Below, one piece after another: positions 1-50,920 of a stretch of DNA of 50,920 nt. The notes beneath the pieces are model-generated. The model was given only the letters and a program-made list of their open reading frames with translations, was not told the origin of the DNA and made no database searches. The translations under genes and the position numbers were made by a program. How positions within the stretch are numbered: position 1 is the stretch's first letter; every line of letters starts with the position of its first letter. Source of the DNA: Clostridia bacterium (lineage in GTDB: Bacteria; Bacillota; Clostridia; Christensenellales; CAG-138); contig JAFPWD010000013.1 in assembly GCA_017395105.1 (NCBI GenBank), forward strand, positions 1 to 50,920. Direction: 5' to 3'.

Positions 1-59
1 AGCGTTTTGTAATTGCCCAAGATGCTGAGAAGTTTTTGGATGTCGTTGTGAACGCTTGA
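1..59 (+). CDS. 3' end of an unidentified gene (partial)
   Basis: An open frame enters from the left edge and reads 18 codons (beginning RFVIAQDAEKF and ending VVVNA) to a TGA at 57-59. It is followed by about 170 bp of intergenic sequence with a promoter for the next gene, so this is plausibly the true C-terminus of a gene cut by the window. Too little is visible to name it. Confidence 0.4.
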   Translation, partial: RFVIAQDAEKFLDVVVNA

Positions 60-158
60 TCTCAATTAAGTGTCAAGCTGTTGCAAATTGTTTCCCATTC
101 CCGTAAGAGATCGGATATTCCCATTCATGCGTTTGTCGTGATTTTCCGCGCAGTAAAG

Positions 159-187
159 TTGAAAGCCGCGCAGCGATATGCTATAAT
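159..187 (+). promoter_or_regulatory. sigma-A promoter of the Crp/Fnr gene
   Basis: TTGAAA at 159-164, a 17-bp spacer and a perfect TATAAT at 182-187. The ATG lies 47 bp downstream of the -10 box behind AAAGGAGGTG at 222-231. Confidence 0.75.
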
Positions 188-234
188 CGGAATAAGGCTT
201 CATCCGTCCATCGGAGTGCCAAAGGAGGTGCCGC

Positions 235-894
235 ATGATCCCGGTTTCCGAGTTTTTCCCGATATGGAATTCGCTTTCGGCCGCGCAAAAGCAGCGGCTT
301 GAAGGTGCTGCCGTTAAAAAATACGCGCCCGCGGGCACACTGCTGCACAACGGCAGCGATGACTGCATGGGGCTGCTTCTGATAGCTTCGGGTCAGCTTC
401 GCATCTACACCACCTCGGACGACGGGCGAGAGATAACGCTCTATCGCCTTCTTGAGCGCGATATATGCCTGTTTTCCGCTTCATGCATGCTGCACAGCAT
501 TCAGTTCGAGCTTCAGGTTTCCGCCGAGCGCGATACGGAGTTTTGGCTCATTTCATCCGAAGCATACGGCGCGATAATGAAGGAATCAGCGCCTCTGGCG
601 AACTTTACAAACAGCATTATGGCCTCGCGCTTCACCGAGGTGATGTGGCTTATGGATCAGCTTCTTTGGAAGCGTATGGATCAGCGCATAGCAAAGTTTC
701 TGCTCGATGAAGCCGCGCTCGACAGCTCCGATACGCTGAAACTGACACACGAGGCGATAGCAAATCATCTCGGCACGGCGCGCGAGGTGGTTACGAGAAT
801 GCTCAAGTATTTTCAGAGTGAGGGCGCGGTGAAGCTTTCAAGGGGCACGGTCGAAATACTCGATGCTGAAAAGCTTGAGCGGATATCCGACTGA
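235..894 (+). CDS. Crp/Fnr-family transcriptional regulator
   Basis: A 219-aa protein with an N-terminal cyclic-nucleotide-like effector domain (about residues 20-130) and a C-terminal winged helix-turn-helix (THEAIANHLGTAREVVTRML, about 170-195). The start is fixed by a near-perfect ribosome binding site four bases upstream. It lacks the N-terminal cysteine cluster of true FNR, but has a CLFSASC motif near residues 78-84, a feature of clostridial Crp/Fnr relatives. The thiols could sense redox or reactive sulfur, which is inference. It converges on the thioredoxin/rhodanese/CoA-disulfide reductase operon across a shared terminator, so it is the obvious candidate regulator of that operon. Confidence 0.88.
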   Translation: MIPVSEFFPIWNSLSAAQKQRLEGAAVKKYAPAGTLLHNGSDDCMGLLLIASGQLRIYTTSDDGREITLYRLLERDICLFSASCMLHSIQFELQVSAERDTEFWLISSEAYGAIMKESAPLANFTNSIMASRFTEVMWLMDQLLWKRMDQRIAKFLLDEAALDSSDTLKLTHEAIANHLGTAREVVTRMLKYFQSEGAVKLSRGTVEILDAEKLERISD

Positions 895-907
895 ATGAAT
901 ACAACGA

Positions 908-953
908 AAAACACCTGCCACCGGCGTATAGCATTACGCGCGGCAGGTGTTTT
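908..953. terminator. bidirectional intrinsic terminator
   Basis: A perfect 12-bp stem (AAAACACCTGCC at 908-919, GGCAGGTGTTTT at 942-953) lies between two convergent genes. The A and T runs at the two stem bases allow termination in both directions. Confidence 0.85.
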
Positions 954-983
954 CATTTATCGCACGGCAATTTGGGAGTATGG

Positions 984-1583
984 TTATTCTTCGCTGATCT
1001 CGGGACTCCCTCCCCTCTGCTTGAATTTGCAGATAAGCTGAGTCATCGAGCCCATCGGGCAAAAGCTGCACCAGCTTCTCGGTTTGAACAGCACCATAAC
1101 TATCAGCCCTATAAGCGCCGAGGTGAGCATCAGGCTGTAGAAGCCGAACGCAAACTGAGCGACCCAATCGCTTGCCGGCCGAACGGTGTACGCCCAACCC
1201 CAAGGCACCTTTATTGACCAGAATAGCTTAACGGCCTCCTTGAGTGAGCCTGCACCGCCGAAAACAAGGTAGGTTTGATACAGCATTGATGCAAACATCG
1301 TCAGAAAGAAGATCAAAAAGCCGTAACGAAACCATTTTGAGCTCATCCATTTGGGTGTGGGCTTGTTTCTTGAGCACTTCAGGTTCTTTCCAAGCACTGT
1401 GAAGAGCTGCGATCTGCCGCACAAATGATTGCAAAAGAACTTATTGCCTCCGAATATCGCAAGAACAAGCGGCAGAATGAAGTCGATAAGACCGAGCCAT
1501 GCAAACAGGATATTGAAGAAGCCGAGCGCAAAATAGATTATCGACCATATCCAAAGGTAGTCGTACCAATGCTTTTTCTTCAT
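984..1583 (-). CDS. NapH/CcoG-like membrane 4Fe-4S protein
   Basis: A 199-aa integral membrane protein. The start chosen is the ATG at 1583 (MKKKHWYDYLW), which overlaps the ferredoxin stop in an ATGA; the longer open frame upstream only reads through the ferredoxin in another frame. Several hydrophobic helices are visible. Cysteine motifs CNHLCGR and CSFCPMG on cytoplasmic-side loops match the NapH/NosR/CcoG type of quinol or ferredoxin electron-transfer proteins. Translational coupling to the ferredoxin argues for a membrane electron-transfer module serving the CoA-disulfide reductase/rhodanese genes upstream. The electron donor and acceptor cannot be read from sequence. Confidence 0.8.
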   Translation of the reverse strand: MKKKHWYDYLWIWSIIYFALGFFNILFAWLGLIDFILPLVLAIFGGNKFFCNHLCGRSQLFTVLGKNLKCSRNKPTPKWMSSKWFRYGFLIFFLTMFASMLYQTYLVFGGAGSLKEAVKLFWSIKVPWGWAYTVRPASDWVAQFAFGFYSLMLTSALIGLIVMVLFKPRSWCSFCPMGSMTQLICKFKQRGGSPEISEE

Positions 1584-1795
1584 TTCGCACTCTCCCCGTC
1601 TTCCCGCAGGCGCATCTCGATACATCCCGCAGGGCAAACCTTTTCGCATTTGCCGCATCCCACGCAGCGAGCCTCGTTCACAACAGCATAGCAGCCGCGC
1701 CAAACCTTAACAGCATCCTTAGGGCATTCGTTTTCACAAGCCCCGCAGGAAACACAGCGCCTTCTGTCCGCCTTTGCAAAGCGTTTTGATGCCAT
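1580..1795 (-). CDS. 2x[4Fe-4S] ferredoxin
   Basis: A 71-aa bacterial-type ferredoxin with two complete CxxCxxCxxxC sets (Cys14/17/20/24 and Cys44/47/50/54), each followed by P. AGGAGA precedes the ATG. It lies 40 bp after the CoA-disulfide reductase gene and overlaps the following NapH-like gene by four bases. It probably shuttles electrons between that membrane protein and soluble partners of this operon. Confidence 0.92.
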   Translation of the reverse strand: MASKRFAKADRRRCVSCGACENECPKDAVKVWRGCYAVVNEARCVGCGKCEKVCPAGCIEMRLREDGESAK

Positions 1796-1835
1796 TTGAT
1801 TCTCCTTTCAACTGATGCTGCGCGGCTTCGCGAGA

Positions 1836-3533
1836 TCATTCCTCTTTTCCGCAGTGCGCCGCTTTTTCCGCGGCAAGCTTATCCTGCATTACGGTTTGAT
1901 AAAGCCTGAAGCCTCCCGCAAGGTTCGCGCAATCAAAGCCGTTCTGCGCGAGTATGCGATAGCCGATATAGCTTCTCAGCGCGCTCTGGCACATGATATA
2001 GACCTTCTTTTCCTTATCAAGCTCACCCATGCGCTCACGCAGCTCGTCCACGGGGATATTGATAAAGCCGTCGATATGACCCCTTGCGTATTCGCCTTCG
2101 GTACGCACGTCGAGCAGAATCACGCTTCCGTCGCGTGGGAGAGAAGCGACCTCGTGCCAATGGAACTGCTTTACGATTCCCTTGTTGATATTCTCGATCA
2201 TGAAGCCCGCCATGTTCACGGGATCCTTAGCGGAGGAATAAGGCGGCGCATAGGCAAGGTCGAGGCGTTTGAGCTCGCTTGCCTTCATTCCCGCACGAAT
2301 CGCCGTTGCGATAACGTCTATGCGCTTATCCACGCCATCAAAGCCGACGATCTGCGCACCGAGCAGCCTGTCCGTACCGCGTTCAAACAGCACCTTCATC
2401 GTCATCACCTTGCCGCCCGGGTAGTAGCCTGCATGATTGGCGGGCGAAAGAAAGACCTTATCGTAGTTTAGACCGAGACTTTTTGCTGTCTTTTCGTTTA
2501 TACCTGTAGATGCGGCCGTCATATCGAAAGCCTTTATGACCGAGGAGCCCTGCGAGCCGTCGAAGCTGCTCTCAATGCCGCAGATATTGTCCGCTGCAAT
2601 CCTGCCCTGCTTGTTCGCAGGACCCGCAAGCGAAATGAGCGAGGGTTCGCCCGTTACAAAATGCTTCACCTGCACCGCATCGCCCACGGCGTAGATATTC
2701 GGGTCTGAAGTTTGCATGCGGTCGTTTACAAGAATGCTTCCGCGCAGCCCAAGCTCGAGCCCCGCATCCTTTGCAAGCTTCGTATCGGGCGCAACGCCTA
2801 TTGCGAGCACCGCCATATCGGCAGTTACCGATTCACCCTCACCGAGCACGGTCTCAATAGGTTTCCCGTTTGATTTGAATGCCGAAACGCCGCGCCCAAG
2901 CAGAAGCTCGATACCCTTCGAGCGCAGCTTTGCGTGGATGAAGGCAGCCATATCGCCGTCAAGCTGGTTCATCAGCTGCGGCTGCATATCGACCATCGTC
3001 ACCTTCATGCCGAGCTCGTTGAGGTTCTCTGCAAGCTCCACCCCGATAAAGCCTCCGCCCACTATAACGGCGGAACGGGGCTCGTTTTGCTCGATAAATG
3101 AATGTATTTTAAGCGTGTCCTCAACGGTGCGCAGCGAAAAAACGAGCAGATCGTTCACGCCCTCGAGCGGAGGCACAACGGGTCTTGCGCCCGGGGAGAG
3201 GATGAGCGTGTCGTAGCTTTCCTCGAAGGTTTCGCCCGCTTCGAGATCGCGGACGGTAACGGTTCTTTTCTCCCTGTTTATCGAAACAACCTCGTGATGC
3301 ACCTTTGCTTCGATGCGAAATCTTTCAAAGAAGCCATCGGGGGTTTGAAGCGTCAGCTCCTCCTCATCCTCGATTGTGCCGCCGATGAAGTACGGCAGGC
3401 CGCAGTTTGCATACGAAACGTAGCCCGAGCGCTCAAAAACGATTATCCGAGCGTTTTCATCAAGCCTTCTGATTCGAGCCGCAGCCGTTGCGCCGCCCGC
3501 AACTCCGCCGACTATGACTATCTTTTTCATCAT
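1836..3533 (-). CDS. CoA-disulfide reductase-type FAD oxidoreductase fused to rhodanese
   Basis: 565 aa. Residues 1-450 are a pyridine-nucleotide disulfide oxidoreductase with an N-terminal FAD site (GGVAGGATAAARIRRL) and the single redox cysteine in SYANCGLPYF (about Cys44), diagnostic of CoA-disulfide reductase/NADH oxidase/Npsr enzymes. An internal NAD site (VIVGGGFIGVELAENL) follows. Residues about 455-560 are a rhodanese domain with its active cysteine in MCQSALR (about Cys515). Such CoADR-RHD fusions reduce CoA disulfide, CoA persulfide or polysulfide with NAD(P)H in the characterised members. The ATG overlaps the rhodanese stop (ATGA), so the two are translationally coupled. Persulfide handling is the likely role; peroxide or disulfide stress is an alternative. 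Confidence 0.9.
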   Translation of the reverse strand: MMKKIVIVGGVAGGATAAARIRRLDENARIIVFERSGYVSYANCGLPYFIGGTIEDEEELTLQTPDGFFERFRIEAKVHHEVVSINREKRTVTVRDLEAGETFEESYDTLILSPGARPVVPPLEGVNDLLVFSLRTVEDTLKIHSFIEQNEPRSAVIVGGGFIGVELAENLNELGMKVTMVDMQPQLMNQLDGDMAAFIHAKLRSKGIELLLGRGVSAFKSNGKPIETVLGEGESVTADMAVLAIGVAPDTKLAKDAGLELGLRGSILVNDRMQTSDPNIYAVGDAVQVKHFVTGEPSLISLAGPANKQGRIAADNICGIESSFDGSQGSSVIKAFDMTAASTGINEKTAKSLGLNYDKVFLSPANHAGYYPGGKVMTMKVLFERGTDRLLGAQIVGFDGVDKRIDVIATAIRAGMKASELKRLDLAYAPPYSSAKDPVNMAGFMIENINKGIVKQFHWHEVASLPRDGSVILLDVRTEGEYARGHIDGFINIPVDELRERMGELDKEKKVYIMCQSALRSYIGYRILAQNGFDCANLAGGFRLYQTVMQDKLAAEKAAHCGKEE

Positions 3534-3850
3534 CTTTCCACCTTTCCTTTATATGCGCTTATGCCGCCTATATTGCTCACCGTCGTATAGCCCATGCCGA
3601 CGAGCGCGGCGGTGGCTCTTGCGCTTCTTCCCCCGCTGAGGCAGTATACGAAGATCGGAGTGTTGAGCGAATCGACCTCGTTTTCGATATCGCGAAGGCG
3701 CGAAAGCGGGATGTTTATGCTGCCCGGGATCCTTCCCTCGGCGTACTCGTCTTCCTCGCGAACGTCAATCAGCGCAGCTCCCGGGGTCGATTTGAACTGC
3801 TGCACGCCTGCATTGATATCAGGCGCACGAAACCTGTCGAAAAAGCCCAT
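3530..3850 (-). CDS. Single-domain rhodanese sulfurtransferase
   Basis: A 106-aa rhodanese with the acidic DVREEDEYAEGRIPGSINIP motif and the active-site loop CLSGGRS (Cys70), which carries a persulfide. There is no signal peptide, so it is cytoplasmic. It starts 12 bp after the thioredoxin gene behind GAAGGAGAAGG and overlaps the CoA-disulfide reductase start by four bases. It likely supplies or accepts sulfane sulfur in concert with the thioredoxin and the fused rhodanese downstream. Confidence 0.9.
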   Translation of the reverse strand: MGFFDRFRAPDINAGVQQFKSTPGAALIDVREEDEYAEGRIPGSINIPLSRLRDIENEVDSLNTPIFVYCLSGGRSARATAALVGMGYTTVSNIGGISAYKGKVER

Positions 3851-3862
3851 ACCTTCTCCTTC

Positions 3863-4168
3863 TCAGCCGAGCATGGCGAGTATCGCTTCCTTGGGGCGAA
3901 CACCAACGGATTGATTCACTATCTTGCCGTCCTTCATCGCCACAACGGTGGGTATGCTCATTACGCCGAAGCGCTGCGCGAGCTCGCCCTGCTCATCCAC
4001 ATTTACCTTGCAGACCTTGATATTGGTGCACTCCTCGGCTATCTTGTCGATGACAGGCGAAAGCATCCTGCACGGGCCGCACCAGCTTGCCCAGAAATCG
4101 ATAAGCACGGGCTTATCGCTTTCCATTACCTCGGCGGTGAAGTTTTCCTTTGTTATAACGTTTACCAT
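3863..4168 (-). CDS. trxA: Thioredoxin
   Basis: 101 aa from the ATG at 4168, chosen because CGGAGG lies eight bases upstream; the open frame extends 21 codons further without a ribosome binding site. It has the canonical FWASWCGPC active site (Cys30/Cys33) and the cis-proline loop MSIPT. It reduces protein disulfides and probably resolves persulfides made by the rhodaneses that follow. It is the first gene of the five-gene redox operon. A TATAAT (minus strand, 4223-4228) lies about 55 bp upstream but has no good -35 box, which would fit activator-dependent transcription. Confidence 0.93.
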   Translation of the reverse strand: MVNVITKENFTAEVMESDKPVLIDFWASWCGPCRMLSPVIDKIAEECTNIKVCKVNVDEQGELAQRFGVMSIPTVVAMKDGKIVNQSVGVRPKEAILAMLG

Positions 4169-4363
4169 TTTATTTTCCTCCGTTATCGAATTATTTAATG
4201 AATTTAGTTTTGCCCCGCATCTATTATACATTCTTGCGGCGATCGGCTGCTTCGCGCTTAGATCATAAGGCTTGCCTCCGATGAGCTTATTATATGAAAT
4301 TCCGCTCGGCGATTCCGTGACAATATCACATTATGAGCTTATCGTTTTATGCTCCGAGCTTCC

Positions 4364-4391
4364 TTGAATTTTTCGCGTTTTGTGGTATAAT
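4364..4391 (+). promoter_or_regulatory. Promoter of the permease gene
   Basis: TTGAAT at 4364-4369, a 16-bp spacer and TATAAT at 4386-4391, 30 bp before the ATG, with CGGAGA as ribosome binding site. The imperfect palindrome GTGACAATATCAC at 4317-4329 lies between this promoter and the divergent thioredoxin promoter. Confidence 0.6.
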
Positions 4392-4420
4392 TTAGCGGCA
4401 GTATAAACATCGGAGATACT

Positions 4421-5722
4421 ATGCTTCAGGTTCTCATAATTTCCGCCGCAGCTCTTTTGGGGCTGATCGCGTTGATATTCTTCAAACCGTCCGTGATAAT
4501 TCGCGGAATATCTGTCAATATTTATTGGCTTGCGCCGCTTCTTGGCGCGGCTCTGCTTGTTTTGTTCGGGCGCATAGGCTTTATCGAAGTGCTGCGCGGG
4601 CTGACCGATTCAAGCGGCATGAATCCGCTAAAGATACTCGTGCTGCTCATTTCGATGACGATCATCTCCATCTATCTTGACAATGCGGGCTTTTTCAGCT
4701 ATATCGCGGCGCGGATGCTCCGTGTTGCCGGTTCAAGCAGCAAGGCGCTTTTCTTTCTGCTTTATGCGATAGTTTCGTTTCTGACCTTCTTCACCTCGAA
4801 CGACATAATAGTTTTGACCTTCACGCCCTTTATATGCTATTTCGCAAGAAGCGCGAAGATCGATCCCGTGCCGTTCCTCGTTTGCGAATTCGTGGCGGCG
4901 AACACATGGAGCATGGCGCTTATCATCGGCAACCCGACCAATATTTATCTTGCCTCAAACGCGGGCATAGAATTCTTTGAATACCTCAAAACCATGATTC
5001 TGCCGACCCTTGCTTCGGCGCTGGTTTCGCTCACGATAATGTGGCTTATTTTCAGCAAAAAGCTATCAATGCCCATCGCTCCCGCCGAGGGCAGAGCGAA
5101 GCTTGAAAACCGGTTTCACGTTTACATCGCGCTTACGCATCTTGTGGTTTGCATAGTTTTGATGAGCATCTCGCTCTATATCGATATCCCGATGTGGCTG
5201 ATCTCGCTCTGCGCCTGCCTCAGCCTGCTCACCTGCTCGCTGCTGTATTCCGCCATAAAAAGAGCAAAGCCCTTGATGATAAAACAAACCGTTAGGCGCG
5301 CACCGTGGGACGTTATCCCGTTCGTTATCTCGATGTTTGTGATAGTGCTCGCATTTGAAAAATCGGGCATAACCGAAAAGCTTTCGGCATTTCTTGCGCG
5401 CGGCAGCGCCGTGTTCACCTTCGGCGGCGCATCGTTTATGAGCGCGAACCTTATAAACAATATCCCGATGAGCGTGCTGTTTTCGTCGATCTGTGGCGGC
5501 GTTTCGGGCGAGGCACAGATACAGGCGCTCTATGCCTCCATCGCAGGCTCAAATATCGGCGCATTCCTAACGCCGATCGGCGCGATCGCGGGCATAATGT
5601 GGATGAGCCTTCTCAAGATCCAGCGCGTTGAATTCGGCTATACCGATTTCATCAAATACGGCGCTATGGTTTCCGTGCCCACCATGTTGACTGCCATCGC
5701 GGTTTTGAGCATTGTCCTTTAA
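4421..5722 (+). CDS. ArsB/NhaD/SLC13-type anion permease
   Basis: A 433-aa polytopic membrane protein with about 11-12 hydrophobic helices. Characteristic pieces are a hydrophobic hairpin with FFTSNDIIVLTFTPF, then NTWSMALIIGNPTNIYLAS in the middle, and a C-terminal repeat-related SANLINNIPMSVLFS with IAGSNIGAFLTPIGAIAG. These NP-T/SN signatures place it in the ion-transporter superfamily that holds ArsB, NhaD and dicarboxylate carriers. The closest resemblance is to ArsB-like permeases, but no arsenate reductase or ArsR-type gene is nearby, so arsenite export is not supported by context. It is transcribed alone from its own promoter and ends at a terminator. Confidence 0.8.
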   Translation: MLQVLIISAAALLGLIALIFFKPSVIIRGISVNIYWLAPLLGAALLVLFGRIGFIEVLRGLTDSSGMNPLKILVLLISMTIISIYLDNAGFFSYIAARMLRVAGSSSKALFFLLYAIVSFLTFFTSNDIIVLTFTPFICYFARSAKIDPVPFLVCEFVAANTWSMALIIGNPTNIYLASNAGIEFFEYLKTMILPTLASALVSLTIMWLIFSKKLSMPIAPAEGRAKLENRFHVYIALTHLVVCIVLMSISLYIDIPMWLISLCACLSLLTCSLLYSAIKRAKPLMIKQTVRRAPWDVIPFVISMFVIVLAFEKSGITEKLSAFLARGSAVFTFGGASFMSANLINNIPMSVLFSSICGGVSGEAQIQALYASIAGSNIGAFLTPIGAIAGIMWMSLLKIQRVEFGYTDFIKYGAMVSVPTMLTAIAVLSIVL

Positions 5723-5735
5723 GATTCAACAAAGC

Positions 5736-5772
5736 AAAAACCCGTTTTGAAATGCCTTCAAATCGGGTTTTT
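5736..5772. terminator. bidirectional terminator between permease and HIT genes
   Basis: AAAAACCCG (5736-5744) pairs with CGGGTTTTT (5764-5772), with T-rich sequence on either side. It sits between convergent gene ends at 5722 and 5784. Confidence 0.85.
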
Positions 5773-5783
5773 GATATTTTATA

Positions 5784-6119
5784 TCAGCCGGGCGGCCACT
5801 GCATACTGCGCCCGCCGAGTATATGCATGTGCAGATGCTTGACACTCTGCTGCCCGTCCTTGCCCGTGTTCACAACAAGGCGGAAGCCGCTTTCATCGAT
5901 GCCAAGCTCCTTTGCAAGCTTAACAACGATGGTCTGCATATAGCCAACGGTCTCGGGGTCGGCATCAAGGATGCTGTCGAAATGCTGCTTGGGTATCACC
6001 AGCACGTGCACGGGTGCCTGCGGGTCGATATCGCGGAAAGCAAGCACTTTTTCATCCTCATACACCTTGCTCGAGGGTATCTCACCCGATGCGATGCGAC
6101 AAAAGAGACAGTTCTCCAT
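5784..6119 (-). CDS. HIT-family (HINT-like) nucleotide-binding hydrolase
   Basis: 111 aa with the histidine triad HLHMHILGG (His95/97/99) and an N-terminal CLFC zinc-type pair, the pattern of the HINT/PKCI branch that hydrolyses purine nucleoside phosphoramidates and aminoacyl-adenylates. The length is normal for the family. GGAGGAAAAAG precedes the ATG. Its start lies inside the 3' end of mtaB (38-base overlap), so it is the last gene of the prmA-rsmE-mtaB-HIT operon and ends at the shared terminator. Confidence 0.92.
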   Translation of the reverse strand: MENCLFCRIASGEIPSSKVYEDEKVLAFRDIDPQAPVHVLVIPKQHFDSILDADPETVGYMQTIVVKLAKELGIDESGFRLVVNTGKDGQQSVKHLHMHILGGRSMQWPPG

Positions 6120-7434
6120 CTTTTTCCTCCTTTACAGAATCTATTTGAACCCGCACGAGCGTATTCGGCGGAAGTTCGGTATCGATTACGGTTTTAACGT
6201 AGGTATCGGTGCAGCCATAGGAGAGACCGTTTTCGGCCTCTTCAACGAGCACGGGCTCGACCCTTCCGACGTATTTTGAGATGTATTCGCGCTCAAGCTC
6301 CCTTGAAACGGAGATAAGCTCCCCCGCCCTACGGCTTTTTTCGGCATTTGAAAGCTGATCCCGCATTGCGGCAGCCTTGGTGCCGCTTCGCCTTGAATAC
6401 GGGAAGATATGCGCCCTTGAAAGCGGAACTTTTCGTATGAATTCAATGGTTTCCATGTGTTCCTCTTCGGTCTCTCCCGGGAAGCCCGCGATTATATCGG
6501 TGGTTATCGCGGTATCCTCGCCGAAAGCCTTGCGAAGCGAAACGCAGATATGAAGATACTGCTCCGTGGTATAGCCGCGGTTCATCCTTTCAAGCACGGT
6601 ATCCGACCCGCTTTGAAGCGAAAGATGAAACTGACGGCAGATGCGCTTTTCCTTTGCAAGGGCCGATATTATCTCCTCCGTCATCAAATGCGGCTCGAGC
6701 GAGCCGAAGCGGATACGCCCGATGCCTTCAAGCCCCGAAAAGCAGTTCACGGCATCCACTATATTCGTGCCGTCCTTGAAGTCCACGCCGTAGCTCATAA
6801 GATGAATGCCCGTGAGCACCACCTCAACAAAGCCCTCGGCATTCAGCTTTTCTGCCTCCGAGCGAACAGAAGCAAGACTTCTTGAACGCAGTCTGCCGCG
6901 CGCATAGGGTATGGCGCAGTAGGTGCAGAATTTATTGCAGCCGTCCTGAATTTTCAGATAAGCGCGTGTTCTGCCCTCCCTTGCGGCGGAAAGCTCTTCA
7001 AACTCGGTCTCGCGCATAATATCGCGCGTGTGGATCTTATTGTTGAACGGCTCGAAGTTTTCGTCGAGCATATCGGCATTATCTTCAGCGGGAGCCTTAA
7101 AAAGCCCCTCGACTATCTCAACTATTTTGGAGCGGTCGGCGCTTCCGAGCACCGCATCAACACCCTCGATATTCGCCGCCTGCTCTGGGCTGCGCTGGCT
7201 CCAGCAGCCCGCCGCTATAAGCCTTGCTTCGGGATTCAGCCTGTGCGCCTTGGAGAGCATCTGGCGCGATTTTCTATCGGCAATATTGGTTACGGTGCAG
7301 GTGTTGACGATGCAAACGTCCGCTTCGGAAGGGTCGCTCGTTATGCAATGCCCCGCGCCGATAAGCAGCTCCGCCATAGCATCGCTCTCATACTGATTCA
7401 CGCGGCAACCGAGGGTTATCAAAGCAATTTTCAT
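6082..7434 (-). CDS. mtaB: tRNA t6A37 methylthiotransferase MtaB
   Basis: A 450-aa radical SAM methylthiotransferase. The N-terminal UPF0004 domain holds cluster cysteines in LGCRVNQYES, VNTCTVT and AAGCWSQ. The radical SAM domain has the CxxxCxxC motif in GCNKFCTYCAIPYARG, and a C-terminal TRAM domain follows. The LGCRVNQYES start and the prmA-rsmE context identify MtaB (YqeV), which adds a methylthio group to t6A37 to make ms2t6A, rather than MiaB or RimO. It starts two bases after the rsmE stop. Confidence 0.93.
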   Translation of the reverse strand: MKIALITLGCRVNQYESDAMAELLIGAGHCITSDPSEADVCIVNTCTVTNIADRKSRQMLSKAHRLNPEARLIAAGCWSQRSPEQAANIEGVDAVLGSADRSKIVEIVEGLFKAPAEDNADMLDENFEPFNNKIHTRDIMRETEFEELSAAREGRTRAYLKIQDGCNKFCTYCAIPYARGRLRSRSLASVRSEAEKLNAEGFVEVVLTGIHLMSYGVDFKDGTNIVDAVNCFSGLEGIGRIRFGSLEPHLMTEEIISALAKEKRICRQFHLSLQSGSDTVLERMNRGYTTEQYLHICVSLRKAFGEDTAITTDIIAGFPGETEEEHMETIEFIRKVPLSRAHIFPYSRRSGTKAAAMRDQLSNAEKSRRAGELISVSRELEREYISKYVGRVEPVLVEEAENGLSYGCTDTYVKTVIDTELPPNTLVRVQIDSVKEEKDGELSLLSHRIG

Positions 7435-7436
7435 AT

Positions 7437-8177
7437 TCAGCCCTCCAGCTCGTACATAAGCATGGCAAGCAGCGCCATGCCAGCCGTTTCGGTGCGAAGG
7501 ATGCGTGAGCCGAGCGAAACGGAAAAAGCGTTTTTATTTGAAGAAAGCACGAGCTCTACCTCCGAAGGCTCGAACCCACCCTCGGGGCCGACTATCACTG
7601 CAATATCCGCATTTTCCGGAAGCGCGCTTTTTTGAGATCGCAGAACGCTCTTCAGGCTGTTTTCGTTTTCATCCTCGTATGCGAGCAAAACAAGATCGAA
7701 CCTGTCAAGGCCGCATTCCTTCAGGGATGCTGCCGTGAATACCTCGGGCGCATACGCTCTGCCGCTCTGCTTCGCCGCCTCATGGGAAACGCGGTTGTAT
7801 CTTTCAAGCTTATTTGCGTTTCTTTCACCCTTTACCACGCTGCGCTTCATCTGAACGGGGCAAACGGCGAAAACGCCGAGCTCAACGCATTTTTGGATTA
7901 TGAACTCAAGTTTGTCGGATTTCGGGAGACCTTGAATGAGCGTTACCCTGTTTCTCGGCTCGGCGGCGCAAACGGAAACGCCCATCACCGTCAGCGCAAC
8001 TTCATCCTTTGAAACGCTTTGTATGCGAGCGTTCATTTCATTGCCCGAGCCGTTTATAAGAATGAGCTCATCGCCCGCACACATACGCAAAGCGGAAGCG
8101 ATATGCCTTGCTTCATCGCCGCAAAGAATAACGCTTTCGCCCTCGATTACTGTTTTATCGATAAAAAATCTTCGCAT
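7437..8177 (-). CDS. rsmE: 16S rRNA m3U1498 methyltransferase RsmE
   Basis: 246 aa from the ATG at 8177 (MRRFFIDK is the usual N-terminus). An in-frame TTG at 8225 overlaps the prmA stop and would add 16 residues, so it cannot be excluded. A PUA-like N-terminal domain precedes a SPOUT (trefoil knot) methyltransferase domain with QGLPKSDKLEFIIQKCVELGV, VIVGPEGGFEPSEV and LGSRILRTETAG, which form the SAM-binding knot. It methylates U1498 of 16S rRNA. A 7-bp hairpin (TTCGGCT and AGCCGAA on the coding strand) lies between the two possible starts. Confidence 0.93.
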   Translation of the reverse strand: MRRFFIDKTVIEGESVILCGDEARHIASALRMCAGDELILINGSGNEMNARIQSVSKDEVALTVMGVSVCAAEPRNRVTLIQGLPKSDKLEFIIQKCVELGVFAVCPVQMKRSVVKGERNANKLERYNRVSHEAAKQSGRAYAPEVFTAASLKECGLDRFDLVLLAYEDENENSLKSVLRSQKSALPENADIAVIVGPEGGFEPSEVELVLSSNKNAFSVSLGSRILRTETAGMALLAMLMYELEG

Positions 8178-8221
8178 CAATCGAAATACGTTTTTGGTTT
8201 CGGCTGAAAAAGCCGAACGGT

Positions 8222-9199
8222 TCAATCATCAAGCTTTCTCGCAAGCACGGCGCGCCAATCATCGCCGTTGGCGATCTCGAGTATCTCAAGCCCGCAGTCT
8301 TCAAGCTCGGCAACGACCTCGTCGAGCCTGTCCTCAATGATGCCGGAGGCGATGAGAAGCCCTCCCTTTTTCATCATCGACGGGAGCAGATACGCGAACG
8401 CGATTATAACGTTTGCAACGATGTTTGCAAGCACGATATCGTATTCGCCGTTAGAAACGCTCCTTCGAAAATCGGGATCGGTGAGAATATCGCCGTTCAT
8501 AACGAAGAAGCTGTCCTTATCAACGCCGTTCAGCTCCGCGTTTTCAACGGCAACTCTTGAGGCAACGGGGTCGATATCAATTCCATGCACCTCTCTTGCG
8601 CCGAGCAGAGCGGCAGCTATCGAAAGTATACCGCTGCCGCAGCCGAGGTCGGCAACGAGATCGCCCTCTTTGATGCTTTTTTCAAGCATTTCAAGACACA
8701 TGCGGGTGGTGTGGTGCGTTCCCGTTCCAAACGCCATGCCAGGGTCGATCTTCAAAACGGCGCGGGTGTTATCCTCGGGAACCTCCTCCCAAGACGGGCA
8801 AACGAGCAGACGCTCACCAACGTTAATTGGCTTGAAATACGCCTTCCAATTATTGGCCCAATCCTCCTCATCCACGGTGCGAACGCCGATCTCAAGCGAG
8901 CCGAGATCGAGCCCCAGCTCCTCGCGCATCGTGGAAAGCTCTTCTATCGACTCCCTTATCATGCGCTCGGTATCGCCGTTTTCGGGAAGCTCGGAGAAAT
9001 ACGCCTGAACGGCGGGCTGGGCATCGAGCACGGCCTCTTCGGCGTAATCCCAGTATTTTTCGGCGGAATGCAGCAGCGCATCCACTTCGTCATGCCCCTG
9101 CACGATGTTGACCTGCTGAATGCCAAGCATGTCGAGCCGCGCAAGAACTATCTCTATTCCCTCCTCGGAGGTGGTTATGGTAAGCTCTTTCCACTTCAT
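8222..9199 (-). CDS. prmA: Ribosomal protein L11 methyltransferase PrmA
   Basis: 325 aa. An N-terminal substrate-recognition domain (about 1-110) precedes a class I SAM methyltransferase domain with motif I VADLGCGSGILSIAAALLGA, the acidic HGIDIDP and the catalytic-loop VLANIVANVI. It trimethylates ribosomal protein L11. It is followed directly by rsmE and mtaB, a gene order common in Firmicutes. The start is the only ATG that keeps the N-terminal KWKELTI strand; the ribosome binding site (GGATGGAT) is weak. Confidence 0.94.
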   Translation of the reverse strand: MKWKELTITTSEEGIEIVLARLDMLGIQQVNIVQGHDEVDALLHSAEKYWDYAEEAVLDAQPAVQAYFSELPENGDTERMIRESIEELSTMREELGLDLGSLEIGVRTVDEEDWANNWKAYFKPINVGERLLVCPSWEEVPEDNTRAVLKIDPGMAFGTGTHHTTRMCLEMLEKSIKEGDLVADLGCGSGILSIAAALLGAREVHGIDIDPVASRVAVENAELNGVDKDSFFVMNGDILTDPDFRRSVSNGEYDIVLANIVANVIIAFAYLLPSMMKKGGLLIASGIIEDRLDEVVAELEDCGLEILEIANGDDWRAVLARKLDD

Positions 9200-9233
9200 T
9201 TAATTTATCCATCCATATAATTGTTTTTTGCTT

Positions 9234-10670
9234 TTATGCCGAACGCTTAACGTACATGAAAACGATGAAGAGCAGCAGCACTGCAAGGCAGGCTATCGCC
9301 GTCATCGTGCGCGCGGCCTTAAAGGAGCATTTTTCAGCGATAAGCGAAGCAAGGATAGGCAGCGCGAAAACGGAATAGGATGCCAGATCGAGCGTAAGTA
9401 TTGCAGGCAGAATGCTGAAGGCAAGGGCGAATGCCGTATGGCTCGTGCGCGCATGCCTTGCGCCGAAAAAGATAAGCATTGCAAGCAGCAGCATAGCTAT
9501 CAGGGATATAACTATCAGCAGATGCGGGAGCGCGCCGCCGTTCCATTCGGAAAGAAGCCCTCCGATAGGGTTAAGGTGGAATGCTCCGTTTCCTTCAAGC
9601 AAGGACAATCCGCTCATCCCCAAAAGCTTCAGTATCAGCGCGGCGAGTGCGGGAAGGAATGCAAGGATTATTCCGATAACCGCAGGCACCGTCTTTATTC
9701 GCACATATTCGGAAGCATCATCCCCTCCGCGATCCATGCCCGAATGAATGCGCCACTCTATCGCTATCGGCACAACGAGCAGAACCGCGAAAACGTTGAA
9801 CAACGAGGCCGCAAGAGCCGCAATGCCCGCAGCGAGGATGCGCCTTTTTCTTGCAAAAAGCAGCGAAAGCAGCGAAAGCGCGAAGAAGAACGCCGTTCCT
9901 CCGAAGGGCTGCAAAAGCAGAAGCGCCGTGGGCATAATATGGAGCAAAAGCACGGAGAGCTTTGCCCTGCGCTTGCTGCGATCGCAAATAACAAGTTCAT
10001 ACAGTAAAACGGAAGCCGCAGCAAAGGCGAGCGAGTTTGCGGCAAGAAGCGGGATATAGACCGCCGTATCGTATGCAAGGCGCTCAATATGCTGAGGAAG
10101 CACGAAGGAAAGAAGGCCAAGCGATGATGCGATGCTTCGCGTGTTCTCCCCAAAAACAAGGCCTCTGGGCTGCGCAAAGAGCTTTATATGACCCTCGGGC
10201 AGCAGGAAATCAAAGCCGTTTATTAGGCTGTTTAATGTATAGACAGTCAATAGCAGCAAAAGCTGCGCGATCAGCGAGAAAAAGACGATCCTAAAATACG
10301 GATGCAGTCTTTTGCCGCTGCGTTCACCAACGGCGATAAGCTGCGAGCTATCCCGCTTCAGCACGATAGCGGGGATGAGCCGAAGCGTGACCGCTGCGCA
10401 AAACAGCAGCGATAATGCAGGCGGTATAAGTCCGATCGCGGTATTGCTCCCCTTGAAATAAACGAATACGGCAAAGGCTGCTGCAAACACGGGAATGACA
10501 AGATAGGTGAACAGACGCACAAAATAGCTTCTTCTGCTCGAGGCTTCGGCTATCGCAGAGTCCGTTTCATGCTCAATAAGAGCTTCGCTCTGCTCCAAAG
10601 CGGTTGAGGGCTGAACGCCATCGACCTTGGGAGCAGTCATAATATTGGGTTTTTTATTCAAGATTTTCAT
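9234..10670 (-). CDS. Polytopic membrane protein of unknown function
   Basis: 478 aa from the ATG at 10670 (MKILNKKPNIM). After a polar 55-residue N-terminus there are roughly 11-12 hydrophobic segments to the C-terminus, which ends in VKRSA. The layout, with long lumenal-type loops after the first helix pair, resembles GT-C or PIG-V-like glycosyltransferases, but I see no convincing catalytic acidic motif, so no function is assigned. It precedes prmA by 34 bp in the same direction. TATAAT (10677-10682, minus strand) ends only six bases before the ATG, which suggests a leaderless or nearly leaderless mRNA unless the start is further downstream. Confidence 0.7.
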   Translation of the reverse strand: MKILNKKPNIMTAPKVDGVQPSTALEQSEALIEHETDSAIAEASSRRSYFVRLFTYLVIPVFAAAFAVFVYFKGSNTAIGLIPPALSLLFCAAVTLRLIPAIVLKRDSSQLIAVGERSGKRLHPYFRIVFFSLIAQLLLLLTVYTLNSLINGFDFLLPEGHIKLFAQPRGLVFGENTRSIASSLGLLSFVLPQHIERLAYDTAVYIPLLAANSLAFAAASVLLYELVICDRSKRRAKLSVLLLHIMPTALLLLQPFGGTAFFFALSLLSLLFARKRRILAAGIAALAASLFNVFAVLLVVPIAIEWRIHSGMDRGGDDASEYVRIKTVPAVIGIILAFLPALAALILKLLGMSGLSLLEGNGAFHLNPIGGLLSEWNGGALPHLLIVISLIAMLLLAMLIFFGARHARTSHTAFALAFSILPAILTLDLASYSVFALPILASLIAEKCSFKAARTMTAIACLAVLLLFIVFMYVKRSA

Positions 10671-10802
10671 GTTTAGATTATACCATACAGCGCAGTCCGT
10701 TTCAACATTCGGCGGCATTAAAACAATATATCGTGTTCAGGCAAAAAAGGACTTGATTTTTGTGCGCAAATGTAGTATTATATCAAAGTGCGCTGAGCGC
10801 GT

Positions 10803-10894
10803 GGAGAGATGGCTGAGTTTGGTCTAAGGCGCACGACTGGAAATCGTGTATACGGGGAACCGTATCAAGGGTTCGAATCCCTTTCTCTCCGCCA
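10803..10894 (+). tRNA. tRNA-Ser (anticodon GGA)
   Basis: The acceptor stem GGAGAGA (10803-10809) pairs with TCTCTCC (10884-10890), followed by discriminator G and an encoded CCA. The anticodon stem CACGA/TCGTG carries loop CTGGAAA with anticodon GGA at 10839-10841, reading UCC/UCU. A long variable arm (TACGG/CCGTA) marks a class II serine tRNA, and the T-arm GGGTTCGAATCCC is canonical. Confidence 0.97.
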
Positions 10895-10932
10895 AATGAA
10901 AATGCCCGCCAATCGGCGGGTATTTTCATTTG
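10894..10932 (+). terminator. Terminator of tRNA-Ser
   Basis: AAATGAAAATGCCCGCC pairs with GGCGGGTATTTTCATTT around an AATC loop, directly after the tRNA CCA end. Confidence 0.88.
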
Positions 10933-11005
10933 ATTGATGCGGGGATTCGAAGCCTGTAGGCATCCGTCCTATGGACGAATCGGATTCCACGGCTTAGAAA
11001 TCGCA

Positions 11006-11034
11006 TTGACTGCAAGCTTTCTTGATGCTAAAAT
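11006..11034 (+). promoter_or_regulatory. Promoter of the Sel1-repeat gene
   Basis: TTGACT (11006-11011), a 17-bp spacer and TAAAAT (11029-11034). The Sel1 coding region starts about 150 bp downstream, leaving a long leader in which I recognise no structured RNA family. Confidence 0.6.
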
Positions 11035-11182
11035 AAAGCCGTGCGGACGGAAAATGCCCGCAGAAAATACTCCTCGATGCGTGATGCGAGTGTACACCGA
11101 TAAAAAAGAACGATCGAAAGCATTGTCGGTGTATCAAAACGCGTGCTAAGTCTCTGCATGGCGTATCGGCTCTGTGAACGGT

Positions 11183-11566
11183 ATGATCGATAGCTTAACT
11201 GAAAAACTTTTTGAACTTGCCATGAAGCATATCTACGGCGACGGTGTGCCCGAGGACAACGAGCTTGCCTTCGAGCTTTTGACCCGTGCGCATGAAATGG
11301 GGCATATCGAGGCTTCATACAATCTCGGGATATGTTTTCATTACGGCTACGGCACGGAAGCCGATTTAGAAAAGGCTTTCAAGCTGTATCTTGAAGCCGC
11401 GAACGCAGGGCACGGCAAGGGCATGGAGCTTGTGGGGCGGTTCTACAACCAAGGCATACATGTTGATAAAGACCGCGCACTTGCGGAGTTTTGGCTCGAC
11501 CGCGCAATAAAGAGCGGCGATGCAGAGGCTGCCGAGGAAGCGCGGAAGGAACTGAACCGTCGGTAA
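11183..11566 (+). CDS. Sel1-repeat protein
   Basis: 127 aa made of about three Sel1-like helical repeats, seen as AMKHIYGDGVPEDNELAFEL, YNLGICFHYGYGT-EADLEKAFKLYLEAA and RFYNQGIHVDKDRALAEFWLDRA. Such solenoids mediate protein-protein contacts. No signal peptide is seen, so it is probably cytoplasmic. A GTG at 11174 is an alternative start three codons upstream; neither has a strong ribosome binding site. It is followed after 47 bp by a radical SAM gene in the same direction. A shared task is possible but unproven. Confidence 0.75.
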   Translation: MIDSLTEKLFELAMKHIYGDGVPEDNELAFELLTRAHEMGHIEASYNLGICFHYGYGTEADLEKAFKLYLEAANAGHGKGMELVGRFYNQGIHVDKDRALAEFWLDRAIKSGDAEAAEEARKELNRR

Positions 11567-11613
11567 ACGATCGATTTTTGAAGCGGCTTGATAGGGAAAA
11601 GGCAGATTGGAAA

Positions 11614-12366
11614 GTGAACGAATACTTGAAAAATCTTAAAAGAATAGAGTTTGAAGCTACACTTGCCTGCACCGGCAAATGCAAGCATTGTTCCCAAGGC
11701 GGTCACGAATCGGGATCGGGGCATATCGATGCGGATATCGCGGTAAAAGCGGTTCGCGATATATGCGCAAATTACCGCATTGAATCGCTGATGACATTCG
11801 GCGGCGAGCCGCTGCTTTATCCGGACGTTGTTTGCGCCATCCATCGCGCCGCGACTGAGCTCGGCATCCGCAAGCGGCAGGTCATAACGAACGGCTATTT
11901 TTCAAATGATCACGAGCGTATAGCCGAGATTGCCCGAAATCTATCCGAATGCGGAGTAAACAACCTGCTTTTGTCGGTCGATGCGTTCCATCAGGAGACC
12001 ATCCCGCTTGAGATCGTCATGTATTTCGCCGAATGTTCCGTCAAAGCCGGAATCCCTATCAAGCTTCAGCCCGCGTGGCTCGTCAGCGCGGATGATCGCA
12101 ACCCGTACAATACCAGAACGCGCGAGCTGCTGAAGTCGTTTGAGCACTTGAATATTCCGATCAACGGCGGCAATGCAATTTTCCCTGAGGGCAACGCGCT
12201 AAAGTATCTTTCGGAGTATTTCGAGGATGGCGCAGCCCCCGTTTCACCATATGAGCAGGATCCGATAGACGTGCGCGCTGTGTCGTTCGCCCCAAACGGC
12301 GACGTGCTGAATGGCAATATTTACGAGAAGAGCATTCTTGAGATATTTCGGGATTATAGACCGTAG
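11614..12366 (+). CDS. Radical SAM protein, possibly C-terminally shortened
   Basis: About 250 aa from the GTG at 11614; the start is uncertain since the frame is open to 11491. It carries the radical SAM cluster motif CTGKCKHC near the N-terminus, the SAM-binding TFGGEPLLYP and the ITNGYF and LLLSVDAFHQETIP strand motifs, so the core barrel is complete. The C-terminal part (VSFAPNGDVLNGNIYEKSILEIFRDYRP) looks like the start of the tail seen in such proteins, where a cysteine-bearing segment is usual, but here the gene stops at a TAG and that cysteine is missing. There is no SPASM domain. The substrate is unknown; its position after a Sel1 gene gives no clear hint. Confidence 0.7.
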   Translation: MNEYLKNLKRIEFEATLACTGKCKHCSQGGHESGSGHIDADIAVKAVRDICANYRIESLMTFGGEPLLYPDVVCAIHRAATELGIRKRQVITNGYFSNDHERIAEIARNLSECGVNNLLLSVDAFHQETIPLEIVMYFAECSVKAGIPIKLQPAWLVSADDRNPYNTRTRELLKSFEHLNIPINGGNAIFPEGNALKYLSEYFEDGAAPVSPYEQDPIDVRAVSFAPNGDVLNGNIYEKSILEIFRDYRP

Positions 12367-12440
12367 AATCCCGGTCGCGGCACTCACCTATTTGCTTTGA
12401 TCGCAGTTCAAGCGCGATTCTTATTTTAGGAGGATGCGAA

Positions 12441-13328
12441 ATGAATTTCACTATAAGCCCCTGCACCGAAGGCGATGCGGAATACATTTGGGAAATGGAT
12501 AAAGTGGAGTCAGTTTGCGCCGGATCATGCTCGGACGGCTCGGAGGAGCTGTTCGTTTTCAAGATTGAATCTGAAAAAGGTGGCATTATCGGCGGCTGTG
12601 TTTTTAGCATTGATCTTTCGGGAGCAGCCGAATTCAACAGTCTTTTTGTGGATGAGGTCTTCCGCAGGCGCGGCATCGGCACCGCCATCGTGCTTGAAGC
12701 TGAGCGCGAAGCAAGGGCGCGGGGCTGCAGAATGATGATAAATGCGTATAATTTCGATTTTCAGTTTACTAAACCCCTCTTTGAAAAGCTCGGATACGTC
12801 CTTATTGGCACGGCAAAGGATTGGCCAAAGGGGCATGAAAGCTACACTCTTATAAAGAAGCTTGATGTTTCGGATGAAGTTTTTCCCCACTCCCCCTCCC
12901 CCGCTTCGATTTCATTCGGAGATGCCGAGTTTAAGATCATGCGCGGCACCGCCGAGGATGGCGAGCTCGTCACCGCACGGCTTGCGGAATTCAACAGCGC
13001 GTTTGCGCCGCGCACTCATCCCTATATCGACCTTGATAAAAAGATATTGGACGAAAGCGGCAATATCATCGGCGGCTGTATCGCCGGCGTAAGCGGCTGG
13101 GATGCGGCGCATATCGACCTTGTTTGGGTGGATGCGCGTTTCCGCGGCCTTGGGCTTGAAGCGGCGCTTATTGGCGAGATAGAACGCGGGGCGAGGTCGC
13201 TCGGTGCGTATATCGCACGAACCGATGCGAGCGAAGCGCAGGCTGAGTTTTTTATAAAGCACGGCTATGGGGTGATCACCGTTTATGACGGAGAGCCGAG
13301 ATGGTTCGTGATGCAGAAAAAGCTTTGA
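12441..13328 (+). CDS. Protein with two tandem GNAT acetyltransferase domains
   Basis: 295 aa behind AGGAGG (12429-12434). The first GNAT domain (about 1-145) has the acetyl-CoA loop VFRRRGIGTAIVLEAE. The second (about 160-295) has ARFRGLGLEAALIGEIE. Each continues to a GYV/GYG beta-bulge segment (FEKLGYVLIG and FIKHGYGVIT). The second domain is more degenerate and may be non-catalytic, as is common in double GNAT proteins. The substrate (amine, antibiotic or protein) cannot be inferred, and neighbours are unrelated single genes. Confidence 0.85.
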   Translation: MNFTISPCTEGDAEYIWEMDKVESVCAGSCSDGSEELFVFKIESEKGGIIGGCVFSIDLSGAAEFNSLFVDEVFRRRGIGTAIVLEAEREARARGCRMMINAYNFDFQFTKPLFEKLGYVLIGTAKDWPKGHESYTLIKKLDVSDEVFPHSPSPASISFGDAEFKIMRGTAEDGELVTARLAEFNSAFAPRTHPYIDLDKKILDESGNIIGGCIAGVSGWDAAHIDLVWVDARFRGLGLEAALIGEIERGARSLGAYIARTDASEAQAEFFIKHGYGVITVYDGEPRWFVMQKKL

Positions 13329-13450
13329 AAAATATCTGTTTTGCGATAAAATCTTTATGTATAGATCGCCTTTTACGAAGGACTTACGGCTGAGCCGAGC
13401 TGCATTCCGCTCTGCCCTGTTGAGCGATTTTTATATTGAAAGGAAACCTA

Positions 13451-13924
13451 ATGATAAGGATACTTTTCGTTTGCCACGGCAATATCTGCCGCAGCCCTAT
13501 GGCGGAGTTCGTTATGAAGGATATGGTGCGAAGGAAAGTGCTTGAGCACCGATACGAGATCGCTTCGGCAGCGACCAGCCGCGAGGAGATCGGCAATCCT
13601 GTCTACCCACCAGCAAGAAGAAAGCTTGCGGAGAACGGCATATCCTGCGAAGGCCACCATGCGCGGCAGATGACGAAGGCCGACTATGAATACTACGATC
13701 TGATCGTTTGCATGGATAAAGCGAACGTGAAAAACGCGCAGAGAATAGCGGGCGGCGACAGCGAGAATAAGATCATGCTGCTGCTTAACTATGCCTCAAG
13801 AAAGTGCGGCGAGGTTGCCGATCCGTGGTATACGGGCGATTTTGAGGCCACATGGCAGGATGTTACCGATGGGTGCCGCGGGCTTATAGAGAGCCTTGAG
13901 CACGTGTCCGATCAAAGTATATAG
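13451..13924 (+). CDS. Low-molecular-weight protein tyrosine phosphatase
   Basis: 157 aa, the usual family length. The P-loop CHGNICRSP (Cys8 nucleophile, Arg14) is at the N-terminus, and the general acid is in VADPWYTG (Asp124). The chosen ATG follows AAAGGAAA; a TTG five codons upstream is less likely. It acts in the cytoplasm on phosphotyrosine or phosphoarginine proteins. A hypothetical gene follows after 25 bp in the same direction. Confidence 0.92.
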   Translation: MIRILFVCHGNICRSPMAEFVMKDMVRRKVLEHRYEIASAATSREEIGNPVYPPARRKLAENGISCEGHHARQMTKADYEYYDLIVCMDKANVKNAQRIAGGDSENKIMLLLNYASRKCGEVADPWYTGDFEATWQDVTDGCRGLIESLEHVSDQSI

Positions 13925-13949
13925 TAAAATGGGTATACGGTGAAAGGCT

Positions 13950-14720
13950 ATGAAAAGCGATCGGGATCTTAAATATGCGGCTGAATTTCGCGATGCGATC
14001 CATGCGGAGGCTTTGGCACGGGTCAAGGCGGTTTATCCGTACACCTATTCCGTGATCGACCGTTATCCCGTGGAGGCGTATTTTCAGCAGGTTTGGGATT
14101 ATCCCGGAACGTGGTATACGGTGGTCGGAATTCCCGAAGGCGCGAACAGCCGTGCAGCGCTTATTGAGGCCATCGTTCGCGATACGCTTGTTTGCTGCCG
14201 CGAAAACGGTGCCGAATACAGCGACGAGGCGTTTTTCGAGCTGCTCGAAGATTATCCCGATATCGGCTGCGATTACCGTATCATAGCTCCTGCGGATCTA
14301 TTGGCCGAAGAAAGAAGAGCTTTCCCCTATCGCGGCGCGCCTTCGCATCGGCTTGCGCTTAGTTGCGCCGCAGAGCTGTTCTGCGAAGACAGCTTGCGCG
14401 AGCTAAGCCGCGCCTCATGCAAAAAGCTGAAGAGCAAGGCGCTCTTCGCCCCCGCAGGCTCGGACGAATGGCCGAATTATCGCAGCGCCTTCTTCCGTCA
14501 TCCCAATGAAAACGCTTATACGGACAGCGATTTTGAGCGGGTAAACGCCGTGCTGTTCCCGGGCGGCGCAGAAGGGCTTGAGGTTTACAGATGGACAGCC
14601 GATCGAGCCGAACACTTCGATAGCGAAAGCGAACACCGCATCGCGCTGTGTCTGAGCATCTATGACGATAGTATCGACCGCTTTGTGGTTATCATAAGCT
14701 CGGCTTTGATAACGCTGTAA
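13950..14720 (+). CDS. Hypothetical protein
   Basis: 256 aa with no recognised domain. It is acidic and rich in aromatic residues, without signal peptide or membrane helices. Visible features are an N-terminal basic/amphipathic segment, a central stretch with CCRENGAEYSDEAFFELLEDYPD and a hydrophobic C-terminus (RFVVIISSALITL). GTGAAAGGCT precedes the ATG. It probably shares a transcript with the phosphatase and ends at a strong terminator. Confidence 0.65.
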   Translation: MKSDRDLKYAAEFRDAIHAEALARVKAVYPYTYSVIDRYPVEAYFQQVWDYPGTWYTVVGIPEGANSRAALIEAIVRDTLVCCRENGAEYSDEAFFELLEDYPDIGCDYRIIAPADLLAEERRAFPYRGAPSHRLALSCAAELFCEDSLRELSRASCKKLKSKALFAPAGSDEWPNYRSAFFRHPNENAYTDSDFERVNAVLFPGGAEGLEVYRWTADRAEHFDSESEHRIALCLSIYDDSIDRFVVIISSALITL

Positions 14721-14736
14721 TATTCACCGTATGAAT

Positions 14737-14775
14737 AAAATCGAGGGCAGGCTCTGCGCAATTGCCCTCGATTTT
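14737..14775. terminator. bidirectional terminator
   Basis: A 13-bp perfect stem (AAAATCGAGGGCA at 14737-14749, TGCCCTCGATTTT at 14763-14775) lies between convergent gene ends at 14720 and 14807. Confidence 0.88.
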
Positions 14776-14806
14776 CGTTTATTTGCAGATTGGCGCTGCA
14801 ACGCGC

Positions 14807-15955
14807 TTACACGACGGAAGGCTCGGTGAACAGGTTACCCTCTGCAAAGCGTGATAACCTGAGGCGCGAAGCATCTATAGTGGGTTCGAGACCGAGTATC
14901 ATTTCGGCCATGACGGTTCCCGTGACGGGGCCGAACATGAAGCCGTGGCCGCTGAAGCCGCAGGCGACGTAGAAGCCCTCGATGCCATCGACCTTATCGT
15001 ATATCGGCTGACGGTCGGGGGACATATTGTAAAGACCCGCCCACTGGCGAACGACACGCAGCTTGCCTATCGCGGGCAGCACCTTGTCGATCGTTTTGGC
15101 CATTTCCTCGAGGAAATGCCATGAAGATGTTATTCTAAGATCCCTCGGCTCGCCCGCATCGCTTCTACCCATTATGAACGAGCCGTGCGGCGTTTGCTGA
15201 ACGTATAGGTTGAGGTTGAACGCCATTACCATAGGATCCTGCATCGGCTCAACGGGCTCGGTAACGAGGATCTGATGGCGCTCGGAATAAAGCGGAAGCT
15301 CAACGCCGACAAGCTTTGCAAGACCCTGCGCCCAGCCGTTTGCGGCGTTGACAACGATGCGCGTTTCGATATTTCCCTTATTCGTTTCAACGCCCATGAT
15401 CCTGCCGTTTTCGACTCTGATGCCCGTTACCTCGGTGTAGGTATAGAACTCAACGCCAAGTCTCTTGGCGGCCTTGTAGTATGCATCGGTGGTCTTGTGC
15501 GGATTAAGGAAGCCGTCCTTCCCGCAGTATGCGGCACCCGAAAGGATATCGGTGTTGAGATGCGGAACGATTTCTTTTGCCTCATCAAGACTTACCATGC
15601 GAGAGGGAATGCCGCAGGCGTGCTGCACTTCGATATTCTTTTTAAACTGCGCGAGCTCCTTTTCGGTGTTGGCAATCATCAGATAGCCGCTTTGGCGCAG
15701 CTCGATATCGCCGTCATACTCGAGGATATCGTTTGCATTCTCAAAGAATTCCGTGGAGAATTTGGACATTCGGCAGTTCATCTCGGTGCCCCACTGCATG
15801 CGGAAGCCCGCACCGCAGGCGCCGGTGGAGCCGGAGCAGATGAAGCTTTTTTCGATCACGACTATGTTCTTCGCACCGCGCTTTGCCAAATTATAGGCTA
15901 TGGAGCAGCCGGAGATACCGGCGCCGATTATGACGATATCAGCTTTAGTCTTCAT
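14807..15955 (-). CDS. DAO-family FAD oxidoreductase, catalytic subunit of a proline dehydrogenase-type complex
   Basis: 382 aa. An N-terminal FAD-binding GxGxxG (IIGAGISGCSIAYNLAKRG) and the DAO-fold C-terminal RQWAGLYNMSPDRQPIYD and ACGFSGHGFMFGP place it with sarcosine oxidase beta, HcnC and PdhB-type L-proline dehydrogenases. It is the last of five same-strand genes encoding two FAD proteins and three Fe-S proteins, matching the dye-linked L-proline dehydrogenase complexes of Thermococcus (order A-F-X-B). The adjacent P5C dehydrogenase supports L-proline as substrate; D-proline, opines or sarcosine remain alternatives. It overlaps the upstream 2Fe-2S gene by 11 bases. Confidence 0.85.
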   Translation of the reverse strand: MKTKADIVIIGAGISGCSIAYNLAKRGAKNIVVIEKSFICSGSTGACGAGFRMQWGTEMNCRMSKFSTEFFENANDILEYDGDIELRQSGYLMIANTEKELAQFKKNIEVQHACGIPSRMVSLDEAKEIVPHLNTDILSGAAYCGKDGFLNPHKTTDAYYKAAKRLGVEFYTYTEVTGIRVENGRIMGVETNKGNIETRIVVNAANGWAQGLAKLVGVELPLYSERHQILVTEPVEPMQDPMVMAFNLNLYVQQTPHGSFIMGRSDAGEPRDLRITSSWHFLEEMAKTIDKVLPAIGKLRVVRQWAGLYNMSPDRQPIYDKVDGIEGFYVACGFSGHGFMFGPVTGTVMAEMILGLEPTIDASRLRLSRFAEGNLFTEPSVV

Positions 15956-16226
15956 GCTTTTCGGCCTCCTCCGCGATAAGATGCAGCTTCACTCCGACGA
16001 CCGGCGGACGAATGTTGTGAAAGCTGAGGTCGGCTATGCTCTGCCCCGTGGCTGCTGCGATCTCGCGCAGCACGAGCTGTCCGCAGGTCTTGCCCTGGCA
16101 GGGACCCATGCCGATGCGCGTGAGGCGCTTTATCTCATCATAGGTGACGTAGCCCTGCGAGATAAGCTCCCTTATCTCCTTCAGAGTAACGTCGGAACAA
16201 CGGCAAATGATGGTGTTTTCGTCCAT
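15945..16226 (-). CDS. BFD-like [2Fe-2S] protein of the dehydrogenase complex
   Basis: 93 aa from the ATG at 16226 behind AGGAGGGAGG. The pattern CRCSDVTLKEI plus GMGPCQGKTC supplies four cysteines in the order CxC and CxxxxC, as in bacterioferritin-associated-ferredoxin domains found C-terminal in HcnB and in PdhX. It should carry one [2Fe-2S] cluster and pass electrons between the two FAD subunits. It lies four bases after the ferredoxin gene and overlaps the catalytic FAD subunit gene. Confidence 0.85.
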   Translation of the reverse strand: MDENTIICRCSDVTLKEIRELISQGYVTYDEIKRLTRIGMGPCQGKTCGQLVLREIAAATGQSIADLSFHNIRPPVVGVKLHLIAEEAEKHED

Positions 16227-16230
16227 ACGC

Positions 16231-16719
16231 TTATGCCTCCCTCCTGAAATTGCGAAAATCATAGAGATATGCGCGATCTACCTCGAGCGTGATCACAGGG
16301 GTGCGGTCAAAGGACGGCGGATTCATAACCCTTTTGACCGTGGCCTCACAAACGGGCTTGCCCGCACGGTCGAGCCCCACTACCCTCTCCCCCGCCACGG
16401 GGAGCGGCATAAACTCATAGGGAATGCGGAATTCAACGGTTTTTTCCGATTTTGAGCCGTCCACAATCATTATGGAAAGGCCGGGACATTTTGCAACGCA
16501 GATGCCGCAGCCGGTACATAGGCTCTCGTCCCTTTGGGGTATCTCGTTTATATCCTCACCGATGCGGATCGCGCCGCATGGGCAGGCGGTCTGGCAGGGA
16601 TTGCACGGGATCTTCTGATAACATTCCACAACGGCAACGGGACCCTTGTTTATCCTCTCGATGGGAGGAAATTTCGTTATGACCATTTCACGTGTGGCCA
16701 CACCTGTTTTCTCAAACAT
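16231..16719 (-). CDS. 4Fe-4S ferredoxin subunit of the dehydrogenase complex
   Basis: 162 aa. Two cluster motifs are present: CNPCQTACPCGAI (about residues 39-51) and CTGCGICVAKCPG (about 69-81), each followed by a small or proline residue. A C-terminal beta-rich extension of about 70 residues carries no cysteine cluster. The start at 16719 is preferred over the ATG at 16725, because AAGGAGGA is too close to the latter. It corresponds to the PdhF-type subunit and probably exports electrons to the cell's ferredoxin pool or membrane. Confidence 0.83.
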   Translation of the reverse strand: MFEKTGVATREMVITKFPPIERINKGPVAVVECYQKIPCNPCQTACPCGAIRIGEDINEIPQRDESLCTGCGICVAKCPGLSIMIVDGSKSEKTVEFRIPYEFMPLPVAGERVVGLDRAGKPVCEATVKRVMNPPSFDRTPVITLEVDRAYLYDFRNFRREA

Positions 16720-16731
16720 ATTCATTCCTCC

Positions 16732-17814
16732 TTAAAGCTGACTGATTTTCATTCCGGCGCGGATGCGCTCGCCGACGGGGCCTGATCTGAGATCCTCAAG
16801 CTGTTTGAGGTATTCGCTCCTGCGCTGCTCGAAGTCCTCGGAAGCGTGGCCGAGCTTCGCTGCGGCGCAAAGACCTGCAAGATACCCCTCCGCCATGGCG
16901 GAGCTGGCCTCCTCTATGCCCGAAGCATCGCCCGCAACGAAGATGCCGGGGATGCAGGTTTCGCAGCTCTCGCTTCGCATGGGAACGCTTCCGCTGAGCT
17001 GCGGAACGTATTTCATCTCGACTCCGCGCATGGCAAGCAGCTCGTTGAGCGGGCTGAGACCCACGGAGATGCACAGCACGTCCACGTCGAACCGCTTCTC
17101 GGTGCCGGGTATCGGGTCAAATCGCTCATCCACCTCGCACACGATCGCGGCCTCAAGGCAGTCCTTTCCGATCGCCTCTTTAACGGTATGGGAAGTTAGT
17201 ATCGGCACTCCCATTCTTGCAAGCTTCGAAGCATGAACGAGGTATGCTCCGATGCGCGGCGCGGCATCGAGCACCGCAGCCACCTCTATGCCCGCCTGCA
17301 TAAGCTGATAACTCACGATAACGCCGATATTTCCCGCGCCTACCATCAGAACGCGGTTTCCCGGACGTATGCCGTAGACGTTCATAAGGGTCTGCACGGC
17401 TCCCGCGCCGTAGATGCCCGGCAGGTCGTTGTTTGGGAAGGCAAGGGATTTTTCAAAGGCGCCGGTCGCGCAGATCACTGATCTTGCTTTGATTTTGAAG
17501 TATTCCTTTTCATCCTTCAAAACGGTGACCACGTTATCCTCATAAAAGCCGACAGCGGTGGCATTGAGCATCAGCTCTATCCGCTCGCCGTATTCGCCGA
17601 GTTTTTCAATAAGGATATCCGCAATATCCACGCCTCTGTATGATGCGTACTGGCTTTCGGAGCCGAAGAACATGTGGGTCTGCTTTATAAGCTGTCCGCC
17701 GGGCTTGAAGGAGCGCTCGAGAATGAGCACGCTTGCTCCTGAGGATGCCGCAGAGATCGCGGCACAAAGACCCGCGGGTCCGGAACCGATGATAAGCAGT
17801 TCAACCTCTCTCAT
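16732..17814 (-). CDS. FAD/NAD(P)-binding oxidoreductase, alpha subunit of the dehydrogenase complex
   Basis: 360 aa. FAD site IIGSGPAGLCAAISAASSG at the N-terminus, a thioredoxin-reductase-like GGQLI motif, a second nucleotide site VLMVGAGNIGVIVSYQL and a FAD-closing GIFVAGDASGIEEASSA near the end. It resembles HcnB and PdhA, but lacks the N-terminal and C-terminal Fe-S domains fused in many homologues; here those are separate genes on each side. It probably transfers electrons to NAD(P)+. ATGA overlap with the upstream 2Fe-2S gene indicates coupling. Confidence 0.86.
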   Translation of the reverse strand: MREVELLIIGSGPAGLCAAISAASSGASVLILERSFKPGGQLIKQTHMFFGSESQYASYRGVDIADILIEKLGEYGERIELMLNATAVGFYEDNVVTVLKDEKEYFKIKARSVICATGAFEKSLAFPNNDLPGIYGAGAVQTLMNVYGIRPGNRVLMVGAGNIGVIVSYQLMQAGIEVAAVLDAAPRIGAYLVHASKLARMGVPILTSHTVKEAIGKDCLEAAIVCEVDERFDPIPGTEKRFDVDVLCISVGLSPLNELLAMRGVEMKYVPQLSGSVPMRSESCETCIPGIFVAGDASGIEEASSAMAEGYLAGLCAAAKLGHASEDFEQRRSEYLKQLEDLRSGPVGERIRAGMKISQL

Positions 17815-18116
17815 TTGATCCTTCCTTTCCCGTTCTGCGTTTCAACGCTCATGCCTTCGCGAAGCAGCGTGATGCAGGTTCGGACGTTCGGCTCTCCGTC
17901 AACGATCATCTGACAGGAAGCACAGTTTCCTATCGCGCAGTAGAATCCGCGCGGGCGGTGCAGCTCCAAGCTCTTGCCAAGCTCCTTCACTCCCGCCGCA
18001 TGCAGAGCGGCGGCGATCGTTTCCCCTTCGTAACCCTTCATCGGTTGGCCGTTGAAGGTGAAGGCGATCTGCCTGCCGCGTTCAAAGGTAAGAATCGGGT
18101 GCTGATCAATCCTCAT
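17811..18116 (-). CDS. HcnA-like [2Fe-2S] subunit
   Basis: 101 aa from the ATG at 18116 (MRIDQHPIL), preceded by AAAGGA; an ATG six codons upstream overlaps that site and is less likely. A plant-type [2Fe-2S] fold is seen with GFYCAIGNCASCQMIVDG and a later NVRTC, as in HcnA and the small subunits of sarcosine and proline dehydrogenases. It is first in the five-gene set and overlaps the alpha subunit by four bases. It transfers electrons inside the complex. Confidence 0.86.
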   Translation of the reverse strand: MRIDQHPILTFERGRQIAFTFNGQPMKGYEGETIAAALHAAGVKELGKSLELHRPRGFYCAIGNCASCQMIVDGEPNVRTCITLLREGMSVETQNGKGRIK

Positions 18117-18163
18117 ATTCTCATGTCCTTTCATAAAAGAATCGGAAAAGTTCTTTATTTTAC

Positions 18164-18195
18164 AGAACAAAGCCATATTTGCATGGCTTTGTTCT
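18164..18195. repeat. 13-bp perfect inverted repeat between pruA and the dehydrogenase genes
   Basis: AGAACAAAGCCAT (18164-18176) and ATGGCTTTGTTCT (18183-18195) flank a six-base loop. On the minus-strand transcript it is not followed by a U tract, so it does not look like a standard terminator. It could be a processing or stability hairpin, or an operator over an extended -10-like TGTAAAAT. Confidence 0.7.
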
Positions 18196-18211
18196 CAACT
18201 TCAAATATTCA

Positions 18212-19840
18212 TCATTTTTCAGTCATATAGGGGTAGGCGATCGCTTCGGAGGGATTGAAGGTCTCCTTCACACAATGCGGGCTCATCCAGCGAATCATAT
18301 TGAGCGCGGTTCCCGCCTTGTCGTTGGTGCCGGAAGCGCGCGCGCCGCCAAACGGCTGCTGACCTACCACTGCGCCGGTGCACTTGTCGTTGATGTAGAA
18401 ATTGCCCGCCGAATGCAGCAGCGCCTTCTCCATCATAACTATGGCCTCACGATCCTGCGAGAATATTGCGCCCGTCAGCGCATAGGGGGATGCCTCATCG
18501 CAGATCTTGAGCGTTTTTTCAAGCTCGTCGTCGGGGTATACATAAACCGAAACGATCGGCCCGAAGATCTCCTCTACCATGGATTCGTAATCGGGCTTCT
18601 TGCACACAATGACCGTGGGCTCAACGAACCAGCCCTTGGAATCGTCGCAGCCGCCGCCGATCACGATATCGCAGTCGGGGCTCTTTTTCGCCCTTTCGAT
18701 ATAACCCTTGCAGCGATCGAAGCTCGCCTTGTCGATAACGGCGGCGAGGAAGGTGTCGAAATCCTGAACATCGCCCATCTTGGCCTGCTTGATCATCTCC
18801 TTCATGGCCGAAAGCACGTCGGGCCAGATGCTCTCGGGGATGAACGCGCGTGAGCAGGCGGAGCATTTCTGACCCTGGAACTCAAACGAGCCTCGGATAA
18901 GCGCCGCAGCAAGGGGGCGAACCTTCGCGCTCTTATGAGCAAAGATGAAGTCCTTTCCGCCGGTCTCGCCGACGATGCGCGGATAGTTGCGGTAGGAGGC
19001 GATGTTCTCGCCGATCTGCTTCCAAACGCTCTGAAAAACCTCGGTGGAGCCGGTGAAATGGAAGCCTGCGAGCTCCTCACGGGAGATAACGAACTTTGAC
19101 ATATCGCTGCCGTTGCAGGGTACGAAATTGATAACACCGGCGGGCAGACCGCAGTCCATGAGCAGCTTCATAAAATAATAATTTGAAAGCACAGCCGTGC
19201 GGGAGGGCTTCCATACCGCAACGTTGCCGACTATCGCGGGCGCCATGGGCAGGTTGCCGCCAATGGAGGTGAAGTTGAAGGGCGTTATCGCGCAGATGAA
19301 GCCGTCGAGAGCGCGGTAGTCCTGACGATCCCATATACCGGGGATGGAGCCTGGCTGATCCTTGAAGATCTCCTGTGCGCTCCAAACACCGAAGCGCAGG
19401 AAGTCCGCAAGCTCGGCAATATCTATCTCTGCCTGGAAAACGGTTTTGGACTGACCGAGCATGGTGGAGGCGTTCAGCACCTTGCGGAAGGGGCCGGTTA
19501 TCATATCGGCTGCCTTGAGGAAGATTGCCGAGCGATGCTCCCAGGGCATCTCCTCCCATGCTTTCTTTGCGGAAAGCGCCGCATCGACCGCCATCTTCAG
19601 CTCCTTCTCACCGGCCATGCAGCACTCTGCGATAACGTGGCCGTGATCGTGGGGCATCGTGACCTTGAAGGTGTTTTCGGTGAAAATCTCCTTGCCGCCG
19701 ATTATCAGCGGAATCTTCACGACCTCTGCCGACTGGCGGGCGAGCTCCTCCTTGAGCTCGGCGCGCTCCTTCGAGCCTGGCATATAGCCGAGAAACGGGT
19801 CGTTTTCGGGGCGTTTGATGGTGAAATAAGCGTTTGCCAT
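18212..19840 (-). CDS. pruA: 1-pyrroline-5-carboxylate dehydrogenase
   Basis: 542 aa from the ATG at 19840, fixed by AAGGAGAT. An aldehyde dehydrogenase of the P5CDH class: catalytic cysteine in FQGQKCSACSRAF, general-base glutamate in VGETGGKDF, NAD-binding region AITPFNFTSIGGNLP and the family FTGSTEVF. It oxidises glutamate-5-semialdehyde/P5C to glutamate with NAD+. It stands between rocD, which makes P5C from ornithine, and the dehydrogenase complex, which should make P5C from proline, so both routes meet here. It has its own strong promoter. Confidence 0.94.
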   Translation of the reverse strand: MANAYFTIKRPENDPFLGYMPGSKERAELKEELARQSAEVVKIPLIIGGKEIFTENTFKVTMPHDHGHVIAECCMAGEKELKMAVDAALSAKKAWEEMPWEHRSAIFLKAADMITGPFRKVLNASTMLGQSKTVFQAEIDIAELADFLRFGVWSAQEIFKDQPGSIPGIWDRQDYRALDGFICAITPFNFTSIGGNLPMAPAIVGNVAVWKPSRTAVLSNYYFMKLLMDCGLPAGVINFVPCNGSDMSKFVISREELAGFHFTGSTEVFQSVWKQIGENIASYRNYPRIVGETGGKDFIFAHKSAKVRPLAAALIRGSFEFQGQKCSACSRAFIPESIWPDVLSAMKEMIKQAKMGDVQDFDTFLAAVIDKASFDRCKGYIERAKKSPDCDIVIGGGCDDSKGWFVEPTVIVCKKPDYESMVEEIFGPIVSVYVYPDDELEKTLKICDEASPYALTGAIFSQDREAIVMMEKALLHSAGNFYINDKCTGAVVGQQPFGGARASGTNDKAGTALNMIRWMSPHCVKETFNPSEAIAYPYMTEK

Positions 19841-19916
19841 AGTATCTCCTTCATTTCGGCTCATGTACGCAAGCCGAGTATTTTTGATGCGTCACGGAAG
19901 CTTATCCGTAACATAT

Positions 19917-19946
19917 AATATAACATACCGAGCGGTGTTTTGTCAA
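19917..19946 (-). promoter_or_regulatory. Promoter of pruA
   Basis: On the minus strand, TTGACA (19941-19946), an 18-bp spacer and TATATT (19917-19922). It lies 76 bp before the pruA start, so pruA need not depend on the riboswitch-controlled rocD transcript. Confidence 0.75.
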
Positions 19947-20015
19947 CGCCGAAGATGGCGTGGTTATACGGTCTGAACAGTCGTTTGCAGATAGTTTACC
20001 GTTATCAATAGAATA

Positions 20016-20057
20016 GGGCGGCGGTAAGTAAGGATCGTATTGCCGCCGCCCCTTTTT
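20016..20057. terminator. GC-rich hairpin after rocD
   Basis: GGGCGGCGG (20016-20024) pairs with CCGCCGCCC (20043-20051). The clean T run (20053-20057) follows it on the plus strand; in the rocD direction the trailing sequence is only moderately U-rich (TATTCTATT). It probably ends the rocD transcript, less efficiently than a textbook terminator. Confidence 0.6.
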
Positions 20058-20094
20058 CTTGATATTTTAATAGAGAGCGGCAGTTGAAGCTTGT

Positions 20095-21288
20095 TTATCT
20101 GTCGAATGCTTTTTTTATGCGAGCAAGCGCATCAGCGAGCTCTTCGTACGATACCGTTATAGGTGGAGCGAAGCGGATTGTGTTATCATGTGTCTCCTTG
20201 CATAGAACGCCCTCATGTATGCAAGCCTTAACATACTCGTATGCGCTTCCATGGAACTCAACACCGATAAGCAGACCGCGGCCGCGAATCTCCTTGATAT
20301 CCGGATTGTTTATTTTTTTAAGCTCCGCCATGAAGTATTCGCCCTTCTCACGAGCAAGCCTTGGATAATCGTCACGCTGAAGAATCTCGAGCGCTTTAAT
20401 GCCGCAGGCGCAGGCAAGAGGATTGCCGCCGAAGGTGGAACCGTGAGAGCCGGGCGTAAACAGGCCGAGAATATCCGCATTCGCAGCTATAGCTGAAAGA
20501 GGCATCACGCCGCCGCCCAGAGCCTTTCCCATGATATAGATATCGGGAACCACATTCTCGTGCCAGCAAGCGAACATATCGCCGGTGCGCGCAAAGCCGG
20601 TCTGCACCTCGTCCGCAAGGAAGAGGACGTTGTTCTTTGTGCAGATTTCACGCACCTCGCTCAGCCACCCCTCAGGAGGCATAATTATGCCCGCCTCGCC
20701 CTGGATGGGCTCTGCGAGGAAAGCAACGGTATTGGGAGTGATGGCTTCACGCAACGCTTGCGCGTCTCCGTATGGAACGGTTTTGAAGCCGGAGCAGTAC
20801 GGGCCGTAGCCATCCTTTGCGAGCGGATCTGTGGAAAAGCTGATTATCGAAACGGTGCGCCCGTGGAAATTGTTTTCGCAGGTGATGATCTCCTGCTTCC
20901 CGTTCTCAACGCCCTTGATACGCGCCCCCCAGAGCCTTGCGGTTTTCAATGCCGTTTCAACGGCTTCAGCACCGGTGTTCATGGGCAGCACCATATCCTT
21001 GCCGGTGAGCTTGGCAAGGCTTTCGCAAAACTCGCCAAGGTTCTCGCTGTGGAACGCACGGCTGGTGAGCGTGCAGCTGTCGAGCTGTGCCTTGGCTGCC
21101 GCAACTATCTCAGGGTGACGGTGCCCGAAATTGTGCGCCGAGTATGCTGACAGCATGTCATAGTACCTCAAACCCTCGGGATCGGTAACAACGGTTCCCT
21201 CGGCGTTTGCTATGACGACGGGCTTCGGAGCGTAATTATGCGCGCCGTAACGGGTGGTTTTTTCGATGATTTGTGCAGATGAATACAT
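20095..21288 (-). CDS. rocD: Ornithine aminotransferase
   Basis: 397 aa from the ATG at 21288 behind AAAAAGGAG. A class III PLP aminotransferase: cofactor-contact FLADEVQTGFARTGDMFAC, the PLP lysine in YIMGKALGGGVMPLSA, and GSHGSTFGGNPLACA. The N-terminal Y-GAHNYAPKPVVI and AYSAHNFGHRHP are typical of ornithine--oxo-acid transaminase, which converts L-ornithine and 2-oxoglutarate to glutamate-5-semialdehyde and glutamate. pruA and the proline dehydrogenase genes follow on the same strand. Its leader contains a cobalamin riboswitch and a terminator 43 bp before the start, so expression should fall when B12 is plentiful. Confidence 0.94.
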   Translation of the reverse strand: MYSSAQIIEKTTRYGAHNYAPKPVVIANAEGTVVTDPEGLRYYDMLSAYSAHNFGHRHPEIVAAAKAQLDSCTLTSRAFHSENLGEFCESLAKLTGKDMVLPMNTGAEAVETALKTARLWGARIKGVENGKQEIITCENNFHGRTVSIISFSTDPLAKDGYGPYCSGFKTVPYGDAQALREAITPNTVAFLAEPIQGEAGIIMPPEGWLSEVREICTKNNVLFLADEVQTGFARTGDMFACWHENVVPDIYIMGKALGGGVMPLSAIAANADILGLFTPGSHGSTFGGNPLACACGIKALEILQRDDYPRLAREKGEYFMAELKKINNPDIKEIRGRGLLIGVEFHGSAYEYVKACIHEGVLCKETHDNTIRFAPPITVSYEELADALARIKKAFDR

Positions 21289-21330
21289 GGCTTTCTCCTT
21301 TTTTGTTTTTTGCATGCTTCATCCTCGTAA

Positions 21331-21367
21331 GAAAAAAGAACCGCCTTCCGACCCGATCGGAAAACGG
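21331..21367 (-). terminator. Riboswitch expression-platform terminator ahead of rocD
   Basis: On the minus strand an 11-bp stem (CCGTTTTCCGA and TCGGAAGGCGG, with two G-U pairs, at 21357-21367 and 21341-21351) has a five-base loop and is followed by TTCTTTTTTC. It lies between the cobalamin aptamer and the rocD ribosome binding site, as expected for a termination-controlled riboswitch. Confidence 0.82.
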
Positions 21368-21459
21368 CACACCAAAATCACGCCCCAAAACGCCGAAAAA
21401 GCGTATTTGCGGCCGACCTCAGATGAGCTACTTTTCTCCGGAGGATACTCATCGTTCCG

Positions 21460-21632
21460 TCTGAGCAGGTTTCCTGACTTGCGGCGTAACGCCCGTTCGC
21501 GCCTTCTCACCTTGCGGCAATGGCATATTGCGAAGGACTATCCGTTCACAGTGACCGGTTCGTCCGGGATTTGCACCCGATTCCCTATTATCCCGCTGCG
21601 GCACAAGCCGAGCAGGCACTCAAACAGTAGAC
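21460..21632 (-). promoter_or_regulatory. Cobalamin (adenosylcobalamin-type) riboswitch
   Basis: Reading the minus strand, the conserved core elements occur in order: a P1-side GAGTGCCTGC, the aptamer core AATAGGGAATCGGGTGCAAA, TCCCGGACGAACCGGTCACTG with the CACTGTG element, a variable peripheral stem region, and the B12 box AAGTCAGGAAACCTGC at the 3' end (about 21465-21482). This is the standard cobalamin riboswitch. It reads toward rocD only. No cobalamin synthesis or transport gene lies downstream, which is the usual context of the family. Confidence 0.95.
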
Positions 21633-21638
21633 CCGTAT

Positions 21639-21667
21639 ATTTTAGCATATAACTCGAACGGTTTCAA
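21639..21667 (-). promoter_or_regulatory. Promoter of the riboswitch-rocD transcript
   Basis: On the minus strand, TTGAAA (21662-21667), 17-bp spacer, TAAAAT (21639-21644), placing the transcript start just before the aptamer 5' stem. Confidence 0.8.
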
Positions 21668-21774
21668 GTGCGCGGCAGCTCTTTTTACGGTATTTCACAT
21701 GGTTTAGGATGTCACCTTTTTAGGAAAATGAGTGGTTGTTTTTTAAAAATATGTATGGTTTTCAGATCGATCGC

Positions 21775-21803
21775 TTGACTTTTCATCTGAAAAAGCTTAT
21801 GAT
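21775..21803 (+). promoter_or_regulatory. Promoter of the first ABC pair
   Basis: TTGACT (21775-21780), 17-bp spacer, TATGAT (21798-21803), abutting operator site 1. A separate inverted repeat, TTTTCAGAT (21759-21767) and ATCTGAAAA (21785-21793), straddles the -35 box and may bind a second regulator. Confidence 0.75.
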
Positions 21804-21821
21804 TGTTAGCGCGGGCTAACC
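21804..21821 (+). promoter_or_regulatory. Palindromic operator, site 1
   Basis: TGTTAGCGCGGGCTAACC: 6-bp arms GTTAGC/GCTAAC around four bases, directly after the -10 box of the ABC-pair promoter. It is one of six copies between 21.8 and 43.0 kb. Confidence 0.75.
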
Positions 21822-21868
21822 TGTTTGGTATTGCTGCTTTGATATAGGCTCGATTAGTTTACAAGCAA

Positions 21869-21886
21869 GGTTAGCGTTAGCTAATT
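21869..21886 (+). promoter_or_regulatory. Palindromic operator, site 2
   Basis: GGTTAGCGTTAGCTAATT, a copy of the operator with one weak arm. It lies in the leader, with 44 bases between it and the GTG start; site 3 has the same spacing to its gene. Confidence 0.65.
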
Positions 21887-21930
21887 ATAGTTGATAATTG
21901 TATTTCGGTTTATCCGCGAAAGGAAACAAA

Positions 21931-23661
21931 GTGTTTGACAAAAGACTTATGAAGCTCTGCCCCGAGAGCAAAAAATACATTGTTTTGAATATCGTTTTGC
22001 AGCTTGTTGAGCTTGGCTGCAACGTGGTTATGATAGGCGCTGTTGCGCTTTCGGTTCAAAGGCTGTATGAGCGCTCATGGGGCTTGAAGGAGCTCGTTCT
22101 CCCTGCCGTTATTATAGCCGCAAGCATAGCCGTTCGTTTTCTCACAACGCGCTATGCGGTGCGCATGAGCTATCTTGCTTCACGCACGGTCAAGAGCGTT
22201 ATGCGCGAAAAGATTTACGCCAAGCTTCTGAGGCTCGGAACGTCTTATCGTGAGCATGCCGCCACAGCCGAGCTCGTTCAGGAATCCACCGAGGGCGTGG
22301 AGCAGCTTGAGAGTTATTTCGGGCAGTATGTTCCCCAATTCTTCTATGCATTTATCGCGCCGATCGTGCTGTTTTTCCTTTTCGGCTTTTCGGGGAGCTG
22401 GCTCGTTGCGGCGGTACTGCTTATCTGCGTTCCGCTCATCCCGGGCGCGATAATCATGGTTCAGAAGATCGCAAAGAGGATACTCTCAAAGTATTGGGGG
22501 CAGTACACCAAGCTCGGCAGCACCTTCCTTGAGAATCTGCAGGGAATGACGACCCTCAAGATCTACCAGGCCGATGAATTCAAAAACGAGGAGATGAACC
22601 GCGAAAGCGAGCGTTTTCGCAAGGTGACGATGGCAGTGCTGACAATGCAGCTTAACTCGGTCACGATCATGGACTTCGTTGCCTACGGCGGCGCTGCGCT
22701 CGGCATTTTACTCGCCGGAAAAGCCTTCATAAACGGAACTCTGCCGCTTGCGAACTGCATTTTTATGATACTGCTTTCGGCGGAGTTCTTCCTTCCCATG
22801 CGCAGGCTCGGGAGCTATTTTCATGTGGCTATGAACGGCATGGCGGCAAGCGATAGAATATTCGAGTTTTTGAGCGTTGAAGAACCCGCCGAGAAAACGG
22901 AAAAGGTCGAAGGCTTTGATATTGCACTCCGTGACGTTCGTTTTTCATACGACAAGGAGCGCGAAATACTTCACGGCATAAGTCTTTCGATACCCGAAAA
23001 CTCGTTCGTTGGCATCGTAGGCGAATCGGGAAGCGGAAAATCGACCGTGGCAAGGCTCATCTTGGGCAGAAACACGGTCGGTTCGGGAGTCATCACGGTC
23101 GGCAGGAAGGATATTTGCACGCTGAACGAAGAAAGCCTGATGAAGTTCATCACCTATATCGGCTTCAACTCGGTATTTTTTAAGGGCAGCGTGCGCGAGA
23201 ATCTGCTGCTTGCAGATAGGAGCGCATCCGACGAAAGGCTTTGGAGCGTTCTTGAAAGCTGCGCACTCTCCGACTTCTTCAAAAGCGAAAACGGGCTTGA
23301 AACTTCGCTTCTTGAAAACGCCTCCAATCTTTCGGGCGGTCAGAAGCAGCGGCTCGCGCTTGCAAGGGCGCTTCTGCATGATTCGCCGATATATATTTTC
23401 GATGAGGCGACCAGCAATATAGATGTTGAGAGCGAGGAAGCGATCCTTGGCAGCATACTGCGCCTGCGCGGGCAAAAGACGATCATCATGATATCGCATC
23501 GGCTTATGAACGTTGTGAATGCCGACAGGATCTATTGCATGGAAAACGGCGAAATTGCGGAAGAAGGAACGCATAGCGAGCTTATCGATCGCGGCGGCAT
23601 ATATGCAAGGCTCCATAAAACCCAGCAAGCTCTTGAAAATTTCGGAAGGGAGGCGGTTTGA
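21931..23661 (+). CDS. ABC transporter, fused membrane/ATPase protein (first of a pair)
   Basis: 576 aa from a GTG at 21931 behind AAAGGAAA. A six-helix exporter-type membrane domain (about 1-320) precedes an ATPase domain with Walker A GESGSGKS, signature LSGGQKQRLALARALL, Walker B PIYIFDEATS and H-loop SHRL. It forms a heterodimer with the next gene, one base downstream of its stop. Such pairs include CydDC-like thiol exporters and the IrtAB/YbtPQ group that imports iron-siderophores despite the exporter fold. The operon also encodes a DUF454 protein and a metal-binding HMA protein, and it is controlled by two copies of the shared palindrome, which favours metal-related transport. Confidence 0.87.
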   Translation: MFDKRLMKLCPESKKYIVLNIVLQLVELGCNVVMIGAVALSVQRLYERSWGLKELVLPAVIIAASIAVRFLTTRYAVRMSYLASRTVKSVMREKIYAKLLRLGTSYREHAATAELVQESTEGVEQLESYFGQYVPQFFYAFIAPIVLFFLFGFSGSWLVAAVLLICVPLIPGAIIMVQKIAKRILSKYWGQYTKLGSTFLENLQGMTTLKIYQADEFKNEEMNRESERFRKVTMAVLTMQLNSVTIMDFVAYGGAALGILLAGKAFINGTLPLANCIFMILLSAEFFLPMRRLGSYFHVAMNGMAASDRIFEFLSVEEPAEKTEKVEGFDIALRDVRFSYDKEREILHGISLSIPENSFVGIVGESGSGKSTVARLILGRNTVGSGVITVGRKDICTLNEESLMKFITYIGFNSVFFKGSVRENLLLADRSASDERLWSVLESCALSDFFKSENGLETSLLENASNLSGGQKQRLALARALLHDSPIYIFDEATSNIDVESEEAILGSILRLRGQKTIIMISHRLMNVVNADRIYCMENGEIAEEGTHSELIDRGGIYARLHKTQQALENFGREAV

Positions 23662-23662
23662 A

Positions 23663-25321
23663 ATGAAGAACGGAAGCAAACTCAAAACGCTCCTTCGCAT
23701 GCTTAAGCTCGTTAAGCCCTTGAGCGGCTTTATGCTTCTTGCGGTCGTAATGGGCACGCTCGGCTTTCTTTGCGCGCAGTTCATACCCATACTTGGCGGT
23801 TTCCTGGTGCTGCACGGGCTGAAAGTGACCGTTCCGCTGTCTGTGAAAACAGTTTCTGTCGCTCTTATAGTGATCGCTCTGCTTCGCGCCGTGCTTAAAT
23901 ACGCCGAGCAGCGCACCAATCACTATATCGCCTTCACGCTGCTTGCCATCATACGCGACAAGGTGTTCAAGGCGCTGCGCCGTCTCTGCCCCGCCAAGCT
24001 CGAGGGGCGCGACAAGGGCGATCTCATCTCACTTATAACGGGCGACGTGGAGCTGCTTGAAGTTTTCTACGCGCACACCATATCCCCGATAGCGATAGCC
24101 GTTTTGACCGAGCTTGTGATGGTCGTATTCATCGGCTCGTATCATCCGGCGCTCGGTCTGCTCGCATTCATCGCCTATATCTCCGTCGGCATTCTGCTTC
24201 CCCTGATAGTATCAAGGCGCAGCGGAACGCTCGGAGATGAGCTTAGAGAGGGTAACGGCGCGCTTTCCGCATTTATGCTCGAAAGCATACGCGGACTCGA
24301 TGAAACCATACAGTACGGCGGAGGCAGCGAGCGGCTTTCAGAGCTTGATAAAAGAACGGAAGCGCTCTCAAAGAAGCAATCCGCGTTCAACAAACTCACC
24401 GGAGTAAACCTTGCGCTTGCAAACAGCATGGTGCTTGCGTTCGATCTTGCCATGCTCGCGCTTTGCGCCGCGCTCTACTCGGGCGGAATGATTGAAGTCG
24501 ACGGGCTTATTATCCCGCTGATTGCGCTGATGTCCTCCTTCGGACCCGTTCTCGCACTCGCCGGACTCGGAACGACCCTGCAGGCGACCGCCGCATCGGG
24601 CGCAAGGGTGCTCTCGGTGCTGGACGAAAGCCCCGAAACAGAGGACGTTGTCGGACTGAAGCAGATAAGCTTTAACGGCGCCGAAGCCGAAGGTGTCTTT
24701 TTCTCCTACGGCGGAGAAAGCGTTTTGAACGGCGTTTCGTTAAGCTTTCCGCAGGATCGTATAATCGGAATAGTCGGCAGAAGCGGCTGCGGCAAATCCA
24801 CCCTTTTAAAGCTCTTGATGCGGTTTTGGAAAACGGACGAGGGCAGCATTGAAATATCCGGAAGGAATATCGACTCGATAAACACCTCCGATCTGCGCCA
24901 AATGGAGGGCTATATGACTCAGGAAACCGTGCTGTTCAAGAGCACGGTTAAGGAGAATATCCGCATTGCAAAGCTCGATGCTTCGATGGAAGAGATAGAG
25001 CTTGCCTGCAAAAAAGCCTCTATTCACGACTTTATTACTACGCTTCCCAAGGGCTATGAAACCGACATTGGAGAGCTCGGAGAAACGCTCTCCGGCGGCG
25101 AACGCCAGCGCATAGGGCTTGCGCGCGCATTTCTGCACGATGCCCCCTTCCTTTTGCTCGATGAGCCGACCAGCAATTTAGACAGCCTCAACGAAGCCGA
25201 GATCCTGCGCTCGCTCAAGGAGGAAACCGCGGGCAAGACCGTCGTGCTTGTTTCCCACAGGAGCTCGACCGTGCGCATTGCAGACAGAACCGTGACGATG
25301 GATAACGGAAAGGTTCTATAA
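23663..25321 (+). CDS. ABC transporter, fused membrane/ATPase protein (second of a pair)
   Basis: 552 aa; the start ATG at 23663 follows GGAAGGGAGG inside the previous gene's end, and the longer open frame upstream only reads through that gene. It has a six-helix membrane domain and an ATPase domain with GRSGCGKST, LSGGERQRIGLARAFL, FLLLDEPTSNLD and SHRSS. The H-loop histidine is present, so both ATPase sites of the heterodimer may be active. Confidence 0.87.
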   Translation: MKNGSKLKTLLRMLKLVKPLSGFMLLAVVMGTLGFLCAQFIPILGGFLVLHGLKVTVPLSVKTVSVALIVIALLRAVLKYAEQRTNHYIAFTLLAIIRDKVFKALRRLCPAKLEGRDKGDLISLITGDVELLEVFYAHTISPIAIAVLTELVMVVFIGSYHPALGLLAFIAYISVGILLPLIVSRRSGTLGDELREGNGALSAFMLESIRGLDETIQYGGGSERLSELDKRTEALSKKQSAFNKLTGVNLALANSMVLAFDLAMLALCAALYSGGMIEVDGLIIPLIALMSSFGPVLALAGLGTTLQATAASGARVLSVLDESPETEDVVGLKQISFNGAEAEGVFFSYGGESVLNGVSLSFPQDRIIGIVGRSGCGKSTLLKLLMRFWKTDEGSIEISGRNIDSINTSDLRQMEGYMTQETVLFKSTVKENIRIAKLDASMEEIELACKKASIHDFITTLPKGYETDIGELGETLSGGERQRIGLARAFLHDAPFLLLDEPTSNLDSLNEAEILRSLKEETAGKTVVLVSHRSSTVRIADRTVTMDNGKVL

Positions 25322-25343
25322 TAGCCGATAAGGAGAATTCAAA

Positions 25344-25766
25344 ATGAAGCTCAAAAGAATGATCTTTGCCGTGCTCGGCTGCGTATGCCTTGCTCTCGGC
25401 ACCGTCGGTATCTTTCTTCCGATACTGCCCACAACGCCGTTTTTTCTCGCCACAGTATTTTTCTTCGCAAACAGCTCCGAGCGCCTTCACACATGGTTTA
25501 TCGGCACGAAGCTCTATAAAAAGCACCTTGAAGATTTTGTGAAAAAGCGCGGAATGAAGCTTTCTGCCAAGCTGTCCATAATAATAACGGTCACGCTTCT
25601 GATTGGCTTCGGCTTCTATATGATGGCTCGAAAGAGCATCTGGGTACCATGCATCATACTCGGCATAGTCTGGATATCGCATATTGTTTACTTTGTTTTC
25701 TTTGTGAAAACAATAAAGAACGATACGGGCGTATCATGCCCTATTATGACGGAAAGCGAGGAATAA
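25344..25766 (+). CDS. DUF454 (YbaN-like) inner membrane protein
   Basis: 140 aa with an N-terminal hydrophobic hairpin containing GTVGIFLPILPTTPFFL, the DUF454 signature, and FFANSSERLHTWF, then two further helices. AAGGAGAA precedes the ATG, 22 bp after the ABC pair. Function is unknown; family members often occur in haem- or iron-linked operons, which agrees with the HMA gene that follows. Confidence 0.85.
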   Translation: MKLKRMIFAVLGCVCLALGTVGIFLPILPTTPFFLATVFFFANSSERLHTWFIGTKLYKKHLEDFVKKRGMKLSAKLSIIITVTLLIGFGFYMMARKSIWVPCIILGIVWISHIVYFVFFVKTIKNDTGVSCPIMTESEE

Positions 25767-25767
25767 T

Positions 25768-26016
25768 ATGATAAAAACAACCGCTTGTATCGAAGGAATG
25801 ATGTGCTCCATGTGCGAAGCGCATATAAACGACACCGTGCGAAGATCATTCCCGAACGCAAAAAAGATCAAGTCCTCCCATCGAAAAGGCAAGTTAGAGT
25901 TTCTATCCGATGAAGCTGTCGACGAGCGCATACTCAGAGAGGTCATAGCTGAAACGGGTTACGCCTGCCTTTCAGTCGAGTCGGCGCAGTATAAGAAAAA
26001 GGGACTGTTCGGCTGA
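25768..26016 (+). CDS. HMA-domain metal-binding protein
   Basis: 82 aa with a ferredoxin-like heavy-metal-associated fold and the metal-binding GMMCSMCEAHI (CxxC). It is similar in size to CopZ-type chaperones. It starts one base after the DUF454 stop and ends the operon. The adjacent GMxCxxC and basic C-terminus (YKKKGLFG) fit delivery of a soft metal to or from a membrane partner. Which metal is not determined by sequence. Confidence 0.85.
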   Translation: MIKTTACIEGMMCSMCEAHINDTVRRSFPNAKKIKSSHRKGKLEFLSDEAVDERILREVIAETGYACLSVESAQYKKKGLFG

Positions 26017-26081
26017 CGCGCGACAGAGCCCCGATGATAATTGCTTATATCGTTTAGCTTGTATGATTCTTTCCACCAAAT

Positions 26082-26121
26082 GGAATAAGCGGCGTTACCT
26101 TATGGCAGCGCCGCTTATTCC
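26082..26121 (+). terminator. Terminator after the HMA gene
   Basis: A perfect 13-bp stem, GGAATAAGCGGCG (26082-26094) with CGCCGCTTATTCC (26109-26121). It lies between convergent gene ends at 26016 and 26175 and probably serves both. Confidence 0.78.
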
Positions 26122-26174
26122 GTTTATTGGGGTATCACTTCAATTGTCCGCTTTCGCAGAACAAACCACTGTTA

Positions 26175-27239
26175 TTATTCGCCCATCTTGCTTTTGCGAA
26201 CGGCAACGGCAGAGCCTGCGCCGACGAGCATCGCAATGCCCGCAATTATCGCACTTGCGCCGCCGGTTGCGGGAGCGCCGGGAGTGTCGCCGCCGGGAGC
26301 GGGCTGCTGAGTCGGTGCGGGAGCTTCGGTGGGCTCTGTGGGCGCTTCGGTGGGCTGCACGGGCGCTTCGGTGGGCTGCACGGGCGCTTCGGTGGGCTCG
26401 GCAGGCGCTGCGGTAGGCGCTACCGGAGGCTCTTCGCTCACAAAATGCGCGGAATACGGAATGAAATTGCCGTCCTCATCGGTGATGTTTATAACGGCCA
26501 TTCCGAAGCCCATCGGGGTAACGAAGGTTATCGCATCGTCCGCAAAGGTGAAGCTGCTGCTCGTTGCCTGCGTGTGCTCGGTGTAGGTAACGGTGTAGAT
26601 GCCGGTGGTCTCGTCGAATTCATAATGACCGAAGCCCTTGGGCGCAAGATCCTTGCCCTCGCGGCCGTCGCGGGTATCGAGGATCCTTTCCTCGGTGTTG
26701 ATTATGATATAGGCGGGAACCTTCATCATAGCCTCCTCGGGGTAATCCTCAGCGCCGAGATAATAGGTTCCTGTTCTGAGAGAATCCTCGTAGGCTTCGC
26801 CAGTGCTTTTTGTGAGGGTGATGTCCTCCATAGCGCTCATCGCGGCAAAGCTGGAGATATAGCCGTGAACAGAAACGGTGTTTTCATCCACGATAACACC
26901 GGTATCAAAGCTGCCGCCGCTGAAGGCGATCGAGCTGCCGTCCACCTCGCAGCTGCCGCTCTCGGTCTCGGTAGCATCGTAGCCCTCGCCGAACATCGGG
27001 GAATCCGGGTTCGCAGGAATGAGGATATGCACGGAATAGGTATAGCCGCCGTTTCCGTCGAAGTCCATCTTGCAGGTGTAGGTGATGGGATTGCCCATGG
27101 CGCTTTTTTCCACGACAGCGGTATAGGAGCCGTTGAGCTCCGCATCGCAGACGGCGGCATTGGCGCTCACTGCGGCAACGCCGACGAGCAGCGCAAGCAC
27201 GAGAAGCATGGGAAGTGCTTTTTTGAAGATCAATTTCAT
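26175..27239 (-). CDS. Secreted surface protein with proline/threonine repeats and C-terminal membrane anchor
   Basis: 354 aa. Signal peptide (about 1-28, ending ANA), two beta-rich domains (about 30-140 and 145-275), a PTEAPVQ repeat stalk (about 280-320), then PATGG, a hydrophobic helix and a basic tail VRKSKMGE. The tail looks like a divergent sortase signal or simple membrane anchor. Domain one (GSYTAVVEK, YTYSVHILIP, GYISSF) matches the C-terminal domain of the lipoprotein encoded just upstream. It is last in the importer operon, so it may capture the ligand at the cell surface. The domain family is not one I recognise. Confidence 0.8.
   Translation of the reverse strand: MKLIFKKALPMLLVLALLVGVAAVSANAAVCDAELNGSYTAVVEKSAMGNPITYTCKMDFDGNGGYTYSVHILIPANPDSPMFGEGYDATETESGSCEVDGSSIAFSGGSFDTGVIVDENTVSVHGYISSFAAMSAMEDITLTKSTGEAYEDSLRTGTYYLGAEDYPEEAMMKVPAYIIINTEERILDTRDGREGKDLAPKGFGHYEFDETTGIYTVTYTEHTQATSSSFTFADDAITFVTPMGFGMAVINITDEDGNFIPYSAHFVSEEPPVAPTAAPAEPTEAPVQPTEAPVQPTEAPTEPTEAPAPTQQPAPGGDTPGAPATGGASAIIAGIAMLVGAGSAVAVRKSKMGE
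26322..26415 (-). repeat. Short tandem repeat coding for the PTEAPVQ stalk
   Basis: About four imperfect 21-bp units (core CTTCGGTGGGCTGCACGGG on the plus strand) encode PTEAP-type heptads. Copy number is likely to vary between strains. Confidence 0.75.
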
Positions 27240-27307
27240 ATTGTTCTTCTCCTTTCAAAAATGTTTCGGATATATGTAAAGCATTATTAGCGTTACATCA
27301 AAAGTGT

Positions 27308-28090
27308 TTATGGGTTGAAAACCACTTCAACGGTATCCTGCGATCCGGAAAAGCTCGAAAGATAGCCCGTCAGCGAGATAGTATTACCGCTTATCACACC
27401 GGCCGAAAGCCTGCCCGTGAGCGACATATTGCTGCTGTTCACGGTGTAATCGCCCGAAAAGCTTTCATCGGTTTCGTGGCTCATGCCGCCGGAAAGTGTT
27501 ACGTGAACGCTGTAATCGTAATGCCCGCCGCCAAATACGATTGTTACCTCATAGCGAACGGTGCTGTTCATCGCCTCAACGAATTTTTCGATCTCGCCCG
27601 TGTATCTGCCCTCCCGCAAGCCCTGCGGCGCAGGTGTCGGGGCGGAAGTGGGAAAGGCTGTAGATGCCGCCGTCGGCTTTTGCGTTGGCGCGGTGGCTGG
27701 CGCATCCGTCGGCTTTGCTGACGGCGCTGCCGTCGGCTGCTGCGTAGGAGCGGGAGTCGGGCGCGCTGCCTGACTTGAGGTCGGTGCGCTTGAAGGCACC
27801 GCTGTTGGCGCGCCTGTCGGTGTACCGGTTGGCTGCACGGCCTCGGTCGGCGCCTCCGCCGCAGCTGTGGGCTCCGCGCTCGGCGTTGAGATCGGCGCAT
27901 CGGTCGCCTGTTCATCTGTAGCGCCCGAGGGCTCTTCGGTCGGCTCAGCGGAAACGGGGTTCTCTGTCAAGACCTGCTCAGTCGGCGCTTCCGTTCGCTC
28001 CGGCGCGGGTTCGTTTCCCTTTGAGCACGAAGCAAGGGCGGCGAGCGCAAAAAGCGCAGCCAAGGCAAGCGAAACTGCTTTTGTTTTCAT
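27308..28090 (-). CDS. Lipoprotein with Pro/Thr/Ala-rich stalk and shared surface domain
   Basis: 260 aa. Lipoprotein signal with lipobox LASC (Cys22), a 130-residue low-complexity stalk rich in PTAAP-like runs, and a C-terminal domain (about 160-260) with GRYTGEIEK, YDYSVHVTLSGG and LTGYLSSFSG. That domain aligns by eye with the first domain of the anchored surface protein downstream. It starts 17 bp after the second importer ATPase. A ligand-binding role at the membrane surface is inferred from operon position only. Confidence 0.82.
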   Translation of the reverse strand: MKTKAVSLALAALFALAALASCSKGNEPAPERTEAPTEQVLTENPVSAEPTEEPSGATDEQATDAPISTPSAEPTAAAEAPTEAVQPTGTPTGAPTAVPSSAPTSSQAARPTPAPTQQPTAAPSAKPTDAPATAPTQKPTAASTAFPTSAPTPAPQGLREGRYTGEIEKFVEAMNSTVRYEVTIVFGGGHYDYSVHVTLSGGMSHETDESFSGDYTVNSSNMSLTGRLSAGVISGNTISLTGYLSSFSGSQDTVEVVFNP

Positions 28091-28107
28091 AGTGTTTTAT
28101 CCTTTCC

Positions 28108-29121
28108 TTATCGGTTTGCCGCATACGGGCATTCGGTGTAATGATCGCTTTCGACTTTCTCAAGAGAGCATTTTATGCTTTCGCATTCGCTCCTTCCTAT
28201 CGGGCAGCGGCGGCGGAAACCGCAGCCGCCATCATTCGATGCATAAAGGCCCTGCTCTTCCTGCAAAGCTTCATTTGCTTCAGGCGGCGCATTTATCGCG
28301 GTTTTGCCGCCGTCCAAGCTCAGAACCGAGTCTATCAGCATTCGTGTATAGGGATGCATCGGGTTTGCGAACACTTTTTCCGCATCTCCGTACTCAACGA
28401 TCCTTCCGAGATACATAATCGCCAGCCTGTCCGCAAATTTACGCACGGAAGCGAGGTTATGCGAAATAAACATATACGTGATGCCGCGCTCCTTCTGAAT
28501 ATCCATCAAAAGATTGAGGATCTGCGCATGAACGGACACGTCCAGCGCGCTCACAGGCTCGTCGCAAACGATGTATTCTGCGCCGGAAACCAGCGCTCTT
28601 GCAATCGCTATTCGCTGCTGCTGACCTCCGGAAAACTCGCTCACAAATCGATCGAGATCGCCCGAGGAGAGACCAACACTTTCAATTGCTTCCGCCGTTT
28701 TTGAAAGTATGCGCTTTTCGCCGAGCTCCCTCCGTATCATGAGCGGCTCAGCCACCGCGCGAGCGACCGTGAAGCGAGGATTCATCGAGCTTGCCGGGTC
28801 CTGAAAAATCTTCTGCATGCTCCTTCGCTGCTGCTTGAGGCGTTTTTTATTGCGAATATCGAGCTTTTCGCCGTTGAAAAACACTTCGCCCGCCGACGGA
28901 GCAGCGAAACCGAGCGTTGCATCGGCAAGCGTTGTTTTTCCGCACCCCGATTCGCCCACAAGCGCAAAGGCTTCGCCCTTGAATATCTCTATGGACACGT
29001 CCGAAACGGCGTTTACATAGCGGCGCTTTGAAAACGGACTTTCCCTCTTGAGCGGGAAGCGGACGGACAGATGCTCCGTTTTAACAAGCGCTTCACTTTT
29101 CCTATTGCTCATTTCGCCCAT
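28108..29121 (-). CDS. Opp/Dpp-type importer ATPase (DppF/OppF-like)
   Basis: 337 aa from the ATG at 29121, which has GGAGGTG seven bases upstream. Walker A GESGCGKTT, signature FSGGQQQRIAIARAL, Walker B EYIVCDEPVSALD and the C-terminal Opp extension with cysteines (CGFRRRCPIG...CSLEK...CPY). It energises uptake through the two permeases encoded upstream, paired with the DppD-like ATPase, whose gene it overlaps by 20 bases. Confidence 0.92.
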   Translation of the reverse strand: MGEMSNRKSEALVKTEHLSVRFPLKRESPFSKRRYVNAVSDVSIEIFKGEAFALVGESGCGKTTLADATLGFAAPSAGEVFFNGEKLDIRNKKRLKQQRRSMQKIFQDPASSMNPRFTVARAVAEPLMIRRELGEKRILSKTAEAIESVGLSSGDLDRFVSEFSGGQQQRIAIARALVSGAEYIVCDEPVSALDVSVHAQILNLLMDIQKERGITYMFISHNLASVRKFADRLAIMYLGRIVEYGDAEKVFANPMHPYTRMLIDSVLSLDGGKTAINAPPEANEALQEEQGLYASNDGGCGFRRRCPIGRSECESIKCSLEKVESDHYTECPYAANR

Positions 29122-30091
29122 CGCGCTCACCTCCATGCATAAAGCAGCGCACATAATGCGAGCCGCCTGTGTATGCGAGCTTCGGTCTGCATTTGCCGCA
29201 TTTTTCGGCTGCTTCCGCGCATCTCGGCGCGAAATAGCAGCCTTCGGGCTTGTTCGCCGGATCAGGAAGCCCGCCGGGTATCTGCGTGAACCGCCCCTTT
29301 TTATCGTCTATACGCACAACTGCGCCCATCAGTCCCTTCGTGTACGGATGAAGCGGATTCCTTATAAGCTCCTCCGCCGGCGCTTCCTCAACTATCCTGC
29401 CGCTGTACATTACCGCGATTCGATCCGCCATGCTGTAAACGACACTCAGATCGTGCGAGATGAGCAAAAGCGCCGTGCCGTTTTTTCTCCGCATTTCGGA
29501 AAGCAGCGAGAGTATCTGCTTTTGAACCGTAACGTCGAGCGCGGTTGTAGGCTCGTCCGCGATTATCAGCGCCGGGTTCGATGCAAACGCCATCGCGATC
29601 AGCACCCTCTGCCGCATACCGCCGGAAAGCTCATGCGGGAATGCTCTGTATCTTGCCTCCGGGTTTTCTATCCCTACGCTTCTCAGCGCCTCGATCGAAC
29701 GCGCTTTTGCTTCTCGCTTTTTTAAGTGAAAGTGAAGCGTGAATACCTCGTCGAGCTGCTTCCCTACACTCATAACAGGGTTCAAGGCGCTCAGCGCATC
29801 CTGAAAGATCATGCTTGCTTTTTTCCCGCGGATGCTCTCCATCTCGCGCTCGCCTTTATCAAGCATATTTTCACCCAAAATGGTATGCTCGTCCGCTTTT
29901 ACGATGCTCACCGAGGGATCGAGCAGCTTCAGGCTCGCAAGGCTCGTTACGCTCTTACCGCAGCCGGATTCTCCGACAAGGGCAAGGCATTCGCCGCGCT
30001 CGATCGAAAGGTCTATCCCCTCCACCGCGCGAATTATGCCGCGTGGAGTCGGAAAGGCTACGCGAAGATTCTTTACCGAAAATACGTTCAT
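29102..30091 (-). CDS. Opp/Dpp-type importer ATPase (DppD/OppD-like)
   Basis: 329 aa with Walker A GESGCGKS, signature LSGGMRQRVLIAMAF, Walker B LIIADEPTTALD and the C-terminal CYFAPRC...C motif of the oligopeptide/nickel ATPases. Start overlaps the permease stop (ATGA). It acts as a heterodimer with the next ATPase on the cytoplasmic side. Confidence 0.93.
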   Translation of the reverse strand: MNVFSVKNLRVAFPTPRGIIRAVEGIDLSIERGECLALVGESGCGKSVTSLASLKLLDPSVSIVKADEHTILGENMLDKGEREMESIRGKKASMIFQDALSALNPVMSVGKQLDEVFTLHFHLKKREAKARSIEALRSVGIENPEARYRAFPHELSGGMRQRVLIAMAFASNPALIIADEPTTALDVTVQKQILSLLSEMRRKNGTALLLISHDLSVVYSMADRIAVMYSGRIVEEAPAEELIRNPLHPYTKGLMGAVVRIDDKKGRFTQIPGGLPDPANKPEGCYFAPRCAEAAEKCGKCRPKLAYTGGSHYVRCFMHGGERDGRNEQ

Positions 30092-31044
30092 TTCGCGCCG
30101 TCCTCCATGCTTTCAAGAACCTCGTCGAGATATCGGCCGCGTATATGCTTCAAAAGCCTTTTTGCATCGGAGCCGCCCTTCATACATGGATTGACTATGC
30201 CCTCGATGGCAAGCCCGAGGCGCATGAACGCGAAAACCGAGATAAAGATGCCGATGCCGGGTGCGATTATCGTCCACCACTGCCCAAAGAGCATCGAGCC
30301 TCCGCTCTGCGCATCGGCAAGCATCTTGCCCCAGCTTATCGCGGTCGGGTTGCCGAGTCCCAGGAAGCTCAGCCCTGCCTCGGCTATCATTATTCCGGCG
30401 CATGACAGCGCCGTGCTCATTATCACAAGGTGCGAAACAGCGGGAAGGATATGCGTTTTCATAACGTACCATCTGCCTGCACCTGCAAGCTCCGCCGATT
30501 TAACGTAGTCCGCATTTTTCAGCCGCAATACGAGCGAGCGCACGGTGCGCGCAAGCCCCGTCCAGCCGAATAATACGAAAACGAGCACTATCACAACATA
30601 GCTTTTGCCGAAAACGTTTGTGATAAGTATTGTCAGGGGCAGAGTCGGGATAACGATCATCACGTCCACTATACGCATCAGGAGCATGTCCACTGCGCCT
30701 CCGAGATAGCCCGCCGCAACGCCGAGCACGGAGCCGAGAAGCGCTATAGCGATACCGGTTATCAGCCCAACGAGCAGCGAAACGCGCGTTCCGTATACGA
30801 GCATGCTGAACACGTCCTGCCCCGTTGTGATGCTCGTTCCGAGGGGATGCTCAAGGCTCGGAGCAAGCCCCTTGTCCGCACGCTGAGTCACGTCATAGGG
30901 ATCGTATGGCGCGATCAGCGGAGCAAAGATCGCAACAAGAGAAAGGAATATGAGCAGTATGAGCCCTATGCGCCCCTGCCTGTGCCGCCAGATACGCCCT
31001 ATGAAGCCGGCTATGCCGCCGAAGGATTTTTGAAACAGCTTCAT
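30088..31044 (-). CDS. Opp/Dpp-type importer permease (DppC-like)
   Basis: 318 aa from the ATG at 31044, which overlaps the previous stop (ATGA); the longer frame upstream is not needed. It has an N-terminal helix, a periplasmic-side loop with APYDPYDVTQR and the coupling motif AELAGAGRWYVMKTHILPAV. The next helices include GLSFLGLGNPTAISWGKML, typical of DppC/NikC. Confidence 0.92.
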   Translation of the reverse strand: MKLFQKSFGGIAGFIGRIWRHRQGRIGLILLIFLSLVAIFAPLIAPYDPYDVTQRADKGLAPSLEHPLGTSITTGQDVFSMLVYGTRVSLLVGLITGIAIALLGSVLGVAAGYLGGAVDMLLMRIVDVMIVIPTLPLTILITNVFGKSYVVIVLVFVLFGWTGLARTVRSLVLRLKNADYVKSAELAGAGRWYVMKTHILPAVSHLVIMSTALSCAGIMIAEAGLSFLGLGNPTAISWGKMLADAQSGGSMLFGQWWTIIAPGIGIFISVFAFMRLGLAIEGIVNPCMKGGSDAKRLLKHIRGRYLDEVLESMEDGAK

Positions 31045-32039
31045 TGCTTTTCTCCGACAGTTACCCTCGGATCGAGCAAGCCGTAGCAAAGGTCGGTAAC
31101 GAGGTTTGCCGCAAGCGCTATGCCCGAAATGAAGATCATTATGCCCATCATCAGCGGATAATCGTTCGTGTTGTTCGCTTCAAGATAGAGCGTGCCCATG
31201 CCATGCCAGTTGAATATCTGCTCTATCACGACCGAGCCGCCGATGAGCCCCGAGAGCGACATTCCAAAGCCCGTCACAACCGGCAGAAGCGCGTTTCTCA
31301 AAACGTGCCTGTAAAGCACTCGGCGCCGTCTTACTCCCTTTGCACGCGCAGTCACGATGAATTTTTCGCCCGTGACCGCGATAACACTGTTTCTGATGCC
31401 CTGTGCGTTGCCGATGATGCCGCCGATCGCGGTGCTGATTATCGGAAGCGCCGCATTGTAGGCAACTCTTCCAATACTTTTCAGGCTCCAATCGAAGGAT
31501 GATACGAGATTCTGATCCGTATAAGCCGGAAAAAGCTCCAGCTTGAAGCCGAGAAAATACGCAAGCATCAGCGCAATAAAGAATGCCGGAAGCGCCGTTG
31601 TTACAGTGGAGGCGTTCATAAGCGCCCTATCCTGCCACGAGCCGCGCTTCATTGCGCAATGCGTTCCTATCACGATGCCGAAGAAAAGACAGATCAGCAT
31701 TCCGGAAACGGATAGTACGAGTGTCCAAGGCAGGCGCTCCATCATAAGATCCCAAACCTTGGGCGAGCCTGCGCGATAGGAATTGCCGAGATCGCCGCGA
31801 ATAAGTCCGCCGAGATAACGCGCATACTGCGAAAGCGTGGAGCCGTCCAGCCCGTACTGCTGCCGTGTCAGCTCCTTTATGAGCTCATAGCTTTCGTCGC
31901 TCATATTCCCCTGCGCGGGATAATACCTTGCCGCGGGGTCGTCAACGCCGAGCCTTGGAATGAAAAAGCAGAGCGTAACGACTACCGCAAATATGAAAAG
32001 CGTATAGAATATTCTTTTTATTACATAGTATTTGTTCAT
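31041..32039 (-). CDS. Opp/Dpp-type importer permease (DppB-like)
   Basis: 332 aa with an N-terminal helix RIFYTLFIFAVVVTLCFFIPRL, the loop GLDGSTLSQYARYLGGLIRGDLGNSYR and the coupling segment TARAKGVRRRRVLYRHVLRNAL, as in DppB/NikB. It begins immediately after the binding-protein stop with no gap. Confidence 0.92.
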   Translation of the reverse strand: MNKYYVIKRIFYTLFIFAVVVTLCFFIPRLGVDDPAARYYPAQGNMSDESYELIKELTRQQYGLDGSTLSQYARYLGGLIRGDLGNSYRAGSPKVWDLMMERLPWTLVLSVSGMLICLFFGIVIGTHCAMKRGSWQDRALMNASTVTTALPAFFIALMLAYFLGFKLELFPAYTDQNLVSSFDWSLKSIGRVAYNAALPIISTAIGGIIGNAQGIRNSVIAVTGEKFIVTARAKGVRRRRVLYRHVLRNALLPVVTGFGMSLSGLIGGSVVIEQIFNWHGMGTLYLEANNTNDYPLMMGIMIFISGIALAANLVTDLCYGLLDPRVTVGEKQ

Positions 32040-33959
32040 TTAAGGTCGATCCGCGATCCTTTTGAGGTTTTTAAGCGTATCCGAGCCGAACACACCGCCG
32101 CTTCCGCGCTCAAAGCCCGAAAAACGATCCGTGCGCGCTGCCGTTATGAGGTCGGCGCTGTAAAGCGGAAGCTTATAATATGCTTCGGCGATCTCGGTTT
32201 GCAGGCGTTTTATCATGCTTATCTTATAATCGCGGTTCAGCGAGGCGCGCATCTCGTCGATCAGATCGGTTATCGTATCGTCGTTGAACTTTCCGTAGTT
32301 GGACGAGCGCTCTTTCGTTACGAAATGCGCCCTGTACATAACGTCCGCATTCGCCATGGAAAGTATGACCGTTTGAAGCGTCATATCGAAATCGCTTCTG
32401 TAAAGATAGGTCGTTTCGGGTGCGGAGCCCGCCGCCTTGAAGCGCACCTCGAGCCCTATGCGTGCGAATTGGCGCTGAAGATACGCAACCGTGTCCTGTG
32501 CGCCCGGGGAAGCGAGTATTTCAAATGAGATGCGCTTGCCTTCGTGCAGCCGGTACCCATCCGAATCCCTTTCGGGCCGGAGCGTGTCGAGGAGCGCATT
32601 CGCCTCCGAAAGCCTTTCTTCGATCGGCGCGCCAAGGATATCAGAAGCCGTTTCATACAGAAGCGCATTGTCCTTTGAAACAAGCCCGCAGGAAGCCGTT
32701 TTTCCTGCACTGTCGAGCGTTTTTTCTATTAATTCACTCTGATCTATCGCAAGCGCAAGCGCACGGCGAAAATCCTTATTGCCAAGAAGCAGCTTCATGC
32801 CGTTATCGAAGGGCTCGGCCGGATTTACGTTCAAAACAAGGCAGGTGATACCGCTCCCGTCCGTATGGGAAAGATAAATATTTTCCTCGTTCTCCATCAG
32901 CTTCACGAAATTCGTGCTTATCGCCGCATCGAGAATATCGATATAGCCCTTTCTAAGCGCGAAAACCGCCGTATTGGAATCAAGATAGAGCAGTATCCTT
33001 ATCCGTTCGATCTTGTAAAGCTCGCTCCCGTCATCGGCCTTTAAGTGATAGTTCGGATTGCGGTCGAGCACAATGGTCTGCGCGTTCGTTTCCTCGCGGT
33101 TCAGCATCCATGCGCCGCAGCCGACAGGATTCTGATACAGCTTCAAATACTCGCCCTTCGGGTTCTTGTTGTTCAACTGCTCCGATTCGCTGACGATCGG
33201 CTTGAAAAGATGCTCGGGCAATATCAGAATGGTATTGAAAAGCGTTGTAACCGCACCGAAAACCTTGCTTACGTGCAGATACATCACCGTATCCCTCTCG
33301 CTCTTGCTGATGGGATAGGTGCCGGAAAGGTCGGGGTGGTCGTAGGTGAACATTCCCTGCCTCACAAGCCTTCCGCCGCTTGATTCATGGCATAGATCGG
33401 CCGTCCATGCAAGCGCGCCCGCATGGTTTGAAAGCGCGTTGTCGGTGGCAACGTCGAAGGAATAGTAAACGTCCTCCACGGTCAGCTTTTCGCCGTCCGT
33501 CCAAAAAACGTTGTCGAAAAGCTCGATCCGCACCGCCATATAATCCTCTTTTGAACCCGAATAATATCGCTCAACCGCATCGTAATCGATATTGCCCGAA
33601 TACGTGCCGTCAACGGTCAGCGGCTCGCCGTCAAGATCAACGTAGCACCAGCTTTTTGCAAGAAGCGGAGCAAAGCCGCCCGTTTCATCGTCGTAGGAAA
33701 AGAGCGTGTTATAAAGCATGCTCGCAACGGTCGGCGCGATGCCGTCGCGCGAGAGCCACGGCATGAACGAGGTCGGAAACGAAGAACCCACGTGTCCAAC
33801 GTACAGCGTTGCGCTTTCGTCGTTTCTGCGCTGCGCTATTGAGGTGGAGCAGGCGCAGCCCGAAAGCACGGATACGGCAAAAGCCGCGCACAGCAGCATG
33901 CAAGCGCATCTTACGGTGCATTTAAAAAACCCTATCCTGCTTTTTGCTTCCCCGTTCAT
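32040..33959 (-). CDS. Family 5 extracellular solute-binding lipoprotein
   Basis: 639 aa with a lipoprotein signal and lipobox VLSGC (Cys34). The body follows the SBP family 5 pattern (MLYNTLFSYDDETGGFAPLLAKSW, FWTDGEKLTVEDVYYSFD, KDFRRALALAIDQSELIEKTL, RFARIGLEVRF), but it is longer than usual by about 80-100 residues, with an insertion near 120-150. Family 5 proteins bind peptides, nickel chelates, haem or opine metallophores. The importer genes that follow show it is the capture component. The ligand is not clear from sequence. Its start overlaps the preceding stop (ATGA). Confidence 0.9.
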   Translation of the reverse strand: MNGEAKSRIGFFKCTVRCACMLLCAAFAVSVLSGCACSTSIAQRRNDESATLYVGHVGSSFPTSFMPWLSRDGIAPTVASMLYNTLFSYDDETGGFAPLLAKSWCYVDLDGEPLTVDGTYSGNIDYDAVERYYSGSKEDYMAVRIELFDNVFWTDGEKLTVEDVYYSFDVATDNALSNHAGALAWTADLCHESSGGRLVRQGMFTYDHPDLSGTYPISKSERDTVMYLHVSKVFGAVTTLFNTILILPEHLFKPIVSESEQLNNKNPKGEYLKLYQNPVGCGAWMLNREETNAQTIVLDRNPNYHLKADDGSELYKIERIRILLYLDSNTAVFALRKGYIDILDAAISTNFVKLMENEENIYLSHTDGSGITCLVLNVNPAEPFDNGMKLLLGNKDFRRALALAIDQSELIEKTLDSAGKTASCGLVSKDNALLYETASDILGAPIEERLSEANALLDTLRPERDSDGYRLHEGKRISFEILASPGAQDTVAYLQRQFARIGLEVRFKAAGSAPETTYLYRSDFDMTLQTVILSMANADVMYRAHFVTKERSSNYGKFNDDTITDLIDEMRASLNRDYKISMIKRLQTEIAEAYYKLPLYSADLITAARTDRFSGFERGSGGVFGSDTLKNLKRIADRP

Positions 33960-34624
33960 TCCATATCCGGCGCAGGGTAGATAAGCCTTTCGCCGAAGCC
34001 GTTTCTTGAAGCGGAATTATCGTAAATTTCCTCGATGCGGAATATGTACGCGGGGCGCTCCTTCCAGTGCTCCATGCCGCTTGGGGTATGATAAACATCG
34101 TGCTGGGCATTTATGAACTGCTGATACAGCTCCCGCCTCCCCGATGCTTGCTCATCGTAGATCTCGATGGTTCCCTTGAGTTTATAGGAGACCATCGGCG
34201 GCTGATGGAATATGAGCGCCGCCTCCTTGTTCACGAGATAATTCTGCCAGCTCTGCTTTTTTGCAAGCTCAAGGCTGCCGAGCTTTGAAAAATCGATGCG
34301 GCTTCTTGCATCGGAACCGTACATCTTCTCTATAAGCAGCTTGAGTCCGCGCTTGCTGTAGCTCTTATCCTCCGGATCGTACGAGGCGATATGCTTCAGG
34401 TACGCTTCAAGCGTTTCTTCAAGGTATTCGTCCTTCGGTAGAAACCCAACGCCCTTTACGCTTGCGTTGAGCCCTGCAGGACCGCAGGAAACGAAGGCGG
34501 GCTCATGCGAGCAGAACGAGATGAACATCTTTTCCATGCTCATCTCCTCTCCGCGATCGAGCTTCATCACGGTTTCGGCCCTCGAATCGAAGGCCCATTC
34601 AAAAAATTTCTTTGACGACTGCAT
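33956..34624 (-). CDS. Unassigned cytoplasmic protein, possibly split-barrel (PPOX-like)
   Basis: 222 aa from the ATG at 34624 with GGAGAAAAG upstream; an in-frame GTG at 34642 is the other candidate. No signal peptide. The central part (QSWQNYLVNKEAALIFHQPPMVSYKLKGTIEIYDEQ, broken here by a helix) has the strand order and NP/S-KLKG-type turn seen in pyridoxamine-phosphate-oxidase-like FMN or haem split barrels, but the match is weak. It sits between a lipoprotein and the solute-binding protein in a tight operon, so it may process the imported ligand, for example by releasing a metal or degrading a cofactor. This is inference. Confidence 0.6.
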   Translation of the reverse strand: MQSSKKFFEWAFDSRAETVMKLDRGEEMSMEKMFISFCSHEPAFVSCGPAGLNASVKGVGFLPKDEYLEETLEAYLKHIASYDPEDKSYSKRGLKLLIEKMYGSDARSRIDFSKLGSLELAKKQSWQNYLVNKEAALIFHQPPMVSYKLKGTIEIYDEQASGRRELYQQFINAQHDVYHTPSGMEHWKERPAYIFRIEEIYDNSASRNGFGERLIYPAPDME

Positions 34625-34656
34625 TTTCTTTTCTCCGTTCACTATTTTTTAATACT

Positions 34657-35760
34657 CTATCGGTTCTCATTAAAATCGCATTTATCACGGGAAAGCTCGC
34701 TTGAGGTGCGAATGCGAAGCTCCGCGAGTGTCAGAGTGCCGTTTTCATCGAATGAAAGCTTACCCGATGGCACAGTGCCAACGAGAGAAATGCCCCGTTC
34801 GCCCGTTTCGGGATGGTCGGGATAGATCTTGAAGCTTCCTCCCTCCGTATCGAGCGCGATAAGCCCCTTCTCATTAAAGCCGCAGGCTTCGCTTTCAAAG
34901 CTGCCATCCGAGAAGATAATAAGGCTTGCTTCAAAGTTCTCGTCTGTGCCTGTTCTTTTGCCATCTCCGGCAAGGGTGAACAGCGCTTCGATCGAGCCCT
35001 CGTGCTTTGCGAATCGGTGCGTGCTTCTTTCGCCGCCGCTTTCGGGAACGCTGATATCAAGCGTTTTTTCGTCCACGACCTCGCAGGCGATGCGATCCCC
35101 TCCCTGCGGAGTAAGCGCAAGGCTCGTTGTGCTGACACCGTATCTTCCGACCTCTGATATAACGGCGGTTTTCTCCGCTTTCTTGTCAACAGCGAAGATC
35201 AGATAGGTATCATCGCCGAAAAAGCTTGCGAAAATGCTCTTGCTTCCTTCTGTGAAAGAATAAAAGCCCTTGGTGAATTGCGTTTCAGTCGAAGCCGCAT
35301 TGTAGTTCTCCGTGATCCTTTTGCCTATCAGCTTGATGCTCGCATCCTCCTCGGAAACCGTTTTCGCGCCCGCGTTGCCGTAGTGAACGCGCTCGCAAAC
35401 GCTGAAATCGAGCTCGCCCGCATCGTTCACTATGAATTTGCTCGTCAACCCATCCGCTGCCGTTTTCGGCTGACCGTTCACGGAGGAATAGACCATAAGA
35501 TACCCGCCCTCTGCGCTTTGATAGGTTCCAGAGCTCTTGTCCACCTCAAACTCGGGCGTGTTTGAGAAGATGAACTCCCCGTTTTCCTTCAGGCGAAGAT
35601 AGATGGTCAGCTTCATCCCAAGCTCGGTGAGATCGAGATAATAATCTCCGGCGACCGCCGCTCCCTCGCTCTGCTTTTCGCCTTCATTTTTATCGGCGCA
35701 GGCAAAAGCGGAAAATGCGAGCATACATGATAGCGCCAGGATAAGTGTTTTTCTGATCAC
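34657..35760 (-). CDS. Secreted lipoprotein, first gene of the importer operon
   Basis: 367 aa from a GTG at 35760 with GGAGG seven bases upstream. The N-terminus is a lipoprotein signal (LILALSCMLAFSAFAC, Cys21). The rest is repetitive beta structure: three to four sections of the type G-YY, F-x-DG-F, LxF...ELxFSV, suggesting a lipocalin- or beta-barrel-like fold repeated in tandem. No family is recognised. It heads a nine-gene operon ending at 26175 and is preceded by a consensus promoter and two copies of the palindromic operator. Confidence 0.75.
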   Translation of the reverse strand: MIRKTLILALSCMLAFSAFACADKNEGEKQSEGAAVAGDYYLDLTELGMKLTIYLRLKENGEFIFSNTPEFEVDKSSGTYQSAEGGYLMVYSSVNGQPKTAADGLTSKFIVNDAGELDFSVCERVHYGNAGAKTVSEEDASIKLIGKRITENYNAASTETQFTKGFYSFTEGSKSIFASFFGDDTYLIFAVDKKAEKTAVISEVGRYGVSTTSLALTPQGGDRIACEVVDEKTLDISVPESGGERSTHRFAKHEGSIEALFTLAGDGKRTGTDENFEASLIIFSDGSFESEACGFNEKGLIALDTEGGSFKIYPDHPETGERGISLVGTVPSGKLSFDENGTLTLAELRIRTSSELSRDKCDFNENR

Positions 35761-35804
35761 GGCAATACCTCCGTTAAAAGTTTTTCAGTCTTATGGCCAC
35801 ATAC

Positions 35805-35822
35805 GGTTAGCATAAACTAACT
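35805..35822 (-). promoter_or_regulatory. Palindromic operator, site 3
   Basis: GGTTAGCATAAACTAACT (plus strand) lies in the leader, with 44 bases between it and the GTG start at 35760, exactly the spacing of site 2 to its gene. A TTGACA at 35828-35833 (minus strand) lies just upstream and could be part of a second promoter. Confidence 0.65.
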
Positions 35823-35940
35823 TCAAATGTCAAGAAAAAGCTTTTGCCGCACACGCTTCATAACCCCAAAGCGAGGCGCAGGCAAAAGCCATTCTATTTC
35901 ACCTGCATATCAAGAGATCACGCAGATTGGAAACGCATAA

Positions 35941-35958
35941 GGTTAGCTTTAGCTAACC
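35941..35958 (-). promoter_or_regulatory. Palindromic operator, site 4 (perfect)
   Basis: GGTTAGCTTTAGCTAACC is the most symmetrical copy, with 7-bp arms around four bases. It starts one base after the -10 box of the importer operon promoter. Confidence 0.8.
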
Positions 35959-35959
35959 G

Positions 35960-35988
35960 ATTATAGCATCGTTCATGTTCTTTGTCAA
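35960..35988 (-). promoter_or_regulatory. Consensus promoter of the importer operon
   Basis: On the minus strand, perfect TTGACA (35983-35988), 17-bp spacer and perfect TATAAT (35960-35965). A promoter this strong, followed at once by an operator, indicates repression as the control mode. Confidence 0.88.
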
Positions 35989-36054
35989 TATTAAACAAAT
36001 ACTTTTTTTCATATATGTTTCCAAATAGAGCGCGGAAGGGATTTTGCATCCGGC

Positions 36055-36696
36055 TCATTGCATCAGCCCCAAAGCGAGCCTGAGGATGACGACCGCATCC
36101 GTTACCGACACTCTGCCGTCGCCATCCACATCCGCAGCGGTGAGCTGCGCATCATCAAGCTCAGCAATGTGCAAAACATTTCGCAGAGCAAGCAGCGCGT
36201 CCGCCGTTTCGACCGCTCCGTTAAGATCGACATCGCCCGGAACAAAGCCTCCGCCATTTTCAACGTAAAAATATGTTGTCAATATCGCTACTTCAACACG
36301 TTCGGGAAACATAAAGCGGACGTATTCTTCGGTGCCGTTGATAAGAAAAACCACCTCATCCGAGAAAAAATAACCATCCTCGGCAACCACGTTCATATAC
36401 ATATAATAGCCGAGGCTCTCATTGTCGAAAACGGCATCGGGGGGAAGCTCATCGTAATCGCCCTGCTCATCCTCCCAGTTCCAATCGTAGTAGGTGAGCG
36501 AGTAGTGCGCTCCTTCGGGCACGGAGATCTCATAATCGGGATGCTCTCCCCAAGCGGGAACGGTGAAGCCTTCGATTATTACTTCGGTTATCTCAAATGG
36601 ATCATCGCACGGAGCGGCACCTTCAGCAAGGGAAGCCTTCGGCACAAGTGCAAGCAGCATCGCCAAAGCAAGCAAGAGTGAGATTCTTTTCATCAT
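36055..36696 (-). CDS. Secreted protein with type I dockerin
   Basis: 213 aa behind AAGGAGAA. Signal peptide (about 1-25), a beta-rich domain (about 35-150) with VPAWGEHPDYEISVPEGAHYSL and FFSDEVVFLING, and a C-terminal dockerin with two calcium loops, DVDLNGAVETADALLALRNVL and DVDGDGRVSVTDAVVILRLAL. The dockerin would attach it to a cohesin partner, which is not in this window. It ends the operon of MFS, ABC and methyltransferase genes, 72 bp after the last, and may instead be independently expressed. Confidence 0.83.
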   Translation of the reverse strand: MMKRISLLLALAMLLALVPKASLAEGAAPCDDPFEITEVIIEGFTVPAWGEHPDYEISVPEGAHYSLTYYDWNWEDEQGDYDELPPDAVFDNESLGYYMYMNVVAEDGYFFSDEVVFLINGTEEYVRFMFPERVEVAILTTYFYVENGGGFVPGDVDLNGAVETADALLALRNVLHIAELDDAQLTAADVDGDGRVSVTDAVVILRLALGLMQ

Positions 36697-36768
36697 AGTA
36701 TTTCTCCTTATGTGTTTATTCTTTTACAGTTATTCCGAAACACGGCTTTCGCCATCGCCGCAGCTTCT

Positions 36769-37605
36769 TCAGTTAAAATCCATTCGCACGATCCTCATCT
36801 TCATAAAGCCGTCGCCGAGCTTCCCGAGCAGACGGAAAAGCCGGGGAACCGAGTGATCGCGCAGGTCGTTATAGCCGAGCATATAGCCGCGCTCGGTTAT
36901 CTTCGCAGTTTTCATCCACGGGGAGAGATCCTTTTCAACGCTTTCAACGCTGAAATAGTCCTCGATTGAAGTCACGCCCGCCGTCTTTACCCAGGTTTTC
37001 AGCATAAGCTTCACGGCGCGTTTATTTGCCGTATCGAAGCAAAGCCTGCCGCCGGGGAAGCGCTCGCTCATAGCGGCAAAGAGCTTCCGCACCTGCTCCT
37101 TTTTGAAGTAATAGAAAACTCCTGCCGCGATCAGGCACACGCCGTTTTCCACGGGTATCTCGTCAAACCATGCGGTATCGTTGAGATCGGCGCCGATGTT
37201 TTTGATCCTGTCCGTTTCAGGCAAAAGCTCGTTGCGCACCGAGATCACGTCCGGAAGATCGATATTATAGATGCGGCAGCGCCCGTTATCACAGTTTTCC
37301 ATCGTTTGATCGAGTCCGCAGCCGAGATTCACCAGTGCGGCGTTTGGGTGAGACCGAAGATAATCCTTCGTTTCGATCATAAGATCACCCTCCCTCATTG
37401 CAACCTCGAGCGCACCGAAGCGATAGAGCGCGCTCCTGCTCTTTCGCTCAAACTCCGAAAAATCATAGTCGATACGGCTTATAAGCTCGACCGCCTTTTC
37501 ATCACGAAAAACGCTCGGATACAGCTCGGTGCAGAGCTTTCTTCCGAAAAGCGGTATCAAAAGCGTTTCCTGCACGCTGTTTTTTTCGATCCTGTATTTT
37601 TCCAT
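36769..37605 (-). CDS. Class I SAM methyltransferase of the LCM (leucine carboxyl methyltransferase-like) type
   Basis: 278 aa behind GAAGGAGGA. Motif I ALVNLGCGLDQTMENC, then IYNIDLPDVISVRNELLP with the family's acidic post-I motif, and IAAGVFYYFKKEQVRKLF. This pattern is that of LCM/Tcmp O-methyltransferases that modify carboxyl or hydroxyl groups of small molecules. It lies 13 bp after an ABC exporter-type gene and is transcribed with an MFS carrier, so a role in making or modifying a transported small molecule is plausible. Confidence 0.83.
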   Translation of the reverse strand: MEKYRIEKNSVQETLLIPLFGRKLCTELYPSVFRDEKAVELISRIDYDFSEFERKSRSALYRFGALEVAMREGDLMIETKDYLRSHPNAALVNLGCGLDQTMENCDNGRCRIYNIDLPDVISVRNELLPETDRIKNIGADLNDTAWFDEIPVENGVCLIAAGVFYYFKKEQVRKLFAAMSERFPGGRLCFDTANKRAVKLMLKTWVKTAGVTSIEDYFSVESVEKDLSPWMKTAKITERGYMLGYNDLRDHSVPRLFRLLGKLGDGFMKMRIVRMDFN

Positions 37606-37618
37606 ATTGTTTCCTCCT

Positions 37619-39361
37619 TCAAACTTTCCAGCTCGCGCTTGCGCTCTGAAGCTCCGCCATGCGTGCGAAGAGACCGTTTGCCTTATTGCGCAGCTCTAAA
37701 GGCGTTCCTTCCTCGGCAACCCGCCCATCCTTGAGCACGATTATCCTATCCGCCGCCTCGACGGTGCGCATCCTATGAGCAATAACGAGCACGGTTTTTC
37801 CGCGAAGCAGCCTTGAAAGCGCGCCCTGCACCTCGCTCTCATTCTCAACGTCCAGTGAAGCGGTCGCTTCATCAAGCAGCACTATCGGCGCATCCTTCAA
37901 AAGCGCCCTTGCAATCGAGATGCGCTGGCGTTCACCGCCCGAGAGCCTTGCGCCGTTTTCGCCGATCGGAGTTTGATAACCGTGCGGCAGCGCATTCACA
38001 AATCCGTCGCAGTTCGCAGCCCTTGCCGCCGCAAGCACATCTTCATCGCTCGCTCCGCGCCTGCCGAGGCGGATATTCTCCATCACCGTATCATCAAACA
38101 GCATAACGTCCTGAAAAACCATCGAATAATCGGTCAAAAGCGTTTCGGGCTCGACGGTTTTTATATCCATGCCGCCAACCTTTATGCTGCCGCCCGTCAC
38201 ATCCCAAAGCCGCGCCGCAAGCCGAGCGCAGGTACTCTTGCCGGAGCCCGACGGACCGACGAGCGCGGTGATCTCGCCCTCCTTGGCGGTAAAGCTCACG
38301 CCGCGAAGCACCTTTTTATCATCGTAGGCAAAGTCCACGTTTTCAAAAACTATATCGTGTCCTTTGGGAGAGAAACTGTCCGCACCCTCGGCGGTTCGCA
38401 TCTCGTGGATCTCGTTTAGGCGGTTGGCGGAAACCTGCGACATCAGCATCTCGGCTATAAGCGCAAGGCTCTGATCGAAGGGCGCATAGATGCGCGTGAT
38501 TATCAGAAGGAACATAAACAGCAGCATGAAATCTATTCTGCCGGAGAGTATCAGCGAAGCGCCCGTGAGTATAGTGGTTGCAACTCCGAGACGCATTATG
38601 ACGCTTGCCGCGTTCACGAACAGCCCAGCCGCAAGTTCTCCGCCTATAAGCGTTTTCTCATGCCTGTCTATCTTTGTGCCGATCTCATCAAGATAAGCTT
38701 TTTCCCGGTTCAGCGAGCGGATCTCGCGAACGTTTTCTATGCCCTCCTGTATGCCGTCCGAAACCGTTACCGCAGTATGCTTCGCCTTTTCGGAGTGCCG
38801 CTTTGCGATGCTTCTGCTGCCGAAAAGAAGCAGGAACGCGACCGGAACTCCCCAAAGGCAGGCGAGCGCCATGCGCCAATCGATGATGAACAGCGCGATG
38901 GCAATTATGGCTGTGGAGATATACGCTCCGTAGAGATAGCCTATGCAATGCGACCAAACGTGCTCGAGCCTGTTCACATCGCCCATCAGCGTTTCGGTAA
39001 GATCGGCAAGATCGCGCTTTCCGAAGTAGCCAAGCGGCAGCTTTCGCAGCCTTTCGGCAAGCGAGATGCGCGTTTTCTTTATTTCGGTATAAACGAGTCC
39101 GTAAGTGGTGCGGTACTGCTCAAGATGCGTGATATACGAAAGCAGCGCAAAAGCCGCCGTAAGTCCGATGAAAAGCCACGGTGAAGGGAGCGCCGCGCCG
39201 TCTGTAAGCGTTTTAATGAAGCCGTTCATCAGCTTATAGAGGATTCCCGCGCCGAACATGGCGATGAGGTTGACTATCACCGTCCAAAACGCGCCCTTTC
39301 TCGCGTTTGAAAGCCCCTTGTCGGTCAAAGCATATTTCCTTTTCAAGTTTTCGCCAAGCAT
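37619..39361 (-). CDS. ABC transporter, fused membrane/ATPase protein
   Basis: 580 aa with an exporter-type six-helix domain and an ATPase domain containing GPSGSGKST, LSGGERQRISIARALL, IVLLDEATASLD and AHRM. The ATG follows AAAAGGAGG and abuts the stop of the partner gene, so the two form a heterodimer. The order MFS-ABC-ABC resembles the ybtX-ybtQ-ybtP set of iron-yersiniabactin uptake, which is a family-level analogy. Confidence 0.87.
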   Translation of the reverse strand: MLGENLKRKYALTDKGLSNARKGAFWTVIVNLIAMFGAGILYKLMNGFIKTLTDGAALPSPWLFIGLTAAFALLSYITHLEQYRTTYGLVYTEIKKTRISLAERLRKLPLGYFGKRDLADLTETLMGDVNRLEHVWSHCIGYLYGAYISTAIIAIALFIIDWRMALACLWGVPVAFLLLFGSRSIAKRHSEKAKHTAVTVSDGIQEGIENVREIRSLNREKAYLDEIGTKIDRHEKTLIGGELAAGLFVNAASVIMRLGVATTILTGASLILSGRIDFMLLFMFLLIITRIYAPFDQSLALIAEMLMSQVSANRLNEIHEMRTAEGADSFSPKGHDIVFENVDFAYDDKKVLRGVSFTAKEGEITALVGPSGSGKSTCARLAARLWDVTGGSIKVGGMDIKTVEPETLLTDYSMVFQDVMLFDDTVMENIRLGRRGASDEDVLAAARAANCDGFVNALPHGYQTPIGENGARLSGGERQRISIARALLKDAPIVLLDEATASLDVENESEVQGALSRLLRGKTVLVIAHRMRTVEAADRIIVLKDGRVAEEGTPLELRNKANGLFARMAELQSASASWKV

Positions 39362-41164
39362 TTACTTCGCCTCCTTTTCCGTTTTGAGCTTCCATTGGGC
39401 GGCTTCGTTGTAGTTTTTCCACATCCGCGAATACAGCCCGCCGCCCGAAGCAAGGCTTTCGTGTGTGCCGCTTTCGACCGCTTTTCCCTTGTCGAGCACG
39501 ATTATCCTGTCCGCTCCAATAACTGTCGAAAGCCTGTGTGCTATCATAATGACCGTCTTGCCCTCGGTGAGCTTTTTCATCGCCTTTTGTATCAGCGCTT
39601 CGTTTTCGGGATCGGCAAACGCCGTAGCCTCATCGAGCACGATTATCGGCGCATCCTTGAGTATCGCCCGTGCAAGCGCTATTCGCTGCAGCTCACCGCC
39701 GGACAGATAGGTGCCTTTTGAACCGATGACGGTATCTATGCCGTTCGGCAGCTTTTCGATCATCTCGCCGCATTGTGCCGCATGAAGCGCCGCTTCGACC
39801 TCGTCCGGAGAAGCATCGGGGCGCGCCGCGCGAATGTTTTCGAGTATCGAGGTTTTAAACAGGCGGTTGTTCTGGAAAACGAACGCAACGCTGTTCATAA
39901 GCTCATGCTGATCGATATTGCGAACGTCAACGCCGCCGATCTCAACAGAGCCGGACGAAGCATCCCAAAATCTCGGGATCAGGCTTGCCGCCGTGGTCTT
40001 TCCGCCGCCGGAAGGGCCTACGAGCGCCACGGTCTGCCCGGGCTCTACCTTAAACGAAACGCCATCCAGCGCATAGGCATCCGAGCCGGGGTATTTGAAG
40101 CACACGTTTTTAAACTCGATCCGGCTGTCCTTCGGCTTTTCGGGATGCTCGGGCAGCTTGAGCGGCTCCGCGTTCATGATGGTATCTATCCTCGCAAGCG
40201 CGGTCTTTGCAAGCATCATTCCGCTCGAAGCGAACATGATTTTAGCAAGCGCGGTCGAGATGATCGCGGAAAACACCGCATAGAATGCGAAATTCGTGAC
40301 AAACGAAGCAAAGCTGCCGCCCGAGAGCGCCGATGGCGCAAGAAGCAGCACCGCCGGTATCAAAAAGATGAAAGCCCCCTCGGTGAAGGTAAGGTTGATC
40401 GCCTGCGGCACGCGGCAAACGCCGTAAGTATATCGCTCGGCTTTTTCGCTGTATTCCTCTATCGATTTTTTGAACGCCTTGAAGGAATAGACCGTCTGCT
40501 GAAAAACCTTAACGACCGGTATTCCGCGCACGTATTCCGTGCCCGCCTTGCTCATGGCATCCTGCGCGCTTTGGTATTCGAGCATCAGATTTGCATTCTT
40601 GCCGCCCATCATCGTGAACATGGCGATAACCGAGATAACGGCGGCAAGCATACACGCCGCGCCCATTCGCCAGTCGAAAAGAAACATCAGCACTATCATC
40701 GAAACGAACATCGCCGCCGTGCCGACTATATCAGCAAGATTATGCGCGAGCAGGGTCTCGGTCTCCGAGGCCGCGCCATCCAGCCTGTTGCGAAGCAGAC
40801 CCGAAGCGTTGCCGTTAAAGAAACCGAGCGGCAGCTTCATCATGCGCTCCATGCCCTTTTTGCGGATATTTGAAGCCGTTCGGAAGGCCGCAAGATGCGT
40901 ACACATCAGCGCGGCAAAATACACGATTATCCCGCCGAAAGCGAACGCAAACGCCAGCCAGCCGTAGCGCGCGATGCCCGAAGCCTCGGTCCAGTTCGGT
41001 GCAGCGGCGATAAGGTCGCGTGCCGCAAGCCAGATGCAAACGTACGGTGCCATGCCGAGCACCATCGCGATCGCCGACAGCGCCAGCCCGATAAACGTAA
41101 GCGGCTTGTACTTTCCCGCATAGTCGAGCAGAACGGAGAGCTCGCTTTTCTTTTTTTCCTTCAT
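39362..41164 (-). CDS. ABC transporter, fused membrane/ATPase protein
   Basis: 600 aa with a membrane domain (about 1-320) and an ATPase domain with GPSGGGKTT, LSGGELQRIALARAIL, IIVLDEATAFADPENE and AHRL. The D-loop region (AFADPEN) differs from the usual SALD, typical of this IrtA/YbtP-like branch. It starts 32 bp after the MFS gene behind AAAGGAAATG. The two ABC proteins presumably act together on the same small molecule as the MFS carrier. Confidence 0.87.
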   Translation of the reverse strand: MKEKKKSELSVLLDYAGKYKPLTFIGLALSAIAMVLGMAPYVCIWLAARDLIAAAPNWTEASGIARYGWLAFAFAFGGIIVYFAALMCTHLAAFRTASNIRKKGMERMMKLPLGFFNGNASGLLRNRLDGAASETETLLAHNLADIVGTAAMFVSMIVLMFLFDWRMGAACMLAAVISVIAMFTMMGGKNANLMLEYQSAQDAMSKAGTEYVRGIPVVKVFQQTVYSFKAFKKSIEEYSEKAERYTYGVCRVPQAINLTFTEGAFIFLIPAVLLLAPSALSGGSFASFVTNFAFYAVFSAIISTALAKIMFASSGMMLAKTALARIDTIMNAEPLKLPEHPEKPKDSRIEFKNVCFKYPGSDAYALDGVSFKVEPGQTVALVGPSGGGKTTAASLIPRFWDASSGSVEIGGVDVRNIDQHELMNSVAFVFQNNRLFKTSILENIRAARPDASPDEVEAALHAAQCGEMIEKLPNGIDTVIGSKGTYLSGGELQRIALARAILKDAPIIVLDEATAFADPENEALIQKAMKKLTEGKTVIMIAHRLSTVIGADRIIVLDKGKAVESGTHESLASGGGLYSRMWKNYNEAAQWKLKTEKEAK

Positions 41165-41196
41165 ATTAAATCATTTCCTTTCGGTTTAATCGTTTT

Positions 41197-42462
41197 TTAT
41201 AATTCATGCGGTTTTACGCTTTGCTCCGTTTTCGGCATAACGCGCCTATAAAGAAGCGAAGCCGCCGCAACTCCTATTGAGCCTATGAAAATCGGCAGCC
41301 ACACCCGTGTGGCGTCGTTAAGCACTCCGAAGATCATCTCTCCGACCGCTGCCGAAACGATGCTGACCATACGCATGGCGGCGGAAACACGACCCAAAAT
41401 GCTTTTTTCAACTCCCGTTTGCAGCATTATTGCCGAGGTCATCTGCATGGGTATTGCCGCTGCTATAGTAAGACAGTCGAATACGGTTATCAGCACGACC
41501 GAAACCATTACCGGAAGCACCGCGTATATGCCGCATACAGCGCAGATACCAATAAGAAATATGCCGATTGCAATGGTCAGCGTTGCTGCGAAAAACAGCT
41601 TGTTTGCTGGATGTTTCTTGACCAGCGGAACAGCGAACAGCGGCACGATCATGCTCATCGCCGCAGTTACTGAGCAATATGCGCTGTAGACCCATGTATC
41701 AACGTCGTAGGTCTGTCGAAGCAGATATGCCACGCTTACTGAGAAGGTTGCGCCGAAAAAGGCGTTTACTATCGGCATCACCTTTATAAAGCCGCGCAGA
41801 AATCTGTCGCTGCGAATACAGCGTATTCCATCCAAAAACTCTTTGGAAACAGAGGTTTTTCCGTTCTTATCAGCATGCTCCGCTTCGTATTTGGGACGAA
41901 TAAAGGCTTGAAGCAAGAAGGCGGCGAAGTTCAACCCGGCAATTACCGCAAAAGCTGCCGATATGCTCAAATTATCGTAAATAAGAGCGGCGATGAGCGG
42001 CGCGGCAACATGAACTATTCCGTCGTCCACCTTGGATATCGAGATTGCATCCTTCATCCTGTCCTCAGGAACAAGCTCCGGCAGTATCGCCGCCTCGCAC
42101 CCCCCATAGAATATCTCTCCGACCTCAAGAGCTATGACAAGCAGATAGATAAGCGCAATTCCAATATCCGCTATCTGCCCGATAAGAAAATAAATAACGA
42201 GCACAGCCGCTTCTCCAAGCAATATCAGCGACATAAGGCGTATCTTCTTCACACGATCTGCCATAACGCCCGCAAGCGGCGTTAGCAAAAGCCGCGGGAA
42301 GATGATTATGGACAGCATGGATGCAAACAGCGTTGCCGAACCCGTCAAGTCCAGCACATACAGCGAGAGAATGTATTGCAGGATATTACTTGCGCCCATC
42401 CCGAGGGATGAGGCAAACCAGAAAAGCCAGTAATCCCTGTTCAAACCCTTTGCATTTTTCAT
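41197..42462 (-). CDS. MFS transporter (EntS/YbtX-like)
   Basis: 421 aa with 12 hydrophobic helices and the loop motif GVMADRVKKIRL between helices 2 and 3. The MFS_3 layout, beginning NRDYWLFWFASSLGMGASNILQYILSLYVLD, is that of EntS- and YbtX-type siderophore or drug carriers. CGGAAGGAGC precedes the ATG. It heads the second operon behind operator site 5 and is followed by two ABC proteins and a methyltransferase. Confidence 0.87.
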   Translation of the reverse strand: MKNAKGLNRDYWLFWFASSLGMGASNILQYILSLYVLDLTGSATLFASMLSIIIFPRLLLTPLAGVMADRVKKIRLMSLILLGEAAVLVIYFLIGQIADIGIALIYLLVIALEVGEIFYGGCEAAILPELVPEDRMKDAISISKVDDGIVHVAAPLIAALIYDNLSISAAFAVIAGLNFAAFLLQAFIRPKYEAEHADKNGKTSVSKEFLDGIRCIRSDRFLRGFIKVMPIVNAFFGATFSVSVAYLLRQTYDVDTWVYSAYCSVTAAMSMIVPLFAVPLVKKHPANKLFFAATLTIAIGIFLIGICAVCGIYAVLPVMVSVVLITVFDCLTIAAAIPMQMTSAIMLQTGVEKSILGRVSAAMRMVSIVSAAVGEMIFGVLNDATRVWLPIFIGSIGVAAASLLYRRVMPKTEQSVKPHEL

Positions 42463-42525
42463 AGGCTGCTCCTTCCGTTAATCTTAATAGTTTTGGGATG
42501 AGCATGAGGTTCACAGTCTGCTTGC

Positions 42526-42543
42526 GGTTAGCAAAAGCTAACT
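42526..42543 (-). promoter_or_regulatory. Palindromic operator, site 5
   Basis: GGTTAGCAAAAGCTAACT, one base downstream of a weak -10 box (CAGAAT, 42545-42550) with a candidate -35 box TTGGTG at 42569-42574 and an 18-bp spacer, all minus strand. It precedes the MFS gene by 63 bp. Confidence 0.72.
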
Positions 42544-42585
42544 AATTCTGCTAAAATAATGGCTCCACCACCAACGAAGCCTTGT

Positions 42586-42918
42586 TTAATCTGCGCGTGA
42601 ATTCACGATCACCGCGTCGAAGCTTTCATCATCAAAATCAAGCTTGGTAATGTCCGCAAAGCATACCTTTGCATTATCAAATCGCCTGAGCCGCCTTTTC
42701 GCCAGCTTTAGCATACCTTCGGAATAATCCGTGGCAGTAAGCTCGCGGCATTTAGGTGCAACGGCGGCGCTTATCATGCCCGTTCCGCAGGCGCATTCAA
42801 GCACGGAATCGCCCCCTCCAATCAACTCTGAAACAGCGGCGCAAAGCCTTTCGTTGACCTTGCCGTTATAAATATAGCCGAACAGATCGTAGAATATCGC
42901 TGCTCTGTCCCAAAACAT
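42586..42918 (-). pseudogene. N-terminal fragment of a class I SAM methyltransferase
   Basis: 110 aa behind GGGGGAGGTG. The fold starts normally (WDRAAIFYDLFGYIYNGKVNERL, motif I VLECACGTGMISAAVAP, acidic ATDYSEGMLKLAKRRL), but ends at FDAVIVNSRAD, at the strand where motif IV normally continues into the second half of a roughly 200-residue protein. The reading frame stops 40 bp before operator site 5. The promoter and operator upstream are intact. It is most likely a truncated gene left after a deletion. Confidence 0.75.
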
Positions 42919-42949
42919 AGCGCACCTCCCCCAGCTAATTTGTTATATC

Positions 42950-42967
42950 GGTTAGCTTGCGCTAACT
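42950..42967 (-). promoter_or_regulatory. Palindromic operator, site 6
   Basis: GGTTAGCTTGCGCTAACT, directly after the -10 box of the methyltransferase-fragment promoter. Confidence 0.75.
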
Positions 42968-42996
42968 ATTGTATCACGCCAAGAAGATATTTGCAA
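42968..42996 (-). promoter_or_regulatory. Promoter of the truncated methyltransferase gene
   Basis: On the minus strand, TTGCAA (42991-42996), 17-bp spacer, TACAAT (42968-42973). The geometry matches those of the ABC-pair and importer operon promoters. The 200 bp further right, up to the HTH gene, hold no feature I can support. Confidence 0.78.
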
Positions 42997-43209
42997 TAGG
43001 TCGTTAAATTTTCTGTTTCTATCTCTATCACTTCCCTGCTCGCCCAAGCCGAAGCGTGACCGAGCGGTATAAGACCGGCGATCAGCTCGGCTTGGTACAG
43101 GTGATGAACTCGTGCGGGGCAAGATAAGAATTGCGCTGTCAAGCCGCTCAAGTATGAACTGCCTCGCTCGAACGGACATCGACCCGGGTATGAGAACCGC
43201 GCCCTGTTT

Positions 43210-43512
43210 ATGGGCTTGGATGCGGACGACCGCGATCGCCTGCGTGCGCATTTCGGCGAATACCTCACCGAATGCGCCGATCTTATCTCCGTTCTCGATA
43301 CCGCCCGTGCAACCGGCTACTCCCAGAGCGCCGTGGTAAAATGGTGCGTTACCGGCCGAGTCAAAGCCTTCTATTCGTCAGGCAAATACCTAATTCCGAA
43401 GATCTGCCTGCTCGATTACCTTGTGAGCGATGAAGCGATGTGCGTGCGACAGAAATCGTTTAAGCATGAGCTGATGCTGAAGGAATTTTTGGATGAATAC
43501 GGTTGTGATTAG
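43210..43512 (+). CDS. Small excisionase-like helix-turn-helix protein
   Basis: 100 aa. A helix-turn-helix of the excisionase/MerR kind is seen in VLDTARATGYSQSAVVKWCVTGRVKAFYSSGKYLIPKICLLDYL (the last part being the beta wing), broken by charged flanks. The ATG has no good ribosome binding site, and the frame is open further upstream without a start, so the N-terminus may be eroded. Such genes usually regulate or assist mobile elements, fitting the mosaic region that begins here. Confidence 0.6.
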   Translation: MGLDADDRDRLRAHFGEYLTECADLISVLDTARATGYSQSAVVKWCVTGRVKAFYSSGKYLIPKICLLDYLVSDEAMCVRQKSFKHELMLKEFLDEYGCD

Positions 43513-43580
43513 ACTGTGAATAATGAAAGCCTCGACTGCTGCTTTTGAGGTTATTAGAGCAAATGCCATAAAGGACTGAT

Positions 43581-43642
43581 GGAAAAGAAAAAGGACGGGC
43601 AAATCAATTTCTCATAAAAGAGAATATGATTCATCCCGACCT
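43581..43642 (-). terminator. Terminator of the AAA/DUF4143 gene
   Basis: On the minus strand a long imperfect hairpin (GGTCGGGATGAATCA with TGATTTGCCCGTCC) is followed by CCTTTTTCTTTTCC. It lies 65 bp after the ATPase gene. Confidence 0.7.
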
Positions 43643-43708
43643 TTGCAATGGGCATTGATAGAGTGTTAATCCTAAGTTACTCTAAGATACCTTTCCCCTC
43701 ACATTCGT

Positions 43709-44968
43709 TCAAATAAACCAAACGGGGAGCTGGAGAATGTTTTCTCTTAACATTCCCGGCTGCGGGCAGCAGCAGATCACTGCGCCCATACCGCGCGTTT
43801 TATCGTTAACCCTATCAAGAACGGTGAATGCAGAAGTTGCATCCGCTGTCACATTTGCGCTCTGTTTGATCTCGATAGGATGCAGCACTCCGTTTTCCTC
43901 GATTATAAGATCGATCTCGCTTTCCTGTTCAAAGGTTTCGCCGTTTTTGCGTGTTCTTATCTTATCCTTACCTCGGTAGTACGAAACAGAGTAGCGGTAA
44001 TCTATGCCTCGATTAGCGTAGGATTTGAGTATCTCAGAGATAACAAACGTTTCGAAGAACGCTCCGCTCATAGCACCCGCTGCGAGCGTTTCGGGAGTCA
44101 GCCAACGGGTAAGGTATGCGGCAAGTCCCGTATCTCTGAAATAGAGCTTAGGCGTTTTTATCGCTCGTTTCAGCACGCTTGGCGTATAAGGTTCAAGCAT
44201 AAAGATTATTCCGGATGATTCAAGGATGGACATCCAAGATTTGACGGTTGCCTGATCCTTGCCGATCTCATCGGCTATATTGCTGTAGTTTACCATCTGC
44301 CCCGTTCTTGCAGCTACCGCCACCATAAAGCGGCGGAAATCATTCAGATCATGAACGGCTGTTAACTTGCGAACATCGCGTTCAAGGTAGGTCTTTACAT
44401 AGCTTGAAAAGAAAATACCCCAATCGACTTCCGAATCCTGAAGTTCGGGATAACCGCCTCTATGAATGCGTTCCCAAAGATTCGAAGGCATCTTAGCGGT
44501 ATTGTTGCGTTCTTGAACATACTCCATCGTTGGAATGAAGGGCCTATCAAAGGAGTCGCGGTCAATTTCGCGCTGCGAAAGAGGCAGCATTTCTATAATG
44601 CCTATGCGGCCCGAAAGCGACTCCGATGCTCTTTCCATAAGCTCCAAAGGCTGCGAACCTGATAGACAGAAAAGTCCCTTTTTTTCGGATGAATCGCAAG
44701 CAATCTTTATAAAGCGGAAAAGTTCCGGCGCTCTCTGAACCTCGTCAAAGATAACGAGAGGCTGATTCAGCATCATAAACATATTTGGATTGTTTATTGC
44801 CTGATCCTCAACAAAAGGATCGTCAATCGCCACATACTTTTTATCGGCAAAAAGAGTTCTGATCAACTTCGTCTTGCCTGTTTGCCGCGCACCGGTAATA
44901 AGAACGCTTTTGAAGGTCTTGTCGACACCGAGAACGATGTCCTCGATTGCTCTTTTGATGTACTCCAT
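43709..44968 (-). CDS. AAA ATPase with DUF4143 domain
   Basis: 419 aa from the ATG at 44968 with AAGGAGGTGC upstream; the open frame runs further 5' without a start signal. Walker A ITGARQTGKTK, Walker B PLVIFDEVQRAPELF and sensor LSGSQPLEL in the AAA_14 domain, then an HTH-like segment (YSNIADEIGKDQATVKSW). The C-terminal DUF4143 nuclease-like fold has SEIDLIIEENGVLHPIEIKQS, which preserves a PD-(D/E)xK-like E-ID...IEIK pattern. This large family is common in anaerobes; its role is unresolved, though association with mobile islands and toxin-like functions is known. Confidence 0.86.
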   Translation of the reverse strand: MEYIKRAIEDIVLGVDKTFKSVLITGARQTGKTKLIRTLFADKKYVAIDDPFVEDQAINNPNMFMMLNQPLVIFDEVQRAPELFRFIKIACDSSEKKGLFCLSGSQPLELMERASESLSGRIGIIEMLPLSQREIDRDSFDRPFIPTMEYVQERNNTAKMPSNLWERIHRGGYPELQDSEVDWGIFFSSYVKTYLERDVRKLTAVHDLNDFRRFMVAVAARTGQMVNYSNIADEIGKDQATVKSWMSILESSGIIFMLEPYTPSVLKRAIKTPKLYFRDTGLAAYLTRWLTPETLAAGAMSGAFFETFVISEILKSYANRGIDYRYSVSYYRGKDKIRTRKNGETFEQESEIDLIIEENGVLHPIEIKQSANVTADATSAFTVLDRVNDKTRGMGAVICCCPQPGMLRENILQLPVWFI

Positions 44969-44978
44969 GCTGCACCTC

Positions 44979-45093
44979 CTTGCGACAAATTCGGATTTTG
45001 ATTCTTGATCTTTCGTTATTATACCCCATAAGAACGAAAAGAGCAAGGCATGTTTGCGCCAAATTATGAAAATAATTCTGAATTTGTCGCAAG
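44979..45093. repeat. Inverted repeat enclosing the ATPase gene promoter
   Basis: CTTGCGACAAATTC (44979-44992) and GAATTTGTCGCAAG (45080-45093) are perfect 14-bp inverted copies about 87 bp apart. The gene-proximal copy runs into the ribosome binding site (GCAAGGAGG); the distal copy lies upstream of the promoter. Confidence 0.75.
45018..45046 (-). promoter_or_regulatory. Promoter of the AAA/DUF4143 gene
   Basis: On the minus strand, TTGCTC (45041-45046), 17-bp spacer, perfect TATAAT (45018-45023), inside the inverted repeat. Confidence 0.75.
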
Positions 45094-45109
45094 TCTGCTT
45101 CATCAATAG

Positions 45110-45328
45110 TTATTCAAACAAGTTCAAGCGGTCAAACCGATCATCGCAATCATCTTGCAGTTCAACATGAGCCCGTCCATTGCCCGCCCCTAACAGCATA
45201 TAGGACGAACTTCCGCAGCAAGAGCGCGGAAGCTCAGATTGTCTTCGGAGGAATAATTCTTGATTGCTTTGTGTGTTGTCTATATGGATTCTTCGATCGT
45301 TGTAGTCGTTTGCAAATCGCATGATCAC
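45110..45328 (-). pseudogene. Possible remnant of a CoiA-like/zinc-ribbon protein
   Basis: A 72-aa frame. The first 24 residues (MRFANDYNDRRIHIDNTQSNQE) look like the start of competence CoiA-like proteins, in which a CPxCG zinc ribbon normally follows. Here the following sequence (LFLRRQSELPRSCCG) diverges, suggesting an internal deletion or frameshift. It may equally be a short lineage-specific protein. It lies 20 bp after the antitoxin gene, minus strand. Confidence 0.3.
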
Positions 45329-45348
45329 ACCTTCTTTTATTCAGCAAT

Positions 45349-45987
45349 TCACTTTTCCAAAAGATCCTCTATCGTGCAGGCAAGCACTTTGGAAATGCGA
45401 TAGAGCGATTCAACGCTTGCCTTATTTATATCCTTACGGCGCTGCTCATACATTTGGATCGAGCGCAGGCTAACGCCCGATAGTTCGGCGAGCTCGGCCT
45501 GTGTGCATCCATACAGATTGCGAATACGCTTAAGATTTGTTTCCTTGAAGCATTCCCTAAGCCGCATATCGGCAATCTCAACAAACTTCGACACATCCGC
45601 CTCATGAAGCGTATAGTACAGCTTTTCAAGCTCTTCAAACGAAAGCGCAGAAAAGATTTGTGCGTAGCTTCTATCCGAAAACCATTGATAGTAAGCGACC
45701 GCCCAACCTATCCAATATTCCTTTGATCGGCTGAAGCTTTCCGTAGGCTCAGTATCCACGAGCTTACCGGTTGCTTCATAAACAACATCCATCGCAAGCT
45801 CAATACCGCTTTTTCCGGCAACAACAGCAGGTTCGCCGTTTTCCATTCGCTTGCTTATCGAGCCTACGACAAAGTACTTAACGAACTCGGAACCGGGAAT
45901 TCCGCAGGTGTTTACTGCATAGTCAAAGGCATCGCCCAGCGCCGATTGCGCGTTACTCAGATATGTTTCTCGGTATGCGCGGGTCAT
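45349..45987 (-). CDS. XRE-family HTH protein, probable antitoxin
   Basis: 212 aa from the ATG at 45987, downstream of AGGAGG; a TTG three codons upstream is closer to that site and is the alternative. The N-terminal about 145 residues form a helical domain that I do not recognise. The C-terminus (about 150-212) is a classic lambda-repressor-like HTH (RIRNLYGCTQAELAELSGVSLRSIQMYEQ). The gene overlaps the DUF3990 gene by 35 bases, the order toxin then antitoxin. The promoter ahead of both holds an ATATCAC palindrome that the HTH domain probably binds. Confidence 0.8.
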   Translation of the reverse strand: MTRAYRETYLSNAQSALGDAFDYAVNTCGIPGSEFVKYFVVGSISKRMENGEPAVVAGKSGIELAMDVVYEATGKLVDTEPTESFSRSKEYWIGWAVAYYQWFSDRSYAQIFSALSFEELEKLYYTLHEADVSKFVEIADMRLRECFKETNLKRIRNLYGCTQAELAELSGVSLRSIQMYEQRRKDINKASVESLYRISKVLACTIEDLLEK

Positions 45988-46645
45988 CGTTTGCAATACC
46001 TCCTCTCATGATATCCTGGATATACAGACCATCGGTTTCTTCTTCCAGTATGCCCATATACATCCGTTTTGCTTCATCATCCCGTTCCTGTCTCAAAACA
46101 AAGTATGCATCCTTCTGCGCGATCTCAAAGCCCTCGTATTTGAGCTTTGAAAAGGCAAACTTGGATTTAAGAACGATCTGTTCTCCGAGTTTTCCAAGCT
46201 TCATCGCTCGCGCCAATTGATCGACCGTGATTCCGTTATTGAGAAAAGCTTCGGCATAATCAAAGTATGAATCGTCCGCTCTGTAGCCGACGATCAGATC
46301 GTATGCATTTACATTCACCCCAAAGTTGTCAATAAGGTACTGCTTTGCTCTGCGCGCAACAGGGGTTTTGATTGAGAATAAACGGTGCTCAACAAGAACG
46401 GCAACCCAATTCAGTATAGTGAAATCCGAACGGTTCAAACTCAAAACATTCAAGAACTCCGTATCCAGCGTGTATCGGTTTGAATACCCGTCATTAAGCG
46501 CGGATACTGCCCATTCCTTGGCAAGCTCATCGCTTTCGGTGCAATAAAAGCCAAGCCCGAAATCATTATTCTTCCTTCCTATGCCGAAAACAGGCTCCGC
46601 GATTATCCTGCTTGAGCCGTGAAACAGCGTTATCGTTTTCTCCAT
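45953..46645 (-). CDS. DUF3990 protein, probable ADP-ribosyltransferase-type toxin
   Basis: 230 aa from the ATG at 46645 behind CGGAGGTG. The N-terminal motif TLFHGSSRII, then GRKNNDFGLGFYCTES, and a C-terminal DLIVGYRADDSYFDYAEAF and QIVLKSK stretch, are the DUF3990 hallmarks. The H-G and G-F-Y elements recall the NAD-binding core of ADP-ribosyltransferase folds. DUF3990 proteins are typically coupled to a small partner, and here the overlap with an XRE-domain gene and a shared autoregulatory-looking promoter support a toxin-antitoxin module. The biochemical activity is an inference from fold. Confidence 0.8.
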   Translation of the reverse strand: MEKTITLFHGSSRIIAEPVFGIGRKNNDFGLGFYCTESDELAKEWAVSALNDGYSNRYTLDTEFLNVLSLNRSDFTILNWVAVLVEHRLFSIKTPVARRAKQYLIDNFGVNVNAYDLIVGYRADDSYFDYAEAFLNNGITVDQLARAMKLGKLGEQIVLKSKFAFSKLKYEGFEIAQKDAYFVLRQERDDEAKRMYMGILEEETDGLYIQDIMRGGIANDDPRIPRNISE

Positions 46646-46667
46646 AAATAACACCTCCGTTTTGCAA

Positions 46668-46696
46668 ATTATATCACCAAAGTGATATTGTGTCAA
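46668..46696 (-). promoter_or_regulatory. Toxin-antitoxin promoter with internal operator
   Basis: On the minus strand, perfect TTGACA (46691-46696), 17-bp spacer, perfect TATAAT (46668-46673). The palindrome ATATCACCAAAGTGATAT (46671-46688) fills the spacer and part of the -10 box, so a bound dimer would block the polymerase directly. Confidence 0.85.
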
Positions 46697-46907
46697 TCAT
46701 TTCAGCATAAACTCTGGTTTTTACATTTATTTCGCGCATGAGATCGCTGCTCTAAAAGCAACGTTTTGCTGTTCGTTGCCCGGGAAAGATATGCTCAGCC
46801 AAAACTATTGCTTTTTCCTTTGATAACGGGTAAGATAATAAGCAAGTCAAGCAGTCGAGAAAGAACGACTATCCCCGTCCAAAAATCTCACAAGGAGATA
46901 AATAAAT

Positions 46908-47666
46908 ATGATCGAAACAATTAAAGAAAAGCTTTATGAGATCGAGCAGCGCGAGAATGTGCGCATCATCCATTGCGTTGAATCCGGAAGCCGTGCATGG
47001 GGATTCGCTTCTCCGGACAGCGATTACGATGTGCGCTTCATTTATGTGCGTCCAGAGGGTTACTATCTCAGGCTTGAAAAAACGCGGGATGTTATCGAAT
47101 GGCAGCTTGACGACACCCTCGACATCAACGGCTGGGATATTCAGAAGGCTTTGCGGCTGCTTCACAAATCAAATCCGACGCTGTTTGAATGGAACTCTTC
47201 GCCAATCATCTACAAAACCACCGACGAATGGAAGACCGTTTCTGCTGTTATAAACGATTATTTCGTGCAAAAGGCAGGTCTCTACCACTATCTCAGCACC
47301 GCGAAAGGCAATTACCGCGAGTATCTGCAGGGAGAAACAGTCCGCTTAAAGAAGTATTTTTATGTGCTTCGCCCCATCCTTGCCTGCAAGTGGATCATGA
47401 AATATGGCACACCGCCGCCGATGCTATTCGATGAGCTTGCAGCGGACTGCCTTGAGAGCGAGCTAAAGCCTTCTGTCAGCAGGCTGCTTGAGCTTAAGCG
47501 CGAGACACCCGAATTGGGCGAAGGCAAACGCATCGATGTCATCAACGACTATCTTGACAGAAACATTGAGGAGATTGGTTCACTCATTACCTCTATGCCG
47601 GATTATAAACCGTGTGGTTGGGAAGAATTGAACAAGCTGTTTTTGGATATTCTTCGGGCGGAATAA
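46908..47666 (+). CDS. Predicted nucleotidyltransferase (Pol beta superfamily, YcgL-like)
   Basis: 252 aa behind CAAGGAGAT. The nucleotidyltransferase signature GSRAWGFASPDSDYDVRFIY has the GS motif and the two metal-binding aspartates (DYDVR). The C-terminal helical part (KKYFYVLRPILACKWIMKYG) is typical of the YcgL/COG3541 group. Substrate unknown; relatives occur both as housekeeping and in defence islands. About 210 bp of unremarkable sequence separates it from the divergent toxin-antitoxin pair, and no partner gene overlaps. Confidence 0.85.
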   Translation: MIETIKEKLYEIEQRENVRIIHCVESGSRAWGFASPDSDYDVRFIYVRPEGYYLRLEKTRDVIEWQLDDTLDINGWDIQKALRLLHKSNPTLFEWNSSPIIYKTTDEWKTVSAVINDYFVQKAGLYHYLSTAKGNYREYLQGETVRLKKYFYVLRPILACKWIMKYGTPPPMLFDELAADCLESELKPSVSRLLELKRETPELGEGKRIDVINDYLDRNIEEIGSLITSMPDYKPCGWEELNKLFLDILRAE

Positions 47667-47807
47667 TATGGAAAACGGCGAATACAAACCACCATATCAG
47701 AATGTGCAAGGACGATGAGATAACGATTGCCATAAGATATTTGAAAGATAAACCCGATTGAGGCGTGATTTGAACGCAAATTTGTGAACGAGCATCAATC
47801 CAACAGA

Positions 47808-48023
47808 TCACGCCTCTTTCTCATCTTCATCGCAATACTCCGCAAGCTCGGTAAAGTCATTGACGGTTTCTGTATAACACCTGCGAAGATAATCAAGGCC
47901 GCCGTCAACCGCTACCCTGCCGCACTTGCAGAATTTGAAGTCATGGCGATGAACGCTTTCAATAATCTCTCCGCAGGAATTGCACTTGATCGCATTCCTT
48001 TTAAGCTTTTTCATGTCGTTCAT
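47808..48023 (-). CDS. Small zinc-ribbon-like protein (DUF7695-like)
   Basis: 71 aa from the ATG at 48023 behind AAAGGAGAG. The pattern LKRNAIKCNSCGEIIES followed by FKFCKCGRVAVDGGLDYLRR gives four zinc-ligand cysteines (CxxC...CxC). Acidic C-terminus (DEDEKEA). Small proteins of this type are widespread in gut anaerobes and have no known role. A 10-bp inverted repeat, GAGGCGTGAT (47760-47769) and ATCACGCCTC (47807-47816), overlaps its stop codon and may end its transcript. Confidence 0.75.
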   Translation of the reverse strand: MNDMKKLKRNAIKCNSCGEIIESVHRHDFKFCKCGRVAVDGGLDYLRRCYTETVNDFTELAEYCDEDEKEA

Positions 48024-48080
48024 AATGCGCTGCTCTCCTTTCAACAGTTAATCGGAATTTGCCCTATTATTGATGGCATA

Positions 48081-48788
48081 TCAATTTATATCCGTTCCGG
48101 TGCCGTTAGGAAATTTTCTTACAAAGTGCTTATCATCACCTCTGCCAACAGCATGGATAAGCCCAAGTTCGCGCATTTCCTTCGTGAGTGTGAGTATTCG
48201 CGTTCTCTTGACTCCAAGCAATCTCCCTATCTCGTCTTCTGTGATCTTCCCATTTTCATCGATGTAGTCGAGTACCCGGCGCATTTGGTTTGTAACGCGG
48301 CTCGCGTTTTCCTCCACGGCAGTTTCGTTCATGTTCGGAAGAACAATCTTGAAAGCGCTTTGCGTGACCTCGATCTCCGGCTTAGCAGAGCAGCTTTCGT
48401 ACAGCTTGAATATCCTCCTAATGCCTGTTCCATAGCTCTCGATCAGGCGCAGGCGATGGAAAATTTCAGCCAGCTTTTTGTTTCTGGGCTGTGATATACC
48501 GAGGCGGATATCCTCTGTGGTCAATCCCGGAACCAGCCCGCCTATTGAAATGAACTCCATCTTATCATCGTTCACATTGATGATTATGCTGCCGCTGAAA
48601 CCGTAATCGCGATGAACAAGCGCATTAAGAAGCGCCTCGCGAATGGCTTCTTCAGGATAGTCGCGAGTATCAGTGCGAACAACGCCCTTTATAACAGAGC
48701 TGGTTTTGTTATCTCGCTTGAGTTTTTTAGTTGCTTTCAACCCCTCAGTCATCCTCGCTTTGCTCGGCTGACAGCTCCCCTTTGGCAA
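48081..48788 (-). pseudogene. C-terminal part of an AlbA_2/RecG-like ATP-binding regulator
   Basis: From residue about 24 on, the sequence is the C-terminal part of the Schlafen-AlbA_2 family: YPEEAIREALLNALVHRDY with SGSIIINVNDDKMEFISIGGLVPG, RNKKLAEIFHRLRLIESYGTGI and a winged helix DYIDENGKITEDEIGRLLGVKRTRI. The N-terminal AlbA_2 domain (normally about 200 residues) is missing. The first 20 residues read into a REP-like palindromic repeat, so the gene is 5'-truncated and probably not expressed from its own start. Confidence 0.75.
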
Positions 48789-48795
48789 TGGGAGC
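48738..48795. repeat. REP-like palindromic repeat at the truncation point
   Basis: The unit reads CTCAGTCATCCTCGC, TTTGCTCGGCTGACAGCTCC, CCTTTGGCAATGGGAGCC on the plus strand. It has the form (TCAGTC...GCTGACAGC, then GGCTCC-type arms) of dispersed repeats common in gut clostridial genomes. Only this copy is seen in the window. Confidence 0.45.
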
Positions 48796-48885
48796 CAATG
48801 TGCTTTGTCATTCTTGGTGCAAAAAACGGCGGCTCCCCATACACAGGTAGCCGCAGAAAAATGTAATTATTATGTGCTTCACAGA

Positions 48886-49045
48886 TTAGCAGGCAGCGAT
48901 ATTGGGCTGTGTATTGAGAACCATTCTGAGCATTATGAGCGCGTCGGTGAAGTTGACAACGCCATCGCCGTTCATATCGCAGTTGGCAAGCATCTCATCG
49001 GTAAGCTCCTCAAGCTCCATGACGGCACGCATTACTACGGCGCGT
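48886..49045 (-). pseudogene. C-terminal dockerin fragment, 5'-truncated
   Basis: Reading the minus strand, AVVMRAVMELEELTDEMLANCDMNGDGVVNFTDALIMLRMVLNTQ (in part) is most of a type I dockerin: the end of the first repeat and the complete second calcium loop (DMNGDGVVNFTDAL), ending NTQPNIAAC and a stop. The rest of the protein should lie to the right, but sequence beyond about 49,045 belongs to another gene on the opposite strand. Confidence 0.75.
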
Positions 49046-49642
49046 CTGCCGGAAGGTCTGCCGGAGGACGAAACCCTCTGCATCATCGTACTCGGCTATC
49101 AGCTCAACCCCGACGGCAGCATGCAGCCGGAACTGGTCGGACGCCTCCGGACTGCGCTCACCTGTGCAAAGCAGTATCCGGAAGCCATAGTGCTGTGTAC
49201 CGGCGGCGGAACCGCCTACCTCAACCACAGCACCTCCGAAGCGCAGCAAATGGGGAAGTGGCTGACCGCACACGGACTGGATGAACGCCGGCTGATCCTT
49301 GAGGATCAGTCACTCACGACCGTAGAAAATGCGCGGTTTTCCGCCGGCATTCTCTATCGGGAGCAGCCGCAGATCACCAGCGCGGCGATTGTCACCAGCA
49401 CCTACCACATCCCGTGGGGCGCACTGATGTTTGAAACAGAATTTCGGCTCTGTTCCGCAGAAGGCGGTGTGCCGGAGATTCATGTCGATGCCTGCTGTGC
49501 ATATGAATGCAGCCGCGAGGGATTCGGCGATGCAGAAAATCTGTCCTGTCAGACCGCAGGCATGCTCTATCTGCTCAGTGAGCATGAGACCGCCGAAGCG
49601 GACGAAGCAGCATCCGTTCAAAAAACAAGGAGTTTACAATGA
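49045..49642 (+). CDS. DUF218/YdcF-SanA-like protein, 5'-truncated
   Basis: About 198 residues of an open frame with the DUF218 core: TLCIIVLGYQLNPDGSMQPELVGRL, IVLCTGGGTAYLNH, LILEDQSLTTVENARF and IVTSTYHIPWGALMF. No start codon or ribosome binding site belongs to it; upstream the frame reads through antisense of the dockerin fragment. Full-length relatives begin with a membrane helix or an N-terminal domain. The stop overlaps the nudC start (ATGA). Codon choice (CCG, CTG, CGC, GCA) differs from genes left of the junction. Confidence 0.75.
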
Positions 49643-50487
49643 TTCAGGATATTTTACCCAGCAGACTGAACAACAGCTGGCAGAACATACAGCCGCAGCC
49701 GGAGAGCTTTGTCATGTGCTTCCGGGAGGGCAGGCTGCTCGCGAAGATCGCAGACGGCGAACCGCAGTTCCCGCGGTACCGCGACCTTTCCGGTCACGGC
49801 AGCGCACCGGTCTACCTGTTCTCTATCAATCATGAAGCATTCTTTCTGGCGGATGCCGCAAAAATCAGCGGATTTCAGGATTACAGCCTGCGCGAACTGC
49901 GCGACCGCTGCGCCGGAAAATACCCCTATGCGGCATTCACAGCGTATCATCTGTATCAATGGTATGCCGATAACCGATACTGCGGCGTCTGCCGCGGCGC
50001 GATGCAGCACGACACCGCAGAGCGCGCACTGGTCTGCAAGGACTGCGGACACAAGATCTTCCCGCGCATCAATCCTGCGGTGATCGTCGGCGTCATCAGC
50101 CGCGGACGCATTCTCATCACCCGCTATGCCCGCGGCTATGCACATAACGCGCTCGTGGCAGGCTTCACGGAGATTGGTGAAACGCTGGAGGAATGCGTCG
50201 CCCGCGAGGTCATGGAGGTGACCGGACTGCGCGTCCGGAACTGCCGCTATTACAAATCGCAGCCGTGGGGCATGGCGCAGGATCTCCTCATGGGGTTCTT
50301 CTGCGAAGCCGACGGAGACGATACGATCCGCATGGACACCGGAGAACTGAAGTCTGCATGCTGGTGCAGACCCGACGAAATCGAATTGCAGCCGCAGCAG
50401 CACAGCCTGACAAACGAAATGATGAAGCTGTTCCGCGATACAAACGGGCAGCTCCCGCCGGAATTCGATCCGGCAGGGTCACACTGA
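49639..50487 (+). CDS. nudC: NAD+ diphosphatase / NADH pyrophosphatase NudC, variant Nudix box
   Basis: 282 aa behind AAGGAGTT. An N-terminal domain, a zinc ribbon (Cys115, Cys118, Cys133, Cys136), and a Nudix domain with box G175-FTEIGETLEECVAREVMEVTG followed by the SQPW motif that distinguishes NudC. NudC cleaves NAD(H) to NMN(H) and AMP and removes NAD caps from RNA. In the REUxEExGU motif the second glutamate is Val194 (codon GTG at 50218-50220), a position that is catalytic in E. coli NudC (Glu178). The protein may therefore be inactive or altered. It is coupled to the DUF218 gene by ATGA. Confidence 0.88.
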   Translation: MIQDILPSRLNNSWQNIQPQPESFVMCFREGRLLAKIADGEPQFPRYRDLSGHGSAPVYLFSINHEAFFLADAAKISGFQDYSLRELRDRCAGKYPYAAFTAYHLYQWYADNRYCGVCRGAMQHDTAERALVCKDCGHKIFPRINPAVIVGVISRGRILITRYARGYAHNALVAGFTEIGETLEECVAREVMEVTGLRVRNCRYYKSQPWGMAQDLLMGFFCEADGDDTIRMDTGELKSACWCRPDEIELQPQQHSLTNEMMKLFRDTNGQLPPEFDPAGSH

Positions 50488-50503
50488 ACAACTGAATCCG
50501 CAC

Positions 50504-50558
50504 AGCAGCATGCCTGACCGGTTCTTTCCGCCGGAACGGATGCTGCTTTTGTTTTTTG
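50504..50558 (+). terminator. Terminator after nudC
   Basis: AGCAGCAT (50504-50511) pairs with ATGCTGCT (50540-50547), with an inner CCGGTTC/CGGAACGG stem, followed by TTTGTTTTTTG. The next 175 bp hold nothing I can support. Confidence 0.82.
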
Positions 50559-50733
50559 ATATTCTCAAAAGCAGACGCATATTTTTGTCTTTTGTACGCA
50601 GGTTATGTCTTTTCCGCCTTGCGGGATCCGCTTCGATCTCTGCTGCGTCTGCATCGTTATTTTGCCGGATCGGGTGAGGTGAAGCGGCACTTCTATGCGC
50701 TGTTTTCATATATTTTGCACTTCTTGGAGAGAA

Positions 50734-50920
50734 GGCTCTACTCCCAAAATCGTAAAAAATGTGGTATACTCAACCACAAGGAAACACTAATCAAAGGGAT
50801 ACCGGAGTTATTCGGCAAGTCAATAGGGATCGAAGAGCCGTGGTACATCCGCAGCATAGAAACAAAGAACGACGAAGTTCATGTATATGTGGATGTACGG
50901 GATGGCGAAAAGCTGCCATG
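50734..50920 (+). mobile_element. Left end of an ISL3-like insertion sequence (cut by window)
   Basis: From GGCTCTACTCCCAAAA at 50734, the kind of GGCTCT terminal sequence usual for the ISL3 family, an open frame (frame of 50736) runs to the window edge and encodes LFGKSIGIEEPWYIRSIETK, NDEVHVYVDVRDGEKLPC in succession. This resembles the N-terminus of ISL3 (IS204/IS1001/IS1165) transposases just before their zinc-ribbon cysteines. No ATG is in frame; initiation may be non-ATG or upstream. The right end is outside the window. Confidence 0.65.

Follow-up and report, generated by a model that had tools for sequence, protein, structure and literature searches.

The window, that is, the whole stretch of 50,920 nucleotides analysed here (contig JAFPWD010000013.1, assembly GCA_017395105.1), belongs to a Clostridia bacterium whose genome, designated G000, amounts to 1.9 Mb in 58 contigs and is 68% complete. 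On its minus strand, a promoter-like site, a cobalamin riboswitch aptamer, a terminator, a Shine-Dalgarno sequence and the ornithine aminotransferase (OAT) gene rocD follow one another in this order, riboswitch and gene lying on the same strand. The rocA gene comes next. The main features are the following:

21639..21667, minus strand: sigma-70-like promoter of the rocD leader, TTGAAA-17-TAAAAT (10/12 matches, weak alone; position 21667 is the -35 end)
21447..21638, minus strand: cobalamin riboswitch aptamer, RF00174 (108.1 bits, E=3.3e-26, model positions 1-189 of 189)
21332..21367, minus strand: intrinsic terminator from the pattern scan, stem 21367-21341 and U tract 21340-21332 (-19.2 kcal/mol)
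21295..21300, minus strand: Shine-Dalgarno sequence AAGGAG of rocD, read from the sequence
20095..21288, minus strand: rocD, ornithine aminotransferase, 397 amino acids (TIGR01885; 3ruy; the ORF caller gives 20095-21315)
19917..19946, minus strand: promoter-like site of rocA, downstream of rocD, TTGACA-18-TATATT (11/12 matches)
18212..19864, minus strand: rocA, L-glutamate gamma-semialdehyde dehydrogenase, the step after OAT (TIGR01236, 786.7 over 613.6)

The rocD product scored 470.7 bits against TIGR01885, above the cut-off of 378.4. The best-scoring model, PRK04073, is also an ornithine--oxo-acid transaminase (594, below its own cut-off of 656), and the nearest solved structure by sequence is the ornithine aminotransferase 3ruy. 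At the aligned motifs, residues Y55, Y85, R180, E235, K292 and R413 of human OAT (5vwo), which we take to be its substrate and PLP residues, are all identical in the rocD product. Translation most likely starts at the ATG at 21288, behind AAGGAG, rather than at 21315, because the latter ATG is missing from the sister genome.

The rocA gene carries a promoter-like site of its own, whose TTGACA is invariant in an alignment with four relatives in which no rocD adjoins rocA; rocD alone thus appears to be controlled by the riboswitch, and a riboswitch acting over a rocD-rocA operon is disfavoured. In three genomes of genus g13 (G013, G034 and G079, coordinates checked), rocA instead stands 20-39 nt ahead of rocD, on the same strand. 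In five relatives examined, rocA and the neighbouring dehydrogenase-like genes are conserved without rocD. These neighbours, at 14807-18176 of the window after rocA, encode four dehydrogenase-like subunits (2Fe-2S, FAD/NAD, 4Fe-4S and DAO-type FAD) that are sarcosine-oxidase-like and possibly form a proline or similar amino-acid dehydrogenase. Between rocD and rocA, a strong G+C-rich hairpin at 20015-20057 has a T run on the plus strand and a weak one on the minus strand; it is absent from the list of the terminator pattern scan. On the other side, divergent from rocD, CydDC-like ABC exporter genes occupy 21898-25321; they are unmatched in the rocA stretches of the five relatives, so that side of the locus is lineage-specific as well.

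The aptamer was assessed with an Rfam scan of the window, in which a tRNA was the sole other match. RF00174 matched from 21638 to 21447 over the full length of the model, far above its gathering threshold of 31.5 bits. A sequence-only reading of this DNA had listed the conserved cobalamin aptamer motifs in the rocD leader and proposed the covariance model as a check; the motifs are present, and the model agrees. It had also announced an 11-bp terminator with a U tract ahead of rocD, and the stem does comprise 11 pairs, two of them G-U (the pattern scan counts 13 pairs). By its sequence, the rocD leader is a real and ordinary class-I cobalamin riboswitch. The flanking signals were judged differently: the pattern scans returned four promoter-like sites where 2.3 were expected, and four terminator-like sites where 3.2 were expected from shuffles, and the rocD terminator is not significant alone. 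As these scans are barely above chance, the case for both signals rests on their position and on homologous leaders, those of the cbiK-like genes in G080 and G040 (genus g25), where hexamers aligned with the promoter-like site stand at the same place.

From folds and by inspection, an expression platform and its kissing contact with the aptamer could be delineated, with the following candidate elements:

21555..21558, minus strand: candidate L5 kissing strand CCGG, by inspection; only 4 bp
21422..21453, minus strand: candidate P13-L13 hairpin, with L13 CCGG at 21441-21438 (-6.1 kcal/mol in isolation)
21434..21440, minus strand: putative antiterminator 5' arm CGGAGAA, common to L13 and the 3' side of P13 (folds)
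21358..21364, minus strand: putative antiterminator 3' arm UUUUCCG, inside the terminator 5' arm (folds)

In folds of the platform alone, ending after the terminator 5' arm, the duplex CGGAGAA:UUUUCCG was part of the minimum-energy structure in all four leaders considered (window, G068, G080 and G040). When the fold took in the entire leader, as far as the terminator 5' arm, the probability of the antiterminator was 0.91-1.0 in the window, 0.43-0.99 in G080 and 0.02-0.03 in G040, so that the whole-leader fold of G040 does not favour it. Once the 3' arm was made, the terminator pairs reached 0.98-1.0 in the window. The antiterminator duplex is more stable than the isolated P13 in the window (-8.2 versus -6.1 kcal/mol), whereas P13 is the more stable of the two in G080 (-8.9 versus -8.2 kcal/mol) and G040 (-10.6 versus -7.5 kcal/mol). 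By chance, a 7-bp match arises in 1.4% of shuffled 14-nt arms.

The candidate L5-L13 contact, CCGG:CCGG, consists of 4 bp found by inspection; an automatic search for at least five complementary kissing bases gave none in the window leader, the 4-bp CCGG being below that threshold. The P13-L13 hairpin sequence is strongly conserved in the G080 and G040 leaders, and both CCGG strands are invariant in the four leaders. Since the kissing and antiterminator strands are identical across these leaders, covariation gives them no support. A survey of kissing-loop covariation across the family leaders was exploratory, had no null model and lacked the core or box at many loci, and it was not used.

We then considered whether a B12-dependent ornithine route coexists with rocD, as the sequence-only reading had predicted; the search could have failed, and it found an ornithine aminomutase cluster on contig C55 of the same genome. 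There, ord, ortA, ortB, oraS, oraE, or-4 and an orr-like gene stand together. Ord, OrtA, OrtB, OraE and Or-4 are above curated cut-offs, OraS scores 181.6 with PF16552 (cut-off 29.7), and the orr-like gene is just below its own (443.5 versus 480). OraE is a D-ornithine 4,5-aminomutase by NF040743. OAT and this enzyme make different products from ornithine. No RF00174 match was found on C55, the contig of the ora cluster. The genome has four RF00174 matches in total, one being that at rocD. Another, on C44, precedes an ORF with a Dockerin_1 match, and the remaining two are divergently oriented on C45. One of these precedes a cbiK-like gene that does not reach the NF047852 cut-off (251.5 bits versus 400); downstream of the other come a permease-like ORF, an ABC ATPase, a CobB/CbiA-type gene and cbiD.

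The layout of the rocD leader predicts an OFF switch that works by terminating transcription. The class-I riboswitch would repress rocD as follows. With adenosylcobalamin bound, the L5-L13 kissing contact would hold P13-L13, CGGAGAA on the 3' side of P13 would not be free, the terminator at 21367-21341 would form and OAT would not be made. Without B12, CGGAGAA would pair with UUUUCCG in the 5' arm of the terminator, thereby blocking the latter, and OAT would be made. Since L13 and the 3' side of P13 both include bases of CGGAGAA, the P13-L13 hairpin and the antiterminator are mutually exclusive. The adenosylcobalamin enzyme OraSE would start the other ornithine route in the same cell and, when left without cofactor, would be relieved by a B12-free route to glutamate through OAT and then RocA, which would be encoded constitutively. 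With a B12 switch on OAT and an OraSE route in the genome, it is probably only under B12 shortage that the cell turns to the spare route. To this reading, repression of rocD by termination and opening of the B12-free ornithine route when OraSE lacks its cofactor, we give a probability of about three in four. Ligand binding, the direction of regulation and the flux logic are points that we infer, as is the leader's recruitment from a gene for cobalamin synthesis.

The closest known system is the metE switch of Priestia megaterium, where P13 and an antiterminator combining the 3' side of P13 with the 5' arm of the terminator have been dissected by mutation (PMC10653944, available text). The rocD leader shares with it the class-I aptamer, the terminator and, as candidate elements, the L5-L13 contact, P13 and the antiterminator (PMC10653944), as well as a B12-independent enzyme standing beside a B12-dependent one, as MetE does beside MetH (PMC9600662). 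It differs in having no tandem SAM switch and in its target, an ornithine aminotransferase. The nrdAB/nrdABS genes likewise place a B12-independent enzyme under a cobalamin riboswitch (PMC4342826), but they form a true isofunctional pair, while rocD concerns another enzyme and another pathway. Set against these systems, the present genome does contain the B12-dependent counterpart (oraS and oraE, in the cluster on C55), but the two enzymes do not catalyse the same reaction, OAT being compared with D-ornithine 4,5-aminomutase. Because OAT and OraSE start different pathways, the arrangement works like metE and nrd control without being a pair of isozymes. It comes close to the category 'isozymes of B12-dependent enzymes' of the cobalamin regulons described by Sun et al. 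in 2013 (PMC3766115). In the available part of the main text of that study, the supplement being outside our search, rocD does not appear; 'Ornithine degradation' is in the category list for all motifs and not among the four categories named for cobalamin.

A comparison of related genomes was carried out to assess how widespread the arrangement is. A search at E <= 1e-80 recovered rocD from nine of 101 family genomes: G000, its sister G068, six of genus g13 and one of g4. The sister species (G068, RUG13931) has the same leader (99% over 311 nt) and the same rocD (98% protein identity). The seven others have no switch at rocD: six show no RF00174 match on the rocD contig among the listed matches, which equal the number stated per genome, and G003 has none within its rocD locus. 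The expectation that related rocD leaders would carry the aptamer was thus borne out in the sister species and failed in the rest of the family, and the riboswitch as an ancestral regulator of rocD was rejected. OraS was above cut-off in 14 of 22 chosen genomes, including 10 of the 11 of the window's genus, and in none of the seven other rocD genomes, so that within the family the switch is present in 2/2 rocD genomes with OraS and in 0/7 without. The two switch-bearing genomes being sister species, this association amounts to one event.

In addition, 80 rocD loci were fetched from named genomes. Rfam scans of 71 of them gave RF00174 at a single locus, L043, which is the sister species RUG13931; the nine others, distant, were checked by a motif script only. 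Loci L099 and L117 have no upstream sequence, and L062 and L066 only about 210 nt. Recurrence of the rocD riboswitch in separate lineages was not found among the 71 loci. OraS was present in 4 of 50 named rocD genomes, namely RUG13931 and three others outside the family, a Tissierellia (L084), a Sedimentibacter (L090) and a Treponema (L091), and at rocD in these last three the switch is absent. The association of the switch with rocD and OraS is therefore one event plus three exceptions.

The history of the locus was approached through the leader and the gene separately. The leader is homologous, platform included, to that of the cbiK-like gene in G080 (76% over positions 7-309 of the 311 of the query), and to that of G040 (77% over 12-230, the rest being aligned by MAFFT). 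These leaders share promoter position, aptamer, P13 and terminator region with the window, and they differ in the gene downstream, which resembles a cobaltochelatase gene (NF047852, 226.4 and 235.4 bits where the curated cut-off is 400). A search of 103 family genomes at E <= 1e-5 returned only G000, G068, G080 and G040, plus G055 over 52 nt. In an order-wide draw, 9 of 396 genomes had leader matches, the six new ones covering only 48-161 nt inside the aptamer. An origin from within the genome was tried and dropped, the other three RF00174 leaders of G000 being unmatched to the rocD leader at E <= 1e-5. As for the gene, rocD is present in 2 of 11 genomes of the window's genus. In a tree of the window with 47 of the 80 rocD loci, the window and L043 fall inside a supported set of 22 proteins (95/90), and the other members of this set have no switch in the Rfam scans. 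To judge from its sequence relationships, rocD looks horizontally acquired. The leader being homologous to cbiK-like leaders and rocD apparently acquired, OAT seems to have gained a switch that belonged to cobalamin synthesis: rocD would have come by transfer and taken up, or been given, the cobalamin-synthesis leader, the move presumably having gone in that direction. That the cassette moved in this way and now selects between two non-equivalent ornithine routes according to B12 is, in our estimation, somewhat favoured.

The same facts bear on another account, according to which rocD was inserted after a leader already under B12 control; the switch would function, but repression of OAT by B12 would serve no ornithine logic. 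The kinship of the leader with those of cbiK-like genes, the acquired look of rocD, nested among the rocD of other rumen Clostridia, and the singleness of the event all suit such a passive capture. Against it, leader, platform and rocD have been kept together in both sister species, and the event took place in a genus whose genomes commonly carry OraS. One event does not suffice to tell the two accounts apart; we regard passive capture as unlikely, though it is the most serious of the alternatives. Constraint on the leader was examined between the sister species, where it differs at 3/309 sites, compared with 29/195 at the fourfold sites of rocD (P = 4e-10). With 3/256 and 3/96 differing sites, the intergenic DNA on its flanks is equally conserved, so the leader is conserved but not demonstrably more so than its surroundings; the intergenic stretches of the ora cluster range from 0/38 and 2/96 to 19/141. 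A non-functional relic is disfavoured, as both sister species retain an intact promoter, aptamer, terminator and gene, an objection weakened by this comparison with the flanks.

OAT is reversible, and it could also run towards ornithine or feed proline synthesis, B12 control then being another link to cobalamin metabolism. The dehydrogenase-like subunits conserved beside rocA could make pyrroline-5-carboxylate, which suits this idea. However, feeding OraSE would need induction by B12 and not repression; an ArcA-like gene that falls short of its cut-off (423.6 bits versus 489.1) offers a route from arginine to ornithine; and neither G000 nor G068 yielded proC (TIGR00112), though that gene turned up in just 5 of 18 genomes, three of them above cut-off. 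We consider this explanation improbable. A prdA/grd-type reductase (PF09338) was matched in neither G000 nor G068, and in 1 of 17 genomes. Finally, activating corrinoid switches exist, as in A. halodurans cobT, where P13 itself is the antiterminator (PMC10653944, available text), but here the terminator shares no strands with P13 and a separate antiterminator does, which is the repressing layout of that same source and makes activation very improbable.

Returning to the reading of rocD as repressed when B12 is present, rocD is an unreported target of the cobalamin riboswitch, and the genome context fits a logic of pathway choice. The claim that no B12 riboswitch had been described on rocD held in the literature searched, subscription papers and supplements lying outside it. 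If the reading is true, a pathway selector would extend the isozyme rule of metE and nrd to whole catabolic routes, and B12 availability, acting directly through RNA, would switch amino-acid fermentation as well as the processes already known, in a rumen-type bacterium whose setting is one where cobamides are shared goods. It would also be a clear instance of a riboswitch, together with its platform, finding a second use on a gene that came by horizontal transfer. In any organism that has both OraSE and a B12-free ornithine route, B12 may then decide which of them runs.

Other cobalamin riboswitches were noticed along the way. In the window's genus (L002, L005 and L011-L017), many RF00174 matches precede secreted-looking proteins beginning like MKLCKK; in the window's genome it is such an ORF that has the Dockerin_1 match. 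At L030 (G013, C14, 15759-15969, minus strand), the match lies ahead of an ORF that resembles methylmalonyl-CoA mutase by eye; a cobalamin riboswitch on mutA of Veillonella parvula has already been published (PMC9600662).
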